DNA from: Pseudomonadota bacterium
GTDB lineage: Bacteria > Pseudomonadota > Gammaproteobacteria > Burkholderiales > Burkholderiaceae_C
Assembly (NCBI GenBank): GCA_020161065.1
Contig: JAIUPH010000034.1
Span: 22,566-86,565, forward strand
DNA length: 64,000 nt
Direction of reading: 5' to 3'
Below are positions 1 through 64,000 of this stretch, piece after piece. The position numbers and the translations under genes were made by a program. Numbering within the stretch: position 1 is the first letter of the stretch; each line of letters opens with the position of its first letter. The notes beneath the pieces were generated by a model that was not told where the DNA came from, made no database searches, and saw only the letters and a list, made by a program, of their open reading frames with translations.

Positions 1-150
1 GACGACTTCCGTCGCCAATAACGATCAGCCCAGAAACAGTACCTCGCCGCCGGTCATCGGAACCGGCACTTCACCGCCGCTTGATCGAAAGCGCCCTCTC
101 ACCGCCGAATAAGCGCGCTTCCAGACCGCCGCTCACACCGGGACAAGCGA

Positions 151-564
151 TTGGCCGGGGAGGATCGTGCGCGCGACGGCAAGCCCAGGCCGCGGGCGGG
201 CAACACCGTTCGCCTGGAACTGGCGCTCATCGGCCACCTGTTCACCATCGCCATCAAGGAATGGGGTTTGGGTCTGGCCGTCAACCCTGTGCTCAACATT
301 CGCCGGCCCTCGCCTGGCGCTGGACGGAACCGGCGGCTCGCGGAAGCTGAAGAGCGGCGTCTCATGGCGCTGGTCGACGACTACTCGATTCCCATGATGA
401 GGTGGATCGTGCGCACTGCGATCGAGACCAGCATGCGCTCGTCCGAGATCACGGGACTTCGCAAGGGGCAGGTCGAGCTTGGCAAGCGCGTGGTCAGGCT
501 GTTGGAGACCAAGAACACGGTGCCACGAACCGTCCCACTGTCCAAAGCGGCCACAGAACTCTTC
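151..564 (+). pseudogene. Tyrosine recombinase (phage integrase) remnant
   Basis: Reads as the middle of a tyrosine recombinase: the end of the core-binding domain (segment around IGHLFTIAIKEWGLGL) followed by the start of the catalytic domain with the first catalytic arginine in the context TSMRSSEITGL. The N-terminal ~90 residues are absent and the frame seems shifted upstream, since a PLTP segment and a RDKRLA segment that normally adjoin lie in different frames near 130-150. The HxxR box and the nucleophilic tyrosine are missing because the frame runs straight into an IS481 transposase end at about 556-576. It cannot be active. It marks mobile DNA next to the ietAS module. Confidence 0.75.
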
Positions 565-924
565 CGCGAGGCGCTGGCCTACTTCGAGTGCTTCGGCGTG
601 TCCATCCAGCGGGTGCTGACCGACAACGGCAAGTCGTTCCACTCCGCCTTGTTCGCCTCAAGCTGCCTGGAACTGGGCATCAGCCAGAAGTTCACCCGCG
701 CGTACCGCCCGCAGACCAACGGCAAGGCCGAGCGCTTCATCCAGTCGGCCCTGCGCGAGTGGGCCTACGGCCAGCCCTACTCCAGTTCAGACCAACGCCG
801 CGAGCAGTTGCCGGCCTGGAACCACTTCTACAACTGGCACAGGCCGCACCACGGCATCAACCTCAAGCCGCCGGTCTCACGTCTCTTGGTTCCTCGAAAG
901 AACCTGTTGACACTTCACAGCTAG
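565..924 (+). pseudogene. IS481-family transposase, C-terminal fragment
   Basis: The last ~120 residues of an IS481/IS3-superfamily rve integrase-type transposase. The second catalytic aspartate lies in RVLTDNGKSF and the catalytic glutamate in TNGKAERFIQSAL, followed by the usual C-terminal segment WNHFYNWHRPHHGI and the terminal LLVPRKNLLTLHS. The first catalytic aspartate and the helix-turn-helix part are missing. It is joined in frame to the integrase remnant upstream. The stretch 902-921, with gttgacacttcacag, resembles an IS481 right terminal end. Non-functional alone. Confidence 0.8.
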
Positions 925-937
925 CCAAGACTTTCTG

Positions 938-3505
938 TTAGGCGGCAGGCCCCGGCCGCACGCCAATACGCGGCTCAATTCGTTCTCGCACTTGCTGATA
1001 GACCGGCAGATTCACGCCTTCTGCGACCTCCAGCGAAACGCACAGCGCGAATCTGATCGCCTCCCTGACAGGGCCGGCATCGGCCAGGCAGTTGACACGC
1101 ACCGCTAGGGTTGTGCCTTCTTGTACGACTGCAGCGCGCGACTCCTCGAACACTTCGTGATGGATCGTCCCTTGCCGGAGTTGCCGCCACTCGCCTTCAG
1201 CACGATCGCCGCGCAAGGGTCCATCGGGAAGGTCAACCCAGAGCCGCGCCACGCGGTACTTCGAGTGTCGAGGATTGATCGGCGTCATCCAGGCCAGCGT
1301 CACAGTGATCTTGCGCTTTACGACGGTCGCATGGAGAGCAGGCGGATAGGGCACGCGGAATTCCAAGGCCTTGTCGTTCTTCAGCGCACCGACACCCAGC
1401 AGGGTCGCGCGTTGTGCAGTGCAGGTCAGTGCCCTCTCGACGTCGGCAACGCCTAGTCCGCCGTAGCGGCTTGCCAACCGCCGCTGTGCCTGCCATTCGT
1501 CGACATCGGGCCTTGCCGCCAGCACCTGAGACTGCACGTCGCCAAGGAGCGCACCGTGAGCGAGCAGCGCCTTGATCAACACCGCGTCATAGCTCTCATC
1601 CAAGGTCTGGTAGCTGGCACGGAGGATTTGGAGCACCGCATGGGCACGTGCAGCCCACCGCGTTCCCAGCGCGGCCGCATTGCTGGTGCCACGTGTGTGC
1701 AGTGCGGCGCCTTGCGCTGTTGGCGGCGCGGCCACCAACTGCCCTGGAGGCTGCAGTGCTTCGATGGCCTGGACTCTTGTCTGACCTGCCGGTGACTGGA
1801 CGGCCTCTCGATAGAGGACGCGGCCACCTGGAAGCAGGATGTCAGGCTTCACCGCTCGCCGGAATCCCGGTCCGATGCCCGAATAGGGCGCTAACCCTCC
1901 TTCCGCGAACAGCACGAAGCGTCCGGGCACCGGCGTCACCGTGGACCCGTCCGAATGACAGGCCCCGACGGTAAGGGCATTGACCGATTCGGCAGGGGCC
2001 AGGATACGGCGATGCATGTCGTCGCGGCAGAGTGCCTGCATCGCCAGCCTTGACCGTTGCTCCAGTGGCATCGCGGACACGCTGCCCGCTGCGGTTTCCA
2101 GCAGCAGCTCGCCATGCTCCCGATTGCCCGCGCTAACCACGAAGAGCACGTTGTACTTGTGCTGAAGCCAGTCGAGCAAACGAGCCCACGGCGAGAGCTC
2201 GCCACCGAACGCTCGATGGGGGTCGCCTACGGAGAGGTTGATGACTCGCACGGTGGGTGCCAACGCAGGCCGCCCAGCAGTCGCCTCGAACATTCGCCGC
2301 ACGGCCACATGGACCAAGTCGATCAGCAGGCGGTCTTCTGGTGTGCGTTCGACGCGCTGACCACTCGGCCCGGCGGGACGCATGATGGGCCGCGCATAGA
2401 TGGGTCGGGCCAGTGGCGCGTCCGCCATACCCAAGTCACCTAACGCGATCAGCGATGCCATCGCCGTGCCGTGAGTTCGCTCTGCAGCCGGATAGTTGTC
2501 GCCCCAGCCGTCTGGGTCGTCGATCTCAACGCGGCCTTGAAGCATAGGATGGTTCGCTAGTGGCAAGCCGTCGAGCAAGGCGACCACAGCAGTTCCGTTG
2601 GTGCGTTGTGCGGGCGGTGGCCTTGTCGGCGAGCGCGCCGTAGCTGCCTCGACAGGGACAACGGCCTGCCCCTGCGCACGGAAGAACATCACGCGGTCGG
2701 AATGCAGCAACGGTGGTGCCTCTCCATCGAGAAGCTGCCCCACACCCAAGGCTGGCACGTCGACAAGGAAGCCGTGATACGCGATGTCGCCGATCAGGCT
2801 CTCGTGAAGTACAGCGCCGCCCAATTGCCCTACAAGCTCGCGGATTTCTGCTGATGCTGCAGCGTTCCTAGCTGCTGCAGCAAAGTGCCAAGCTTCAATT
2901 TCGAACCGTATCGACGCGGCACCATGCTGGACTCGGAAACGCAGGGCGTCCCGAAGCTCTGGGCCCAGGCGATCGGCTGGACTCCAGAAGCGCGCGTCCT
3001 TCAGGTGCGCGAAGACGCCTTTCCAGGCGCTCAGGCCCGGGCCCAGGTTCGCGTTCGGATCGTCCCGGTACAGACCCCACAGGCGAACCACCTCATCGAG
3101 CGCGGCCCTGTTGCTGCCTACCAGAAAGAGCTTGCCGCCGAGCGGCTTTCCTCTCTCCCGCGTATCGTAGAAGTCTTCGTCGGGCGCGATCTCGTCGTCA
3201 ACCGCCGCCAACCACTCGAGCCCCGGCACGCGTTGCGCCGTCGAGATGAAGTCATCGACGGATCCGACGGTCTCGAACACGAGCACCAAGTCCGGATCAT
3301 CGTTCTGCGCACGTGCGCGCAATTCCAGTCGTCGTGCATCGAAGGCCGCTTGCAGGCGTCCGAATCGATCGCCCAGTCGTCGGCCCTGACGCGCGTGATC
3401 GGGATAGTGAACAGACGGCGGGAAACCGTTCCCCCCTTCGCGCACCACTTGAGACGGCGCGGGGAAGATCAGCAGCGGGAACTGCTCAGCTGTACCCGTC
3501 GCCAC
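938..3505 (-). CDS. ietS: IetS: S8 (subtilisin-like) serine protease of the IetAS defence module
   Basis: An 855-residue protease with no signal peptide, so probably cytoplasmic. The S8 domain lies in the middle: Asp312 in VALLDGLP, His345 in RTHGTAMAS, oxyanion Asn461 in VSAGNREHG and nucleophile Ser608 in TRGTSNAAA. About 300 residues precede it and about 230 follow. It starts with GTG 3 nt after the stop of the AAA-ATPase gene 3509-4519; an overlapping ATG at 3509 is out of frame. This ATPase/subtilase pair is the IetAS family, known from Agrobacterium Ti-plasmid stability and from phage-defence screens. The inference is that the ATPase controls or feeds the protease when infection is sensed. 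The module sits beside integrase and IS remnants, consistent with transfer. Confidence 0.85.
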   Translation of the reverse strand: MATGTAEQFPLLIFPAPSQVVREGGNGFPPSVHYPDHARQGRRLGDRFGRLQAAFDARRLELRARAQNDDPDLVLVFETVGSVDDFISTAQRVPGLEWLAAVDDEIAPDEDFYDTRERGKPLGGKLFLVGSNRAALDEVVRLWGLYRDDPNANLGPGLSAWKGVFAHLKDARFWSPADRLGPELRDALRFRVQHGAASIRFEIEAWHFAAAARNAAASAEIRELVGQLGGAVLHESLIGDIAYHGFLVDVPALGVGQLLDGEAPPLLHSDRVMFFRAQGQAVVPVEAATARSPTRPPPAQRTNGTAVVALLDGLPLANHPMLQGRVEIDDPDGWGDNYPAAERTHGTAMASLIALGDLGMADAPLARPIYARPIMRPAGPSGQRVERTPEDRLLIDLVHVAVRRMFEATAGRPALAPTVRVINLSVGDPHRAFGGELSPWARLLDWLQHKYNVLFVVSAGNREHGELLLETAAGSVSAMPLEQRSRLAMQALCRDDMHRRILAPAESVNALTVGACHSDGSTVTPVPGRFVLFAEGGLAPYSGIGPGFRRAVKPDILLPGGRVLYREAVQSPAGQTRVQAIEALQPPGQLVAAPPTAQGAALHTRGTSNAAALGTRWAARAHAVLQILRASYQTLDESYDAVLIKALLAHGALLGDVQSQVLAARPDVDEWQAQRRLASRYGGLGVADVERALTCTAQRATLLGVGALKNDKALEFRVPYPPALHATVVKRKITVTLAWMTPINPRHSKYRVARLWVDLPDGPLRGDRAEGEWRQLRQGTIHHEVFEESRAAVVQEGTTLAVRVNCLADAGPVREAIRFALCVSLEVAEGVNLPVYQQVRERIEPRIGVRPGPAA

Positions 3506-3508
3506 GCA

Positions 3509-4519
3509 TCAAGGCCTGTCGGCAGTTGTCGGGCCGACGCGCTCTTTCCACTGGGATAGGCGCTCGGTCAAGATCCGCTGAAGGTCTGCGCCCGGCAGCG
3601 CCAGAACATATCGACGATGCACGTCCTCGCAGAACTGCTCCAGATCGGAGAAACTCTGCACCGGCAGGCGGGTCGCCAACGTCTTGGCAGGCAGGCCCAG
3701 CGGCACGCCCAGCGTCGTTTCGAACCGTTCGAACCACGCTGCGCGCTGCGCTGGCGTAGGAGCTGGCAGGTTCAGGCGCAATTGGAAGCGTCTCCACACG
3801 GCCCTGTCCAGCAACTCCGCATGATTGGTGGCCGTCACGACGACCACGTGGCTTGGAAGTGAATCGATCTGCAGAAGCAGTGAACTCACCACGCGCTTGA
3901 TCTCGCCTGTCTCGTGCGTGTCGCCGCGTTCCTTGCCCAGAGTGTCGAACTCGTCGAAGAACAACACGCATTGGTGCGTGCGCGCGAAGTCGAACAGCCG
4001 CTTCAGGCGCCCACTGGTTTCACCGAGAAAGCTGCCGACCACAGCTTCGTAGCGCACCACAAAAAGCGGCACCATCAACTCGAACGCGATGCCTTCCGCA
4101 AGTGTCGTCTTGCCGTTGCCCGGCGGGCCCTCCAGCAGCACGCGGTGGCGAGGCTCGACTCCGTAGGAACGAAGCAGTTCGGCGCGTTGTTGCTCTTCGA
4201 CCAGCTCTCGCACCGGAGTGGCGACAGCGTCATCGAGGAACATGCTGGTCAACCCACGGCGTGGCTCCACTTCGTAGAGCAGGCCGCCGTGACCACCGTC
4301 GAAGCTACGGACTACTTCGGCGGCTTTGGCGCTGGGTGCCGGCTGACGCAGATTTTCTTCCAGGCGCTCGGCGAGCTGGGTGTGGCGCTTTGCACGCTCT
4401 TCGGCTGCGATGGCTTCGACCGTCGACCGAAAGGTACGCTGATCTCCCTGCGTCCCGGCACGCACTAGGTTCACGATGAGGTCAGCTCGGGGCATGGGCG
4501 ACGGCGGGCGGAAAAGCAA
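3509..4519 (-). CDS. ietA: IetA: AAA+ ATPase of the IetAS defence module
   Basis: A 336-residue single-domain AAA+ ATPase. Walker A is GPPGNGKTT (residues 131-139), Walker B is VLFFDEFD (185-192), sensor 1 is in VVVVTATNH, and an arginine-finger region is in DRAVWRRFQ. The N-terminal ~90 residues are charged and lack a recognisable domain. It is the first gene of a two-gene operon with the S8 protease, separated by 3 nt. The start is uncertain: a TTG at 4519 and an ATG at 4495 are in frame, but the only good ribosome binding site (AGGAGG, 4545-4550) lies further upstream near an in-frame CTG at 4540. The family link to IetA rests on this gene pairing and size. Confidence 0.85.
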   Translation of the reverse strand: MLFRPPSPMPRADLIVNLVRAGTQGDQRTFRSTVEAIAAEERAKRHTQLAERLEENLRQPAPSAKAAEVVRSFDGGHGGLLYEVEPRRGLTSMFLDDAVATPVRELVEEQQRAELLRSYGVEPRHRVLLEGPPGNGKTTLAEGIAFELMVPLFVVRYEAVVGSFLGETSGRLKRLFDFARTHQCVLFFDEFDTLGKERGDTHETGEIKRVVSSLLLQIDSLPSHVVVVTATNHAELLDRAVWRRFQLRLNLPAPTPAQRAAWFERFETTLGVPLGLPAKTLATRLPVQSFSDLEQFCEDVHRRYVLALPGADLQRILTERLSQWKERVGPTTADRP

Positions 4520-4684
4520 AAGCAGTATACGGGTCGTCAGCTATCCTCCTGTGCTCTTCCATTGTGGCCTTCTGTGATCAGGGAGCGGCAGGACAATGAT
4601 TCACAGAAATCTTTGTGCAGGCCTTCGCTACGCCTTGGCAAGCGCGTCGGGCGCCTTCAAAGGCCTACGGTTCATGCTCGTGAC

Positions 4685-5641
4685 TCAACGCAGGCCCGCG
4701 TCCCCCACCGGCCGGGCCGCCGCCTGCTCCACGCGTTCGCGCGTCAGCGGCGGCACGAATGTTTCGATGAAGGCGTATTCGTAGCTGCGCAGGAAGCGGC
4801 CGCGGCGCACGGCCAGGCGCGTCATGTTGCCGGCGAACAGGTGGCGCGCGTCGATCGCGGCCAGGCGGGCGTCGCGTTCTTCGTCGTAGGCGATGGCGGC
4901 GATGATGCCGACGCCCATGCCCAGCTCGACGTAGGTCTTGATGACGTCGGCATCCATCGCCGACAGCACCAGGTTGAACGTTAGTCCGGCGCGCAAGAAC
5001 GCCTCGTCGATGTGGCCGCGGCCGGTGTAGCCGCGCTCGTAGGTGATCAGCGGCAGCGTCGACAGGCGCTGCAGCGTCAGCGGCTGGCCGGCCGCGGCCT
5101 CGGCGTCCAGCGCGTGGCCGCGCGGCACGATCACCGAGTGCGTCCACTGGTAGCAGGGCAGGGCCAGCAGTTCGGGGTAGTCGGCCAGCGCTTCGGTGGC
5201 CACGCCGATGTCGGCCTCGCCCGAGAGCAGCAGCTCGGCCACCTGGCGCGGCGAGCCCTGGTGCAGGTGCAGGCTGACCTCGGGGTGCGCGGCGCTGAAA
5301 TCGCGCACTGCCGGCGGCAGCGCGTAGCGCGCCTGCGAGTGCGTGGCCGCAATGGTCAGCGTGCCGCGGCCCTGGGCCGCGAAGTCGTCGCCGGCGCGCT
5401 TCAAGTTGTCGGCCTCGTGCAGCAGCCGCTCGACGATGGGCAGCACCGCCGCGCCGGGGCCGGTCAGGCCGGTCAGCCGCTTGCCGGCGCGCTCGAAGAG
5501 GTCGATGCCCAGTTCTTCTTCCAGCTCGCGGATCTGGCGGCTGACGCCGGGCTGCGAGGTGTGCAGCGCCTGCGCCACCAGCGTGAGGTTGAAGCCCTGG
5601 CGGACCGCTTCGCGCAGCGAGCGCAGTTGCTGGAAGTTCAC
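4685..5641 (-). CDS. cysB: CysB-family LysR regulator
   Basis: A 318-residue LysR-type transcription factor. The N-terminal winged helix-turn-helix (residues 1-60, containing LHTSQPGVSRQIRELEEELG) is the typical CysB form, and the effector domain carries the CysB-like sulfate/acetylserine pocket segment ATHSQARYALP. CysB activates sulfur assimilation and related genes. No cys gene is next to it here; the divergent neighbour is an N-formylglutamate amidohydrolase, and ietA lies downstream on the same strand after 165 nt. Full length for the family. Whether it regulates the divergent gene is not shown. Confidence 0.85.
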   Translation of the reverse strand: MNFQQLRSLREAVRQGFNLTLVAQALHTSQPGVSRQIRELEEELGIDLFERAGKRLTGLTGPGAAVLPIVERLLHEADNLKRAGDDFAAQGRGTLTIAATHSQARYALPPAVRDFSAAHPEVSLHLHQGSPRQVAELLLSGEADIGVATEALADYPELLALPCYQWTHSVIVPRGHALDAEAAAGQPLTLQRLSTLPLITYERGYTGRGHIDEAFLRAGLTFNLVLSAMDADVIKTYVELGMGVGIIAAIAYDEERDARLAAIDARHLFAGNMTRLAVRRGRFLRSYEYAFIETFVPPLTRERVEQAAARPVGDAGLR

Positions 5642-5750
5642 GTGGCAGGCGGCGCGCGAAAGCCGCGGTCTTTGTGGGTGGGCAGCCGCGCATTCTCGTC
5701 GCCGCGCCCCGCGCCGCCGTCGAACTAATCGTCATGAGCATTCGCGCCCG

Positions 5751-5798
5751 GCGCATAAGCCGGCGCATAAACCGGCGCATAGGCCGGCGCATATGCCG
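5751..5798. repeat. Four tandem 12-bp repeats
   Basis: Four contiguous units of the form gcgcataNNccg (NN = ag, aa, gg, tg) occupy 5751-5798, between the CysB-like gene and the N-formylglutamate amidohydrolase gene. They start 32 nt before the amidohydrolase start codon. The regular 12-bp period could be a repeated protein-binding site or replication slippage; sequence alone does not decide. Confidence 0.85.
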
Positions 5799-5829
5799 GC
5801 GCGGCCAGGCGCTGGCATAGCATGTCGCG

Positions 5830-6687
5830 ATGAGCACCGCCGCACCGCCGCCGCCCGTCACCCTGAGCTTGCCGCGCGCCGCGGCGCTGCCCATCGTCGT
5901 CGACTCGCCGCACAGCGGCACCGACTATCCGGCCGACTTCGGGGCCGCGCTGCCAGGCGCGGCGCTGCGCCAGGGCGAGGACACCTGGGTGCACGAGCTG
6001 TGGGGCAGCGCGCCCGCGCACGGCGCCACGCTGCTGGCGGCGAACTTCCCGCGCGCCTACATCGACCCCAACCGCAGCCTGCACGACATCGACCTCGCGC
6101 TGCTGGCCGACCCCTGGCCCGGCCCGGTGGCGCCGGGCCGCAAGACCGAGCTGGGCATCGGCCTGGTGTGGCGGCTGATGGACGGCCGGCCGATCTACGA
6201 CCGGCTGCTGACGGCGGCCGAACTGCAAGGCCGCATCGAGCGCTGCTGGCAGCCGTATCACCGCGCGCTGAACGAGGCGCTGGACGCCGCGGCCGCGCGC
6301 TGGCCGCAGCGCTGGCACCTCAACGTGCACTCCATGCCCGACGAGAGCTACCGCAAGCTGGGCCTGCCCGAGAAGCCGCTGGCCGACTTCGTGCTGGGCA
6401 ACCTCGACGGCGCCACCTGCGACGAGGCGACGCTGGCCGTGATCGAGACCGCGCTGCAGGCCGCCGGCTACAGCACCGCGCGCAACGATCCGTTCAAGGG
6501 CGTCGAGATCATCCGCGCCTCGGGCCAGCCGGCGCGCGGCTGGCACGCGCTGCAGGTGGAGGTCAAGCGCTCGCTCTACATGGATCGCGACTACCGCAAG
6601 AACGCCGGCTTCGAGCGGCTGCAGGCGGCGATCGATGGGGCGCTAAGAGCGCTGGCGGCGCACGTGCGGGGGCGGGTGGGGGCTTGA
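5830..6687 (+). CDS. hutG: N-formylglutamate amidohydrolase (deformylase)
   Basis: A 285-residue cytoplasmic enzyme that hydrolyses N-formyl-L-glutamate to glutamate and formate, the last step of one histidine-degradation route. The family signature IVVDSPHSGTDYPADF is near the N-terminus (residues 19-34) and LNVHSMPDE contributes a metal-ligand histidine near the middle. The size matches the family. No other hut genes lie in the window, so the gene is an orphan here. Its start ATG at 5830 is the first one after the tandem repeats. It is divergent from the CysB-like gene and is followed by a strong hairpin at 6693-6724. Confidence 0.85.
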   Translation: MSTAAPPPPVTLSLPRAAALPIVVDSPHSGTDYPADFGAALPGAALRQGEDTWVHELWGSAPAHGATLLAANFPRAYIDPNRSLHDIDLALLADPWPGPVAPGRKTELGIGLVWRLMDGRPIYDRLLTAAELQGRIERCWQPYHRALNEALDAAAARWPQRWHLNVHSMPDESYRKLGLPEKPLADFVLGNLDGATCDEATLAVIETALQAAGYSTARNDPFKGVEIIRASGQPARGWHALQVEVKRSLYMDRDYRKNAGFERLQAAIDGALRALAAHVRGRVGA

Positions 6688-6692
6688 GGCTC

Positions 6693-6724
6693 TCAAGGTG
6701 ACCCGGCTTTGCCGGGCACCTTGA
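6693..6724. terminator. Bulged palindromic hairpin between convergent genes
   Basis: Left arm 6693-6707 (TCAAGGTGACCCGGC) pairs with right arm 6711-6724 except for one extra A in the left arm; the loop is TTT. It lies 5 nt after hutG, where convergent transcription meets, so it probably ends transcription although no T-run follows. A near-identical design occurs at 17551-17582, so it may also belong to a dispersed palindromic repeat family. Confidence 0.65.
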
Positions 6725-6769
6725 CCCCCGCGAGCCTGGATGCGCTGGGGCTACCCCGTGAACAAGGTG

Positions 6770-7924
6770 TCAGGTGCCCGCGGCCAGCGGCACCGTCAAC
6801 ACCACGGGTCTGCTTTCATCGTTGAGATCGCCGATCAGCAGACGCTGGTTGACGCGGTCCACCGCCAGCGCATTGGGCTGGTTCAGGCGCCCCGGCAGCG
6901 CGCCGAGCTGAAGGCCAGGCGTGGTAACACCGAGCTGTCCGACCAGCACCGTCATCGTGCCGTCGATGCCGAACCTGCGGACGACGCGTTTGGCCGTGTC
7001 GGCCAGGTACAGACGGCCTGCTGCGTCGACCGCCATGGCACCGGCACGCAGGCCGATGCCGGCAGACTCGCCGACGAAAAGGCTCTTGTCCCCATTCGCG
7101 GAGATGCGCCAGATCCTGGTCGCGGACGGCGCATCGAGCCGGGCAACGTCGCTGACGTAGAGCTCGCCGAGGTCATTGAAGACCAAGGCGCCGACGTCGT
7201 CGACGGCTACTTCCTTCGCGTAGGCGGGCAGCGAAATGCCGGCGTCGCAACGTCTGATGAAGAGGCCGTATGACGGGTTGGCCGCCGTCGGCGACGGCGT
7301 GCTGACCTGCACGGTCACCGTCACGCCCTGCGCATTGACGGCCACGCCCATCGCCGATGCCCAGTCGGCCTGGCTGCCGCACCGAGTCGACACCAGCCCC
7401 GTGGTCGAGACTGCCCGCAGCCTGCCGGCCCCCTGGTCGGCCACCATCAGCGGGCCATCGCCATCCAGGGCAAGCCCCAAGCAGGGGTAGCGGCCATACC
7501 CGTACACCGTGCAATAGGGCAACGCGGGATTCACGATGGAACCGAAACGGGCAGCGGCACCTTGGCCATCGACATCGCCGGTCTGCGTCAAGTCACCGGC
7601 CAAGGTTGTGACCTCGCCCTCGGCGCTGATCCTGCGGATCGCGCTGTAGTCGCCGGCGTAGATCACGCCCCGGCTGTCCGCGACGAGCGAATCGATGTTG
7701 AGAAAGCCGGCCTGCCCGGCATTGCCATCGCGTGCGCTGCCGTTGAAGCCGCCGGCCAACAGGGTCAGCATCGGCTTGGCAGCCGGCGGTGTGACCGGGG
7801 GATCGGGATCTGCAGTGGAACTCGTGCCGCCGCAAGCGGCGAGCAACACGATGGCAGCAAGTGCCGCGACCATCGGGGGCGCTTTCGGGCGGGGTCGGGC
7901 CGCAGGGGTGTCTTGCTCGCTCAT
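6770..7924 (-). CDS. NHL/beta-propeller-type lipoprotein
   Basis: A 384-residue predicted outer-envelope lipoprotein: the start ATG at 7924 gives a signal sequence with lipobox LLAAC (lipid-carrying Cys31), then a Pro/Thr linker and a body with NHL-like repeats of the type LTLLAGGFNGSARDG, VTTLAGDLTQTGDVDG and LDSLVADSRGVIYAGD, as in extracellular NHL propellers. The start overlaps the stop of the S8 protease gene as ATGA, so the two are probably translated as a pair. The repeats suggest a binding platform on the cell surface rather than an enzyme. Substrate unknown. Confidence 0.7.
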   Translation of the reverse strand: MSEQDTPAARPRPKAPPMVAALAAIVLLAACGGTSSTADPDPPVTPPAAKPMLTLLAGGFNGSARDGNAGQAGFLNIDSLVADSRGVIYAGDYSAIRRISAEGEVTTLAGDLTQTGDVDGQGAAARFGSIVNPALPYCTVYGYGRYPCLGLALDGDGPLMVADQGAGRLRAVSTTGLVSTRCGSQADWASAMGVAVNAQGVTVTVQVSTPSPTAANPSYGLFIRRCDAGISLPAYAKEVAVDDVGALVFNDLGELYVSDVARLDAPSATRIWRISANGDKSLFVGESAGIGLRAGAMAVDAAGRLYLADTAKRVVRRFGIDGTMTVLVGQLGVTTPGLQLGALPGRLNQPNALAVDRVNQRLLIGDLNDESRPVVLTVPLAAGT

Positions 7925-10287
7925 TGAACCGTCGGCATCGTGCCGCTCGCAGGGTTCGGATACACGTAACCGAGCCATTCGATGTTGTTGCTGACGGCAG
8001 AATACCCTTGACCAAGCATCGACGACAGCGCAGGTTCGGGAAATACGGCGTGGTCGTCGCGTGCCAAGTGATAGCGCCGCAAGAGCTTCACCGTGCCTAA
8101 CGGCTGGGTCAAGTTGGCTGGGTATATATAGCCTTCATGACCGTCCACCTTATATCCGAGCGACTCAAAAGCTGACACCTCATTGTCCAGTACGAGTGTC
8201 GTATCGACGTGATTTGGGTTAGTCGCGCAGATAGCTGGGATGTACGTGGTGGCGTCCCCGCACTTCCAACTCATGCGCACGAGTCGCGACAACGGTACTG
8301 CGGCGTTCTTTGGATTGGCGGCGCTCGTAAAGACCCAGGCCTCCGCCATCGTGTAGTTGGGAGCGCTGGGGCCAATAACGAATGGTGATCCTGGCGGCAA
8401 CCAATAACTGGAGATTATATTACCGTACGCGGGAAAGTACTGATTAATGTATTGACTGGAATTACTGACCCGTAGGCGCAGATAGCCCTCAACCGCCGCA
8501 CGCGCCATCTGCGGCACTATCGTGTAAAACGAATCACTTCGATTGCTGCTGTAGTAGGAAAAGAGCGGAGTTAATCGCGACGGATTGGCGGCAATAGCCG
8601 AAGTCATAGCAGTCACTGCACTAGGCAAACCATGACCATAATAGGTATCCGGCGTCTGATGTCGATCCGCTGAAGATCGTATTAGATCACGCACGGCGGC
8701 AAAAGAGGCACGCGGATTTACGGATCGAAGGAGTGCTGCCAACGCCGATATATGAGGTGCCGCCATTGACGTCCCGGTGCAAGTGCCGACGCCATCACCT
8801 ATACCAGAGGCCAGAAAGCGAGGCGCAGATAGATCTACGCCTGTCGTATCTCCGCATGATAGTTGTATATTATGATTGGTATTTGCGACAAAATCAGAAA
8901 CAATATCTTGAGCCGGTCCCATCACGCCTGCCAATGATGGATTGTTTGTACCGAGCTCGCAGTAATCCAGTGTGCACGTTGACTGCGTGGTCTCCCAACG
9001 ATGAAGATCTGGCTTCAACCCACCAACCGGGAGGACGCTGCTTGAATCTCCCAAGTTGCCTGGAAACTGCGGGCCGTCACCGAGCGCAGGAAAGACGGTC
9101 GAATTATTTAAATTATTTCCCGCTGCAACTACAATCAGCACGCCTCGGGTTGTTGCATAGTTTATGGCAGCACAAATAACTGGAGAATCGTTGCATGTTT
9201 GATTTGGAGCTCCTCCGCTCCAGTTAATGATTTGTAAACCTATATCAACAGCTTCCGTGATTTGCGCGCCAATATATGAATCCGTGCGAGCGGTGCCAGG
9301 TATTCCGTATGGAAATACAGTGAAACTACATTCCGGACAACCTCCGGCAACATAGCCGGTATTAGCAGGACCAAACACGATGTTAGGGGGATTGGGGCTG
9401 GCGTTATTGTGCGCGCCCGCCAAGATGCCGGCCACATGAATTGTATGATTGGAATTATTGTATCCGGCGTAATACATTCCCGCTTGGGCGTAATCACTTA
9501 AGAAGTGACGACGGAAGTTCTGAATAAGATCGGGATGTGTTCTAAAATCAGTTGCTGGATTTCCAAATGGAGCAACTTGTACTCCCAGATATCCAAAATC
9601 CAATAGTCCAACATACACGCCCGCGCCGGTGCTCAAGCTCCAGGCATCAGAAAATTTCATGGCGTCCATGCCCCATTGATACTGAGCTGGGGTTCCATTG
9701 TTGGAAAAATAGGGGTCACTCGGAGCTGCCGAAATAGTTGCGCCAACTCTGTTAATATTGACATTTTGTATCGCGAGTTCGCGGCGCAATTTACTGAATG
9801 CCAAGCGGGCAGTTTCTACGCTGACGTACCGTAGAACAATATAACGCTCCAATCGCTCGCGCGCAAACATCGCTGTGACATTGCCTAATTTGTCGTTCGC
9901 AATAGCAGTATCAATTGCAATCCGATCGCGATCTGATAAGCGGTCAAAATTTATCACGTAGCGCGCATGGAGCGGATTGCCTAATGCGGCATTGACGTTA
10001 TCCTCAGTATTGTTAACGCCTGCAACGAGCGCGCGCTCGATTTCGACAGAATTCTTGGCGGCAGCCAGCGACTTGGAGAGTGCTGATAGTCTACTTGTGT
10101 TGCCGTAATTAATAACAATGGTCAATTCATTAGTGTCGCCGGTGGCAGCATCAGTTAGCAACGCCCCCGGACTGGCTGCTTGACTTGAACTCAACGTGGT
10201 CGCCAGTAGTAGCAATGTCGTACCACAATGCCGCCTCCATTTTCTTCCGTTGGTATGAACAGTCATATTGCAATCTGCATGCTTCAT
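7921..10287 (-). CDS. Secreted S8 subtilase with DUF5648-like C-terminus
   Basis: A 788-residue exported protease. ATG at 10287 is chosen because GGGAG lies 9 nt upstream; it gives a signal peptide (hydrophobic GTTLLLLATTLSSSQA). Catalytic Asp230 lies in VGLLDFGYLG, His281 in NSNHTIHVAGILAG (the usual HGTH is HTIH), Asn391 in VVAAGNN and Ser507 in GTSMAAPHIS. Several cysteine-containing insertions follow the catalytic His. The last ~240 residues carry repeats such as LFSYYSSNRSDSFYT, resembling the DUF5648 module of secreted proteins. The gene is clearly AT-richer (near 50% GC by eye) than the ~70% GC surroundings, a sign of transfer. It is coupled to the NHL-type lipoprotein downstream. Confidence 0.85.
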   Translation of the reverse strand: MKHADCNMTVHTNGRKWRRHCGTTLLLLATTLSSSQAASPGALLTDAATGDTNELTIVINYGNTSRLSALSKSLAAAKNSVEIERALVAGVNNTEDNVNAALGNPLHARYVINFDRLSDRDRIAIDTAIANDKLGNVTAMFARERLERYIVLRYVSVETARLAFSKLRRELAIQNVNINRVGATISAAPSDPYFSNNGTPAQYQWGMDAMKFSDAWSLSTGAGVYVGLLDFGYLGVQVAPFGNPATDFRTHPDLIQNFRRHFLSDYAQAGMYYAGYNNSNHTIHVAGILAGAHNNASPNPPNIVFGPANTGYVAGGCPECSFTVFPYGIPGTARTDSYIGAQITEAVDIGLQIINWSGGAPNQTCNDSPVICAAINYATTRGVLIVVAAGNNLNNSTVFPALGDGPQFPGNLGDSSSVLPVGGLKPDLHRWETTQSTCTLDYCELGTNNPSLAGVMGPAQDIVSDFVANTNHNIQLSCGDTTGVDLSAPRFLASGIGDGVGTCTGTSMAAPHISALAALLRSVNPRASFAAVRDLIRSSADRHQTPDTYYGHGLPSAVTAMTSAIAANPSRLTPLFSYYSSNRSDSFYTIVPQMARAAVEGYLRLRVSNSSQYINQYFPAYGNIISSYWLPPGSPFVIGPSAPNYTMAEAWVFTSAANPKNAAVPLSRLVRMSWKCGDATTYIPAICATNPNHVDTTLVLDNEVSAFESLGYKVDGHEGYIYPANLTQPLGTVKLLRRYHLARDDHAVFPEPALSSMLGQGYSAVSNNIEWLGYVYPNPASGTMPTVQ

Positions 10288-10524
10288 TCTGTTGATCTCC
10301 CGCAAGTCCAACAAGGCTGAATCGTCTCGCCCGTGTCTTGATCGCGAACTAACTCGTGAGCTAAATCCGCAGCCAGTCAAAAAAGCGGCGCGAGTATGCT
10401 GATCCAGCGTAGCTGTTCATCTAGCATCGAAGTTTGATTTGATTCAAACATGGTGCGTGCGAGACATCGGTGCACATCTGCTCGTGCGTGCTCACGGTGC
10501 ACCAAGCCCGTTGGCGTAGCGTGA
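10288..10524. other. Intergenic region between protease and IS66 fragment
   Basis: About 240 bases with no supportable gene. The first ~150 bases keep the low GC of the protease gene and probably hold its promoter; GC rises near 10480, just before the IS66 fragment, which marks the edge of the foreign segment. Confidence 0.5.
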
Positions 10525-11010
10525 GTGCGACTGGAACCCGACCGCGTGCCTGACCACGCCACGTTGCTGCAGGCGCTGGGCTGGGTGATGTTCCGCCGGC
10601 GCGAGCAAGGCCGCTTGCGCGGTGCGGGCCTGCAAGGCATCCGGCGGCGGCTACGCGCGGCACTGGAGCAAAGGGCAGCAAACCCTGTGCTCGCGCATCG
10701 CCGGCACTTGCACCAACGTGCGGCGTTGTGGCCCGCGCTGTGGAGCTTCACCACCAACCCGCTGCTGCAGCCCACCAGCAACGCTGCCGAGCAGGCGTTG
10801 CGCAGCCTGGTGCTCAAGCGCAAGATCTCCGGCCCCACCTGCTCGCTGCGGGGCGATCAGTTCCTGGCGCGTGGCTTCAACGTCCACGGGATCTGTCTGC
10901 GTCAAGGCCTCGACCTTTGGCGTTTCATGCACAACGCCGTGCTCGCCTTCATCGACAAGACCGCGCCGCCTTCGCTGTTGCCTGCCCCGGTCGCAGCGCC
11001 CAGCGGCTGA
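10525..11010 (+). pseudogene. IS66-type transposase, C-terminal fragment
   Basis: About 160 residues from the end of an IS66-like DDE transposase: the catalytic glutamate region TNPLLQPTSNAAEQALRSL (the family form is PTNNAAERALR), then LVLKRKISGPT and the C-terminal segment ending AFIDKTAPPSLLP. A TGA stop lies immediately upstream of the GTG at 10525 and no N-terminal part is present, so it is a relic. It abuts the truncated XRE/MmyB regulator at about 11050. Confidence 0.75.
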
Positions 11011-11051
11011 CTGGCACTTGCTGGTCTTGGTGCGCGGGTACCACGTGAACA

Positions 11052-11750
11052 GTTACGCGCCACCTCAGCTTCGTCGAGTCAGGTCGATCGTTGCCCAGCC
11101 GCGAGCTGCTGCTGCGGCTGACCGAGCACCTCTCGGTGCCGGTGCGCGAGCGCAATGCGATGCTGGTCGCCGCCGGCTTCGCGCCGCTGTATCGCGAGCG
11201 GCCGCTGGACGCGCCCGAACTGGCCGCCGCGCGCGGCGCGGTCGAGCGCATCCTGCAAGGCCATCTGCCGCACCCGGCGCTGGCGGTGGACCGGCACTGG
11301 AACCTGCTGTCGGCCAACCGCGCCGTGCATGCCTTGCTGGCCGGCGCCGGCGGCGCGCCGCCGCTGCCGTCCGGCCCGCTCAACGTGCTGCGGCTGACGC
11401 TGCATCCCGCCGGGCTGGCCGGCCGCATCCTGAACCTGGCCGAATGGCGCGAGCATCTGCTGGTGCGCTTGGCGCACGAGGTCGAACGTTCGGCCGACCC
11501 CGTGCTGGCTGCGCTGCTGGACGAGTTGAAGCACTACCCCGCGCCGCCGCGGCCGGCCTCGGCGCCGCCCGCCGACGGCCGCATCGCGGTGCCGTTCCGC
11601 CTGGCCGGGCCGGAGGGGCCGCTGTCGTTCATCAGCACGACCACGGTGTTCGGCACCGCGGTCGATGTGACGCTGTCCGAGCTGACGATCGAAGCCTTCT
11701 TCCCGGCCGACGCCGAGACCGCCGCGGCGATGGCGCGGCTGGCGGCCTGA
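11052..11750 (+). pseudogene. XRE regulator with MmyB-like ligand domain, 5' truncated
   Basis: The reading frame is intact from about 11052. Its first residues, RHLSFVESGRSLPSRELLLR, are the end of a helix-turn-helix domain; the MmyB-like ligand-binding domain (PF17765 type) follows, with the hallmark segments ERNAMLVAAGFAP, LAVDRHWNLLSANRAV and VLRLTLHPAGLA. The first DNA-binding helices and the native start are gone, replaced by IS66 flanking sequence. A TTG at 11091 could still begin a 219-residue protein lacking DNA binding. The family regulates neighbouring oxidoreductase or metabolic genes; no such target is adjacent. Confidence 0.8.
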
Positions 11751-11758
11751 AGCGAAGC

Positions 11759-12682
11759 CTAGCCGCCCAACATCAACGCCAGGTTCTGCACCGCCGCGCC
11801 GGCGGCGCCTTTGCCGAGGTTGTCGAACACCGCGACCAGCAGCACCTGGCCTTGCGCTTCGTTGGCCAGCACCAGCAGGCGCAGGTCGTCGCGGCCGTTC
11901 AGGGCCTGCGGGTCGATGGTGTCCAGCGCGGCGGCGGCCGCCGGCGGCAGAAGCTCGACGTGGCGCTGCCCGGCATAACGGTCGGCCAGCGCCTCATGCA
12001 GGCGCGCCGCCGTCGTGCCGGTGGGCAGCAGCCGCAGGTGCAGCGGAATGCTCAGCACGATGCCTTGCCGGTAGTGGCCGTAGGCCGGCACGGAGAAGGG
12101 GCGCTGCGTCAGCCCGGCGTGCTGCTGGATTTCGGGCACGTGCTTGTGCTGCAACTGCAGGCCGTAGAGCTGCAGCGCGGGGGCCGACGCGGCCTGCTCG
12201 CCTTCATGGCGCTCGACCCCCGCGCGGCCCTGGCCCGAGTAGCCCGAGACCGCGTGGATGCTCACCGGGTGGTCGGCCGGCAGCAGGCCGGCGTCGACCA
12301 GCGGCCGCAGCAGCGCCAGCGCGCCGGTGGGATAGCAGCCGGGGTTGCTGACGCGCTGGGATTGCGCGATGCGTTCGGCCTGCCCGGGCAGCATCTCGGC
12401 GAAGCCGTAGGTCCAGCCGGGGTCGATGCGGTGCGCCGAGCTGGCGTCGATCACGCGCACCGCGGGGTTCTCGATCATCGCCACCGCCTCGCGCGCCGCG
12501 GCGTCGGGCAGGCACAGGATGGCCACGTCGCAGCGGTTCAGCGCGTCGGCGCGCGCGGCAGGGTCCTTGCGCCGGGCCGTGGGCAGCGTGATGAGCTGCA
12601 GGTCGGGGCGCGACTGCAGGCGCGCCAGGATCTGCAGGCCGGTGGTGCCCTGGTCGCCGTCGATGTAGATGCGGGGTGTCAT
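11759..12682 (-). CDS. argC: N-acetyl-gamma-glutamyl-phosphate reductase (type 2 ArgC)
   Basis: A 307-residue NADPH-dependent enzyme of arginine biosynthesis, converting N-acetylglutamyl phosphate to the semialdehyde. Start ATG at 12682 gives [18 protein letters not shown], the typical beginning of the short type 2 ArgC with its nucleotide-binding loop. The active-site cysteine is in [10 protein letters not shown]. The length matches type 2. It is divergent from a LysR gene 83 nt away, which may regulate it; no other arg gene is adjacent, but an acetylornithine-type aminotransferase lies at 51082-52320. Confidence 0.9.
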
Positions 12683-12765
12683 GGCGCGCATCGTCGGCCC
12701 GGGGCTTGCAGCAGGCAAGTTGAATCTTGCAAACTGTCGATTCATCAAAGCTGAATCGAGCCCGT

Positions 12766-13740
12766 ATGCGCGAACTCAACCTCGACCGCCTGCGCACGCT
12801 GCTGGCGGTGGCCGACCTCGGCAGCTTCGTGGCCGCGGCGCGCGCGCTGCACCTGGCGCCGCCGACCGTCACGCTGCACGTGGCCGAGCTGGAATCGCGC
12901 CTGGGCGCGCCGCTGCTGCTGCGCGGCCGCGGCGCGGTGTCGCCCACCGGCGTCGGCGCGGCGCTGATCGAGCGCGCCCGTCGCCTGCTGGCCGAGGCCG
13001 ACGAGGCGCTGGCGTCCGTGCTGGCGCAGGCCCAGGGCCGCGGCGGGCGCGTGCGGCTGGGTGCGTCGACCGGCGCCATCGCCCACCTGCTGCCGCAGGC
13101 GCTGCAGGTGCTGGAGACCCGCCACGCCGGCATCGACGTGCAGGTGCAGGTGCTGACCTCGGCCGAGACGCTGGCGCGGCTGGCCGCCGGCACGCTGGAT
13201 GTGGGCATCGTCGCGCTGCCGCAGCCGCCGCTGGCCGGCGTGCAGGTGCGCCCCTGGCGGCGCGACCCGGTGCTGGCCTTCGTGCCCGCCGCCTGGGCCG
13301 CGCCGAAGACGCTGGCGCCGGCCTGGCTGGCACAGCGCCCGCTGATCCTCAACGACGGCAGCACGCGGCTGGCGCGGCTGACGGCCGACTGGTTCGCGCG
13401 CGCCGGCCAGCGGCCGAAGGCGCGCATCGAGCTGAACTACAACGACGCGATCAAGAGCCTGGTGGCCGCCGGCTACGGCGCCGCGCTGCTGCCGCACGAG
13501 GCCAGCGCGCCGGCACCCGAGGCGCGCATCGAGGTGCGGCCGCTCAAGCCCGCGCTGTGGCGGCCACTGGCGCTGGCGCACCGCAGCGGCGGCGACGACG
13601 GCGCGGTGCAGCAGGTGCTGGCGGTGCTGGAAGGGCTGCGGGATGCGGCACCGCCACCAGCGGCGCCGACGGCGGTGGCGGCCGCGCCGCTCAGCGCCGC
13701 TTCCCGCCGCCGAGCAGCGAGCCCAGCACGCCGCGGATGA
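12766..13740 (+). CDS. LysR-family transcriptional regulator
   Basis: A 324-residue regulator with an N-terminal helix-turn-helix ([16 protein letters not shown], residues 5-20, then [20 protein letters not shown]) and a periplasmic-binding-like effector domain. ATG at 12766 is the natural start; earlier in-frame starts would only add an unstructured tail. Divergence from argC suggests autoregulation and possible control of argC, in the style of many LysR genes. The 3' end overlaps the HerA-like gene tail-to-tail by 50 bp. The effector is unknown. Confidence 0.85.
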
Positions 13741-15244
13741 GCTCGCGGCCCAGCGACGAGCCGATGCTCTTGACGGCCGATTGCGCGGCCGATTCCACCA
13801 GCCCCGGCTTGCGCCCGCCGCGCGGGCCGACGGTGCCGAACATCGCGTCCTTGACCATGTCCATCATGCCGCCGCCGGCCTCGCCGGCCGGCGTGCTGCC
13901 CGGCAAATTGAGCGGTGCCGAGGTGGCGGTGGCGCTGCCGTTGCCACCACTCCCGCCGCCGGCCGCGCCCGCGCGGCCCTTGAGCTTCTCGTACGCCGAT
14001 TCGCGGTCCACCGTCTTCTCGTAGGTGCCGGCGACCAGCGAGCCGGCGATCAGCGCCTGGCGCTGCTCGGGCGTGATGGGCCCGATCTGGCTGCCCGGCG
14101 GGATCACGAACACGCGCTCGGTGACGCTGGGCCGGCCCTTGGCGTCGAGGAAGCTGATCAAGGCCTCGCCGACCGCCAGCTCGGTGATGGCCGCGGCCAT
14201 GTCGCCCAACTTCGGATTGGGGCGCATGGTGTCGGCGGCGCTCTTCACCGCCTTCTGGTCGCGCGGCGTGAAGGCGCGCAAGGCGTGCTGCACGCGGTTG
14301 CCGAGTTGCGCCAGCACGCTGTCGGGCACGTCCAGCGGGTTCTGCGTCACGAAGTACACGCCCACGCCCTTGCTGCGCACCAGGCGCACCACCAGTTCGA
14401 TGCGCTCCACCAGCACCTGGGGCGCGTCCTTGAACAGCAGGTGCGCCTCGTCGAAGAAGAACACGAGCTTGGGCTTGTCGAGGTCGCCCACCTCGGGCAG
14501 GCGCTCGAACAGCTCGCTCAGCATCCACAGCAGGAAGGTCGCGTAGAGCCGCGGCGCGTTCAGCAGCTTGTCGGCGGCCAGGACATTGACGACGCCCTTG
14601 CCATCAACCGTCTGCATGAAGTCGGCGATGTCGAGCATGGGCTCGCCGAAGAACTTGTCGCCGCCTTGCTCTTCGATCTGCAGCAGCCCGCGCTGGATGG
14701 CGCCGACCGAGGCGGCGCTGATGTTGCCGTACTCGGTGGTGAACTGGCTGCCGTTGTCGCCCACGTACTGCAGCATCGCGCGCAGGTCTTTCATGTCCAG
14801 CAGCAGCAGGCCGTTGTCGTCGGCGATCTTGAACACGAGGTTCAGCACGCCGGCCTGGATCTCGTTGAGCGCCAGCATGCGCGCCAGCAGCAGCGGGCCC
14901 ATGTCGCTGACCGTCGCGCGCACCGGGTGGCCTTGCTCGCCGAACACGTCCCACAAGGTGGCCGGGCACTTCACCGGCTCGGGCGTCGGCAGGCCGCGCT
15001 CCTTCAGCAGCGCGGCCATCTTGGGCGACACCGTGCCGGCCTGGGTGATGCCGGTCAGGTCGCCCTTCACGTCGGCCAGGAACACCGGCACGCCGGTGGC
15101 GCTGAAGCTCTCGGCCAGCTTCTGCAGCGTGATGGTCTTGCCGGTGCCGGTGGCGCCGGTGACCAGGCCGTGGCGGTTGGCCAGCGCCGGCAGCAGTTCG
15201 CAGACGACGTCGCCGTGCTGGGCGACGAGGATGGGGTCACTCAT
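13691..15244 (-). CDS. yjgR: HerA-like ATPase, DUF853 (YjgR family)
   Basis: A 517-residue ATPase of the HerA/FtsK superfamily. Walker A is [10 protein letters not shown] (residues ~30-39), Walker B is [12 protein letters not shown], and the arginine-containing motif [10 protein letters not shown] matches YjgR homologues. A Gly/Ser-rich linker ([11 protein letters not shown]) precedes a short conserved C-terminal domain. The family is widespread but its role is not established; a DNA translocase or helicase activity is inferred. It is convergent with the LysR gene and upstream of the SulP gene on the same strand. Full length. Confidence 0.85.
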
Positions 15245-15287
15245 GAACGGGCTCCGAAGGCGGCGGTGCGGTGGCGGGCAGTCTAGT

Positions 15288-15352
15288 TCAGGCCTGCCTT
15301 GGGCGACTCAGGTCGTCAGGCCTGATTGGTGCGGCCCAGGCCGTCAGGCCTG
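15288..15352. repeat. Direct repeats at 28-bp period
   Basis: The 9-mer TCAGGCCTG occurs at 15288, 15316 and 15344, exactly 28 bp apart, with partly similar intervening bases. It lies between the HerA-like gene and the SulP gene; the last copy overlaps the SulP stop codon. Likely slippage-born repetition; three copies are too few and too degenerate to be a CRISPR array. Confidence 0.7.
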
Positions 15353-17491
15353 GCTCGCCCACCACGCACCGGTCACCGTCCGCAGCCGCGACGACACGAA
15401 CACCGCGAGGTTGCGGTACAGCGCCGCCAGCAGCTCGGGGTGCTGCTGCTGCAGCGCCTGCAGGTCGTGCAGCGACAGCCGGTGCACGAGGGCCGGCTGG
15501 TCGGCCTCGGCATGCGCGCTGCGCGTGCCGCCCTGCAGCAGCCCGGCCTCGCCGAACATCATGCCCGGCGAGACGCTGACCAGCCGCCGGCCGTCGTCGT
15601 CGACGATGCTCACCGAGCCGGCCGACAGCAGGTACAGCGCATCGGCCGCCTGCCCCCGGCTGAACAGGCGCTGGCCCATCGCCAGCGACAGCGGCTGCAG
15701 CCGAGCCATCACCAGCGCCTGCCAGGCCGGCGGCAGGCCCTGCAGCAGCAGGCTGTCGGCCGGCGCGGTGGGGGCCAGCAGCGCGTCGGCCTGCGCGCCC
15801 AGCAGGCGGCGCTCGGCGGCTTCCAGCGCGCGGTCGGCGTCGGGCCACAGCGGCAGTTCGTCGGCGATCACGGCCAGCGCCTGCGCCGGCGCCGAGGCCG
15901 GCGCCAGCCCGGCCAGCAGCACCGGCACGCCGCGCCGGTCCAGCGCCTGGCCGAGCGCGGCCATCGCCGCGGCGCCGCTTTCGTCGATCGAGCTGACGCG
16001 GCGCAGGTCGATCACCAGCACGCGCGCGTCGGGCTGCAGCGTGTCGGCCAGCGACTGCAATCGGTCGGCGTTGCCGAAGAAGAGCGCGCCTTCCAGCTCC
16101 CACAGCACGGCGCTGCGGCGCAGCGGCTGCAGCCGCTCTTCCAGCGCCGCCGGGTAGACGCGGCGCGACGGGCGCTCGGCCGCGTCGGCGCGCGTGCGCA
16201 GCAGCGAGCGGTTCATCATCGCGATGAAGACCGCCATCGACAGCAGCACGCCGGCGGCCACGCCGACGGTGAAGCCGCGCCACAGCGTGACGGCGCACAC
16301 CAGCGCCATCACCGCCAGCCCGCCGCGCAAGCCGCTGGCGTGGCTGCCGCGCTTCCAGGGGTTGAGCAGGCGCAGCGTCCAGCGGTCCAGCATGCCCCAG
16401 GCGATGACGATCACGATGGCCGCCAGCACCGGCAGCGGCAGCGGCGCCACCAGCGGCGCGGCGGCCACGAACACCAGCAGCAGCGCCAACCCGCCGGCCG
16501 CGGCGGCCAGCGCGCCGCGGCCGCCGGCGCGGTGGATGGCGCCGGCGCGCGCCAGCTGCGCCACCGCGGGCAGCCCGGCCAGCACGCCGCACAGCACGTT
16601 GGCCGCGCCGATCGACAGCAACTCGTGCCGCGGATCGTGGCGCTGCTGCAGCAAGGGGTCCAGCGCCTGGCGGTTGAGCGCCGACTCCAGGCTGCCGATC
16701 AGCGCCAGCACGACGGCGGTGCCGACCACCGCGTCGCCCTGCGCCAGCAGTCGCGCCCAGCCGTCGGGTGCGAACAGCGGCGCCAGCGCCAGCGGCTGTG
16801 GCCAGGCCGCCGGCACCGGCCCGACCACCGCGCCGAGTGCCGCGCCGGGCCACAGCGCCTGCGCCGCGGCGTATGCCGCGCTGCCCAGCACCAGCGCCAG
16901 CAGGGCCCAGGGCAGGCCGGGGCGGCGGCGGTCCAGCAGCAGGATCAGCGCCATGGTTCCCAGGCCCAGCGCCAGCGCGCCGGGCTGCCAGGCCGGCGAC
17001 AGCCAGCGCGCCAGCGGCGTGCCCGCCGGCAGCCCCAGCAGCAATGGCACCTGGCTGATCGCCATCAGCAGCGCCACGCCGTTGATGAAGCCGGCCAGCA
17101 CCGGCCGCGGCACCTGGCGCACCAGCGGCGCCAGCCCGAACAGGGCGCCGGCCACCTGCAGCAATCCGCTCAACATCAAGGCCAGGCCGCCGGCGGCCAG
17201 CGCCCACGCGGCGTCGGGCCGCGCCGCCATCTGGCCGGCGAAGAAGCCGGCGAGGATCAGCGCCGTCGTCATGCTGGGCCCGGCGGCCGGCAGCGCGGCG
17301 CGGCTGAACAGCGCGTAGGCCACGGCCGCCAGCCCGCAGGTGACCGCGGTGGCCGCCAGCCCGCTGGCCGCGCCGCCGGCGCCCAGCGGCGCATGCGCCA
17401 CCAGCGCCTGCGAGACCATCAGCGCCAGCGTGGCCAGCGAGCCGACGACGCCGGCCAGCGTCTCGCGCAAGGGGGCGGCGGGCGCGGTCAT
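15344..17491 (-). CDS. SulP anion transporter with STAS and cyclic-nucleotide-binding domains
   Basis: A 715-residue inner-membrane protein. The first ~400 residues contain about ten to twelve hydrophobic segments of the SulP (SLC26-like) sulfate/bicarbonate carrier fold. A STAS domain follows ([17 protein letters not shown], then [16 protein letters not shown] with the conserved loop). The C-terminal ~130 residues form a cyclic-nucleotide-binding fold ([35 protein letters not shown]). A CNB domain attached to SulP implies gating by cAMP or c-di-GMP-like ligands, which is inference. ATG at 17491 is the start. The exact anion is unknown. Confidence 0.85.
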
Positions 17492-17524
17492 GAGGCCGCA
17501 GTGTGGCGCAAGGGGGGCGACCCT

Positions 17525-17629
17525 GGCGCAGCCCGGACCTGGGGGCCCTCTCAAGTTGATCCGGCTCCGCCGGTCAACTTGATCCCCCTCGGGGGGCGGG
17601 CCGGGCGCAGCCCGGACCTGGGGGCCCTC
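17525..17629. repeat. 26-bp direct repeats flanking a palindrome
   Basis: The 26-bp sequence that begins GGCGCAGCCCGGACC occurs at 17525-17550 and again at 17604-17629 and encloses the hairpin at 17551-17582. The block lies between divergent SulP and yebC genes. The arrangement suggests an inserted repeat cassette, or duplication around the palindrome. Confidence 0.85.
17551..17582. repeat. Bulged palindromic hairpin, second copy of a family
   Basis: Left arm 17551-17565 (TCAAGTTGATCCGGC) pairs with right arm 17569-17582 except for one extra T in the left arm; the loop is TCC. It matches the hairpin at 6693-6724 in arm length, bulge position, loop length and the following run of C. Here it lies between divergent genes, so it is not simply a terminator. 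Confidence 0.75.
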
Positions 17630-17631
17630 GG

Positions 17632-17637
17632 TAGAAT
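17632..17637 (+). promoter_or_regulatory. Candidate -10 element for yebC-purD-hemF-nadD
   Basis: TAGAAT lies 53 nt before the yebC start and fits a sigma-70 -10 box. No convincing -35 box is visible at 17-nt spacing. Confidence 0.4.
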
Positions 17638-17689
17638 CCCGCACCCCAGCAGCACCGCGCCAGGCGCGGTCAGGAGCCGAAGAAGCACC

Positions 17690-21199
<3,510 letters not shown>

Positions 21200-21211
21200 A
21201 CCGGGAGCTGA

Positions 21212-21874
21212 ATGGACATCCGCAAGCTGCAACGGGCCATCGTCGATGGCCTCGAAGACGTGAAGGCGCAGAACATCGCGATCTTCAACACCGAGCACCT
21301 GTCCCCTCTGTTCGAGCGCGTGATCATCGCCTCGGGCACCAGCAACCGGCAGACCAAGGCGCTGGCCTCCAGCGTGCGCGAGTCGGTCAAGAAGCGCGGC
21401 ATGGACGTGCTGCGCACCGAGGGCGAGGACAACGGCGAGTGGATCATCGTCGACTGCGGTGCCGCGGTGGCGCACATCATGCAGCCGGCCATCCGCGACT
21501 ACTACCACCTCGAAGAGATCTGGGGCGGCAAGGCCGTGAAGATGAAGCTGGCCGACGGCAAGGCCGTGGCGCTGCCCAAGGCCAGCGAGGACGCTTCGGC
21601 GCCGCCGCCGCGCCAGCCGGCCGCCAAGGCGGGCAAGGCCGCGCCGCCGGCGCGCAAGGCCGCCGCGAAGAAGGCGCCGGCCCGCAAGGCGCCGGGCCGC
21701 GCAGCGCCGGGCCGCCCCGCGGCGGCCGGCAAGGCGCCGGCAAGGCATGCCGTGGCGAAGAAGGCCGCGCTGAAGCAGGCCGCGCCGAAGCAGGCCGCTC
21801 CCAAGAAGCCCGCGGCCAAGCAGTCCGCGGCGAAGAAGCCCGCCGCCCGCAAGACGCCGGCCCGCCGGCCTTGA
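21212..21874 (+). CDS. rsfS: Ribosomal silencing factor RsfS with long basic tail
   Basis: A 220-residue protein. The first ~120 residues are the RsfS (Iojap/YbeB) fold: [30 protein letters not shown] and [16 protein letters not shown]. RsfS binds ribosomal protein L14 (uL14) and blocks subunit joining in starvation. Typical RsfS stops near residue 110-120; here ~95 extra residues follow, made almost only of Lys, Ala, Pro and Arg (repeated [14 protein letters not shown]-like units), resembling histone H1 tails. Such tails bind nucleic acid, so extra rRNA contacts are inferred. rlmH follows 4 nt later. Confidence 0.9.
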
Positions 21875-21878
21875 GCGC

Positions 21879-22358
21879 ATGAAGCTGCTGGTGGTGGCCG
21901 TCGGCCAGCGCCAGCCGGCCTGGGCCGACGAGGCCTGGGCCGACTTCGCCAAGCGCTTTCCGCCCGAGATGCGGCTGGAGCTGAAGGCGCTGAAGGCCGA
22001 GCCGCGCAGCGGCGGCAAATCGGCGGCGCAATGCATGCAGGCCGAAGCGCAGCGCTTCGAGACCGCCTTGCTGAAAGACGCGCGCGGCGCCCGCCGCGTG
22101 CTGCTGGACGAGCACGGCACCCGGCTGAGCAGCGCGCAACTCGCCGAGCGGCTGGCCTTCTGGCGCGGCGACGGGCGCGACGTGTCCTTGCTGATCGGCG
22201 GCCCCGACGGCATCGCGCCGGCGCTGAAATCAACGTGCGACGAAAGCCTGCGGCTGTCGGACCTGACGCTGCCGCACGCCTTCGCCCGCGTGCTGCTGGC
22301 CGAGGCGCTGTACCGCGCCTGGTCGCTGCTGGACGGGCATCCGTATCACCGCGAATAG
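21879..22358 (+). CDS. rlmH: 23S rRNA pseudouridine-1915 N3-methyltransferase
   Basis: A 159-residue SPOUT methyltransferase that modifies pseudouridine 1915 in helix 69 of 23S rRNA. The knot motifs are [11 protein letters not shown] (SAM-binding) and [25 protein letters not shown] in part at the C-terminus, ending in HPYHRE as in the family. Full length. Its 3' end overlaps the convergent ABC ATPase gene by 13 nt. It is part of the nadD-rsfS-rlmH-maf neighbourhood usual in beta- and gammaproteobacteria. Confidence 0.95.
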
Positions 22359-22999
22359 CCGCCGTCGGCGAGCAGCGCATCCAGGTCCAGCCGCTGCGCG
22401 CGCGCTTCGGCGCTGCCCAGCGGCTCGTGGCTGGTGACGATGCAGCAGCGGCTGCCGTCGTCGGCCAGCGCCGCCAGGGCCTGGCTCACCACGCGGGCCG
22501 AACGCAGGTCCAGCGCGGCCAGCGGCTCGTCGAGCAGCAGCACCGGCGTGCCCACCGCCAGCGCCACGCACAGCCCCAGCTTGCGCCCGCTGCCGGTGGA
22601 CAACTGGTCGATGCGGCGGCCGAGAAACGGCGTCAGCCCCAAGGCTTCCACCCAGCCCGGCAGCGCCTGCGGCTGCAGCGTCGGGTACAGCCCGGCGATG
22701 AAGTCGAAGTACTCCGCCGGCTTCAGATGGCCGAAGGCGATGGGCTCGGCGCCGCTCCAGAACAGCTGGCGCCGGTAGTCCAGCGGCGCCTCGTGCGCGG
22801 CGATGCCGCGGCAGCGCAGCGTGCCGGCCGCGGGCGTCAGCGCGCCGGCCAGCAGCTTCAGCAGCGTGGTCTTGCCGCTGCCGTTGCCACCCTGCACCCA
22901 GGTCAGGCCGGGGCCGAAGGCGTGCGACCAGTGCCGGAACAAGGGCCGGCCCGGCCAGCCGAAGCTCAAGCCTTCGGCGCTGAGCAGGGCGGCCGTCAT
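22346..22999 (-). CDS. ABC transporter ATP-binding protein (CcmA-like)
   Basis: A 217-residue ABC ATPase, short as in CcmA-type heme-exporter ATPases. Walker A is [12 protein letters not shown], Walker B is [12 protein letters not shown], and the signature is [10 protein letters not shown], where the usual LSGGQ is STGSG. The switch histidine is in TSHEPLG. ATG at 22999 overlaps the stop of the upstream membrane-protein gene as ATGA, so the two form one transporter. The substrate is unknown; no ccm genes are nearby. Confidence 0.85.
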
Positions 23000-23777
23000 G
23001 CCGGCACCGATTCCCAGGCCGTGGCGCACAGCAGCGCGGCGCAAAGCAGCCAGCGCATGGCGCGCGTGGCGGGCGCCTCGTCGTTCGAAGCCAACGCTTG
23101 AATCAAGCTGCTGGCGATCAGCACCAGCCCATACAACAGCGCCGGCAGCGCGCGCGCGCCGACGCCGGCCAGCGTCACCGCCAGCACCGGCAGCGCCAGC
23201 AGCAGCGGCAGCAAGGCCACGGCGGCGCCGGCGCGTTCCAACTGGCGGGCGGCCAGCGGCAGCGCGGCGCCGGCCGCCTGCCAAGGCGAGTGCATCTGCC
23301 GCAGGCGTTGGCGCAGCAAGGCCACCAGCGGCAGCGACAACAAGGCCAGCACGGCCAAGCCCGGCCCTTGCACGGCCGGATCGGCCCAGGGGCTGGCCGC
23401 CAGCGCCGGCATGGCCGCGCCGCCCAGCAACAGCAGCAAGGCGCTGCCGCGCCCGGCGCGGCGCCGCAGCGGCAGCCACAGCAAGGCATGCGACCAGTGA
23501 CGCGGGCGAACGGCGGCGATCGCGTCCGGCCGTGTCTTCGTGGCGATGAGCCGAGCGGGCCGCGCAGCGCGACGCCGCGTCCAGCCCATCAGCGCCAGCC
23601 CCAGCGCCAGGGCCAGCCCCAGCGCCAGCACCCAACCCAGGGCGGCCAGCACGGCCGTGGCCGCCGGCGCCGCAGGGCGTGCGCGCAGCAGCCAGAGCGC
23701 CAGCCCCAGCGGCGCAGCGCCAGCAGCAGCACCCGGCGCGCGTGGCGCAGGCGCATGCGGTGGTAGGTCAGAGCCAT
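22996..23777 (-). CDS. ABC membrane subunit, probable frameshift near its start
   Basis: About 260 residues with at least six hydrophobic segments, such as AALGWVLALGLALALGLALM, LALLSLPLVALL, VALLPLLLALPVLAVTL and LLYGLVLIASSLIQAL; the partner of the ABC ATPase at 22346. The body frame has no good start codon. The best start, ATG at 23777 (MALTYHRMRLRHARRVLLLA), is in another frame and would join the body if one base were added close to the GGGG run (CCCC at 23704-23707). Either a real frameshift or a sequencing error. The function beyond transport is not known. Confidence 0.6.
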
Positions 23778-23834
23778 CGCCGCATTGAACCACGCAGGCC
23801 GGCCTCGGTGGCGCGGCACGCCACAATCGCCGCC

Positions 23835-24527
23835 ATGCACTTGCCGCGCCAGCACGACTTCGTCTACCTGGCCAGCCAGAGCCCGCGCCGCGCCCAGTTG
23901 CTTGATCAGTTGGGCGTGGCGCACCGCCCGCTGCTGGCCGCCGCCGACGAAGACGCCGAGGCGCTGGAAGCCGAGCGCGCCGGCGAGTGGCCGCGCGACT
24001 ACGTGCAGCGCGTGACGCTGGCCAAGCTGGCCGCCGCGCAACGGCGAGCGCGCGAGCGCGGCCTGCCGCCGGCGCCCATCCTCGCGGCCGACACCACGGT
24101 GGCCTTGGGCCGGCGCATCCTCGGCAAGCCGCGCGACGCGGCCGATGCGGCGGCGATGCTGGCCGCGCTGTCGGGCCGCGGCCACCGCGTGCTGACCGCG
24201 GTGGCGCTGGCCTGGGGTGCGCGCGGCCGGCAGCGGCGGCTGCTGCTGAACGAATCGCGCGTGCACCTGGCGCCGCTGCCGCCCGCGGTGATCGAACGCT
24301 ACGTCGCCGGCGGCGAACCGATGGGCAAGGCCGGCGCCTACGCGATCCAGGGCGCCATCGCCGGCTGGATCCGCCGCATCGACGGCAGCCACAGCGGCAT
24401 CATGGGCCTGCCGCTGTTCGAGACGGCGCAGTTGCTGGCCGCCGCGCGCGTGGCGCTGCCGATGGCGCCGTTGGCACCCTCGAACCGGGGGGGGCGGGGC
24501 TCCGTCGGCGGCGACGGCCGCTCCTAG
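23835..24527 (+). CDS. maf: Maf-family nucleotide pyrophosphatase
   Basis: A 230-residue Maf/YhdE protein, a pyrophosphatase for dTTP/UTP or modified nucleotides. Landmarks are YLASQSPRRAQLLDQLGV (residues 11-28), AADTTVALGRRILGKP and GKAGAYAIQGAIAGWIRRIDGS with the catalytic lysine/glutamine context. A Gly/Arg-rich stretch of ~15 residues extends the C-terminus beyond the usual end. It is divergent from the ABC gene. The -10-like element of the next gene overlaps its stop. Confidence 0.9.
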   Translation: MHLPRQHDFVYLASQSPRRAQLLDQLGVAHRPLLAAADEDAEALEAERAGEWPRDYVQRVTLAKLAAAQRRARERGLPPAPILAADTTVALGRRILGKPRDAADAAAMLAALSGRGHRVLTAVALAWGARGRQRRLLLNESRVHLAPLPPAVIERYVAGGEPMGKAGAYAIQGAIAGWIRRIDGSHSGIMGLPLFETAQLLAAARVALPMAPLAPSNRGGRGSVGGDGRS

Positions 24528-24530
24528 AAT
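24525..24530 (+). promoter_or_regulatory. Candidate -10 element for the PEP-CTERM gene
   Basis: TAGAAT overlaps the maf stop codon and lies 44-50 nt upstream of the PEP-CTERM gene, followed by TTT. No clear -35 box. Confidence 0.35.
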
Positions 24531-24574
24531 TTTCCGCAGCGACCCGCCGGGTCTGCGACGAGGGAGTGATGTCG

Positions 24575-25291
24575 ATGTTCAAGCGTCTCCATGCCTTGGC
24601 CCTGGCGGCCGCCACCGCGTGCGCCTTGCCGGCCGCGGCCGCCACGGTCACGGTGTATTCGAACAATTTCGATGCGCCGGCCGTCACCGCCGGTGGCACG
24701 ACGGCGGTCTTCAGCGATGCCGGCGGCGGCCTGCAGGCCACCGACCCGGCGTACAACGCCACCTACGGCAACGTCTTCCGCAATTCGACCACCGGCGAGA
24801 CGACGCTGACGCTGTCCAACCTGCCGGCGCACACCAGCCTGAGCCTGGGTTACCTGCTGGCCTTCCTCGATTCGTGGGACAGCATCAACGGCACGGTCAC
24901 GCCCGACCTGCTGACCTTCTCCATCGACGGCGTGGTGGTCGGCAACTACACGTACGACAACGCGTCCGGCGGGATCACGCAGATCGGCGGCGGCAAGCTG
25001 GTGGCGGCGTACACCCAGTTCGACGTCAACTACTACTACAGCGACAGCATCGCCGACATGACCGGCGACCCGGCGCTGACGATCGCGCACACCGCATCGT
25101 CCATCACCTTCGGCTGGCAGGTCGGCGGCAACGGCTGGCAGGGCGGCGACGACGAAGCGTGGGGCATGGACAACCTGCGCGTCACCGTCAACACGACCGC
25201 CGGCAGCACCGTGCCCGAGCCCGCCTCGCTGGCCTTGCTGGCCCTGGCGGCGGCAGGCGCCGGCATCGCACGCCGCCGCCGCCGCGGCTGA
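24575..25291 (+). CDS. PEP-CTERM sorting-domain protein
   Basis: A 238-residue exported protein. ATG at 24575 is favoured because AGGGAG (24561-24566) sits 8 nt upstream; an in-frame ATG at 24569 is too close to it. A signal peptide (LALAAATACALPAAAA) is followed by a beta-rich body with aromatic and glycine residues, and the C-terminus has the PEP-CTERM signature VPEPASLALLALAA, a hydrophobic stretch, then RRRRR. Such proteins are processed by exosortase and linked to extracellular polysaccharide in this group. The specific function is unknown. Confidence 0.85.
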   Translation: MFKRLHALALAAATACALPAAAATVTVYSNNFDAPAVTAGGTTAVFSDAGGGLQATDPAYNATYGNVFRNSTTGETTLTLSNLPAHTSLSLGYLLAFLDSWDSINGTVTPDLLTFSIDGVVVGNYTYDNASGGITQIGGGKLVAAYTQFDVNYYYSDSIADMTGDPALTIAHTASSITFGWQVGGNGWQGGDDEAWGMDNLRVTVNTTAGSTVPEPASLALLALAAAGAGIARRRRRG

Positions 25292-25345
25292 AGCCGCCGC
25301 TGGAGCCGACGCCGAAGCCGACGCCCCCCGGCGACCCCGCCCATC

Positions 25346-25377
25346 CGAAGGCCCGGCCCGCAAGGACCGGGCCTTCG
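25346..25377 (+). terminator. Intrinsic-terminator-like hairpin
   Basis: An 11-bp perfect stem, CGAAGGCCCGG (25346-25356) with CCGGGCCTTCG (25367-25377), with a 10-nt loop, lies 54 nt after the PEP-CTERM stop. The following bases (CCGTTGTCCGTTC) are only weakly T-rich. Confidence 0.65.
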
Positions 25378-25403
25378 CCGTTGTCCGTTCTAGACTGCGC
25401 CAC

Positions 25404-26891
25404 ATGGCCAGCCAAGACATCCTGATCAACTGGGCCCCGCAGGAGACGCGGGTGGCGATCATCGAGAACGGCGCCGTGCAGGAACTGCACATCGAGCGCA
25501 CCCTCGAGCGCGGCCAGGTCGGCAACGTCTACCTGGGCAAGGTGGTGCGCGTGCTGCCGGGCATGCAAAGCGCGTTCGTCGACGTCGGGCTGGAGCGCGC
25601 GGCCTTCCTGCACGTGGCCGACCTGCACCCGCATTCGGGCGGCTGGAACGGCGGCGGCAACCGCGGCGACCCGCTGCCGCCGATCGAGCGGCAGGTCTTC
25701 GAAGGCCAGACGCTGACGGTGCAGGTCATCAAGGACGCCATCGGCACCAAGGGCGCGCGGCTGTCCACGCAGATCAGCATCGCCGGGCGCATGCTGGTCT
25801 TCCTGCCGCAGGACAACCACATCGGCATCAGCCAGAAGATCGGCAGCCCCGAGCTGCGCGACCAGCTGCGCAGCCGCATGCTGGCGCTGGTGGGCCGGCC
25901 GGAAGACGGTGGCGGCGGCGGCTTCATCCTGCGCACCAACGCCGAGGAAGCCAGCGACACCGAGCTGGCCGACGACATCGCCTACCTGCGCAAGGCCTGG
26001 GAGCTGATCCGCGAGCGCAGCCACTGCCTGCCGGCGGGCAGCCTGCTGCACCAGGACCTGAGCCTGGCCGAGCGCGTGCTGCGCGACCTCAGCACCGAGG
26101 CCACGCAGGCCATCCGCATCGACAGCAAGATGCAGTTCGACGCGCTGCACGCCTTCGGCGAGACCTACATGCCCGGCGCCGTGGCCAAGCTGGAGCACTA
26201 CAAGGGCGAGCGGCCGATCTTCGACCTCTTCGGCATCGAGGAAGAGATCGCGCGCGCGCTGTCGCGCCGCGTCGACCTGAAGAGCGGCGGCTACGTCATC
26301 TTCGACCAGACCGAGGCGCTGACCACGGTGGACGTCAACACCGGCGGCTTCGTCGGCGCGCGCAACTTCGACGACACCATCTTCAAGACCAACCTCGAAG
26401 CGGCCGGCGCCATCGCGCGCCAGCTGCGGCTGCGCAACCTGGGCGGCATCATCATCGTCGACTTCATCGACATGGCGCGCGAAGAGCACCAGCAGGCCGT
26501 GCTGGCCGAGTTCCGCAAGCAGCTCAGCCGCGACCGCACGCGCACCACGGTGAGCGGATTTACGCAGCTGGGCCTGGTGGAGATGACGCGCAAGCGCACC
26601 CGCGAAAGCCTGGCCCATATGCTGTGCGAGCCCTGCCCCACCTGCCAGGGCCGCGGCCAGGTGAAGACCGCGCGCAGCGTCTGCTACGACATCCTGCGCG
26701 AGATCCTGCGCGAGGCGCGCCAGTTCAACCCCAGGGAATTCCGCGTCGTCGCCAGCGCCGCCGTCGTCGAGACGCTGCTCGACGAGGAAAGCGTGCACCT
26801 CGCGGGCCTGAGCGAATTCATCGGCAAGCCCATCAGCCTGAGCGCGGAGCCGACGATGAATCCGGAGCAGTACGACATCGTTTTGCTATGA
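25404..26891 (+). CDS. rng: Ribonuclease G
   Basis: A 495-residue endoribonuclease that matures 16S rRNA 5' ends and degrades RNA. It starts MASQDILINWAPQETRVAI; the S1 domain contains VYLGKVVRVLPGMQSAFVDVG; the catalytic Mg-binding aspartates are in TTVDVNTGGFVG and LGGIIIVDFIDM; the Zn-link motif CEPCPTC allows dimerisation. Full length. Its 3' end (26861-26891) appears to serve as the attachment site for a genomic island: a degenerate copy of this end lies at 31417-31447. The gene itself remains complete. Confidence 0.95.
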   Translation: MASQDILINWAPQETRVAIIENGAVQELHIERTLERGQVGNVYLGKVVRVLPGMQSAFVDVGLERAAFLHVADLHPHSGGWNGGGNRGDPLPPIERQVFEGQTLTVQVIKDAIGTKGARLSTQISIAGRMLVFLPQDNHIGISQKIGSPELRDQLRSRMLALVGRPEDGGGGGFILRTNAEEASDTELADDIAYLRKAWELIRERSHCLPAGSLLHQDLSLAERVLRDLSTEATQAIRIDSKMQFDALHAFGETYMPGAVAKLEHYKGERPIFDLFGIEEEIARALSRRVDLKSGGYVIFDQTEALTTVDVNTGGFVGARNFDDTIFKTNLEAAGAIARQLRLRNLGGIIIVDFIDMAREEHQQAVLAEFRKQLSRDRTRTTVSGFTQLGLVEMTRKRTRESLAHMLCEPCPTCQGRGQVKTARSVCYDILREILREARQFNPREFRVVASAAVVETLLDEESVHLAGLSEFIGKPISLSAEPTMNPEQYDIVLL

Positions 26892-26950
26892 CTTTCGAGG
26901 CGTCTCGACGCGCCTCAATTGCCACGCGCCAACGCCTGTCACATCAAGAT

Positions 26951-26983
26951 TGGGTAGCTGTCTGGGTAGCTAGATGGGTAGCT
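26951..26983. repeat. Left arm-type repeats (three TGGGTAGCT, 12-bp period)
   Basis: TGGGTAGCT at 26951-26959, 26963-26971 and 26975-26983. The same 9-mer recurs at the right end of the island. Regular spacing of about one helical turn fits integrase arm-binding sites; the function is inferred. Confidence 0.7.
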
Positions 26984-27015
26984 AGCGACCCCAGAGCAGG
27001 GCAGGAGAAATGGAG

Positions 27016-27048
27016 ATGGCTAGCAAGGAAGGCGCTCTCTCGGACCTG
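27016..27048 (+). pseudogene. Start of a truncated integrase-like gene
   Basis: AGGAG at 27003-27007 is followed 8 nt later by ATG and 11 codons (MASKEGALSDL), an opening typical of P4-type integrases of the DUF4102 class. The frame is then broken at about 27050 by IS66 sequence. Identification rests on these few residues, the good ribosome binding site and the position next to the arm repeats. Confidence 0.4.
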
Positions 27049-27054
27049 CGTCTG

Positions 27055-27989
27055 TCCTGCGCCACATCCGCCCGAAACTGGCCTGCGTGGGCTGCCAGCG
27101 CGTGTTCCAGGCCGCCGCGCCGAGCCGGCCCATTGCCCGGGGACTGCCGGGGCCGGCGTTGATGGCGCACGTCATGGTCTCCAAGTACTGCGACCATCAA
27201 CCCCTGTACCGGCAAAGCGGCATCTACGCGCGCGAGCGCGTCGAGCTCGACCGCTCCACGCTGGCCGGCTGGGTGGACAAGGGCGACGAGTTGATCGACC
27301 CGCTGATCGAAGCGGTCCGGCGCTACGTGCTGGCCGCGGGCAAGATCCACGGTGACGACACGCCGGTGAAGGTGCTGGCGCCCGGCGCTGGCAAGACTCG
27401 CACCGGCCGGCTGTGGGTGTACGTGCGCGACAATCGACCGGCAGGCGACGCATCCCCGCGTGCGGCCTGGTTCGTTTACTCGCCCGACCGCGGCGGCGAG
27501 CATCCGCAGGCGCACCTGCGCGGGTTCAATGGGGCGCTGCAGGCCGATGCGTACAGCGGCTGGCCCCGGATCTACGCGAGCGGCGACGTCCAGGAGGTGG
27601 CGTGCTGGGCGCATGCCCGCCGGCCCTGGTGGGAGTTGTTCAAGAGCACGGGCCGGGATCCGAACAGCCTGGCGGGGCAGGCGCTGCAGCGCATCCGCGC
27701 GCTCTACGAGATCGAGGACGACATCCGTGGCAAGGCGCCGCAGATGCGCAAGGCACAGCGCCAGGCGCGCGCTGGACCGCTGCTCGAGCAGATGCGCCAG
27801 TGGCTGGAGGGTCTGCTCGGCTGCGAACGCGCGGCGGCGTTCTACAGCCTGGTGGAGACGGCCAAGCTCAACGGCCTGGACCCCGAGGACTACCTGCGCC
27901 AGGTGTTCGAGCGCATCGCCGAGCATCCGATCAACCGTATCGACGAGTTGCTGCCGTGGAACATCGGTCGGCCGCTGCGGCCACGATAG
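27055..27989 (+). pseudogene. IS66-family transposase with N-terminal and internal deletions
   Basis: In frame from LRHIRPKLACVGCQ (zinc-binding region) through SKYCDHQPLYRQSGIYARE, KIHGDDTPVKVLAPG (first catalytic Asp region) and LQADAYSGWPRIY to WLEGLL, then it jumps at about 27815 to the IS66 C-terminal domain (FYSLVETAKLNGLD, ending HPINRIDELLPWN). The segment with the catalytic glutamate (NNAAERALR type) is deleted, as are the first ~150 residues. No terminal repeats could be defined. An inactive relic inside the rng island. Confidence 0.8.
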
Positions 27990-28006
27990 TACGGCAAGAT
28001 GGTCGC

Positions 28007-28522
28007 ATGAACGATCCCGGCATCGATCCGCGGCTGCTGGAGGTGCTGCAGCACGCCAGCAACCTGCAGCTGTTCCAGTTGAACTCCGTGATCGAGCGCA
28101 TGCTGGCCGACCCGAAGCGCATCGTGCAGGTGCGCAAGGACCTGCACATCGGACAGACGGTTCGCTTCATGGACTGGCGCGACGGCCGCATGCGGTTGGG
28201 CAAGATCATCGCGATGAAGGACACACAACTGACCGTGCACGAGGACGGCACGCGCAGTTCGTGGACGGTGCCTTACACGGCGGTGGAGCCGCCGGCACCG
28301 GGCGCCGCAAGGCCAGCAGCGCCCCCAGAGCCGCCACCACCGCCGCGCGCCGGCCGCAACGACTTCCGCTGCGGCGAGAAGGTGGCCTTCGAGGACAAGC
28401 ACCTCAATACGGTCGTCGGGACCATCGTGCGCATCAACCAGCGCACCGCCTCGATCGATCCCGGTGACGGCACCACCTGGCGGGTGGGCTTCGCGCTGCT
28501 GCGGCACGTGGTCGACATCTGA
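28007..28522 (+). CDS. Island protein with two SH3/KOW-like modules
   Basis: A 171-residue protein of unknown function. After a helical N-terminus (LQLFQLNSVIERMLADPKR), two similar ~50-residue modules are visible: LHIGQTVRFMDWRDGRMRLG ... DGTRSSWTVPYTAVEP and FRCGEKVAFEDKHLNTVVGT ... DGTTWRVGFALLRHVV, separated by a proline-rich linker. The shared pattern (G-x2-V-x-F-x-D, G-x-I, D-G-T-x-W-x-V) suggests small beta-barrels that bind nucleic acid or protein. It directly follows the IS66 relic by 17 nt. I do not recognise a named family. Confidence 0.75.
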   Translation: MNDPGIDPRLLEVLQHASNLQLFQLNSVIERMLADPKRIVQVRKDLHIGQTVRFMDWRDGRMRLGKIIAMKDTQLTVHEDGTRSSWTVPYTAVEPPAPGAARPAAPPEPPPPPRAGRNDFRCGEKVAFEDKHLNTVVGTIVRINQRTASIDPGDGTTWRVGFALLRHVVDI

Positions 28523-28584
28523 CCTGACAGACCCCTCGTCAAGAGGGCCTCCAGGCCACGCTTACGGGACTAGCGCGCCGCGGA

Positions 28585-30603
28585 CTACCTCAGGGCGATG
28601 CGGCGCCGTTGTCGCACCACCTCCGACTTGAAGCCGACCGCTTCGACGAGCTTGCTGCTGGCCGTGAACGAGACGACCACTGTCTTGCCGTCCGTGACGG
28701 ATGTGCTGCTGGCAGGGTGCCCGTCCAGGTACAGGTCGACACGGTCAAGACCTTGGGCCGTGAACGTGACCTTCTTGCCTGGCCGGTCGACGTCTGAGGT
28801 CAGGTTGCTTGCCTTTTGCTGGCGCAGCAGCGCCACAAGGTGCTTGAGCAGATCGACGTTGCCCGAGAGCAGGTCGGCACGAGTCATCGCGTAGGGGGTG
28901 CCGGCGATGCCCACATCCTCGATGGGCAGGCCTTCGCTCGGCCCGGCGCGGGTGGCGCGTCGGAACGAGATCGTCAGTCCGATGCCGGCGGTGAGGGAAG
29001 GCAGTGCTAGGCCCGAGTCAGCCAGCACCGAGCGCAAGTCTGTGTACTTCCAGACGTTGGCGCCGCCGGCGCCGGTGGCCTCACCGACGCAGACGAAGGG
29101 CCCCATGTCGTTGTCGACGAAGCCGGCGGCGAACAGATCGCCTGCGGAGTAGGTGGTCGAGTCGCCCACCAGAACGACCGGTCCAGGGTAGAGCTGGCCG
29201 ATGGCGTTGCAATCGGCAGGCGAGGTGATCGGGATGGGCTGGGAGTAGAGCTCACCGTTGCGCACCGCAGCAATCAGCGACTCTCTCCAAGGGTCGAGTT
29301 CCCCTCCCATTGAAGGCAAGCTGGCCATGTCCCGCGTGAAGGGCGTCGCCAGCACTGAAAAGCGGGTTGGCTCGATCCGCTTGGGTGTGAACAGTTGGAG
29401 GGCCAGTTCTGCGGCCAGGATGTAGCCGCCGGGGTTCGCGCGCACGTCGATGATGAGCCCGGCAGGCGGGAGCTTGGGGATCACTTTGAGTAGCTCTTCG
29501 ATGAACTGGCCGGGAGGGGTGTCGAAGCCCCAGATGCGCAGGTAGCCGATGGGTGGGCCGCCCTCCACCTCGAGCGTCTGCACCCTGAGGGTGTTGGTGA
29601 TGTCGGTCGGGATTGGTGTGCTGGTGAGGCCCTGGGTGGCCTTGCCCTCCAGCGGTGCCGGTGCTTGCTCGCCCACCAAGGATTGCGGCGCGAAGAGAAG
29701 CATCTTGGCTTGTCGCACTGCCGCGGCCGCGGGGTTGACGGCGAGGGTGCGGCGTAGCTTGGCGCGCTGTGCCACTGGCCCTTCGGAAAACATGGTGTCG
29801 ATCTGGCTGGGGTCGAGGATCTGCCAGGGAACCCGCAGCTCCCGCGCCGCACCGGTCGGCGCGCCGGAGGCGTCGGTGGTCCGGTAGCCGACGATGACCC
29901 AGAGCTCGTCGGGAGCCGGCCCGTATTGCAGCGAGCGCATCGTCAGGCTTTGCACCGACCAGGCACGTTGGCTGTCGGGTCGTCCACCGATCTCCTCGTC
30001 GGAGTGGCGCATCACGGCGCGGTCGATCGGCACGCCGTTCCAGTACTCCAGGACCACTCCGGGCTTGAACTGCGGGTCCAGGCCTGGGGCGACCTTGGTG
30101 ACGATGTAAGTTGGACTCGCGGTCGAGCCAATCATCTCGACGAAGAAAGGCAGCGCTGCCACCTTGTGCGCCAGCGAGATGGGTCCGCTGTAGCGGGTGT
30201 GGGCGTCGCGCATTTCCGTGAGGATCGCGGCCAGCTCCTTGTGGAAGGTGTCGTCGTCGAAGAGGGTGATCTGCGTACGCAGGATCCTGAGCCTTTGCAC
30301 CGGGTCGAAGCCGTAGCGGGCGCGTTTGAGGGGGAGATGCGTGTACACGCCCTCGATCACGGCCTCGAAGCCTTTGAGGATGCGCAGGCGCTCCGCGTTG
30401 CTCAGCGAGCCAGGGGCGAGGAACGGTGCGGCGGGGACGGCGTCCGCGGCCTGCAGCTTTGCGCTTGGAGCCTTTGTGCGCCGGGCGGGCGCGGCGGCCA
30501 TGGCACCTCGGGCACTCCTTTTCGCCGGGGAGACCAGGGGCGACAGAATCGTCGCGTCGTAGGGAACGCCCTTTTGGGCCGCGGCGAAGCGCTTGTCAGT
30601 CAT
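28585..30603 (-). CDS. S41-like C-terminal processing peptidase homologue
   Basis: A 672-residue protein. The N-terminal ~65 residues are Ala/Pro/Lys-rich with no signal peptide. A helical S41 N-domain follows (SNAERLRILKGFEAVIEGVYTHLP), then the peptidase core with IGYLRIWGFDTPPGQFIEELL, LIIDVRANPGGYILAAELALQ and a serine in VLVGDSTTYSAGDLFAAGF, in the position of the S41 nucleophile. The C-terminal ~60 residues look like a beta-rich accessory module. S41 enzymes are usually periplasmic; lack of a signal here is unusual. GC is slightly below the core genes. It is convergent with the SH3/KOW-like gene. Confidence 0.75.
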   Translation of the reverse strand: MTDKRFAAAQKGVPYDATILSPLVSPAKRSARGAMAAAPARRTKAPSAKLQAADAVPAAPFLAPGSLSNAERLRILKGFEAVIEGVYTHLPLKRARYGFDPVQRLRILRTQITLFDDDTFHKELAAILTEMRDAHTRYSGPISLAHKVAALPFFVEMIGSTASPTYIVTKVAPGLDPQFKPGVVLEYWNGVPIDRAVMRHSDEEIGGRPDSQRAWSVQSLTMRSLQYGPAPDELWVIVGYRTTDASGAPTGAARELRVPWQILDPSQIDTMFSEGPVAQRAKLRRTLAVNPAAAAVRQAKMLLFAPQSLVGEQAPAPLEGKATQGLTSTPIPTDITNTLRVQTLEVEGGPPIGYLRIWGFDTPPGQFIEELLKVIPKLPPAGLIIDVRANPGGYILAAELALQLFTPKRIEPTRFSVLATPFTRDMASLPSMGGELDPWRESLIAAVRNGELYSQPIPITSPADCNAIGQLYPGPVVLVGDSTTYSAGDLFAAGFVDNDMGPFVCVGEATGAGGANVWKYTDLRSVLADSGLALPSLTAGIGLTISFRRATRAGPSEGLPIEDVGIAGTPYAMTRADLLSGNVDLLKHLVALLRQQKASNLTSDVDRPGKKVTFTAQGLDRVDLYLDGHPASSTSVTDGKTVVVSFTASSKLVEAVGFKSEVVRQRRRIALR

Positions 30604-31335
30604 GCTGGCCTCCTCGAATACACGAAGGACCAGGACGGTAGTCCTGCGATCGGGGAAGCTGCAACCTTAGGTTTGAGGATGAGCCGGGCGCGTGAAGCCG
30701 GGTCGGTAGCATGCCTGGCAAAGGAGCTGGTACGTTGGGGGTGTCAAGTCAAGCCGCGCGTTAAGAGTCATATGCCGATCCGCCGTGTTGGGCGCCTGTT
30801 TCCTGGGCGTCTCCGTGGTGGCGGTAGAACCGTTCTCTGACCAGCAGATCTGCATGGCCGGGATCGCGCCGATGATGGGCCGAGATCCGAAGAGCTTCAA
30901 GTTCGACAATGTCGAGGAGAAGGTCTACCACTTGCACGACATCCGCGCGAACGGCCGGACGCGGTGGGGCTGAGCCGCCCCCGCGTCATCGTCGCGCTTG
31001 TGTAAGGCAGATCCGAGAAACCAAGGCGTTAGGGCTTGAGCCAATCCTCGCGGCTGAGGGCATGCGTTGCCTCTGGCAAGGGCCTTGTCGACGCCTTGCA
31101 GTCACTGACGAACGCGGCAGGCTTTCCTGCGGACGTCGAACTGCTCCGCGAATGGCTCCCACATGTCGCGCGCTATTCGTTCGACATCAGCGGACTTCCA
31201 CGACCGGCTTAGGACTGAACGGCGCTATCGCATGAGATTTGGGGCACAGCTTTGGCTCAACAAAGAGGGAAAACTCGCCTCGGCTATCCCGTGTCCCGAC
31301 GCGCCGCAGGCAGTCGCTTGCCGTCTCGTGTTCAC
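30604..31335. other. Island region without an intact gene
   Basis: About 730 bases between the S41-like gene and the right arm repeats. One frame at 30785-30973 (+) contains GIAPMMGRDPKSFKFDNVEE, which recalls the core of small conserved exported proteins with an xICxAGIAxIMGRDP segment, but it stops early and has no convincing start, so it is at most a relic. Another frame near 31060-31215 (+) reads as a plausible C-terminus (FPADVELLREWLPHVARYSF) with no start. I see no complete gene. Confidence 0.5.
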
Positions 31336-31356
31336 TGGGTAGCCAGGTGGGTAGCT
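31336..31356. repeat. Right arm-type repeats (TGGGTAGCC, TGGGTAGCT)
   Basis: Two copies at 31336-31344 and 31348-31356 with the same 12-bp period as the left-end repeats, 60 nt before the rng-end copy. Confidence 0.7.
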
Positions 31357-31416
31357 AGAACTGAAAGGCGCGACCTGAAGCTCTCCAAGCGATATTCAGA
31401 AGAAGAAAAACTCCAC

Positions 31417-31447
31417 TCCTGAGCGATATGACATCGCCTTGCTCTGA
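31417..31447 (+). repeat. Degenerate copy of the rng 3' end (attachment-site half)
   Basis: Matches 24 of 31 bases of rng 26861-26891. Five codons of the ten C-terminal ones differ, mostly at third positions, and the reading ends at a TGA in the same place. It marks the far end of the island. Confidence 0.7.
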
Positions 31448-31464
31448 CAGCGCGCTGCAAGCCC

Positions 31465-31920
31465 TCAGCGCCGGCGCCGGCGCCCGAGCAGGAAGTGGAC
31501 GGCCAGCATGCCCGCGCCGATCAGCGCCATGAGGCGGCCGCCGCCGACCTGTGCGTCGGAGTCGTCGTCCTTGTTGACGTCGTACAGCGTCGTGGGCGCC
31601 TCGGGGAGGTAGCGCACGGTCATCGCCGACGGCGCCATGTTGGATCGAATGGCGCGGCCCTGGTCGGTGGGCACGTGGACTTCGGTCTGCACCTGGCGGC
31701 CGTCGTCGGTGGTGAAGCGAACGTGCGCGGTGTACTGGTCGTCCAGATGCGAGGCCTTCTTCTCCTTCCAGTCGAGCTTGACGATGGTTGCCGCCGCCGT
31801 CTTGCCGTGATCGCGCAAGGCGGCGAACTTCGCCGCGTTCTTGTGCCCGGCCACCATGAAGAAGATGCCGATGACCACCAGGCAGACGGCAAAGAGCTTG
31901 CTGAAGAGAAGTTTGATCAT
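31465..31920 (-). CDS. DUF3592-domain membrane protein
   Basis: A 151-residue protein with a membrane segment at each end (LFAVCLVVIGIFFMVAGH at residues ~9-26, LMALIGAGMLAVHFLL near the C-terminus) and a beta-rich middle typical of DUF3592 (ATIVKLDWKEKK, YTAHVRFTTDDGRQVQTEV, VRYLPEAPTTLYDV), ending in RRRRR. ATG at 31920 is chosen because it opens the first membrane segment. It is the first gene beyond the island. Function unknown. Confidence 0.75.
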   Translation of the reverse strand: MIKLLFSKLFAVCLVVIGIFFMVAGHKNAAKFAALRDHGKTAAATIVKLDWKEKKASHLDDQYTAHVRFTTDDGRQVQTEVHVPTDQGRAIRSNMAPSAMTVRYLPEAPTTLYDVNKDDDSDAQVGGGRLMALIGAGMLAVHFLLGRRRRR

Positions 31921-32240
31921 GGAGACAACGGAGCCTGAACGTTCGTGACGAGCGGCGTGCGCCGGCTCGTCGACGGCGCACCGACGGCGCACCGACGGCC
32001 GCCCGTCGATTGTCCACGTCGGCCATCGGCAGGCGAGGCGCCAATTCACGCTGGCGGCAGCACTGACGACGGCGCGCCGGCTCATGGCTTCTTGCGCCGG
32101 ACGGCCCGCACCTGGGCACCTGGTCTTGGGCGACCGTCAGCGCCTGATCGTCGCCGAGCCCGGCTGTGCACTTTCGGCCTAGCGGCTGCGCACTCCTGTG
32201 CGCGGAGCGTTGCGGGGCGCGGGCCTATGCTGTGTCCACC
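31921..32240. other. Divergent intergenic region before the mtrAB genes
   Basis: About 320 bases with no supportable gene. TATGCT at 32226-32231 could be a -10 box for the cytochrome gene that starts at 32241, but the distance is too short for a leader of normal length and no -35 box is clear. Otherwise nothing recognisable. Confidence 0.4.
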
Positions 32241-33218
32241 ATGACAAGTTCCCGCAACGCATCGTTGACCTGGTGGCCGCTGCGCGCGCCGTGGCGGGTG
32301 GCCGCGGCCTTGTGGCTGGCGCTGGTGGTCTCCCCGGCGGTGGCGCAGCCGGCGGCCGGGGCGCCGCCGCCGCCGGCCACTTACGTCGGCGAGAAGGCCT
32401 GCACCAACTGCCATGCCAAGGAAGGCCAGAACTTCGCGCACACCAGGCACTTCAAGGCCTTCCGGCTGAACCCGCGCAACGCGCAGGAGCAGCAGGTCTG
32501 CGAGGCCTGCCACGGCCCCGGCTCGCGCCACGTGCAGAACGCCACCGACCACGGCGCGCTGATCGGCTTCACGCGCGAATGGGGCACGCCGGTGTCGGTG
32601 CAGAACAACCAGTGCCTGGGCTGCCACCAGGGCGGCCAGCGCATCCGCTGGGCCGGCTCGGTGCACGAGCGCGTGGACCTGGCGTGCAGCGACTGCCACA
32701 ACCCGATGGGCAAGGCCTCGGCCACCGGGCTGCTGCGCAAGCCGTCGATCTCGGAGACCTGCTACAGCTGCCACCAGCAGCAGCGCGCCGACTTCCGCAA
32801 GCGCTCGCACATGCCGCTGCCCGAGGGCAAGATGTCGTGCGAGGACTGCCACAACCCGCACGGCTCGTCGACGGCGCCGCTGCTCAAGGCCAACTCGACC
32901 AACGAGCTGTGCTACACCTGCCACGCCGAGAAGCGCGGCCCCTACCTGTGGGAACACGCGCCGGTGCGCGAGAACTGCCTCAACTGCCACACGCCGCACG
33001 GCTCGAACCACGACAAGCTGCTGGTCGTGTCGCGCCCGGTGCTGTGCCAGCAGTGCCACAGCAGCACCCGCCATCCCAACGATTTGTTCACCGCGCAGCA
33101 ACTGCCCGGCGGCGCGGTCGAGAACATCAACGAACGCCTGCTGGCGCGCAGCTGCCAGAACTGCCACACGCAGATCCACGGCAGCAACAGCCCGAACGGC
33201 GTCCGGTTCCACCGTTGA
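32241..33218 (+). CDS. mtrA: Decaheme c-type cytochrome, MtrA/DmsE family
   Basis: A 325-residue periplasmic cytochrome. A Sec signal (RVAAALWLALVVSPAVAQ) is followed by ten CXXCH heme sites in order: CTNCH, CEACH, CLGCH, CSDCH, CYSCH, CEDCH, CYTCH, CLNCH, CQQCH, CQNCH. Size and count match MtrA, MtoA, PioA and DmsE, which carry electrons across the outer membrane when inserted in an MtrB-type barrel. The porin gene follows after 8 nt, so they form one conduit. Direction (Fe(II) oxidation inward or respiration outward) cannot be told from sequence; no outer-surface cytochrome is in the window. Confidence 0.92.
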   Translation: MTSSRNASLTWWPLRAPWRVAAALWLALVVSPAVAQPAAGAPPPPATYVGEKACTNCHAKEGQNFAHTRHFKAFRLNPRNAQEQQVCEACHGPGSRHVQNATDHGALIGFTREWGTPVSVQNNQCLGCHQGGQRIRWAGSVHERVDLACSDCHNPMGKASATGLLRKPSISETCYSCHQQQRADFRKRSHMPLPEGKMSCEDCHNPHGSSTAPLLKANSTNELCYTCHAEKRGPYLWEHAPVRENCLNCHTPHGSNHDKLLVVSRPVLCQQCHSSTRHPNDLFTAQQLPGGAVENINERLLARSCQNCHTQIHGSNSPNGVRFHR

Positions 33219-33226
33219 GAAGCGCC

Positions 33227-35800
33227 ATGCCAGCATCGATTGCCCTTCCGGTCCGCGGCCTCGCGCTCGCGCCCCTGGCCGCTGCCGCCGTCATCGCGCT
33301 GGGCCTGCCGGCGGCGCACGCCGACTCGGCGCTCGGCGCCGACACGCTGCTCGGCAACGGCCTGGTGCCGACCGGGCAAGACCCCGGCCTGGCCAGCGGC
33401 GACAGCGCCATCGGCACCTTCCGCCCGGGCGGCTCGCACACGCCCACCGGGCTGCGCTACGACAACCTTCCCGTCCATCGGCCGCTGCGCGACGGCAGCG
33501 ACGGCTGGCAGTACGGCTTGTCGGTCGAGGTCGGCCTGTGGGGCGGCAGCGGCGGCCTGGCGAACCCGGCGTTCCGCCAGTACCGTGACTGGAACAACGG
33601 CCTGGCGCTCAGCTGGTTCAGCTTCGAGGCGGAACGCGCGGCCGACGCGCGGCACTTCTCGCTGTCGGGCTCCAACCTCGGCCGCCGCGACCAGTTCGTC
33701 AGCATGGAGTACGGGCGCTACAACGACTACAGCATCGAAGCCTTCATCAACCAGATTCCGCACACGCTCGGCGCCGGGCGCACCTATTTCCTGGGCGGCG
33801 GCAGCGACACGCTGACGCTGCCGTCCAGCCTGAAGCCCGGCGCCAATTCGCTGACGGCGATCGAGGCTGCCGCCAACGCCGGCGACGGCTACACCTTCGC
33901 GGTCGAGCGCCACCGCGGCGGCCTGCGCTACGAGCACCGCATCGACGAACGCTGGTCGGTCTACGCGGCCTACACGGTGGAGCAGCGCAACGGCAGCCGC
34001 CCGATGGGCGGCGCGATGTTCTTCCCGCTCAGCCTCGGCGGCTCGCTGGTCGGCGGCACCAGCGAGCTGATCGAGCCGATCGACCAGCGCACCCACGACA
34101 TCAGCGCGCGGCTGCAATACGCCAACGCGCGCACGCAGTTCAACCTGATCGCCTCGGCCTCGATCTTCCAGAACGACCATGCCTCGCTGACCTGGGAGAA
34201 CCCGTTCAACGTCGGCTCGGTGATCGGCGCCAACCCGTACACGGCCAACCTGCTGCGCGGCCAGATGGCGCTGACGCCCAGCAACCAGGCCTACACGCTG
34301 CAGGCCGAGCTGTCGCATTCGGTGCCTGAATGGGCGCGGGCGCGCTTCAACGCCACGGTGTCGATGGGCCGCATGCTGCAGAACGAGGACCTGCTGGCGC
34401 CATCGGTCAACACCACCGGCCTCGGCGGCCTGCCGATTCCCGGCGCCAGCTGGAACTACGCCGACTGGGCGACCACGGATGCGCTGTCGCAGCGCAGTGC
34501 GAATGCGCGCATCGACACCAGCCTGGTCGACCTCAACGCCTCGTTCGTGCCCGCCGACGCGCTGACGGTGCGCGCCAAGCTGCGCTTTTCCGACACGCGC
34601 AACCACAGCCACTACACGGCCTACAACCCGATCACCGGCCAGTACGGCTACCTGGCGCTGGGCGGCGCGCAGGGCACGGTGGTGCCGTTCGAAGGCGGCA
34701 TCTACTCGCCGCAGTCGCCGCTGTGGCATTACCGCTCGATTCCGTTCGACGGCAGCCAGACCAACTTCAAGCTCGATGCCGACTGGCGCCTGGCGCGGCT
34801 GACGACGCTGAACCTGTCGTACGAGCGCGAAGACATGCGGCGCCGCTACCGCGAGCGCAAGCTGACGCACGACGACCGCATCAAGCTGGGCCTGACGATG
34901 CGCGGCCTCGGCGACGGCACGCTGCGCGCCAGCTACGAATACGCCGACCGCGGCGGCAGCGCCTACAACTCCGACCCCTACGCCGAGTTCTACACCACCA
35001 GCCTGCCCGGCGCGGTCGACCCCGGCATCCCGCACACGCTGGAAGAACTGCGCAAGTTCGACCTCGCCGACCGGCGCCAGCACACGCTGAACGTGCGCGT
35101 CAACTACCCGGTGGCGGGCGATGTCGACGTCGGCGCCGCGGTGCAGTTGCGGCGCATCGACTGGGGCTCGGAGTTCGGCCGCATCGACCAGCAGCGCGAC
35201 GACTCGGTCAACCTCGACGCGAACTGGACGCCGTCCGACGGCGCCACCGCCTACGCCTTCCTGTCGTACCAGCGCAACCACTACGCGCAGGCCAACGTCA
35301 ACGACGCGCCGGGCACCGTGGGCGCGGGCAACTACGGCGGCCCGGTCTACCTGACCAACAACATCTGGACCGCCGACAGCCGCGACCGCACCGAGGTGCT
35401 GGGCCTCGGCTTCAAGAAGGCCTTCTCGTTCGGCGTGGCCGACGTCAGCGCCACGCACACGCGGTCGACCAGCGGGCTGGGCTACGCCTACCTCGACCCC
35501 GGCGGCGCGCTGCTGGGCACGCCCGGCGCCGCCGTCGCCGCGCTGGGCAACGCCTTCCCCGACATGAGCTACCGCATCAACGCGGTGCAGGCCAGCTTCG
35601 CCAGGCGGCTGAGCCCCAGTCTCAGCCTGCGCCTGCTGGCGCGCTACGAAGAGATGCGCATCGCCGACTGGCACTACACGGGCTTGACGCCGATGCTGTC
35701 GGCGAACACCGGCGGCCTGCTGCCGGCCACCTACATCGACCTGGGGCCGACGCGCTACCGCGCCACGCTGTTCGGCGTGTTCCTGCAGTACACGATGTAG
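33227..35800 (+). CDS. mtrB: MtrB/PioB-family outer-membrane porin
   Basis: An 857-residue outer-membrane beta-barrel. Signal peptide ending PAAHA; then a long series of alternating amphipathic strands with aromatic girdles (YGLSVEVGLWGG, RYEHRIDERWSVYAAYTVEQR, TLNLSYEREDMRRRYRERK), ending in the strand ATLFGVFLQYTM. Length is close to PioB/MtoB rather than the ~700-residue Shewanella MtrB, and no N-terminal CXXC is seen. MtrB-type proteins sheath the decaheme cytochrome encoded 8 nt upstream. The pair lacks an MtrC partner here, as in the Fe(II)-oxidising MtoAB and PioAB systems. Confidence 0.88.
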   Translation: MPASIALPVRGLALAPLAAAAVIALGLPAAHADSALGADTLLGNGLVPTGQDPGLASGDSAIGTFRPGGSHTPTGLRYDNLPVHRPLRDGSDGWQYGLSVEVGLWGGSGGLANPAFRQYRDWNNGLALSWFSFEAERAADARHFSLSGSNLGRRDQFVSMEYGRYNDYSIEAFINQIPHTLGAGRTYFLGGGSDTLTLPSSLKPGANSLTAIEAAANAGDGYTFAVERHRGGLRYEHRIDERWSVYAAYTVEQRNGSRPMGGAMFFPLSLGGSLVGGTSELIEPIDQRTHDISARLQYANARTQFNLIASASIFQNDHASLTWENPFNVGSVIGANPYTANLLRGQMALTPSNQAYTLQAELSHSVPEWARARFNATVSMGRMLQNEDLLAPSVNTTGLGGLPIPGASWNYADWATTDALSQRSANARIDTSLVDLNASFVPADALTVRAKLRFSDTRNHSHYTAYNPITGQYGYLALGGAQGTVVPFEGGIYSPQSPLWHYRSIPFDGSQTNFKLDADWRLARLTTLNLSYEREDMRRRYRERKLTHDDRIKLGLTMRGLGDGTLRASYEYADRGGSAYNSDPYAEFYTTSLPGAVDPGIPHTLEELRKFDLADRRQHTLNVRVNYPVAGDVDVGAAVQLRRIDWGSEFGRIDQQRDDSVNLDANWTPSDGATAYAFLSYQRNHYAQANVNDAPGTVGAGNYGGPVYLTNNIWTADSRDRTEVLGLGFKKAFSFGVADVSATHTRSTSGLGYAYLDPGGALLGTPGAAVAALGNAFPDMSYRINAVQASFARRLSPSLSLRLLARYEEMRIADWHYTGLTPMLSANTGGLLPATYIDLGPTRYRATLFGVFLQYTM

Positions 35801-35808
35801 CGCGTTAT

Positions 35809-36789
35809 TCAGGCGCTGTCGCCGTTGTCGTCGCGACGCACGGGCGTGCGCGTGGCGACGGCGCTGGGCGAGCTGCCGTAGGCCTGGCGGAACAGTCGGC
35901 TGAAGTGGTTGGGGTCGCGAAAGCCCCAGGCATAGGCCACGTCGCTGACGTGCAGGCCCGAGCCGGCGCCGGCCTGCAGTTGCTGCAGGCAGCGTTCGAG
36001 CCGCCGCGACCAGATCCAGCGCATCAGCGACTGGTCTTCGGCGCTGAACAGGTGGTGCACGTAGCGCACCGACAGCCGCACCGCGCGCGCAATGGCGTGC
36101 ACGTCCAGTTCGGGATCGTGCAGCCGGCCGAGCGCGTACTCGCGGATCTGCCGCCGGTGGAAGGCGGCCAGCCGCGCATGCGTGCGCGCCGAGGAAGCGC
36201 CGGCGTCGCCGATCGCCGCGTCGAGCAGGTCGACCAGCGTGCGCGCCACCGTCGCCATCGAGCTGGCGCTGAGCGAGCGCGCCTTCGCCTGCGCGAAGGC
36301 GGCGCCGAGCAGGTGGCCGAACAGCTCGCCGCAGCCTTGCAGCGGCATCACCGCCTGCGCGGCGCCGGCCAGCAGGTTGCGCGCCGATCGGGCCAGGCTG
36401 TCGGGCAGCATCAGCACGCGGTGCTCGAAAGCGCGCGTCAGGTTCATCACCCAGGGCCGCTGCGGGTCCAGCAAATAGGCGTGGCCGGCGCGGATCGGCG
36501 TCTGCGCCTCATCGGCCAGCCAGCCGCCGTCGGCCAGCGGCGTCATCAGCATCAGGCCGCGAAAGCTGCTCGGCGGCTGCAGCCATGCGCGCTGCGCGCT
36601 GCCGCGGATCGAGAACAAGGTCAGCTCGCCGAGTTCGAGCTTCTCCAGCAGCGACACCAGCGGCTGGCCGCGTTCCAGCGGCTCGGCCTTGACGTGGCAG
36701 GCCATCAGGCGCTGCACCCCGTCTTCCCAGTACGAGGCGCGCTCGGTCGGCGGCTGCAAGCTGCAATCGAGCACGTCGGGCTGGCTCAT
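35809..36789 (-). CDS. AraC-family regulator
   Basis: A 326-residue transcription factor. The N-terminal ~200 residues are an AraC-binding-like domain (HAYLLDPQRPWVMNL segment), and the C-terminal ~100 hold the two helix-turn-helices (LDVHAIARAVRLSVRYVHHLF and VSDVAYAWGFRDPNHFSRLFRQAYG in part). ATG at 36789 gives MSQPDVLDCSLQ. It is convergent with mtrB with 8 nt between the stops, so it may regulate the mtrAB genes, but proximity is the only evidence. Confidence 0.82.
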   Translation of the reverse strand: MSQPDVLDCSLQPPTERASYWEDGVQRLMACHVKAEPLERGQPLVSLLEKLELGELTLFSIRGSAQRAWLQPPSSFRGLMLMTPLADGGWLADEAQTPIRAGHAYLLDPQRPWVMNLTRAFEHRVLMLPDSLARSARNLLAGAAQAVMPLQGCGELFGHLLGAAFAQAKARSLSASSMATVARTLVDLLDAAIGDAGASSARTHARLAAFHRRQIREYALGRLHDPELDVHAIARAVRLSVRYVHHLFSAEDQSLMRWIWSRRLERCLQQLQAGAGSGLHVSDVAYAWGFRDPNHFSRLFRQAYGSSPSAVATRTPVRRDDNGDSA

Positions 36790-36930
36790 GGCTGGTCCCC
36801 TCCGCGGCGGCGCCGGCACCCCCTGCCTGCGACGTCCGTCCGGGCCATGCTAGCGCTGCTGGCCAAAGGTTGCAGGCGGCGGGCCGCCGGGCCTGCGCGT
36901 GGGAGCGCCGGCGGCTTCAGCGCCGCGGCG

Positions 36931-37659
36931 TCACAGCCTGGCGATGCCGGCGGCGGCGGCGTCGATCAGCGCGGCCACCTGGCGGATCAGTTCGGCATCG
37001 GCCGTGCCGGACGTGGCGGCCGGCCCTCGAGCGAAGCGCACGCGCAGCGTCGCCTTGAGGTTGTCCATCGCGCGCTGGATCTCCGGCGCGCCGCGCGCGC
37101 TGGCCTCGCGGCGCACGCCGCGCAAGCGGTCTTGCAAGGCCGCGAGTTCGTCGCGCTGGCGTTCGAGCTGCTCGCGCCCGCCGGCGGTGATGGTGTACTG
37201 CCGGCGGCCGCCCGCGTCGTCGGCGGCGGTGGCCCAGCCCATGTCGGCGAGGTAGGCCAGCGTCGGGTAGATCACGCCGGGGCTCGGGCTGTAGTCGCCG
37301 CCGACCAGGTCTTCGATGGCCTTGATGAGGTCGTAGCCATGGCACGGCCGCTCGGCCAGCACGCCGAGCGCCAGCAGCTTGATGGCGCCTTGCTCGAACA
37401 TGCGGCCGCCACGGCCGGGGCCGCCGGGTCCGCCGCGGTGGTGGCCGCGCGGGCCATCGCCGCGATCACCGCGGCCGCCGCGGTCGCCGCGGTCGCCGCC
37501 AGGGCCACCGCGTTCGTCACGGTCGCCACGGGGACCGCGGCCGCCACGCGGGCCGTCGCCGCCGGCGGCCCAGCGCGCCGCGCCGCGGCCGCCACCGCCG
37601 GGCGCCTGGAATCGATCGTTGTAGGAAGCGTTGAAGGGAGATTTGAAGGGGACGTGCAT
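36931..37659 (-). CDS. PadR-family regulator with Arg/Gly/Asp-rich arm
   Basis: A 242-residue regulator. Residues ~20-85 are a low-complexity arm of RGG, GDR and RGD units with a HHRGG segment; the PadR winged helix follows (MFEQGAIKLLALGVLAERPCHGYDL, then YSPSPGVIYPTLAYLADMG and GGRRQYTITAGGREQL, each in part). The C-terminal helices include RGPAATSGTADAELIRQVAA. The build resembles E. coli YqjI, a metal-responsive PadR repressor with a metal-binding N-terminal extension; metal sensing here is inference. A perfect palindrome at 37688-37701 lies just upstream. Neighbour on the same strand: a metal P-type ATPase. Confidence 0.8.
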   Translation of the reverse strand: MHVPFKSPFNASYNDRFQAPGGGGRGAARWAAGGDGPRGGRGPRGDRDERGGPGGDRGDRGGRGDRGDGPRGHHRGGPGGPGRGGRMFEQGAIKLLALGVLAERPCHGYDLIKAIEDLVGGDYSPSPGVIYPTLAYLADMGWATAADDAGGRRQYTITAGGREQLERQRDELAALQDRLRGVRREASARGAPEIQRAMDNLKATLRVRFARGPAATSGTADAELIRQVAALIDAAAAGIARL

Positions 37660-37687
37660 GTTGATTCGGGTTTGGTTTCGATGGTTC

Positions 37688-37701
37688 TAAGATATATCTT
37701 A
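37688..37701 (-). promoter_or_regulatory. 14-bp palindromic operator upstream of padR-like gene
   Basis: TAAGATATATCTTA is a perfect palindrome 28 nt before the padR-like start, in an AT-rich patch in otherwise GC-rich DNA. AT-rich dyads of this type are usual PadR operators, so autorepression is likely; the site probably overlaps the -10 region. Confidence 0.7.
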
Positions 37702-37769
37702 AATAGATCGCCGTCCAGCCCGTTTGCACAACTTCACGCCGCCGCCGTCACGCCGCCGTCACGTCGCCG

Positions 37770-39776
37770 TTAAGCCGCCGTTACGCCGCGCAGCAGCCGC
37801 AGGCCGTTGCCCACCACCAGCAGGCTGGCGCCCATGTCGGCGAACACGGCCATCCACATCGTCGCGCTGCCCTGCAGCGCCAGCACGAAGAACAGCGCCT
37901 TGATGCCCAGCGCCAGCGAGATGTTCTGCCACAGCACGGCGTGCGTCTTCTTCGACAGGCGGATGGTCTCGGGCACGCGGCGCAGGTCGTCGTTCATGAT
38001 CAACACGTCGGCGGCTTCGCGGGCGATGTCGGTGCCGGCGCCGCCCATCGAGAAGCCGACCGTGGCCGCCGCGAGGCTGGGCGAATCGTTGACGCCGTCG
38101 CCCACCATGCCCACGGGTTGCGTGGCGGCCAGCGCCTGCACGGCCTGCAGCTTGTCCTGCGGCAGCAATTCGGCCTGCACCTCGCCAATGCCCAGCGGCT
38201 GCGCGATGGCGCGCGCCGTGGTCGGGTTGTCGCCGGTCAGCATCAGGCAGCGCAGGCCCAGCGCGCGCAACTCTTCGATGGCCGCGCGGCTGCCGGGCTT
38301 GAGCGTGTCGGCCACCGCGAACAGCGCCAGCACGCCGCCGTCGTCGGCTAACAGTGAAAGCGTGCGGCCCTGGGCTTCGTGCGCCTGCAGCGCCGCTTCG
38401 ATGGCGGGCGAGCACAGCCCGCGCTCGTGCATCCAGCGGTGGTTGCCCAGGCGGTAGGCGCGGCCCTCGATCAGCCCCAGCACACCGCGGCCGGGCTCGG
38501 CGGCGAAGTCGTCGACCGCCAGCGCTTCGGCCCGCAGCCCGGCGGCCAGCGCCTGCGACACCGGATGGTCCGAGCGCGCGGCTAGGCTGCCGGCGATGGC
38601 CCACACCCGCGCCGCGGGCAGCGCCGTCGACAGGCCTTCTTGCGCCACCAGCCGCGGCTTGCCTTCGGTCAGCGTGCCGGTCTTGTCCAGCGCCATCACG
38701 CGCAGCCGGCGCGCCTGCTCCAGGTAGACGCCGCCCTTGATCAAAATGCCGCGCCGCGCGGCGGCGGCCAGGCCGCTGACCACGGTGACCGGCGTCGAGA
38801 TCACCAGCGCGCAAGGGCAGGCGATGACCAGCAGCACCAGCGCCTTGTAGACGGCCTGCAGCCAGGGCCAGCCCCACAGCAGCGGCGGCAGCAGCGCGAC
38901 CGCCAGCGCCAGCACGAAGACCGCCGGCGTGTAGACGGCGGCGAAGCGGTCGACGAAGCGCTGCGTCGGCGCGCGCTGCGCCTGCGCCTGCTCCACCGCG
39001 TGGATGATGCGCGCCAGCACGGTGTCGGTGGCCGCCCGCGTAACGGTGAACTCCAGCGCACCGCCTTGGTTGATGCTGCCGGCGAAGACCTCGTCGCCGG
39101 GGCCTTTGTCGACCGGCAGGCTTTCGCCGGTGACCGGCGACTGGTCCACCGCGCCGCGGCCGGCGCGCACGCGGCCGTCCAGCGGCAGCCGCTCGCCGGG
39201 CTTGACGCGCACCACGGCGCCCACGGCCACGGCCTTGGCGTCCTGCAGCGCCCAGCGACCGTCGGGCTGCAGCACCTCGGCCCGCGGCGACGACAAGGCC
39301 AGCAACCCGGCGATGGCGTGGCGCGCGCGCTCGACCGAGCGCGCCTCGATCGCTTCGGCCAGCGCGTACAAGGCCATCACCATCGCCGCCTCGGGCCACT
39401 GGCCGATCACGAAGGCACCGGTCACCGCCACGCCCATCAGCGCGTCGATGTTCAGCTGGCCGCGCGCCAGCGCCGCCAGCCCCTGGCGCAGCACCCCCAG
39501 GCCCGACAGCGCAATGGCCACGGCCGCCGCGGCCATGCCGGCCGCTTGCCAGGGCAGCGTGGACGGCGCCAGCAGGTGCAGCAACTCGGCGCCGACTGCC
39601 ACCGCCAGCGCCGCGGCCAGCCGCCACCACGCGGCCTGCGGCGCGTGGGCGTGGTCATGGCCGTGATCGTGATCGTGGGCGTGCGTTTGCGCGTGCGTCT
39701 GCGCGGCCGGCGGCCGAGGGTCGCCGTGAGCGCCAGGAGCGCCGTGATCGTGATGGTGATGCGCGGTATCGGTCAT
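37770..39776 (-). CDS. cadA: Zn/Cd/Pb-translocating P1B-type ATPase
   Basis: A 668-residue heavy-metal exporter. The N-terminus is His-rich (HHHHDHG, HAHDHDHGHDHAHA) in place of the CXXC HMA domain. Then come membrane segments, the actuator loop with TGES (SPVTGESLPV), the metal site CPC (VIACPCALV), the phosphorylation motif DKTGTLT, the HP box (RSDHPVSQ) and the hinge GDGVNDSPSLAA. The C-terminal membrane pair ends WMAVFADMGASLLVVGN, with the Asp typical of Zn/Cd pumps. It is divergent from the CadR/PbrR regulator 39861 across a MerR-type operator, which fits induction by Cd, Pb or Zn. Confidence 0.9.
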   Translation of the reverse strand: MTDTAHHHHDHGAPGAHGDPRPPAAQTHAQTHAHDHDHGHDHAHAPQAAWWRLAAALAVAVGAELLHLLAPSTLPWQAAGMAAAAVAIALSGLGVLRQGLAALARGQLNIDALMGVAVTGAFVIGQWPEAAMVMALYALAEAIEARSVERARHAIAGLLALSSPRAEVLQPDGRWALQDAKAVAVGAVVRVKPGERLPLDGRVRAGRGAVDQSPVTGESLPVDKGPGDEVFAGSINQGGALEFTVTRAATDTVLARIIHAVEQAQAQRAPTQRFVDRFAAVYTPAVFVLALAVALLPPLLWGWPWLQAVYKALVLLVIACPCALVISTPVTVVSGLAAAARRGILIKGGVYLEQARRLRVMALDKTGTLTEGKPRLVAQEGLSTALPAARVWAIAGSLAARSDHPVSQALAAGLRAEALAVDDFAAEPGRGVLGLIEGRAYRLGNHRWMHERGLCSPAIEAALQAHEAQGRTLSLLADDGGVLALFAVADTLKPGSRAAIEELRALGLRCLMLTGDNPTTARAIAQPLGIGEVQAELLPQDKLQAVQALAATQPVGMVGDGVNDSPSLAAATVGFSMGGAGTDIAREAADVLIMNDDLRRVPETIRLSKKTHAVLWQNISLALGIKALFFVLALQGSATMWMAVFADMGASLLVVGNGLRLLRGVTAA

Positions 39777-39800
39777 GCCAAGTTTTCCCTGCTGGCAGCC

Positions 39801-39831
39801 ATTGGAAAGCCTGTAGCTGCTACAGGGTCAA
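39801..39831 (-). promoter_or_regulatory. MerR-type promoter/operator for the P-type ATPase gene
   Basis: On the minus strand: -35 TTGACC (39831-39826), then the dyad CCTGTAG-N3-CTACAGG (39826-39810), then a weak -10 TCCAAT (39806-39801). The 19-nt spacing and the dyad match CadR/PbrR/ZntR-regulated promoters, in which the regulator untwists an overlong spacer. The regulator gene is transcribed from the other side. Confidence 0.8.
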
Positions 39832-39860
39832 GCCCCTACACTGCGCGCCGGGAGCCTTGC

Positions 39861-40322
39861 ATGAAGATCGGTGAACTGGCCACCGCGTCGAGCACGCCGG
39901 TGGAGACCATCCGCTACTACGAACGCGCCGGCCTGCTGCCGCCGCCGGCGCGCAGCGAGGGCAACTTCCGCGTCTACGAAGCGCCCCACCTGGAGCGGCT
40001 GCAGTTCATCCGCTACTGCCGCGGGCTGGACATGTCGCTGGACGAGGTGCGCGCGCTGCTGCGCGCCCGCGACGACCCGGCCGAAGCCTGCGCCGACGTC
40101 AACGCGCTGCTCGACCAGCACATCGGCCACGTCAGCCGGCGCATCGGCGAGCTGCGCACGCTGGAGCGGCAGTTGAAGGACCTGCGCCGGCGCTGCACCG
40201 CGCCGCCGACTGCCGCGGCCTGCGGCATTCTGGCCGGGTTGGAGCAGGCGGCGCAGGAGCCGGCCGCCGCGCCGGCGGCGCCGCGCGAGCCGGGGCATCT
40301 GCGATCGGTGCACGGGCGCTAA
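39861..40322 (+). CDS. cadR: MerR-family Cd(II)/Pb(II)-responsive regulator
   Basis: A 153-residue MerR-family activator. The winged helix is at the N-terminus (MKIGELATASSTPVETIRYYERAGLLPPPA) in part, followed by a long dimerisation helix. Cysteines at 77, 112 and 121 match the metal ligands of CadR/PbrR (77, 112, 119). A Pro/Ala-rich tail extends the C-terminus. It is divergent from the P-type ATPase gene and should control it through the dyad at 39810-39826. Choice among Cd, Pb and Zn as the signal is by similarity only. Confidence 0.88.
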   Translation: MKIGELATASSTPVETIRYYERAGLLPPPARSEGNFRVYEAPHLERLQFIRYCRGLDMSLDEVRALLRARDDPAEACADVNALLDQHIGHVSRRIGELRTLERQLKDLRRRCTAPPTAAACGILAGLEQAAQEPAAAPAAPREPGHLRSVHGR

Positions 40323-40337
40323 CGCCTGAAATCAACG

Positions 40338-40368
40338 GCTTCGTTGGCGCTTCGTTGCCGCTTCGTTG
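40338..40368. repeat. Three 11-bp direct repeats between convergent genes
   Basis: CTTCGTTG occurs at 40339, 40350 and 40361, an 11-bp period, in the 50-nt gap between cadR and the uracil-DNA-glycosylase-like gene. No hairpin is formed; probably slippage. Confidence 0.7.
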
Positions 40369-40372
40369 TCGA

Positions 40373-41005
40373 TCAAGGCGTGCCCAGCAACTCGCGCACG
40401 CGCTTGCGCAGCGCCGGCAGCAGCTCGTCTTCCAGCCAGGGGTGGGCCTTCAGCCACGGCGTGTTGCGCGGCGAGGGGTGCGGCAACGCAAAGTAGCGCG
40501 GCGCCAGGTCTTGCCATTGCCGGACGGTGGCCGTCAGCGTGCGCCGGCCGCCGCCGGCGTCCAGCACCTGGGCTTGCGCGTGGCGGCCCACCAGCAAGGT
40601 GGTCTGCACGGCGGGCAGGCGGCGGCGCAGGCGGTCCAGCCACAGCGGCGCGCACTCGGGGCGCGGCGCCTGGTCGCCGCTGGCGCCGCGGCCGGGGTAG
40701 CACAGGCCGACGGGGATGATCGCGACGCGCGTGGCGTCGTAGAAGTCGGCGGCGCTCAAGCCCATCCACTCGCGCAGGCGCTGGCCGCTGGCGTCGTCCC
40801 AGGGGATGCCGCTGGCATGCACGCGCGCGCCCGGCGCCTGGCCGATGACCAGCAGGCGCGCCCGCGCATCGGCCTGCAGCACCGGCCGCGGCCCCAGCGG
40901 CAGATGCGCTTCGCAGACGCGGCAGGCCCGCACGGCCTGCAGCAGATCGGCCAGCGAGCCGCCTTCGTCCGGCGCCGCGGCGGCCTCGACGGCGATGCGG
41001 CTCAA
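40373..41005 (-). CDS. Uracil-DNA glycosylase superfamily protein
   Basis: A 210-residue protein of the family 4/5-like uracil-DNA glycosylase superfamily, involved in base-excision repair or related nucleotide work. Motifs: RACRVCEAHLPLGPRPV (cysteines that can hold an Fe-S cluster are incomplete, only CxxC seen), the substrate-pocket motif GQAPGARVHASGIPWDDASG and the C-terminal LPHPSPRNTPW. The TTG start at 41005 overlaps the stop of the PAS gene as TTGA, suggesting coupled translation; no ATG is available in frame nearby. Activity on uracil is not certain. Confidence 0.75.
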   Translation of the reverse strand: MSRIAVEAAAAPDEGGSLADLLQAVRACRVCEAHLPLGPRPVLQADARARLLVIGQAPGARVHASGIPWDDASGQRLREWMGLSAADFYDATRVAIIPVGLCYPGRGASGDQAPRPECAPLWLDRLRRRLPAVQTTLLVGRHAQAQVLDAGGGRRTLTATVRQWQDLAPRYFALPHPSPRNTPWLKAHPWLEDELLPALRKRVRELLGTP

Positions 41006-41517
41006 GGCGTTTTTGCCGGCGCGGCCGGCCCGGCCGCCACCGCGGCCGCGGCCGCGGCCTTCTCGCGTTCGACGCGCGCCGTGACGTCGCGCGCGACGGC
41101 CACCGATCCCAGCGGCGCGCCGGCGTCGTCGCACACCAGCGCGAAGCTCATCTCCACGTACAGGCGGCGGCCGTCGGCGTGCTGCGCGCGCGTCACCGTC
41201 GGCCGGCCGCCCAGGCGCGTGCGGCCCTGCGCCATCGCGGCGTCGAAGCCGCGCCAGTGCGCCTGGCGCAGCGGCGGCGGGATGATGAGGTCCAGGCTCT
41301 GCCCGAGCGCCTGTTCGCCCGCATAACCGAATAGCTCGGCGGCCGCTCGGTTCCAGCGGCCGATGACGCCCTGGCGGTCGGCGAAGATCAGCGCCTCGGC
41401 CATCTGCTCGACGATGCGGGCGTCGAGGTGGTCGTCGAGGTGGTCGTCGAGGTGGTCGTCGAGGTGGTCGCCGAGGTGGTCCATGTCGACGATGGGGCCG
41501 GGGTCGGTGCTGGACAT
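41002..41517 (-). CDS. PAS-domain protein with DDHL repeats
   Basis: A 171-residue protein: an N-terminal array of DDHL tetrapeptides (residues ~13-32), one PAS domain (ALIFADRQGVIGRWNRAAAELFGY ... LDLIIPPPLRQAHWRGF) and an Ala-rich tail. It has no output domain, so it might be a stand-alone sensor or adaptor. The DNA behind DDHL is a 12-bp tandem repeat at 41422-41483. The stop overlaps the glycosylase-like gene, an odd partner for a PAS protein. It may be under redox or light control by analogy with PAS sensors; unproven. Confidence 0.75.
   Translation of the reverse strand: MSSTDPGPIVDMDHLGDHLDDHLDDHLDDHLDARIVEQMAEALIFADRQGVIGRWNRAAAELFGYAGEQALGQSLDLIIPPPLRQAHWRGFDAAMAQGRTRLGGRPTVTRAQHADGRRLYVEMSFALVCDDAGAPLGSVAVARDVTARVEREKAAAAAAVAAGPAAPAKTP
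41422..41483. repeat. 12-bp tandem repeats encoding DDHL
   Basis: About five consecutive near-identical units of GTCGAGGTGGTC inside the PAS gene, in frame, so copy number could change without breaking the frame. Confidence 0.85.
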
Positions 41518-41625
41518 GGGCAGGCGGGCGCGGCGTCGCCTGAGGATTCAGGCCGCGGTCATCTTAGGCCCGGCGCGCGCCGTCACCCGGCGGCCACGCG
41601 CCAAGGCTGCGCCGCCGGCAGGGAT

Positions 41626-42585
41626 CTACCAGCAGGCCGCGCCCTGCGTATTGACGTACAGCGCATACAGCGACTGGCTGGCCGCCATGAACAGCCGGTT
41701 GCGCGCCGGGCCGCCGAAGCACAGGTTGGCGCAGCGCTCGGGCAGGTGGATGTGGCCGATCGGCGTGCCGTCGGGGTGGAAGATGCGCACGCCGTCGCGG
41801 CCCGGCCCCAAGCCCCAGCCGGCCCACAGGTTGCCGTCGACATCGCAGCGAAAGCCGTCGGGCGTGCCTTCGGCGTCGGGCGTGTGGAACACGCGGTCGT
41901 TGCTCAGCCGGCCTTGCTCGTCGACATCGAACACGCGGATGCGCCGCGGCAGCGTGCCGCTTTCCACCACGTACAGCCGCCGCTCGTCGGGCGAGAACGC
42001 CACGCCGTTGGGCCGGTTGATCTCGCTGCAGGCCACGCTTAGTTCGCCGCTGCGCGGGTCGAAGCGGTAGAGGTTCGTCGGCAGTTCCACCGGCGCCACG
42101 TGGCCTTCGTAGTGGCCGAGGATGCCGAACGGCGGATCGCTGAACCAGATGCTGTCGTCGCTCTTGACGACGATGTCGTTGGGCGAGTTCAGCGGCTTGC
42201 GCTGGTAGTGGCTGGCGATGACGGTGATGCTGCCGTCGTACTCGATGCGCAGCACGCGGCGGCCGCCGTGCTCGCAGGCCAGCAGCCGGCCCTGGCGGTC
42301 GCGCGTGTGGCCGTTGGCGAAGTGCGATGGTTGCCGCCAGGTGCTGACCTGCGCGGTGGACGCTTCCCACTTCAGCACGCGGTCGTTGGGGATGTCGCTC
42401 CACAGCAGGTAGCCGCCGTCGCCGAACCACACCGGCCCTTCGGACCAGCGGCAGCCGGTGTACAGGCGTTCGACGGCGGCCGAGGTCAGCCGGTACGGCT
42501 TGAAGCGCGCGTCCAGCGTCTCGACGGCGGGGTCGGGATAGCGCGCGGCGGGTTGCCAGGCATGGTCGGCAGCGTTGTGGTTCAT
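41626..42585 (-). CDS. SMP-30/gluconolactonase-family protein
   Basis: A 319-residue cytoplasmic six-bladed propeller of the SMP-30/LRE family, usually lactonases acting on sugar lactones. Metal-site residues are recognisable: Glu in WSEGPVWF, Asn in LNSPNDIVV, and Asp in GTPDGFRCDVDGN. The N-terminal half keeps ACEHGGRRVLR. ATG at 42585. No sugar operon is nearby, so the substrate is open. Confidence 0.85.
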   Translation of the reverse strand: MNHNAADHAWQPAARYPDPAVETLDARFKPYRLTSAAVERLYTGCRWSEGPVWFGDGGYLLWSDIPNDRVLKWEASTAQVSTWRQPSHFANGHTRDRQGRLLACEHGGRRVLRIEYDGSITVIASHYQRKPLNSPNDIVVKSDDSIWFSDPPFGILGHYEGHVAPVELPTNLYRFDPRSGELSVACSEINRPNGVAFSPDERRLYVVESGTLPRRIRVFDVDEQGRLSNDRVFHTPDAEGTPDGFRCDVDGNLWAGWGLGPGRDGVRIFHPDGTPIGHIHLPERCANLCFGGPARNRLFMAASQSLYALYVNTQGAACW

Positions 42586-42745
42586 CGGCCCAACTCCAGC
42601 GGTGCATCGGACGGGCGCATTGTGCGGGCGTTGCGTGGGCGGTCCCGGGCGGCCGCGGCCCGGCGTTGCGGCCGATTCAGTTTTGCTTCATCCGGCTTAG
42701 CAGCTTGCATTTGCCTTCATCGGCCGCGGCGCGCAAGCTGGCGCC

Positions 42746-43372
42746 ATGCCTGCGTTCACCGTGTTCGTGCAAGGCCTGGCGCTGAGCCTGGGGCTGATCG
42801 TCGCCATCGGCGCCCAGAACGCCTTCGTGCTGCGCCAGGGCCTGCGCCGCCAGCACGTGGGCAGCGTGGTGGCGTTCTGCGCCGCGGCCGACGCGCTGCT
42901 GATCGTGGCCGGCGTCGCCGGCATGGCGCAGGCGCTGGCCGGCCGCCCCGGGCTGGCGCGCGCGCTGGCGCTGGCCGGCGCCGTCTTCCTGGCCGCCTAC
43001 GGCGTGCAGGCGCTGCGTCGCGCGCGCCGCCCGGGGCAGTTGCAGGCGGCGGCCGAAGGGCTTGGACCGACCCGCACGGCCGTGCTGGCGCAGGCGGCGG
43101 CCTTCACGCTGCTGAACCCGCACGTCTACCTCGACACCGTGCTGCTGGTGGGCAGCATCGGCGCACAGCATCCGCCGCGCTGGCGCGGCTGGTTCGTGGC
43201 CGGGTCCAGCGCCGCCAGCCTGGCCTGGTTCAGCCTGCTGGGCTACGGCGCGCGCCACCTGGCGCCGTGGTTCGCGCGCCCGCGCGCCTGGCAGCTGCTG
43301 GACGCCACGATCGGCTTCACCATGCTGCTGCTGGCCGCGCTGCTGCTGCGGCATGCGGGGGCCGGCGGTTGA
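42746..43372 (+). CDS. argO: LysE/ArgO-family amino acid exporter
   Basis: A 208-residue membrane protein with six predicted helices. The family signature LIVAIGAQNAFVLRQGL lies at residues 17-33 and LNPHVYLDTVLLVG in the middle, as in LysE and ArgO, exporters of lysine and arginine. Full length. The regulator ArgP/LysG usually next to it is absent here. It is divergent from the SMP-30 gene. Two similar TTGC-TTCATC segments precede the gene at about 42683 and 42709, possible regulator sites. Confidence 0.85.
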   Translation: MPAFTVFVQGLALSLGLIVAIGAQNAFVLRQGLRRQHVGSVVAFCAAADALLIVAGVAGMAQALAGRPGLARALALAGAVFLAAYGVQALRRARRPGQLQAAAEGLGPTRTAVLAQAAAFTLLNPHVYLDTVLLVGSIGAQHPPRWRGWFVAGSSAASLAWFSLLGYGARHLAPWFARPRAWQLLDATIGFTMLLLAALLLRHAGAGG

Positions 43373-43403
43373 TGGTCTCCCGCGCGCTGCGGCGCGCGCC
43401 GCT

Positions 43404-43967
43404 TCAATCGGCGCGCCCCGTCTCGGCCAGCGCCTTCAGCCGCTTGAACTGCTCGGCCAGCACGCGGTCGACCGCGCTCGCCAGCGGCTCCAGGCCGGCG
43501 TCGGCCGGGCCGCCGACGCTGTAGCTCAGGCGCAGCATCGTCTTGCCGTCCTGCACGCCGGTGGCGATGTCGAGCACGCCGTCCACCGGCAGCGCCTGCA
43601 GCGGGCCGAGGTTGCCGCGCAGGCGCAGCAGCCGGCCGGGCAGCACCGTCAGCACTTGCGCGTGCTGCACCGCTGCGGGGCTGCCGCGGTCGTCCCAGCG
43701 TTCGCACCAGCAACCGCCGGGCTGCAGGTCCAGGCTCAGGTTGGCGGCCTTGCCGGACCAGGTGTGCGCATCGCTCCACCAGCGCGGCAGTTGCACGATG
43801 GCCCGCCAGGTGGCGTCGGCGCCGGCCTGCACCTCGCCGCGGAAGCTGCTGGTGAAGCCGGTGCTCGAGGTCTGCGTCAACTCGGCGCGCGCGGCCGTGG
43901 CGCCGAACAAGGCCGGCAAGGCCAGCAGTGTGACGGCAGCGGCAGCGGCGGCGAGGCGACGTCTCAT
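43404..43967 (-). CDS. Exported SRPBCC-family protein
   Basis: A 187-residue exported protein: signal peptide (AVTLLALPALFGATAARA), then a START/SRPBCC-like fold with ATWRAIVQLPRWWSDAHTWSG near the start and LEPLASAVDRVLAEQFKRLK at the C-terminus. The start overlaps the upstream DUF1761 gene stop as ATGA. The fold binds hydrophobic ligands; function not known. Confidence 0.7.
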   Translation of the reverse strand: MRRRLAAAAAAVTLLALPALFGATAARAELTQTSSTGFTSSFRGEVQAGADATWRAIVQLPRWWSDAHTWSGKAANLSLDLQPGGCWCERWDDRGSPAAVQHAQVLTVLPGRLLRLRGNLGPLQALPVDGVLDIATGVQDGKTMLRLSYSVGGPADAGLEPLASAVDRVLAEQFKRLKALAETGRAD

Positions 43968-44368
43968 TGCATCAACCCTATCACCAGGCCCATCGCCGTG
44001 AAAGCGACGACCAGGTAGCCGGCGTTGATCAGCCACAGCCGCAGCGGGCGCCGCTCGAAGAGGTAGGTCACGCCCAGGGCCATCGCCACCCACCCGAGGC
44101 CGGCGGCCAGGCCGGCCAGCACCGCGAAGCCGACGCCCTTGCCCGGGCCGATGAAGGCGGCGAGGTTCAGCGCCATCACCAGCGCGGCGGCGAAGGCGAG
44201 GACGAACACGCGCCCCATCGGCGCCTGGCGCAGGCGCTGCTCGTCGAGGCCGGCCGCCGCCACCCAGGCGCGCGAGAATGCCAGCGGCGAATACCACAGG
44301 CCACCGATCGCGAAGTTGACCAGCGCGGCAGCCAGCACCGCGGGAATGCTGAACGGCAAACTGTTCAT
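43964..44368 (-). CDS. DUF1761-family membrane protein
   Basis: A 134-residue membrane protein with four hydrophobic segments (AVLAAALVNFAIGGLWYSPLAF, VFVLAFAAALVMALNLAAF, AVLAGLAAGLGWVAMALGV, AGYLVVAFTAMGLVIGL, some abridged) and the family feature GGLWYSPLAFSRAW. A strong AGGAGG precedes ATG at 44368. It is translationally coupled to the SRPBCC gene and its start codon overlaps that proposed for the divergent sensor kinase. Confidence 0.8.
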   Translation of the reverse strand: MNSLPFSIPAVLAAALVNFAIGGLWYSPLAFSRAWVAAAGLDEQRLRQAPMGRVFVLAFAAALVMALNLAAFIGPGKGVGFAVLAGLAAGLGWVAMALGVTYLFERRPLRLWLINAGYLVVAFTAMGLVIGLMQ

Positions 44369-45623
44369 GTCGACCCTCCTTGAAGACGATGGCGATGCTG
44401 CGGCCGGTGCGCCGCGGCCGGCAAGGCCGCCGGCGCCGAAGGCGGACGCCGGCACGCCCGCGGCGGCTGCCGGGGTGCCGAAGGCGGCGGACCGGCAGGA
44501 CGCGCAGCCCAACGCGCGGCCCAACGCGCGGCCCGACATGCGGCCCGACGTGCCGCCCAACATGCCGCCCGATGCGCCGCCCAACGTGCGGCGAGACTTG
44601 CGCCCCGCCGTGCGCCTGGACGACCGGCCGGTGATGTGGCTGGGATCGCTGGCCTTCGGCCTGGTGATCCCGCTGCTCGGCGGCCTGTACGGCAGCCTGG
44701 GCCCCGGCGATGCGCGCTGGTGGCTGGCGCAGGCCACCTACATCGCGCTGGCGCTGGCCATCTGGGCCGGCAACCGCTGGCTGCTGTTCAAGCAGCGGCA
44801 GCATTTCGACTGGTTCGGCCAACCCTGGCGCAAGCTGATGCTGCTGGTGGCCGCCAACGTGCTGTACACCGCGCCGTTGACGGTGCTGGGCCTGTGGCTG
44901 GGGGCGCGGCTGTCCGGCCAGCCGCTGCCGCCGGCGATGCTGCAGCTGGTGGTGGCGATCAACCTCGTCTGCGTGCTGTTCGTCACCCATGTCTACGAGA
45001 CGCTGTTCCTCATCCGCGAGCGCGAGTCCGACCTGCTGCAGGTGGCGCGGCTCGAACGCGCGCGCGCCCAGGCCGAGCTGGACGCGCTGAAGGCGCAGGT
45101 CGACCCGCACTTCCTGTTCAACAGCCTCAACACGCTGGGCCACCTGATCGCGCAGGACCCGCCGCGCGCCGAGGCCTGCTGCGCCACGCTGGCCGACATC
45201 TACCGCTACGTGCTGGCCGCGCGCGACCGCGACCTGGTGCCGCTGGCCGAGGAACTGGCCTTCCTGCAGCAGTACCAGCGGCTGCTGCAGGCGCGCTTCG
45301 GCGATGCGGTGCAGATGCGGCTGGCGCCGGGCCTGGACGGGCCCTGGCTGCTGCCGCCGCTGGCGCTGCAGACGCTGCTGGAAAACGCCGTCAAGCACAA
45401 CCGCACCGGGCGCGATGAACCGCTGCAGCTGGGCCTGCAGCGCCGCGGCGACTGCATCGTGGCGCACAACCGGCTGCGCCCGCGCAGCAGCGCGCTGCCG
45501 GGCAGCGGGCGAGGCCTGGCCAACCTGGACGAACGCTGCCGCCTGCTCAGCGGCCGCGCGTTGCGCGTGCGGCGCAGCGACGAGGCCTTCGAGGTCGAGC
45601 TGCCGCTGGTGGCCGCCGCATGA
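44367..45623 (+). CDS. LytS/AlgZ-type sensor histidine kinase
   Basis: A 418-residue membrane kinase. The first ~85 residues are low complexity with Ala/Pro/Asp repeats. Then come four hydrophobic segments, a His_kinase domain with the phosphorylated histidine in QVDPHFLFNSLNTLGH and an ATPase region (LLENAVKHN and GRGLANLDERCRLL). ATG at 44367 is the first possible start but overlaps the start of the divergent DUF1761 gene by design CATG; a later start such as that of MWLGSLAFG is also possible. It forms a two-component pair with the overlapping LytTR regulator. Confidence 0.85.
   Translation: MSTLLEDDGDAAAGAPRPARPPAPKADAGTPAAAAGVPKAADRQDAQPNARPNARPDMRPDVPPNMPPDAPPNVRRDLRPAVRLDDRPVMWLGSLAFGLVIPLLGGLYGSLGPGDARWWLAQATYIALALAIWAGNRWLLFKQRQHFDWFGQPWRKLMLLVAANVLYTAPLTVLGLWLGARLSGQPLPPAMLQLVVAINLVCVLFVTHVYETLFLIRERESDLLQVARLERARAQAELDALKAQVDPHFLFNSLNTLGHLIAQDPPRAEACCATLADIYRYVLAARDRDLVPLAEELAFLQQYQRLLQARFGDAVQMRLAPGLDGPWLLPPLALQTLLENAVKHNRTGRDEPLQLGLQRRGDCIVAHNRLRPRSSALPGSGRGLANLDERCRLLSGRALRVRRSDEAFEVELPLVAAA
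44508..44606. repeat. Eight degenerate 12-bp repeats encoding (N/D)x(R/P)P
   Basis: In the 5' part of the sensor kinase gene the translation runs NARP, NARP, DMRP, DVPP, NMPP, DAPP, NVRR, DLRP. The repeats keep frame and lie just before the first membrane segment. Confidence 0.8.
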
Positions 45624-46393
45624 GGCTGTTCATCGCCGAGGACGAAGCGCCGGCGCGCGAGCGGCTGCTGGCGCTGGTGGCGCGCGTCGCGCCGCAGGCG
45701 CAACTGGCCGGCCATGCCGAAAGCGTGGCGGCCACGCGCGACTGGCTGGCCACGCACGCGCCGCCGGACCTGCTGCTGCTGGACATCCAGCTCGCCGACG
45801 GCTTGTCGCTGGAACTGTTCCGCGAGCGCGGGCCCGATTGCCCGGTGGTCTTCACCACCGCCTACGACCGCTTCGCGCTGCAGGCGTTCCAGGCCTTGGC
45901 GGTGGACTACCTGCTCAAGCCGCTGTCCGACCGCGCGCTGGCCCAGGCCTTCGCCAAGGCGCAGCGGCTGCGCGCCGGCTTCGCGGCTGATGTCGATCGT
46001 TGGCTGGCGACGACCGCGCCGCCGGCGGCGGCGCCCGCGCCCTGGCGCCAGCGCCTGCTCGGCCGCAAGGGCGGCGGCGCGGTGCACGTGCTGCCGGCGG
46101 CGCAGGTGGCCTACCTGGTCTCGGTCGACAAGCTGGCCTACGCCGTCACCGCCGACGGCAGCCGCTACCTGCTGGACGGCACGCTGGCCGACCTGGCGGG
46201 CGAGCTGGACCCGGCGCGCTTCTTTCGCGCCAGCCGCCAGGTGCTGGTGGCCGCCACCGCGATTGCCGCCTATCGACCGGCCGGCAAGGGGCGGCTGCGG
46301 CTGGACCTGCAGCCGCCGCTGGCCGGCGAACTGCTGGTCAGCCAGGAGCGGGCGGCCGAGTTCAAGGACTGGCTGCAGCGCGCGCCGGTGTGA
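45620..46393 (+). CDS. LytTR-family response regulator
   Basis: A 257-residue response regulator: receiver domain with acidic pocket IAEDEAPARE, phosphorylated Asp in LLLLDIQLADG (residue ~55) and Lys in DYLLKPLSD; then a LytTR DNA-binding domain (HVLPAAQVAYLVSVDKLAYAV, FFRASRQVLVAATAI). The start overlaps the kinase stop as ATGA. Such AlgZR/LytSR-type pairs regulate exopolysaccharide, membrane or virulence functions; targets here unknown. A DUF1615 gene is convergent. Confidence 0.9.
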   Translation: MRLFIAEDEAPARERLLALVARVAPQAQLAGHAESVAATRDWLATHAPPDLLLLDIQLADGLSLELFRERGPDCPVVFTTAYDRFALQAFQALAVDYLLKPLSDRALAQAFAKAQRLRAGFAADVDRWLATTAPPAAAPAPWRQRLLGRKGGGAVHVLPAAQVAYLVSVDKLAYAVTADGSRYLLDGTLADLAGELDPARFFRASRQVLVAATAIAAYRPAGKGRLRLDLQPPLAGELLVSQERAAEFKDWLQRAPV

Positions 46394-46455
46394 CCGCGAA
46401 CGCGCGCCGAACGCGCGCCGGGCACGCGCGCCGGCGGCCGGTCCCGCGCCTGACC

Positions 46456-47613
46456 TCAATCGTTGGCCGCGCCCTCGGCCCGCGCCAGGCAGCGGCGGTA
46501 GCGTTCGTCGACGCGGCGCGCGAACCACTCGGTGCTGAGCTTGCGCGTGATCTTGGGGCTTTGCAGGTCGATGCGCGGCAGCACGGCGCGCGGCAGCGCG
46601 CGGCGTTCCAGCCGCTCGGCGTAGGCGAAGACGCGCTGGTGCAGCACCGTCTTCTCGAAGCCGGGCTCGTCGCCGCGCGCCAGGTCGCGCCGCATCGCGG
46701 CTTCGTCCAGGCCCAGGCGGCCGGCCAGCGAGTAGGCGGCGCGCTCGGTCTCGCCGGCGGCCTTGGCGGCGGCGCCGCCGCCGTGCGGCAGCAGGTCGCC
46801 GTCGGGCGTGACGGGCAAGCCCGAGGCCAGCGCCAGCGCGGCCTGGAAGCCGGCGTTGCGGCTGGCCCAGCGGCCGGCGTTGAAGTCGGCGAAGCGGAAG
46901 ATCATCTGCTCGTACGGACCGCGGTAGTCCAGCAGGTGGGCGGCGCCGAAGTAGAGCCCGCCGCGGCGCGTGAAGACCTCGTGCCGCACCGAGTCCTTCA
47001 GCTCGTAGGGATAGCGGCGCTGGCGCACCTGCGCTTCGGCGAAGGCGATGCTCACCTGCATCGGCCCGCCGGTGCGCACCGGGTTGCTGTCGGCCAGGAA
47101 GGTCTTGCCCAGCGGCACCATGCCGATGAAGTCCTCGAAGATCACGCTCAGCTCGCGCTCGGTCTTCACGGCGTCCAGCCGCTCGGCATAACTGCGACCA
47201 TCAGGGGACTTGAGCGCCAGTGCCGCGCGCACCGCCAGCGCCGGCACGCCGGCGCGGTCGGCACGGCGGTCGATCTCCTGGCGCGCGATGCCGGCCAGCC
47301 CGGGCACCGGCGGGTCGGCCTGGAAGCCCGACTCCTGCTCGGCGACGGCCATCACCGCGCACAGATGGGCCGGCGTCGACGGCAGCTCCTGCGCCGACAG
47401 CGCGGCATGGATGTCGGCCGCCCAGCCGGGCTTGTCGCGCACGCGATCGGGCAGCAGCCGCGCGACCAGCGCGCGCGCCTCGCTGGGCCCCAGGCCGTGG
47501 GGTTCGCTGACCGGGCCCGGCGCGCTGCAGGCGGCCAGCAGCGCGGCGACCAGCACGGCCACGCCGGCGGCCGGGGACTGGCGGCGGGCGGGCGCGGGGC
47601 GGGGCGGCGGCAT
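46456..47613 (-). CDS. DUF1615-family lipoprotein
   Basis: A 385-residue predicted lipoprotein: start ATG at 47613, hydrophobic stretch AAGVAVLVAALLAAC with lipid Cys at the end of the lipobox LLAAC, then the DUF1615 body with the motifs CAVMAVAEQESGFQADPPVPG and GGPMQVSIAFAE, and HRRGGLYFGAAHLLDY-like FTRRGGLYFGAAHLLDYRG. The EQES-G and GPMQ segments recall lysozyme-type lytic transglycosylases, so a peptidoglycan role is possible. An in-frame ATG at 47634 would only lengthen the basic N-terminus. Confidence 0.8.
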   Translation of the reverse strand: MPPPRPAPARRQSPAAGVAVLVAALLAACSAPGPVSEPHGLGPSEARALVARLLPDRVRDKPGWAADIHAALSAQELPSTPAHLCAVMAVAEQESGFQADPPVPGLAGIARQEIDRRADRAGVPALAVRAALALKSPDGRSYAERLDAVKTERELSVIFEDFIGMVPLGKTFLADSNPVRTGGPMQVSIAFAEAQVRQRRYPYELKDSVRHEVFTRRGGLYFGAAHLLDYRGPYEQMIFRFADFNAGRWASRNAGFQAALALASGLPVTPDGDLLPHGGGAAAKAAGETERAAYSLAGRLGLDEAAMRRDLARGDEPGFEKTVLHQRVFAYAERLERRALPRAVLPRIDLQSPKITRKLSTEWFARRVDERYRRCLARAEGAAND

Positions 47614-47786
47614 GGGCGCGCAGCTTAAGCGCATTAGGCGTTCGGCCGCGCGGCGGGCGGCGGGCGGCGCGCGGCGCGTGGCGAGCGAGCGGCGGCGGCT
47701 GCTGCTGCTGCGCGGCCACCCGCGCCAGGTGAAGCGCGTGCCCGCCTGCCGTGGACTTGCTGGACGCCGGGTGCGTCCGACGTCTG

Positions 47787-49109
47787 CTACGCGACGCTGG
47801 AAGCGCGCGCCGCAGGCTGCAGCCGCTGCCGCCGGCGCAGCGTACCCGCGGCCGCCAGCGCCAGGCCGGCCAGCAGCAGCGAGGCCGGCTCGGGCACGCC
47901 GGCCACCGTGGCGATCAGCGGCGTCATCGTGCCGTTGAAGGTGCCGTCGGCGACGAAGCTGACGCCGGTGGTGAAGCTGCCCGCGGCATAGGGGTCGATG
48001 CCGGCGTCGGTCTCGATGCCGGTGATGCGGAAGCGGTCGACGCCGCCGCTCGCGAACAGGTACTCGTCGCCGCCTTGCAGGTCGACGCCGGCGTCGACCC
48101 AGGCATTGCCGTCCCACAGCCAGAGGTCGAACAGGTCGTCGCCCACGCCCGTCGGCAGCGTCACCGAGCGGAAGAGGGGGTCGCCGTCGCCGATGCGGTA
48201 GTCGTAGCCGTAGGCCACCTCGGGGTCGATCAGCACCGTCTTGCCGGCCAGCACCGGCACGCCCTGGAAGACGTAGACCGGGCTGCCGCTGGAGGTGTCC
48301 AGCATCGGCAGGTATTGCAGCGCGCTGGTGTTGGTGGACAGCGCGAAGTTCAGGAAGGTGCGCGACTGGCTCAGCACGTTGAAGAACGAGCCGTTGCTGC
48401 TGTTGTTGCGCGTGTCCTGCAGTTGCAGCTCGATCGCGTACTGGCGGCCGAACTCCAGCGCGTTGCCGAGCAGGAAGCCCGTGTCGCCCGGCGCCAGCGT
48501 GAACGAGGTGGCGCCGGCCGCCAGGCTCTGGCGGTAGATCATGGTCGAGATGCCGTTGCGCACGTCGGCCACGTCGCGCACGATGAAGGTCACCGCGTCG
48601 ATCGAGGCGCCGCCCGTGGGCAGCGTCCAAGAGAAGGTGGGCGACTGGCCGTTCTGCTGGATCGCCGCGCCCTGCGCAAAACCCACCGCCGAGGCGCCTG
48701 CGAGCGTGGGCGTGTTGGCGCTGGCCGTGTTGCTGCCGTTGGTGGCGGTGAGGGTCCAACTGCCGTCGGGCAGCGCGGCGGGGTCGCCGGCGCGGGCCCA
48801 GTGGTTGGAGCTGAGCGCCGACGCCACGAAGCTCAAGTTCAGCGTGGTGCCGCCCTGGGTGGCGCTGACCGTGGTGCCCTGGGCGTTGGCCAGATTCTGC
48901 GGCGAGCAGGCGTTGCCGGTCAGCACCACACAGGTGGAGCCGAACTGCTGCCGCGTGCCGGCGCCGATGCCCAGCGCATTGGGTGAAACGTTGTCCAGGA
49001 ACTGGTAGGTCTGCGACACCGTGATCGGCGCCGCCAGCGCGGCCGGGCCGGCGGCCAGCAGCAGGCCGGCGGCGATGGCGCCGAGCGTGCGGCGTGCGGG
49101 GGTGTTCAT
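47787..49109 (-). CDS. PEP-CTERM sorting-domain protein
   Basis: A 440-residue exported protein. A good GAGGAGG precedes ATG at 49109. Signal peptide GAIAAGLLLAAGPAALAAP; a beta-sandwich-like body rich in Ser, Thr, Asn and Gly (LADGSWTLTATNGSNTAS-like segments, IGDGDPLFRSVTLPTG); and a C-terminal sorting signal VPEPASLLLAGLALAA, then RRRQR. It is probably surface-exposed after exosortase cleavage. Second PEP-CTERM gene of the window. Function unknown. Confidence 0.85.
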   Translation of the reverse strand: MNTPARRTLGAIAAGLLLAAGPAALAAPITVSQTYQFLDNVSPNALGIGAGTRQQFGSTCVVLTGNACSPQNLANAQGTTVSATQGGTTLNLSFVASALSSNHWARAGDPAALPDGSWTLTATNGSNTASANTPTLAGASAVGFAQGAAIQQNGQSPTFSWTLPTGGASIDAVTFIVRDVADVRNGISTMIYRQSLAAGATSFTLAPGDTGFLLGNALEFGRQYAIELQLQDTRNNSSNGSFFNVLSQSRTFLNFALSTNTSALQYLPMLDTSSGSPVYVFQGVPVLAGKTVLIDPEVAYGYDYRIGDGDPLFRSVTLPTGVGDDLFDLWLWDGNAWVDAGVDLQGGDEYLFASGGVDRFRITGIETDAGIDPYAAGSFTTGVSFVADGTFNGTMTPLIATVAGVPEPASLLLAGLALAAAGTLRRRQRLQPAARASSVA

Positions 49110-49291
49110 GCGGGGAGCCTCCTCGATGCGGGCCATCGCCGACCCGTGGTGTGACGAATGACGTGACTTTGTAGCACTTGATTTCGATCTTGGCATGGAC
49201 CGGCGCCGGCGGGCAACGGACGGCCTCGGCCCGGCTGCGGACATGCCCCGTGAATGCGGGGCGGGAAAGCCCTCGGCGCCAAGCCTGTGCT

Positions 49292-50260
49292 TCAGGCGGC
49301 CTGCGCTGCCGAGCGCTTCAGCGCTGCCGGCGGCTGGCCCAGCAGGCGGTGGAAGGCGCGGCGCATGCGCTCGCCGGCGCCCACGCCGGTGCCGAAGCCG
49401 CAGTCGCGCACCACCTGCTGCACCGACGCGGCGCCGCTGTCCAGCGCGGCGCGCGCCGCTTCGACGCGCAGCCGCTCCACCGCGCGCGCCGGCGTGCTGC
49501 CGGTCTCGGCGCGGAAGGCGCGGGCGAAGTGGCGCGGGCTCATGCAGGCGCGCGCCGCCAGGTCTTCCACCGCGTGGCGATCGGCGAGGTGGCTGCGCAC
49601 GTGGTCCAGCAGCGCCGCAAAGCGGCCCTGCGGGCGCTGCAGCTCCAGCAGCGCCGAGAACTGCGACTGCCCGCCCGGCCGCCGGTGGTAGACGACGAGT
49701 TGCTGCGCGACACGGCGCGCCAGCGCCTCGCCATGGTCGTGCGCGATCAGCGCCAGCGCGAGGTCGATGCCGGCGCTGATGCCGGCGCTGGTCCAGAAGC
49801 GGCCGTCGCGCGTGTGGATGCGGTCGGGCTGCAGCCGCACCTGCGGGTGCGCCTGGCGGAACTGCTGCGTGCGGCTCCAGTGCGTGGTGGCGGCGCGGCC
49901 GTCCAGCAGCCCGGCCGCCGCCAGCAGCAGGCTGCCGCTGCAGACGCTGGCGATGCGCCGCTGCCGCGCCCGCGCCGCGCGCTGCAGCCAGCGCAGCAAG
50001 GCGCCGTTGCGCGCCGCGGCATCGACGCCGTCGCCGCCGCTGACCAGCAGCAGCTCGAAGTTCTGGCCGCGCGGCAGCCCCTGCGCCGGCCAGGCCAGCC
50101 CCGACGTGCTGCGCACCAGCCCGCCGCGCGGGGCCGCAAAGCGCCAGGCGTAGCTGTCGGGTAGCAGGTGCTCGGCGGCCTCGAAGGCGGCCAGCGGACC
50201 GGCGATGTCGAGCTGCTGGAAGCCGGGGAAGACCAGGAAAACGATGCGGCAGCGGGCCAT
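49292..50260 (-). CDS. GlxA-family regulator (DJ-1/PfpI fused to AraC)
   Basis: A 322-residue regulator. The N-terminal DJ-1/PfpI-like domain (FLVFPGFQQLDIAGPLAAFE, nucleophile-elbow ASVCSGSLLLAAAGLLDG, some motif spans abridged) lacks obvious enzymatic use in this family and senses an unknown ligand. The C-terminal AraC-type domain has RACMSPRHFARAFRAETGS and VRDCGFGTGVGAGERMRRAF. It is divergent from a PfpI-like gene 95 nt away, the usual partner arrangement, so it probably regulates that gene. Confidence 0.87.
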   Translation of the reverse strand: MARCRIVFLVFPGFQQLDIAGPLAAFEAAEHLLPDSYAWRFAAPRGGLVRSTSGLAWPAQGLPRGQNFELLLVSGGDGVDAAARNGALLRWLQRAARARQRRIASVCSGSLLLAAAGLLDGRAATTHWSRTQQFRQAHPQVRLQPDRIHTRDGRFWTSAGISAGIDLALALIAHDHGEALARRVAQQLVVYHRRPGGQSQFSALLELQRPQGRFAALLDHVRSHLADRHAVEDLAARACMSPRHFARAFRAETGSTPARAVERLRVEAARAALDSGAASVQQVVRDCGFGTGVGAGERMRRAFHRLLGQPPAALKRSAAQAA

Positions 50261-50354
50261 GCCCGCAGCATGGCATGAAAAGTGGGATCTGCGTCATTGC
50301 TGCCAGGCGGCCGTCGCGCGATGCTGGCGGCCTTCTTCAATCGCCAGGCCTGCC

Positions 50355-51047
50355 ATGCAACCCACCTTCGACATCGTCCTCGCGCTCTTCCCGCGCATCA
50401 CCCAGCTCGACTTCACCGGCCCGCACGAGGTGCTGTGGCGGCTGCCGGGCGCGCGGCTGCTGCTGGCCTCGGCGACGGGTGGCGCGGTGGCGGCCGACGG
50501 CGGCCTGAGCTTCGAGACCGTGCCGCTGGCTGAGGTGGAACGTTGCGACGTGCTGCTGGTGCCGGGCGGCATGGGCGTGGTGCAGGCGATGGAAGACCCG
50601 GCGTTCATCGCCGGGCTGCAGCGCCTGGGCGCGCCGGCGCGCTACGTCGCTTCGGTGTGCAGCGGCTCGCTGGCGCTGGCCGCGGCCGGCTTGCTGAAGG
50701 GCCGGCGCGCCGCCTGCCACTGGGCCTGGCGCGAGCTGCTGGCCGAGTTCGACGGCGTGACGCCCGACGCCGGCCGCGTCGTGCGCGACGGCCCGGTGCT
50801 GAGCGGCGGCGGCGTCACCGCCGGCATCGACCTGGCGCTGACGCTGCTGGCCGAGATCGCCGGGCCCGAGCTGGCGCAGGCGGTGCAGCTCGGCATCGAG
50901 TACGCGCCGGCGCCGCCTTTCGACTGCGGCCGCCCCGAGCGCGCCGCGCCCGCGGTGTTGCAGGCGGTGCAGGACCGTCTGCAGCAGATGCGCCCCGAGC
51001 GCCTGGCCGTCGCGCGGCGCTGCGCCGCCGCGCTGCGCGCGGCCTGA
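50355..51047 (+). CDS. DJ-1/PfpI protein, isonitrile hydratase-like
   Basis: A 230-residue enzyme of the DJ-1/PfpI superfamily. The nucleophile elbow is YVASVCSGSLALAAAGLL with Cys ~100, the start is DIVLALFPRITQLDFTGPHEVL, and the C-terminal segment APPFDCGRPE resembles isonitrile hydratase (InhA), which turns isonitriles into N-substituted formamides. ATG at 50355. Divergent from the GlxA-type regulator. The substrate assignment is by similarity of motifs only. Confidence 0.8.
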   Translation: MQPTFDIVLALFPRITQLDFTGPHEVLWRLPGARLLLASATGGAVAADGGLSFETVPLAEVERCDVLLVPGGMGVVQAMEDPAFIAGLQRLGAPARYVASVCSGSLALAAAGLLKGRRAACHWAWRELLAEFDGVTPDAGRVVRDGPVLSGGGVTAGIDLALTLLAEIAGPELAQAVQLGIEYAPAPPFDCGRPERAAPAVLQAVQDRLQQMRPERLAVARRCAAALRAA

Positions 51048-51081
51048 GCACGGCGGCTTGTCCCTCCGGGGGTTGTCGGCT

Positions 51082-52320
<1,239 letters not shown>

Positions 52321-52395
52321 GGCTTTCGTTCCGATGGGCTTGGAAACGAAAGGCCTTGAGCAATCCCGGGGCCGGGCGGCGGTGGCAAGAACACC

Positions 52396-52423
52396 GAAGG
52401 CCACGAGATCTCTCGTGGCCTTC
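52396..52423 (-). terminator. Hairpin in the leader of the aminotransferase gene
   Basis: A 12-bp perfect stem, GAAGGCCACGAG with CTCGTGGCCTTC, closed by the tetraloop AGAT on the minus strand, lies 76 nt before the aminotransferase start and 28 nt after the stop of the Arg-rich mini-ORF. The following bases GGTGTTCTTG are only partly U-rich. Placement fits a transcription attenuator. Confidence 0.6.
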
Positions 52424-52451
52424 CGGGTGGAGTGAACGACGAAATGCGCTT

Positions 52452-52535
52452 TCAGTCGATCAGGCGGCACGACAGCTCTCGACGCTGGCCGCGGGAGAGT
52501 CGTCGCGAAGAGACGGGGCGCAGGGCGGTGTTCAC
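52452..52535 (-). CDS. Putative Arg-rich leader peptide (27 aa)
   Basis: A GTG-started frame of 27 codons with seven arginines, including three of the pattern RR or SR ([12 protein letters not shown]). A possible -10 CATACT (52543-52548) lies 7 nt upstream of the GTG, so the transcript could be leaderless; no good ribosome binding site exists. Downstream are the hairpin 52396-52423 and the acetylornithine-type aminotransferase gene. Arginine-rich leader peptides are known to control arginine/ornithine genes through ribosome stalling; this case is inferred. Confidence 0.4.
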
Positions 52536-52618
52536 GCTGCGGAGTATGGGGCCGCGGCGGTGATTTGCGGCGGCTCGCGCCGTGGCGCGTTGCATGCGGC
52601 CGACAGCGGCCCCGCGCT

Positions 52619-53614
52619 TCAGCGGGCCAGCGCGGCCTGCCAGGTGCGGCCCTGCGGGTCCTGCCAGACGATGCGGCCGGGCTCGATCCACAAGCGGCCG
52701 AGCGCGCGGCCGTCGGCGGCCTGCAGCGCTTCGGGCGGAGCGGACGGCACGGCGGTGGGCGTCCACGCGGATTGCACGCGCTCGCGCAGCGCGGTCAGGC
52801 GCTCGCGCAGCGAAGGGTCGTCAGCGCTGCCTGCCAGCGCGTTCAGCGCGGCGGCCAGCGGGTCGGGCGGTGGCGCGGCGACGCGGCCCAGGCCGGGGGC
52901 CGGCCGCGGTGCGGCGGCCGGTGCCGGCAGGGCATTGGCGGCCGCCGCGTCGGCGCGTTCGGCCGCGCGGTCGGGGGTCGCCTGCTGGGCCTTGGACAGC
53001 GGCGGCGGGGGCGGCGCTGCGGCCGGCGCGGGTGCGGGTGCGGCGGGTACGGCGCCGGTTGCCGCCTCGGGCGGCGGGCTGGGCGGCGGCGGCGGCGGCG
53101 GCGGTGGCGGCTTAGCGGCCGTGGCCTCGCGCTCGCGCCGGCGTTCGGGCGGGCGCTGCGGTGGCGGTGGCGGTGGCGGTGGCGGCACAACGGCCGCGGG
53201 GGCTTGCTCGGCCTTCGGCGAGGGTGCCGGAGCCGGCATCGGCGCCGGTGCCGCCGCCGGCGCGGTGGTGTCGCCGCCGGGGAAGGCCTCCGGCGGCGGC
53301 CCTTCGCGCCACATCAGGCCGACGAAGCCGGCAATCAGCAGCGACGCGAAAGCACCGGCGGCGAGCGGCCGCGACCACCCGGCGCGCCAACGTTCGACGA
53401 AACCCGGCCGCGGCGGTGGTGTCGCCGCCCGTGCCGATGCCCGTGTCGATGCCCGCGCCGGTGCCCGTGCCGGCGCCGTGGCCACCGCCGCGCGGGCCTC
53501 GGCCAGGATGCGTTCGCTCAAGGCCGCGGGCGCCGCGGCGTCGCGGTCGGGCGCGTGGCGCAGCGCGGCGCGCAGGTGCTCGTCGCGCGGCAGCTCGTCG
53601 CCGGTGTCGCTCAT
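52619..53614 (-). CDS. Pro-rich anti-sigma factor-like membrane protein
   Basis: A 331-residue single-pass protein. N-terminal cytoplasmic ~100 residues ([27 protein letters not shown]) precede the membrane helix [20 protein letters not shown]; the periplasmic part has long proline tracts (nine to ten prolines in a row twice), Ala/Pro repeats and a C-terminal domain ending [17 protein letters not shown]. The start overlaps the stop of the sigma factor gene as ATGA. It has the order of an anti-sigma gene but no zinc-binding motif, so the role is inferred from position. Confidence 0.7.
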
Positions 53615-54213
53615 GCCAGGTCTCCCGCCGGCAGGTAGGCGCCCATGCAGGCGCGCAGCTTGTTCATCGCGTAGCGCAGCCGGCTCTTGGCGGTCTCGAA
53701 GCCGAGGTCCAGCGCGCGCGCCAGTTCGTCGAGGCCGAGGCCGTCCTCGTGGTGCAGCAGGAAGGCGCTGCGCTGCGCCGGCGGCAGCCCATCCAGGCAT
53801 TGCAGCAGGCGCTGGCCGGCGGCACGCCAGAAGGCCAGCTGGGCCGGGTCTTGCGCATCGGCCGCCGGCCAGTCGGCCCAGGGCTCGCGGGCGTCGTCGT
53901 CGGCGGCGGTGGGTGCGTCGACCGAGACTTCGCGCCCGCTCTTGCGCAGGCAGTCGATGGCGCGGTGGTGGGCCAGCGTGAAGAGCCAGGTGCGAAAGCT
54001 GGCGCCCTGCGGCGACCAACGCTCGCGCGCCTGGATCACGCGCTGCCAGGTGTCCTGGAACACCTCGTCGGCCTGCGCCGCCAGCGACGTGCCCAGCACG
54101 CGGCGCACGAAGCGATACAGGGCGGCCTGGTGGCGCCGGTACAGGCGCTCGAAGGCCCGCGCGTCGCCGCCGGCGAAAGCGCGCATCAGGGCATCGTCGT
54201 CTTCGCTGTCCAC
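53611..54213 (-). CDS. ECF RNA polymerase sigma factor
   Basis: A 200-residue sigma-70-family ECF factor. Region 2 is FERLYRRHQAALYRFVRRVLG with the DNA-melting segment VFQDTWQRVIQ and FRTWLFTLAHHRAIDCLRK; region 4 is LLQCLDGLPPAQRSAFLLHHEDGLGLDELARAL in part, with the recognition helix FETAKSRLRYAMNKL. Followed by the coupled anti-sigma-like gene. It should respond to an envelope or redox signal; targets unknown. Confidence 0.88.
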   Translation of the reverse strand: MDSEDDDALMRAFAGGDARAFERLYRRHQAALYRFVRRVLGTSLAAQADEVFQDTWQRVIQARERWSPQGASFRTWLFTLAHHRAIDCLRKSGREVSVDAPTAADDDAREPWADWPAADAQDPAQLAFWRAAGQRLLQCLDGLPPAQRSAFLLHHEDGLGLDELARALDLGFETAKSRLRYAMNKLRACMGAYLPAGDLA

Positions 54214-54246
54214 GCTGGCTTCTACGGCCGGCCCGCGGTCACGGGG

Positions 54247-54831
54247 TTACTTGGTGCGCGGCACGCGCCCCATCAGGTAGAACTCGTCGTTGGGCCGCAT
54301 GCCGCTGACGTTGGCCAGGCGGTTGGACAGGCCGAAGAACGCGGTGATCGCGGCGATGTCCCAGATGTCGTCGTCGCTGAAGCCGTGCGGGCGCAGGCGC
54401 TCGAAGTCGGCCTCGTCGACCTCGTGCGAGCGCTGGCAGACCTTCATTGCGAAGTCGAGCATCGCGCGCTGGCGCGGCGGGATGTCGGCCTTGCGGTAGT
54501 TGATGGCCACCTGGTCGGCGACCAGCGGCTTCTTCTCGTAGATGCGCAGGATCGCGCCGTGCGCCACCACGCAGTGCAGGCAGTGGTTGGCGGCCGAGGT
54601 GGCGGTGATGATCATCTCGCGCTCGCCCTTGGTCAGGCTGCCCGTGTCCTTGACCAGCAGCGCGTCGTGATAGGCCATGAAGGCGCGCCACTCGGCCGGC
54701 CGGTGCGCCAGCGCGAGAAACACGTTGGGCACGAAGCCGCTCTTGGCCTGCACCTCCAGGATGCGGGACTTGATGTCCTCGGGCAGGCCGTTGAGGTCGG
54801 GCACCGGCCAGCGAGAAATCGGGACGCTCAT
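54247..54831 (-). CDS. Carboxymuconolactone decarboxylase/AhpD-like peroxidase
   Basis: A 194-residue AhpD-like protein of the peroxidase-related group. The redox pair is in SAANHCLHCVVAHG (CxxC plus His, residues ~80-93), which could act in thiol peroxidase chemistry. The segment FGLSNRLANVSGMRPNDEF lies near the C-terminus. The gene ends 33 nt before the sigma factor start on the same strand and begins 12 nt after the msbA stop side; co-transcription with the sigma pair is possible. Confidence 0.82.
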   Translation of the reverse strand: MSVPISRWPVPDLNGLPEDIKSRILEVQAKSGFVPNVFLALAHRPAEWRAFMAYHDALLVKDTGSLTKGEREMIITATSAANHCLHCVVAHGAILRIYEKKPLVADQVAINYRKADIPPRQRAMLDFAMKVCQRSHEVDEADFERLRPHGFSDDDIWDIAAITAFFGLSNRLANVSGMRPNDEFYLMGRVPRTK

Positions 54832-54843
54832 GGTCTTTCTCCT

Positions 54844-56568
54844 TCAGTTGCGGAACTGCATGGCATGCAGGCGCGCGTACAACCCGGCGCGGACCAGCAG
54901 CTCGGCGTGGCTGCCCTGCTCGACCAGGCGGCCGCCGTCGAGCACCAGCACGCGGTCGGCATGCTCGATGGTGGCCAGGCGGTGCGCGATCACCAGCGTC
55001 GTGCGGCCTTGCATCAGGCGCTCCAGCGCGTCCTGCACGGCGCGCTCGCTCTCGGCGTCCAGCGCCGAGGTGGCTTCGTCGAGGATGAGGATGGGCGCGT
55101 CCTTGTACACCGCGCGCGCGATCGCCAGCCGCTGCCGCTGGCCGCCCGAGAGCTGGCTGCCGTTGTGGCCCACCAGCGTCTGCAGGCCCTGCGGCAGCGC
55201 GTTGACGAAGTCCAGCAGGTTGGCCGCGCGCAGCGCCTCGCGCACGCGCGGCTCGTCGACGTCGTCACCGAGTGCCACGTTGGCGGCCACGCTGTCGTTG
55301 AACAGCACCACGTCCTGGCTGACCAGCGCGAACTGGCGGCGCAAGGCGCGCGTGTCCCAGTCGCGCAGCGGCCGGCCGTCGAGGCGGATCTGCCCGGCGC
55401 TGGGCTCGATGAAGCGCGGCAGCAGGTTCACGAGGCTGCTCTTGCCCGCGCCGGAGGGGCCGACCAGCGCGACGGTCTCGCCGCGCTCGATGCGAAGGCT
55501 CAAGGACGCCAGCGCCGGCTCGGCGTCGGCGCGGTAGCGCAAGACCACGTCGTGCAGCTCGATGCGGCCTTCGGCGCGCGCCGGCGCGTGCGTGCCGCCG
55601 GCCTCGAAGGGGCTTTGCTCGATCAGGTCGACGCTGCGCTCCACCGCGGCCAGGCCGCGCGTGATGGGCGCCATCACGTCGGACAAATGCTTGATCGGCT
55701 GCACCAGCAGCAGCATCGCGGTGATGAAGGCGACGAAGCTGCCCACCGACGAGCCGCCGGCGCCGGCCTGCCACAGCGCCACCGCGATGACGGCCGACAG
55801 CGCGAAGGCCGCCAGCATCTGCGTGACCGGCGTGATCGTGGCCGCCGCCACCACCGACTTCAGCAGCAGCCGGCGCAGCAGCCGCGCCTTGTCGGCGAAG
55901 CGCGCCGCCTGCTGCGCGCCGGCGTCGTGCAAGCGCACGATGCGCCAGGCCAGCACGTTTTCTTCCACCACGTAGGCCAGGTCGTCGGTGGCGCCCTGGC
56001 CCAGCACCGTCAGCCGGTGCAGCCGGCGGCCCAGCGTGCGCATCACCAGCGCCAGCGTGGGGAACAGCAGGCCGACGAACAGCGTCAGCGGCCAGTTCAG
56101 CCACAGCAGGTAGCCCAGCAGCGCCAGCAGCGTCAGCGAATCCTTCAGCAGCGTGAGCAGCGCGCCGATCAACTGCGTGGTGCCTTGCTGCACCTCGTAG
56201 ACCAGCGTGTTGGTCAGCTGGCTGGCGGTGTGCGTGGTGTACAGCCCAGGCTCGGCGCGCAGCAGCCGCTCGAACATGTCCTGCCGCAGTTGCAGCACGC
56301 CGTTCTGCGCGGCGCTGGCCAGGCCGTACTGGGCGACGAAGCCGGCCAGCCCGCGCACGAAGAAGAGCGCGATCAACGCCAGCGGAATGCTCCACAGCGG
56401 CAGCGCGCGCGCGGTGAAGCCCTGGTCGAGCAGCGGCTGCAGCAGCGCCGGGATCATCGGCTCGGTGGACGCTCCCACCACGGCGCCCAGGCCGGCCAGC
56501 GCCAGCGCGCGGCGGCCGGACTTCAGGTAGGGGGCGATGCGCGCCAGGCGCTGGGTGATCGAAGCCAT
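54844..56568 (-). CDS. msbA: Lipid A export ABC transporter MsbA
   Basis: A 574-residue half-transporter: six-helix membrane domain (residues 20-320) then an ATPase with Walker [10 protein letters not shown], signature [14 protein letters not shown] and Walker [13 protein letters not shown], with the switch His in IAHRL. It flips lipid A core across the inner membrane and works as a dimer. ATG at 56568 is the first good start. It is divergent from tolB and followed by the AhpD-like gene. Full length. Confidence 0.88.
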
Positions 56569-56707
56569 GCAGTGGAAGGCATGCAGTGGGAGCCATGCGG
56601 CGGCGGCATTATCGCGGCGGCCCCTGCCTACAATCCGCGACGCTGGCCGTTCACCCACCCGTTCAGGTTCAGTGAACCTTTCTTCACCAACGCGATCCAT
56701 CGGGCGC

Positions 56708-57994
56708 ATGCCATCCCGCAGACAGCTTCTTGGCGCGCTCGGCGCGCTGTCCATTCCCTTTGCCGGCGGCCCCGCGGCGGCGCAGTTCCGGGTCGAGATC
56801 TCGGGCATCGGCGCCACCCAGGTGCCCATCGTCGTGGCCAACTTCCGCGACGAGGACAAGGCCGGCACCGCGCTCGGCGCCATCATCCGCGCCGACCTGC
56901 AGCGCAGCGGGCTGTTCCGCGCCGCCGATGCGGCGGGCAGCGCGCTCGACGAGCGCAGCAGCGTCAACACCGCCGACTGGCGCGCGCGCGGCTTCGACGC
57001 GCTGGTGGCCGGCTCGGTCAGCCGCCTGGCCGACGGCCGCTTCGACGTGCGCTACAAGCTGTGGGACGCCGTGCGCGGCGAACAACTGCTGGGCCAGAGC
57101 AAGGTGGTGGTGGCGGCCGACCTGCGCCTGGCCGCGCACCGCGTGGCCGACGAGATCTACCAGGCCATCACCGGCGAGCCCGGCGTCTTCGCCACCCGCA
57201 TCGCCTACGTGGTGCGCAACGGCCGCCGCCACACGCTGCACGTGACCGATGCCGACGGCGAAGGCGGCCAGGTGCCGCTGAACAGCCCCGAGCCCATCAT
57301 CAGCCCGGCCTGGTCGCCCGACGGCAAGGAGCTCGCCTACGTCTCTTTCGAAAGCCAGAAGGCCGTGGTCTGGGTGCAGAACCTGAGCAGCGGCGAGCGG
57401 CGGCAGATCGCCAACTTCCGCGGCTCGAACAGCGCGCCGGCCTGGTCGCCCGACGGCCGCGAGCTGGTGCTGACGCTGTCGACCGCCGGCATCGCCCAGC
57501 TCTTCGTGATGCCGCGCGAAGGCGGCACGCCGCGCCGGCTGACCAGCAGCAACTCGATCGACACCGAGGCCGTCTATGCCCCCGACGGCCGCACGGTGTA
57601 CTTCGTCAGCGACCGCGGCGGCAGCCCGCAGATCTACCGCGTGCCCATCGCCGGCGGCACGCCCGAGCGCGTGACCTTCAGCGGCGCGCACAACATCAGC
57701 CCCGCCATCAGCCCCGACGGCAAGCTGATGGCCTACGTGGCGCGCCAGGGCGGCGGTGCCTTCAAGCTGGCGCTGCTCGATTTGGCGGCCGGCGGCGCGC
57801 CGCGCCTGCTGACCGACACCAGCGACGACGAAAGCCCCAGCTTCGCGCCCAACGGGCGCTTGATCGTCTACACCTCGCGCGAGCGCGGGCGCGACATGTT
57901 GATGACCACCACGCTCGATGGCAAGATCAAGACGCGCCTGGTGAGCAGCGGCGCCGACATGCTGGAGCCGGCCTGGGGCCCGTTCAACCGCTGA
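56708..57994 (+). CDS. tolB: Tol-Pal system protein TolB
   Basis: A 428-residue periplasmic protein. Signal RRQLLGALGALSIPFAGGPAAA, N-terminal domain with VPIVVANFRDEDKA, and C-terminal six-bladed propeller repeats of the type SPEPIISPAWSPDGKELAYVS, SNSAPAWSPDGRELVLTLS and AHNISPAISPDGKLMAYVA in part. TolB links TolA and Pal in outer-membrane invagination. The genes tolQRA that usually precede it are absent; msbA is instead divergent. pal follows 68 nt downstream. Confidence 0.93.
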   Translation: MPSRRQLLGALGALSIPFAGGPAAAQFRVEISGIGATQVPIVVANFRDEDKAGTALGAIIRADLQRSGLFRAADAAGSALDERSSVNTADWRARGFDALVAGSVSRLADGRFDVRYKLWDAVRGEQLLGQSKVVVAADLRLAAHRVADEIYQAITGEPGVFATRIAYVVRNGRRHTLHVTDADGEGGQVPLNSPEPIISPAWSPDGKELAYVSFESQKAVVWVQNLSSGERRQIANFRGSNSAPAWSPDGRELVLTLSTAGIAQLFVMPREGGTPRRLTSSNSIDTEAVYAPDGRTVYFVSDRGGSPQIYRVPIAGGTPERVTFSGAHNISPAISPDGKLMAYVARQGGGAFKLALLDLAAGGAPRLLTDTSDDESPSFAPNGRLIVYTSRERGRDMLMTTTLDGKIKTRLVSSGADMLEPAWGPFNR

Positions 57995-58062
57995 AGCGCG
58001 CCGGCCCGCTTGCGTTCTCGCGTTCACGCGTTTTTCTCTTTCCCACGGCCCAGGAGATGCCC

Positions 58063-58626
58063 ATGACCTTCAAGCCCGTTTCTTCGCTGTCCGCGCTGGC
58101 CTGCGCCGTCTTGCTGGCCGGCTGTGCTTCCGGCGTCAAGCTCAACGAGACGCCCGTCGAATCGCGCACGCCCACGGTCGTCAACGCCGATGCCGCGGGC
58201 AAGGGCGCCGGCGCCAACACCTCGCCCACGGCGCAGTCGCAGGTGGCGTCGGTCGACCTCACCAAGGGCGCCGGTGCCGGCACCGCTTCGCAATCGCAGA
58301 TCGCGCGCGTCGTCTACTTCGACTTCGACAGCTTCGTCGTCAAGGACGAGTTCAGGCCCGTCGTCGAAGGCAACGCCCGGCTGCTGGTGGCCAACAAGCA
58401 GCGCCACATGGTGGTGGAAGGCCACACCGACGACCGCGGCAGCCGCGAATACAACCTGGCGCTCGGCCAGAAGCGCGCCGAGGCGGTGGCCCGCTCGCTG
58501 GCACTGCTGGGCGTCGGCCCGGCGCAGGTGGAGGCGGTGAGCTACGGCGAGGAGCGCCCCGCGGCGCAGGGCGAGAACGAAGACGCCTGGGCCAAGAACC
58601 GCCGCGCCGAGCTGAAGGACCGATGA
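58063..58626 (+). CDS. pal: Peptidoglycan-associated lipoprotein Pal
   Basis: A 187-residue OmpA-like lipoprotein. The start ATG at 58063 is used because AGGAG (58052-58056) lies 6 nt upstream; an in-frame ATG at 58057 is too close. Lipobox LLAGC, an unstructured linker, then the OmpA domain VVYFDFDSFVVKDEF ... VVEGHTDDRGSREYNLALGQKRA in part, the peptidoglycan-binding segment. Works with TolB. cpoB starts 1 nt after its stop. Confidence 0.93.
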   Translation: MTFKPVSSLSALACAVLLAGCASGVKLNETPVESRTPTVVNADAAGKGAGANTSPTAQSQVASVDLTKGAGAGTASQSQIARVVYFDFDSFVVKDEFRPVVEGNARLLVANKQRHMVVEGHTDDRGSREYNLALGQKRAEAVARSLALLGVGPAQVEAVSYGEERPAAQGENEDAWAKNRRAELKDR

Positions 58627-58627
58627 G

Positions 58628-59422
58628 ATGAGGCCTTGCTGGCGGCTGCTGGCGGCGTGCGCGCTGTCCACCACGGCGCTGGTCGGCGCGCCGGCGCGCG
58701 CCGGCCTGTTCGACGACGACGAGGCGCGCAAGGCCATCCTCGACCTGCGCGCGCGCATCACGCAGACCGACGAGCAGTCCAAGGCGCGCAGCGCCGAGCT
58801 GGCCGCCAGCAACGCCCAGTTGCTGGAGCAGGTGAAGGTCTTGCAGCGCAGCCTGCTCGACCTGAACACCCAGCTCGAACTGCTGCGCGGCGACATGGCC
58901 AGGCTGCGCGGCAGCGACGAGCAGTTGCAACGCGACCTGGCCGAGCTGCAGAAGCGCCAGCGCGACCTCGGCCAAAGCGTGGACGAGCGCGTGCGCAAGC
59001 TCGAACCCGTGCGCGTGACGGTCGACGGCCGCGAGTTCAACGCCGACCCCGACGAGCGCAAGGCCTACGACGACGCCGTGGCGTTGATGCGCAGCGGCGA
59101 CTTCGACAAGGCCGCCCCGGCGCTGGCCGCCTTCCAGCGCCGCTACCCGGCCAGCGGCTACGCTGATTCTGCGCGTTATTGGCTGGGCAACGCGCAATAC
59201 GCGCGGCGCGACTACAAGGAAGCCATCGCCACCTTCCGCGCCTTCGTCAGCGCCGCGCCCGAGCACCCGCGCGCCGCCGAGGCGCTGCTGGCGCTGGCCA
59301 ACAGCCAGGCCGAGATGAAGGACCCCAAGGCCGCACGCAAGACGCTGGACGAGCTGATCAAGGCCTACCCCAAGTCCGAGGCCGCGCAGGCCGGCAAGGA
59401 ACGTCTCGCTTCGCTGAAGTAA
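58628..59422 (+). CDS. cpoB: Tol-Pal coordinator CpoB (YbgF)
   Basis: A 264-residue periplasmic protein. Signal peptide (LLAACALSTTALVGAPARA), a coiled-coil segment (QSKARSAELAASNAQLLEQV, then LLDLNTQLELLRGDMARL) and C-terminal TPR repeats (YDDAVALMRSGDFDKAAPALAAFQRRYP, ALLALANSQAEMKDPKAARKTL in part). CpoB trimerises and coordinates peptidoglycan synthesis with outer-membrane constriction. It ends the tolB-pal-cpoB run, with its gene one base after pal. Confidence 0.92.
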   Translation: MRPCWRLLAACALSTTALVGAPARAGLFDDDEARKAILDLRARITQTDEQSKARSAELAASNAQLLEQVKVLQRSLLDLNTQLELLRGDMARLRGSDEQLQRDLAELQKRQRDLGQSVDERVRKLEPVRVTVDGREFNADPDERKAYDDAVALMRSGDFDKAAPALAAFQRRYPASGYADSARYWLGNAQYARRDYKEAIATFRAFVSAAPEHPRAAEALLALANSQAEMKDPKAARKTLDELIKAYPKSEAAQAGKERLASLK

Positions 59423-59427
59423 GACAG

Positions 59428-59447
59428 GCGCGATCCTAGAATCGCGC
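59428..59447. other. Hairpin enclosing a candidate -10 element
   Basis: GCGCGAT (59428-59434) and ATCGCGC (59441-59447) form a 7-bp stem whose loop contains CCTAGA of TAGAAT (59437-59442). It lies just after cpoB and before the YeeE/YedE gene; either a terminator-like hairpin or the promoter of that gene. The following 59455-59530 contains the GC-rich repetitive stretch with GCCCCCCGAGGGGGC common to this bacterial group. Confidence 0.4.
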
Positions 59448-59531
59448 AGATGCTTCGCCCCCACGCTCACTCCGTTCGCTGCCCCCCGAGGGGGCGCTCA
59501 ATGCCCTTCGGGCGGCCGGGCGGGCATTGAG

Positions 59532-60647
59532 ATGCAGGAATCCGACCTTCCCGGCCTGGTGCAGCAGGTGTTGTGGGCCAGCTTCGCGCTGGCCGTGGTC
59601 TTCGGCGCCATCGCGCAGCGCACGCACTTCTGCACGATGGGCGCGGTGGCCGACATCGTCAACATCGGCGACTGGGCGCGCATGCGCATGTGGGCGCTGG
59701 CGCTGGGCGTGGCGATGCTGGGCTTCAACGCGATGGTGGCGCTGGGCTGGGTCGAGGCGAAGAACAGCATCTACGCAGCGCCGCGGCTGCTGTGGCTGTC
59801 CAACGCGCTCGGCGGGCTGCTGTTCGGCTTCGGCATGGTGCTGGCCTCGGGCTGCGGCAGCAAGACGCTGGTGCGCATCGGCGGCGGCAACCTGAAGTCG
59901 CTGGTGGTCTTCATGATGCTGGGCCTCAGCGCCTACATGACGCTGCGCGGGCTGACGGCCGTCTGGCGCGTGGCCACGGTCGATGCGGCCGCGCTCACGC
60001 TGGCGCCGGGGCAGGACCTGCCCTCGCTGCTGGCCGCCGCCACCGGCGCCTCGCGTCAAGCGTTGGCCCTGGGCGTCGGCGGCGTGCTCGGGCTGGCGCT
60101 GGTGGCCTTTGCGCTGGCGCGGCGCGAAGGCCGCAGCGGCGACGTGCTGCTGGGCGGCGTGGGCATCGGCGCGGTGATCGCCGCGGTGTGGTGGGTGTCG
60201 GGCCGGCTGGGCTACCTGCCCGAGCATCCGCAGACGCTGGAGCCCACCTTCCTGGCCACCAACTCGCGCAGCATGGAGTCCTTGAGCTTCGTCTCGCCGG
60301 TGGCCTATGCGCTGGACTGGCTGATCCTCTACAGCGACAAGAGCAAGACGCTGACCATCGGCATCGTCAGCGTGTTCGGCGTCATCGTCGGCTCGGGCCT
60401 CGTCGCGCTGCTCACGCGCAGCTTCCGCTGGGAAGGCTTCGGCGGCGTGGAAGACACCGCCAACCACCTGGCCGGCGCCGCGCTGATGGGCGTGGGCGGC
60501 GTCACCGCGATGGGCTGCACCATCGGCCAGGGCTTGTCGGGCGTGTCGACGCTGGCCATCGGCAGCTTCATCGCGCTGGCCGCCATCATCGTCGGCGCCG
60601 TGCTGGGCCTGCGCTGGCAGACCTGGCGCCTCGAACGTTCGCTTTGA
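59532..60647 (+). CDS. YeeE/YedE-family sulfur transporter
   Basis: A 371-residue membrane protein with about ten hydrophobic segments. Family signatures include QRTHFCTMGAVADI (residues ~29-42) and the two cysteine segments LASGCGSKTLVRIGGGN and VTAMGCTIGQGLSG, which line the pore of the thiosulfate transporter TsuA. Sulfur-compound uptake is therefore likely. It lies between cpoB and tcdA, where no transporter is expected from the standard gene order; a CysB-like regulator lies 55 kb away in the window. Confidence 0.87.
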   Translation: MQESDLPGLVQQVLWASFALAVVFGAIAQRTHFCTMGAVADIVNIGDWARMRMWALALGVAMLGFNAMVALGWVEAKNSIYAAPRLLWLSNALGGLLFGFGMVLASGCGSKTLVRIGGGNLKSLVVFMMLGLSAYMTLRGLTAVWRVATVDAAALTLAPGQDLPSLLAAATGASRQALALGVGGVLGLALVAFALARREGRSGDVLLGGVGIGAVIAAVWWVSGRLGYLPEHPQTLEPTFLATNSRSMESLSFVSPVAYALDWLILYSDKSKTLTIGIVSVFGVIVGSGLVALLTRSFRWEGFGGVEDTANHLAGAALMGVGGVTAMGCTIGQGLSGVSTLAIGSFIALAAIIVGAVLGLRWQTWRLERSL

Positions 60648-60652
60648 GCGTT

Positions 60653-61513
60653 ATGACCGACGCTGCCGGCGCCGGCGCCGCCGGCCCAGGCGACGAGGCC
60701 GACGAAGCCGACCTCGAGCGCCGCTTCGGCGGCCTGCGGCGGCTGTACGGCGACGCCGGCTACGCGCGCATCCGCGCCGCGCGCGTCGCGGTGGTCGGCT
60801 TGGGCGGCGTCGGCTCGTGGACCGTGGAGGCGCTGGCGCGCAGCGGCGTCGCCGCGCTGACGCTGATCGACCTCGACCACGTGGCCGAATCCAACATCAA
60901 CCGCCAGGTGCAGGCGACGACGCCCACGCTGGGCCAAAGCAAGGCGCAGGCGCTGGCCGAGCGCATCGCGCTGATCCACCCGGGCTGCCGCGTGACGGCG
61001 GTGGAAGACTTCGTCGAGCCCGGCAACTGGCCGGCCCTGCTGCCGGCGCCGGTGGACGTGCTGGTCGACGCCTGCGACCAGGTGCGCGCCAAGGCGGCGC
61101 TGGCGGCCTGGGCGATCGCGGGGCGCCGTCCGCTGGTCTGCGTGGGCGCCGCCGGCGGCAAGCGCCAGGCGCAGCAGGTGGCCGTGGCCGACCTCGCCGA
61201 GACCACGCACGACCCGCTGCTGGCCAGCCTGCGCCAGCGCCTGCGCCAGGCCGGCACGGCGCCGCGCAGCGGGCCGATCGGAGTGCGCTGCGTGTTCTCG
61301 CGCGAGAGCGTCCAACGTCCCACGCAAGCCGGCTGCGAGGTCGACGGCATCGGCACCGTCGGCGCCCCCGGCGCCGCGCTGGCCTGCGCCGGCTATGGAT
61401 CGAGCGTGACCGTCACCGCCACCTTCGGCCTGGTGGCCGCCGGCGAGGTGCTGGCGCGGCTGGTCGCGGCGCCCGCCGCTGGCCGGTCGGGGCCTGCGGA
61501 TTCATGGCTATAA
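60653..61513 (+). CDS. tcdA: tRNA threonylcarbamoyladenosine dehydratase
   Basis: A 286-residue E1-like enzyme that cyclises t6A37 in tRNAs to ct6A. ATP-binding loop AVVGLGGVGSWTVEAL, catalytic-region DACDQVRAKAAL, and the late segment VCVGAAGGKRQA. An acidic/Gly-rich start of 25 residues is unusual. ATG at 60653. The stop TAA is inside the tRNA promoter -10 box; the enzyme acts on tRNA-Lys among others, whose two genes directly follow. Confidence 0.92.
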   Translation: MTDAAGAGAAGPGDEADEADLERRFGGLRRLYGDAGYARIRAARVAVVGLGGVGSWTVEALARSGVAALTLIDLDHVAESNINRQVQATTPTLGQSKAQALAERIALIHPGCRVTAVEDFVEPGNWPALLPAPVDVLVDACDQVRAKAALAAWAIAGRRPLVCVGAAGGKRQAQQVAVADLAETTHDPLLASLRQRLRQAGTAPRSGPIGVRCVFSRESVQRPTQAGCEVDGIGTVGAPGAALACAGYGSSVTVTATFGLVAAGEVLARLVAAPAAGRSGPADSWL

Positions 61514-61514
61514 T
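61509..61514 (+). promoter_or_regulatory. -10 box of the tRNA-Lys transcription unit
   Basis: TATAAT, a consensus -10 box, overlaps the tcdA stop and lies 17 nt before the first tRNA-Lys. No convincing -35 box; the strong -10 suits a stable RNA promoter. Confidence 0.65.
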
Positions 61515-61531
61515 GCGCGGCTCTGCGGATG

Positions 61532-61607
61532 GGGTCGTTAGCTCAGTCGGTAGAGCAGCGGACTTTTAATCCGTTGGTCGCAGGTTCGAATCCTGCACGA
61601 CCCACCA
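61532..61607 (+). tRNA. tRNA-Lys (anticodon TTT)
   Basis: A 76-nt cloverleaf with CCA encoded. Acceptor GGGTCGT pairs with ACGACCC; D arm TAGCTCAGTCGGTAGAGCA-type; anticodon loop CTTTTAA with anticodon TTT at 61565-61567; T-loop GTTCGAATC. It decodes AAA/AAG. Confidence 0.97.
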
Positions 61608-61641
61608 AGATCGTGCAGGGCCGTCCAGGCGCACGGTTTTC

Positions 61642-61717
61642 GGGCTCTTAGCTCAGTTGGTAGAGCAGCGGACTCTTAATCCGTTGGTCGTAGGTTCGAA
61701 TCCTACAGGGCCCACCA
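61642..61717 (+). tRNA. tRNA-Lys (anticodon CTT)
   Basis: A 76-nt cloverleaf with CCA encoded, 34 nt after the first. Acceptor GGGCTCT pairs with AGGGCCC through one G-T; anticodon loop CTCTTAA with CTT; most of the rest is the same as the first gene, as after a duplication. It decodes AAG. Confidence 0.96.
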
Positions 61718-61745
61718 AACACCTCAACGGATAAGACGTTGAAAA

Positions 61746-61919
61746 TCAACGGCCTAGCGGCGACGCTAGGCCGTTTTGCTTATTGCCGCCGCCGCCGGAA
61801 ATACCGAGTTTCTGGACCTTGGCACAAAGCTGGCACAACGGAAGACTGGCGATGAACCGATCCAACCGGGTCATCTGTGTTTCGTAGCCCGTCGGGTCTG
61901 CCGCCGGCGTTTTCACCAT
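61746..61919 (-). pseudogene. Truncated second gene of the methyltransferase operon
   Basis: A frame of 57 codons starts with ATG at 61919, 15 nt after the methyltransferase stop. The first ~28 residues (MVKTPAADPTGYETQMTRLD) look like a real protein start; the rest runs through the tRNA terminator region and reads as non-coding. So the next gene of the operon, perhaps the restriction subunit of a type III system, has probably been cut off at the tRNA-Lys boundary. Speculative. Confidence 0.35.
61748..61781 (+). terminator. Rho-independent terminator of the tRNA-Lys unit
   Basis: A perfect 11-bp stem AACGGCCTAGC (61748-61758) with GCTAGGCCGTT (61765-61775), loop GGCGAC, then TTGCTTATTG. Good terminator 31 nt after the second tRNA. 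Confidence 0.85.
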
Positions 61920-61934
61920 CTGGAGCAACCTGCT

Positions 61935-63896
61935 TCAGTTCACCCCGAACACCTTCATGACCTCATCGCCCAGGTGATTGATCACCTTCACCGCGATGCG
62001 CCCGGTCTTCGGCTTCTCGAACGGGCGCGACACGTCGCTGTTGAGCGTGGCCCAAGCCTCGGCGTCGATCTCGGCCTTCAGCGTCGTCTTCAGCGCCTTG
62101 TACGGGTCGGATGCACCCAGGAAGTAGGCCTGACGGACGAAGAAGCTCTCTTCGTTGTACGCGGTGTCGATCATCCACAGCGCGATGCTGTCGGTGCCGC
62201 CGCTTTCGATCTCGCCGGTCTGCGGGCGGAACACGTCCACGCCCTTCACGCGCACGCGCACCTGGCCGTCGGCTGAACCACCCACGACGGGCTCGATGCG
62301 GATGTCGGGTTCGCCGAACACCACGAACAGGTTGCCCGCGCCCGTCGTCTTCAGCTCACCTGCCATGTGCAGGTCGGGGTTCATGCGGGCCTTCAGCACC
62401 GGCACGCGGCCCAGCTTCTCGAACTCGGCCGCGTGCGCCTCGTAGTTGAAGGCGCAGGCGATCAGCACGTCGAAGCCGGCGTCGGCCGCTTCGCGGGCGG
62501 CGCCCACCAGGTCTGGCCGTGAGACGGTGCCGAACTCGGGGCCGAAGAAGATGGCGGCTCGGCGCTCCTTCTCACCCTCCATGTAGCGCCCTTCGGCGCA
62601 GATGTATTCGCCCGGCCAGCCGACGATGCTGGTGAAGCTGATGCGATCGGCCTTGTGCGCCTGTTGCACGCCGGCTGCCTTCAGGTTCTCCAGCATCACG
62701 GACGCGAAGTCCGCCTTGGCTTCGTACTCGGCCTTGGGTTGCCGCACGCCGTCGATCAACCCGTCGTCGATGGCAAAAGCCAGCGTACGGTGCGGGCTGA
62801 GCGAGTCCACGGTGAACGGGCCGGCCACGCGCACGCGCTTCTTGTCCTCGTAGGGCTTGTCGTAAAGGTACTCGCTCTCGGCCTTGGCCGCGATCGAGGC
62901 GTCGATCTCGCGCTGGCGCTCGATGCGAGCGGCCCACCAGTCGGCGTGCAGCTTCTTGGCCTTGTCGCTCCACTTGGCGTCCGCGTCGCGCGGGATCTGC
63001 CAGTCCTGCCAGTCCTTCTTGAGGGCAACGTTCAGCGCCTCGCGCAGCGGCTCCAGCTTCCTCTGCGCGGTCTCCCAGATCACGTCGATCTCGGCGTTGT
63101 TAGCGATGCTTTTCAATGAGATTCGCGGCATGCGCTGATAGACGAAGCCCTGGCGGATGTTGCCGCGCGTTGCTTGGCTGCTTGGCACGCTGCGCGTGAT
63201 TTCAGCTTCCTTGCGCTGCCCTTCAGGGGTGTCGGCGAGCAAGTAGTAGGGATAGCGAGCGCCCATGATGCGTGCGCGCGCGAGCGCCAGTGCCACGCGA
63301 GAAGTGTCCATCGTTATCCACCGACGGCCCCATTGCTCAGCCGCATAGGCTGTGGTGCCAGATCCGCACGTAGGATCGACAACGAGGTCACCGGGATCCG
63401 TGGTCATCAGTAGGCAACGCTCAATCGCGCGCACATCCGTTTGAACGACGTACACGCGTTCGACACCGAATCCGCCGGGCCGAATATCGGACCAAACGCT
63501 GTTTACCGCCTTGAAGGGGAAAAGGTCGAAATAGACCTTCCAGCGCAACGACTTTCCGATGGGATGCAACTTGTCGGCCTTGGCCAAACGCTGGAGTCCT
63601 GTAATGGGCGTCTGCCAACCATAGTTGCCGGGTGGCGAGAATGGAGCGCCTTGAAAGTTGAACTGATAGTCAGTGGTCTGACTTCGGCTCTGCGAGAACG
63701 TTGGCCAGAGCCTCAGGATCCGCCCTTCGGGCAGCGGCGCGAGGCGTTCCTTTTGCTTCACCGACAGGTCAACTAGTTCGCCGTTCTCTTTCTCAATGCA
63801 GATGAATCGCTCATTCGGATTCTCGAATGGATCAGCATCAACAAAGACGTCTCGGTACTTAAGGCAACGCTGCAAAAGGTCAGCCGCTCGCGTCAA
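61935..63896 (-). pseudogene. mod: Type III-like DNA adenine methyltransferase, 5' truncated
   Basis: 653 residues matching the C-terminal two-thirds of a Mod-like N6-adenine methyltransferase. The SAM-binding motif I is present (DLVVDPTCGSGTTAYAAEQWG, residues ~183-203 in part), as are ALARARIMGARYPYYLLAD and the long C-terminal domain characteristic of this group (~950 residues in full). The catalytic (D/N)PP(Y/W) motif, which precedes motif I in beta-type enzymes, is not in the retained part, so it lay in the lost N-terminus. The break at about 63900 is next to an IS5-family transposase start. Probably inactive. Confidence 0.75.
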
Positions 63897-63913
63897 TTGG
63901 ACGTTATCAACCG

Positions 63914-64000
63914 ATGAAGCAGCAAACCCTTGCGATGGCCGCCGACCAAGGCGAGAACTTCGAGCGGTTCCGCCGCCCGACGCGGCGCGACGAGTTCCTG
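63914..64000 (+). mobile_element. IS5-family transposase, 5' part, runs off the window
   Basis: ATG at 63914 opens a frame reading MKQQTLAMAADQGENFERFR then RPTRRDEFL up to the window edge. This is the typical beginning of IS5-family (DDE) transposases of betaproteobacteria. Its left end abuts the broken methyltransferase gene. Terminal inverted repeats cannot be defined from the part visible. Confidence 0.7.

Follow-up and report, generated by a model that had tools for sequence, protein, structure and literature searches.

What does an intact ATPase-protease gene pair do amid broken integrase and insertion-sequence genes? The question is raised by positions 938 to 4519 of the 64,000-nucleotide stretch of DNA analysed here (the window), where the minus strand carries ietA (3509-4495), encoding an AAA+ ATPase of 328 residues, and ietS (938-3505), encoding an S8 subtilisin of 855 residues that starts at a GTG. 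Both open reading frames and their arrangement are as the sequence-only reading had described them, with ietA as the upstream partner and 3 nt (3506-3508) between the two genes. The name IetAS reportedly belongs to a stability system of pTiC58 and is said to be used for the anti-phage ietAS as well.

The family assignment made in that reading, which a lack of matches to IetA and IetS models was to count against, is borne out by nearly full-length profile matches as well as by alignments. The PADLOC model PDLC04232 matched IetA with an E value of 8.1e-149 (profile positions 1-323 of 330), three more PADLOC IetA models also matched it, and PDLC04233 matched IetS with an E value of 7.8e-300 (profile 4-851 of 855). 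Pfam found AAA in IetA (E 5.3e-29) and Peptidase_S8 in residues 306-652 of IetS (E 2e-19). The matches to the NCBIfam equivalog models were significant but far under the curated cut-offs, at 220.7 bits (E 3.2e-65; cut-off 510) for IetA with IteA NF042959 and 87.8 bits (E 5.4e-25; cut-off 900) for IetS with IteS NF042956. Because four other IetAS pairs among our comparison loci (L017, L032, L036 and L040) also miss these cut-offs, the IteA and IteS models are narrow. By its sequence, the window pair is no equivalog in NCBI's sense, yet it belongs to the wider IetAS family, as a real, intact and conserved member of a clade that the PADLOC models already cover.

The frame of ietA is open from a TTG at 4519 down to the stop at 3509, and a start even farther upstream, at an in-frame CTG behind AGGAGG, had been hinted at. 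This element does exist (minus strand, 4538-4550, with AGGAGG at 4550-4545 and the CTG at 4540-4538), and the ribosome binding site by the ATG is indeed poor: within the 20 nt before the ATG there is no Shine-Dalgarno-like stretch, the best having 2 of 6 letters. However, the comparative evidence leads us to reject the CTG and places the start of ietA at the ATG 4495-4493 rather than at 4519. This ATG is the first ietA codon in all 12 aligned loci (the window and 11 others), the PADLOC IetA profile alignment begins there, and L010, the nearest relative (IetA 88% identical), has a stop codon two codons 5' of its ATG. The AGGAGG-CTG element is not conserved, and a -10-like hexamer, TATACT, stands between the CTG and the ATG 45 nt downstream of it, so that the CTG is probably not transcribed.

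The hexamer (4524-4529, minus strand) has its first base 34 nt 5' of the ATG. An exact TATACT was found 30-35 nt before the ATG in all seven loci of the clade closest in the IetS tree (the window, L010, L011, L012, L013, L134 and L027). Among six of these, L027 being left out, pairwise identity of the flanking 60 nt (-100 to -41) was only 18-42%, and shuffling of the upstream letters placed TATACT at -36 to -28 by chance at 0.0005-0.0013 per locus. In L014-L020, L024, L025 and L029 the 100 nt upstream of ietA lack the hexamer, which marks it as a trait of the closest clade and not of the whole family. We infer a role as a -10 promoter element; a search upstream of ietA in the window gave no good -35 box.

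The surroundings of the pair read as an island at a tRNA-Met gene that insertion sequences have disrupted, an IS21 dividing its integrase and a remnant of IS481 cutting it short, with ietAS left intact. The contig runs from hrcA through tRNA-Met, the N-terminal piece of an integrase, IS21 istB/istA, an integrase middle with an IS481 tail, ietS and ietA to a CysB-type regulator. The integrase and IS remnants noted earlier beside the pair were recognised by Pfam and NCBIfam at 151-924 (plus strand) as one fused frame of a tyrosine-integrase fragment (Pfam stretch about 334-585) and an IS481 transposase tail (about 547-885); the N-terminal integrase piece, left of the window and past IS21, holds a stop. 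At third codon positions the GC fraction of ietS (0.70) and of the ietA frame (0.74) is below that of hrcA (0.95) and of the regulator (0.93), a CysB-type LysR gene (4685-5641, minus strand; NCBIfam NF009327 above cut-off) with host-like codon usage. No exact repeat of at least 13 bases shared with the tRNA-Met region was found as a right-hand attachment repeat, so the right edge of the island is placed only by the change in codon usage. Of 20 regions from the same genus, 17 have a tRNA-Met located by ARAGORN behind hrcA, and in none of the 20 did the integrase pieces have a match. Among the comparisons listed, strong similarity to the contig of the window stopped at the tRNA without the flanking regulator following, and there was no clean empty site.

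Several features were observed in passing. After hrcA in three same-genus regions (L120, L115 and L131), the tRNA-Met matches that of the source genome only over its first 41-49 bases and then breaks, with more partial copies (bases 1-38 and 38-77) following in L120; an inserted element or an intron in the anticodon region is possible. The window itself holds tandem repeats of about 15 bases (CCGGCGCATA..) at 5747-5800 between the regulator and the next gene, an unrelated second S8 subtilase of 819 residues (7921-10380, minus strand) that lies between ordinary genes and whose third positions are, by eye, low in GC, and the remnant of an IS66 transposase C-terminus at 10525-11010 (plus strand; Pfam DDE_Tnp_IS66, E 3.1e-6).

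The active sites of the pair were found to be complete. IetA has an intact Walker A (GPPGNGKT), Walker B (FFDE), pore loop (SFLGET) and arginine fingers, and across all 33 aligned pairs the residues of both Walker motifs, sensor 1 and the Arg fingers do not vary. The Asp/His/Ser triad of IetS, correctly read as intact from the letters alone, consists of D312 (codon 2572-2570), H345 (2473-2471) and S608 (1684-1682), and each of them, like the oxyanion N461, is identical in 33 of 33 aligned IetS. Eight pairwise Nei-Gojobori comparisons with L010-L013 gave dN/dS values of 0.04-0.09 for ietA and 0.05-0.09 for ietS, ratios that are rough since dS (1.5-3.3) is near or past saturation; the sequence comparison nevertheless shows purifying selection on both genes. 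That the pair could be a decaying relic, now as functionless as the adjoining integrase, is suggested by the broken state of the integrase and IS481 genes next to it. We consider this very improbable in view of the two full-length frames, the presence of every catalytic residue and the dN/dS against L010 of 0.04 (ietA) and 0.05 (ietS), although a pairwise ratio is blind to a very recent loss of function.

The two genes also appear to have travelled as a unit. In the window and the 11 aligned loci, ietA always precedes ietS, with gaps of -8 to +27 nt, a range that fits translational coupling. Trees of 29 IetA and 29 IetS sequences, with four pairs with a truncated IetA left out, both separated 19 rows including the window from 10 others with a support of 100/100, and in both the window grouped next to L010. 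Disagreements were minor (L033/L036-L038, L135 and the L013/L027 region), and the tree program flagged L040, L029 and L135 for long branches. As judged from these trees, IetA and IetS are shown to be inherited together, in a well-supported clade apart from the ten other IetAS pairs sampled.

The source genome has one IetS, and among 60 other genomes (36 of the genus) we found no full IetS and one weak match to the S8 part only. A class-wide draw gave matches to the IetS model in 28 of 369 genomes, six of them, the source genome included, above 700 bits. The window IetS had no match at 1e-15 in 50,697 phage records, which argues against wide carriage by isolated phages. Matches to IetS were found on three viral contigs, and in L136 the match starts only at residue 287. 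The second, L134, carries ietA and an ietS 73% identical to that of the window and cut at the contig end; the pair lies just beyond the genes for terminase and portal, and a capsid gene of the P2 family is close by. In P2-like phages the portal-side region is a described defence hotspot, occupied in P2 by old and tin (PMC9122126); L134 stops short of its other boundary. In the third, L135, two serine recombinases precede ietAS.

The relatives from the genome collection lie in varied settings. L017 (5287-15803) has hsdM, a small ORF, hsdS, ietA, ietS and hsdR in a row, possibly a composite defence unit with IetAS inside a type I restriction operon. In L019 an integrase precedes the pair and genes for TIR, PDC-M11A and AbiEi follow it, in L010 a fragment of an integrase lies about 10 kb off, and L011, L012 and L013 are among relatives that lie, by eye, amid ordinary-looking genes. 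Relatives of the pair are thereby shown, from gene content, to occur in phage, restriction and other defence settings. The PADLOC scan of neighbours covered 112 of 115 listed ORFs, the other three (two in L011, one in L019) being long or overlapping and doubtful, and we claim no enrichment, the scan having no control set. Kinase-, helicase- and Argonaute-like PADLOC matches in L010 and L016 were unspecific and were not counted. As a separate observation, the contig of the window itself encodes, outside the window and about 20 kb to the left of ietAS (L022:992-3388), a reverse transcriptase (RT_UG17, E 4.4e-141) beside a SLATT_5 protein (RTasSLATT, E 6.8e-45), the make-up of DRT10, for which a preprint argues a link to telomerase (PMC12632851).

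Plasmids carry the family as well: IetS has relatives on 71 plasmid records, each less than 60% identical, with 80% or more of the query covered in 59 records, and IetA has relatives on 574. In the one plasmid record whose surroundings we inspected (5 kb per side), the Paraburkholderia plasmid pOLGA1 (L137:5001-7419), ietA is intact and 75% identical, and ietS ends after about 240 residues, inside the N-terminal region and before an IS6 transposase gene. This single natural case of an intact ietA beside an ietS reduced to its N-terminal domain is what would be expected if the protease were the costly part.

The plasmid carriage of IetS, the survival of the pair after loss of the integrase and the SgiAT system of SGI1 would all suit a pure addiction module, with IetS harmful to any cell from which the island is lost, IetA as its neutraliser and no role for phage. 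In SgiAT the subtilisin is reported as the toxin and the ATPase as the antitoxin, the two forming a toxin-antitoxin system that promotes SGI1 maintenance (PMC5006074). However, relatives also lie in a type I restriction operon and in the portal-side hotspot of a P2-like phage, the matched profile families carry defence names, and carriage of IetAS is reported to have accompanied phage resistance in Pseudomonas isolates, in a study stating that the lysogens for a test were not obtained (PMC11878078). Addiction and defence roles can, moreover, coexist, and addiction as the sole function seems to us unlikely.

A toxin-antitoxin-like abortive-infection module is the most likely function, and on balance we favour, as a probable though far from certain reading, that the intact IetAS is the surviving cargo of the decayed tRNA-Met island and works as such a switch. 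IetS would be a cytoplasmic subtilisin kept inactive by its own N-terminal ferredoxin-like domains together with IetA, and IetA would form an AAA+ ring with pore loops that both grip and remodel either IetS or a partner. Disturbance of IetA or of the IetA-IetS complex, whether by a phage or because the element is lost, would free IetS, which would then cut cell proteins and halt growth before phages are released. Such a switch would also make the mobile element more stable, an effect reported for SgiAT in SGI1 and for IetAS in pTiC58.

The conserved parts of IetA might instead point to a ClpXP- or FtsH-like ATP-dependent protease, with IetAS unfolding and degrading phage proteins and leaving the host unharmed. 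By sequence, the nearest proteins to IetA are threading members of the AAA+ group, NSF and p97 among them, and its aromatic-hydrophobic-Gly motif, which we take from its position to be pore loop 1, has F/Y in 32 of 33 sequences, L/M in 33 of 33 and G in 33 of 33. To our knowledge, however, no subtilisin fold acts as the chambered partner of an AAA+ ring, and the ATPase of SgiAT is reported to counteract the protease (PMC5006074), so that we hold this explanation to be quite improbable.

The inhibited state assumed for the abortive-infection switch is suggested, weakly, by predicted structure. In AlphaFold2 models superposed jointly on pro-subtilisins, residues 1-300 of IetS (codons 2606-3505, minus strand) contain predicted tandem ferredoxin-like units, at about 73-173 and 198-277, that appear to be placed like a subtilisin pro-domain, and the IetS model superposes as one piece on pro-subtilisin E. 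Taken alone, the N-terminus gave weak fold matches level with those to unrelated folds; it had no Pfam pro-domain match, and no chain among solved structures matched the IetS profile. From the models we infer that the second unit may act as the inhibitor. In a more tentative proposal, which we put forward as a possibility only, IetS would be a zymogen of the cytoplasm that carries its own tandem ferredoxin-like inhibitor, and IetA, more than a passive antitoxin, would be a pore-loop motor that positions the inhibitor until infection flips IetA from holding to releasing, the switch being common to both clades. If so, IetAS would be a mechanically gated protease switch.

The pair is thus not a new kind of system but a well-preserved new IetAS, of a family linked to mobile-DNA stability and virus resistance. 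The case contributes a clade with a phage-borne member and a short conserved candidate promoter element, pore-loop residues of IetA that are conserved, and, in IetS, an N-terminal region that might act as an inhibitor which stays attached. The added value lies in the resolved start of ietA, the relative in a phage hotspot and an inhibitor hypothesis open to truncation and point-mutation tests. The mechanism of IetAS was still called unknown in 2025 (PMC11878078), and our literature search, which covered sources other than subscription journals, found no paper solving it.

Compared with known systems, the pair has the make-up of the IetAS of PADLOC, one operon in which the gene of an S8 protease comes after that of an AAA+ ATPase, and differs in lying in the 19-row clade apart from the ten other pairs sampled. 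With pro-subtilisins and KP-43-type subtilases, IetS shares the catalytic fold and, in the models, a ferredoxin-like unit at the place of the pro-domain and a beta-rich C-terminal domain; unlike them, it has two predicted N-terminal units, an AAA+ partner and, on inspection by eye, no obvious secretion signal. SgiAT is likewise described as an operon of a subtilisin and an AAA+ antitoxin on an integrative element (PMC5006074, PMC10954446). The report on SgiAT in turn cites the pTiC58 system as the closest to it, its toxin being 36% and its antitoxin 50% identical to the IetS and IetA of pTiC58, respectively (PMC5006074).
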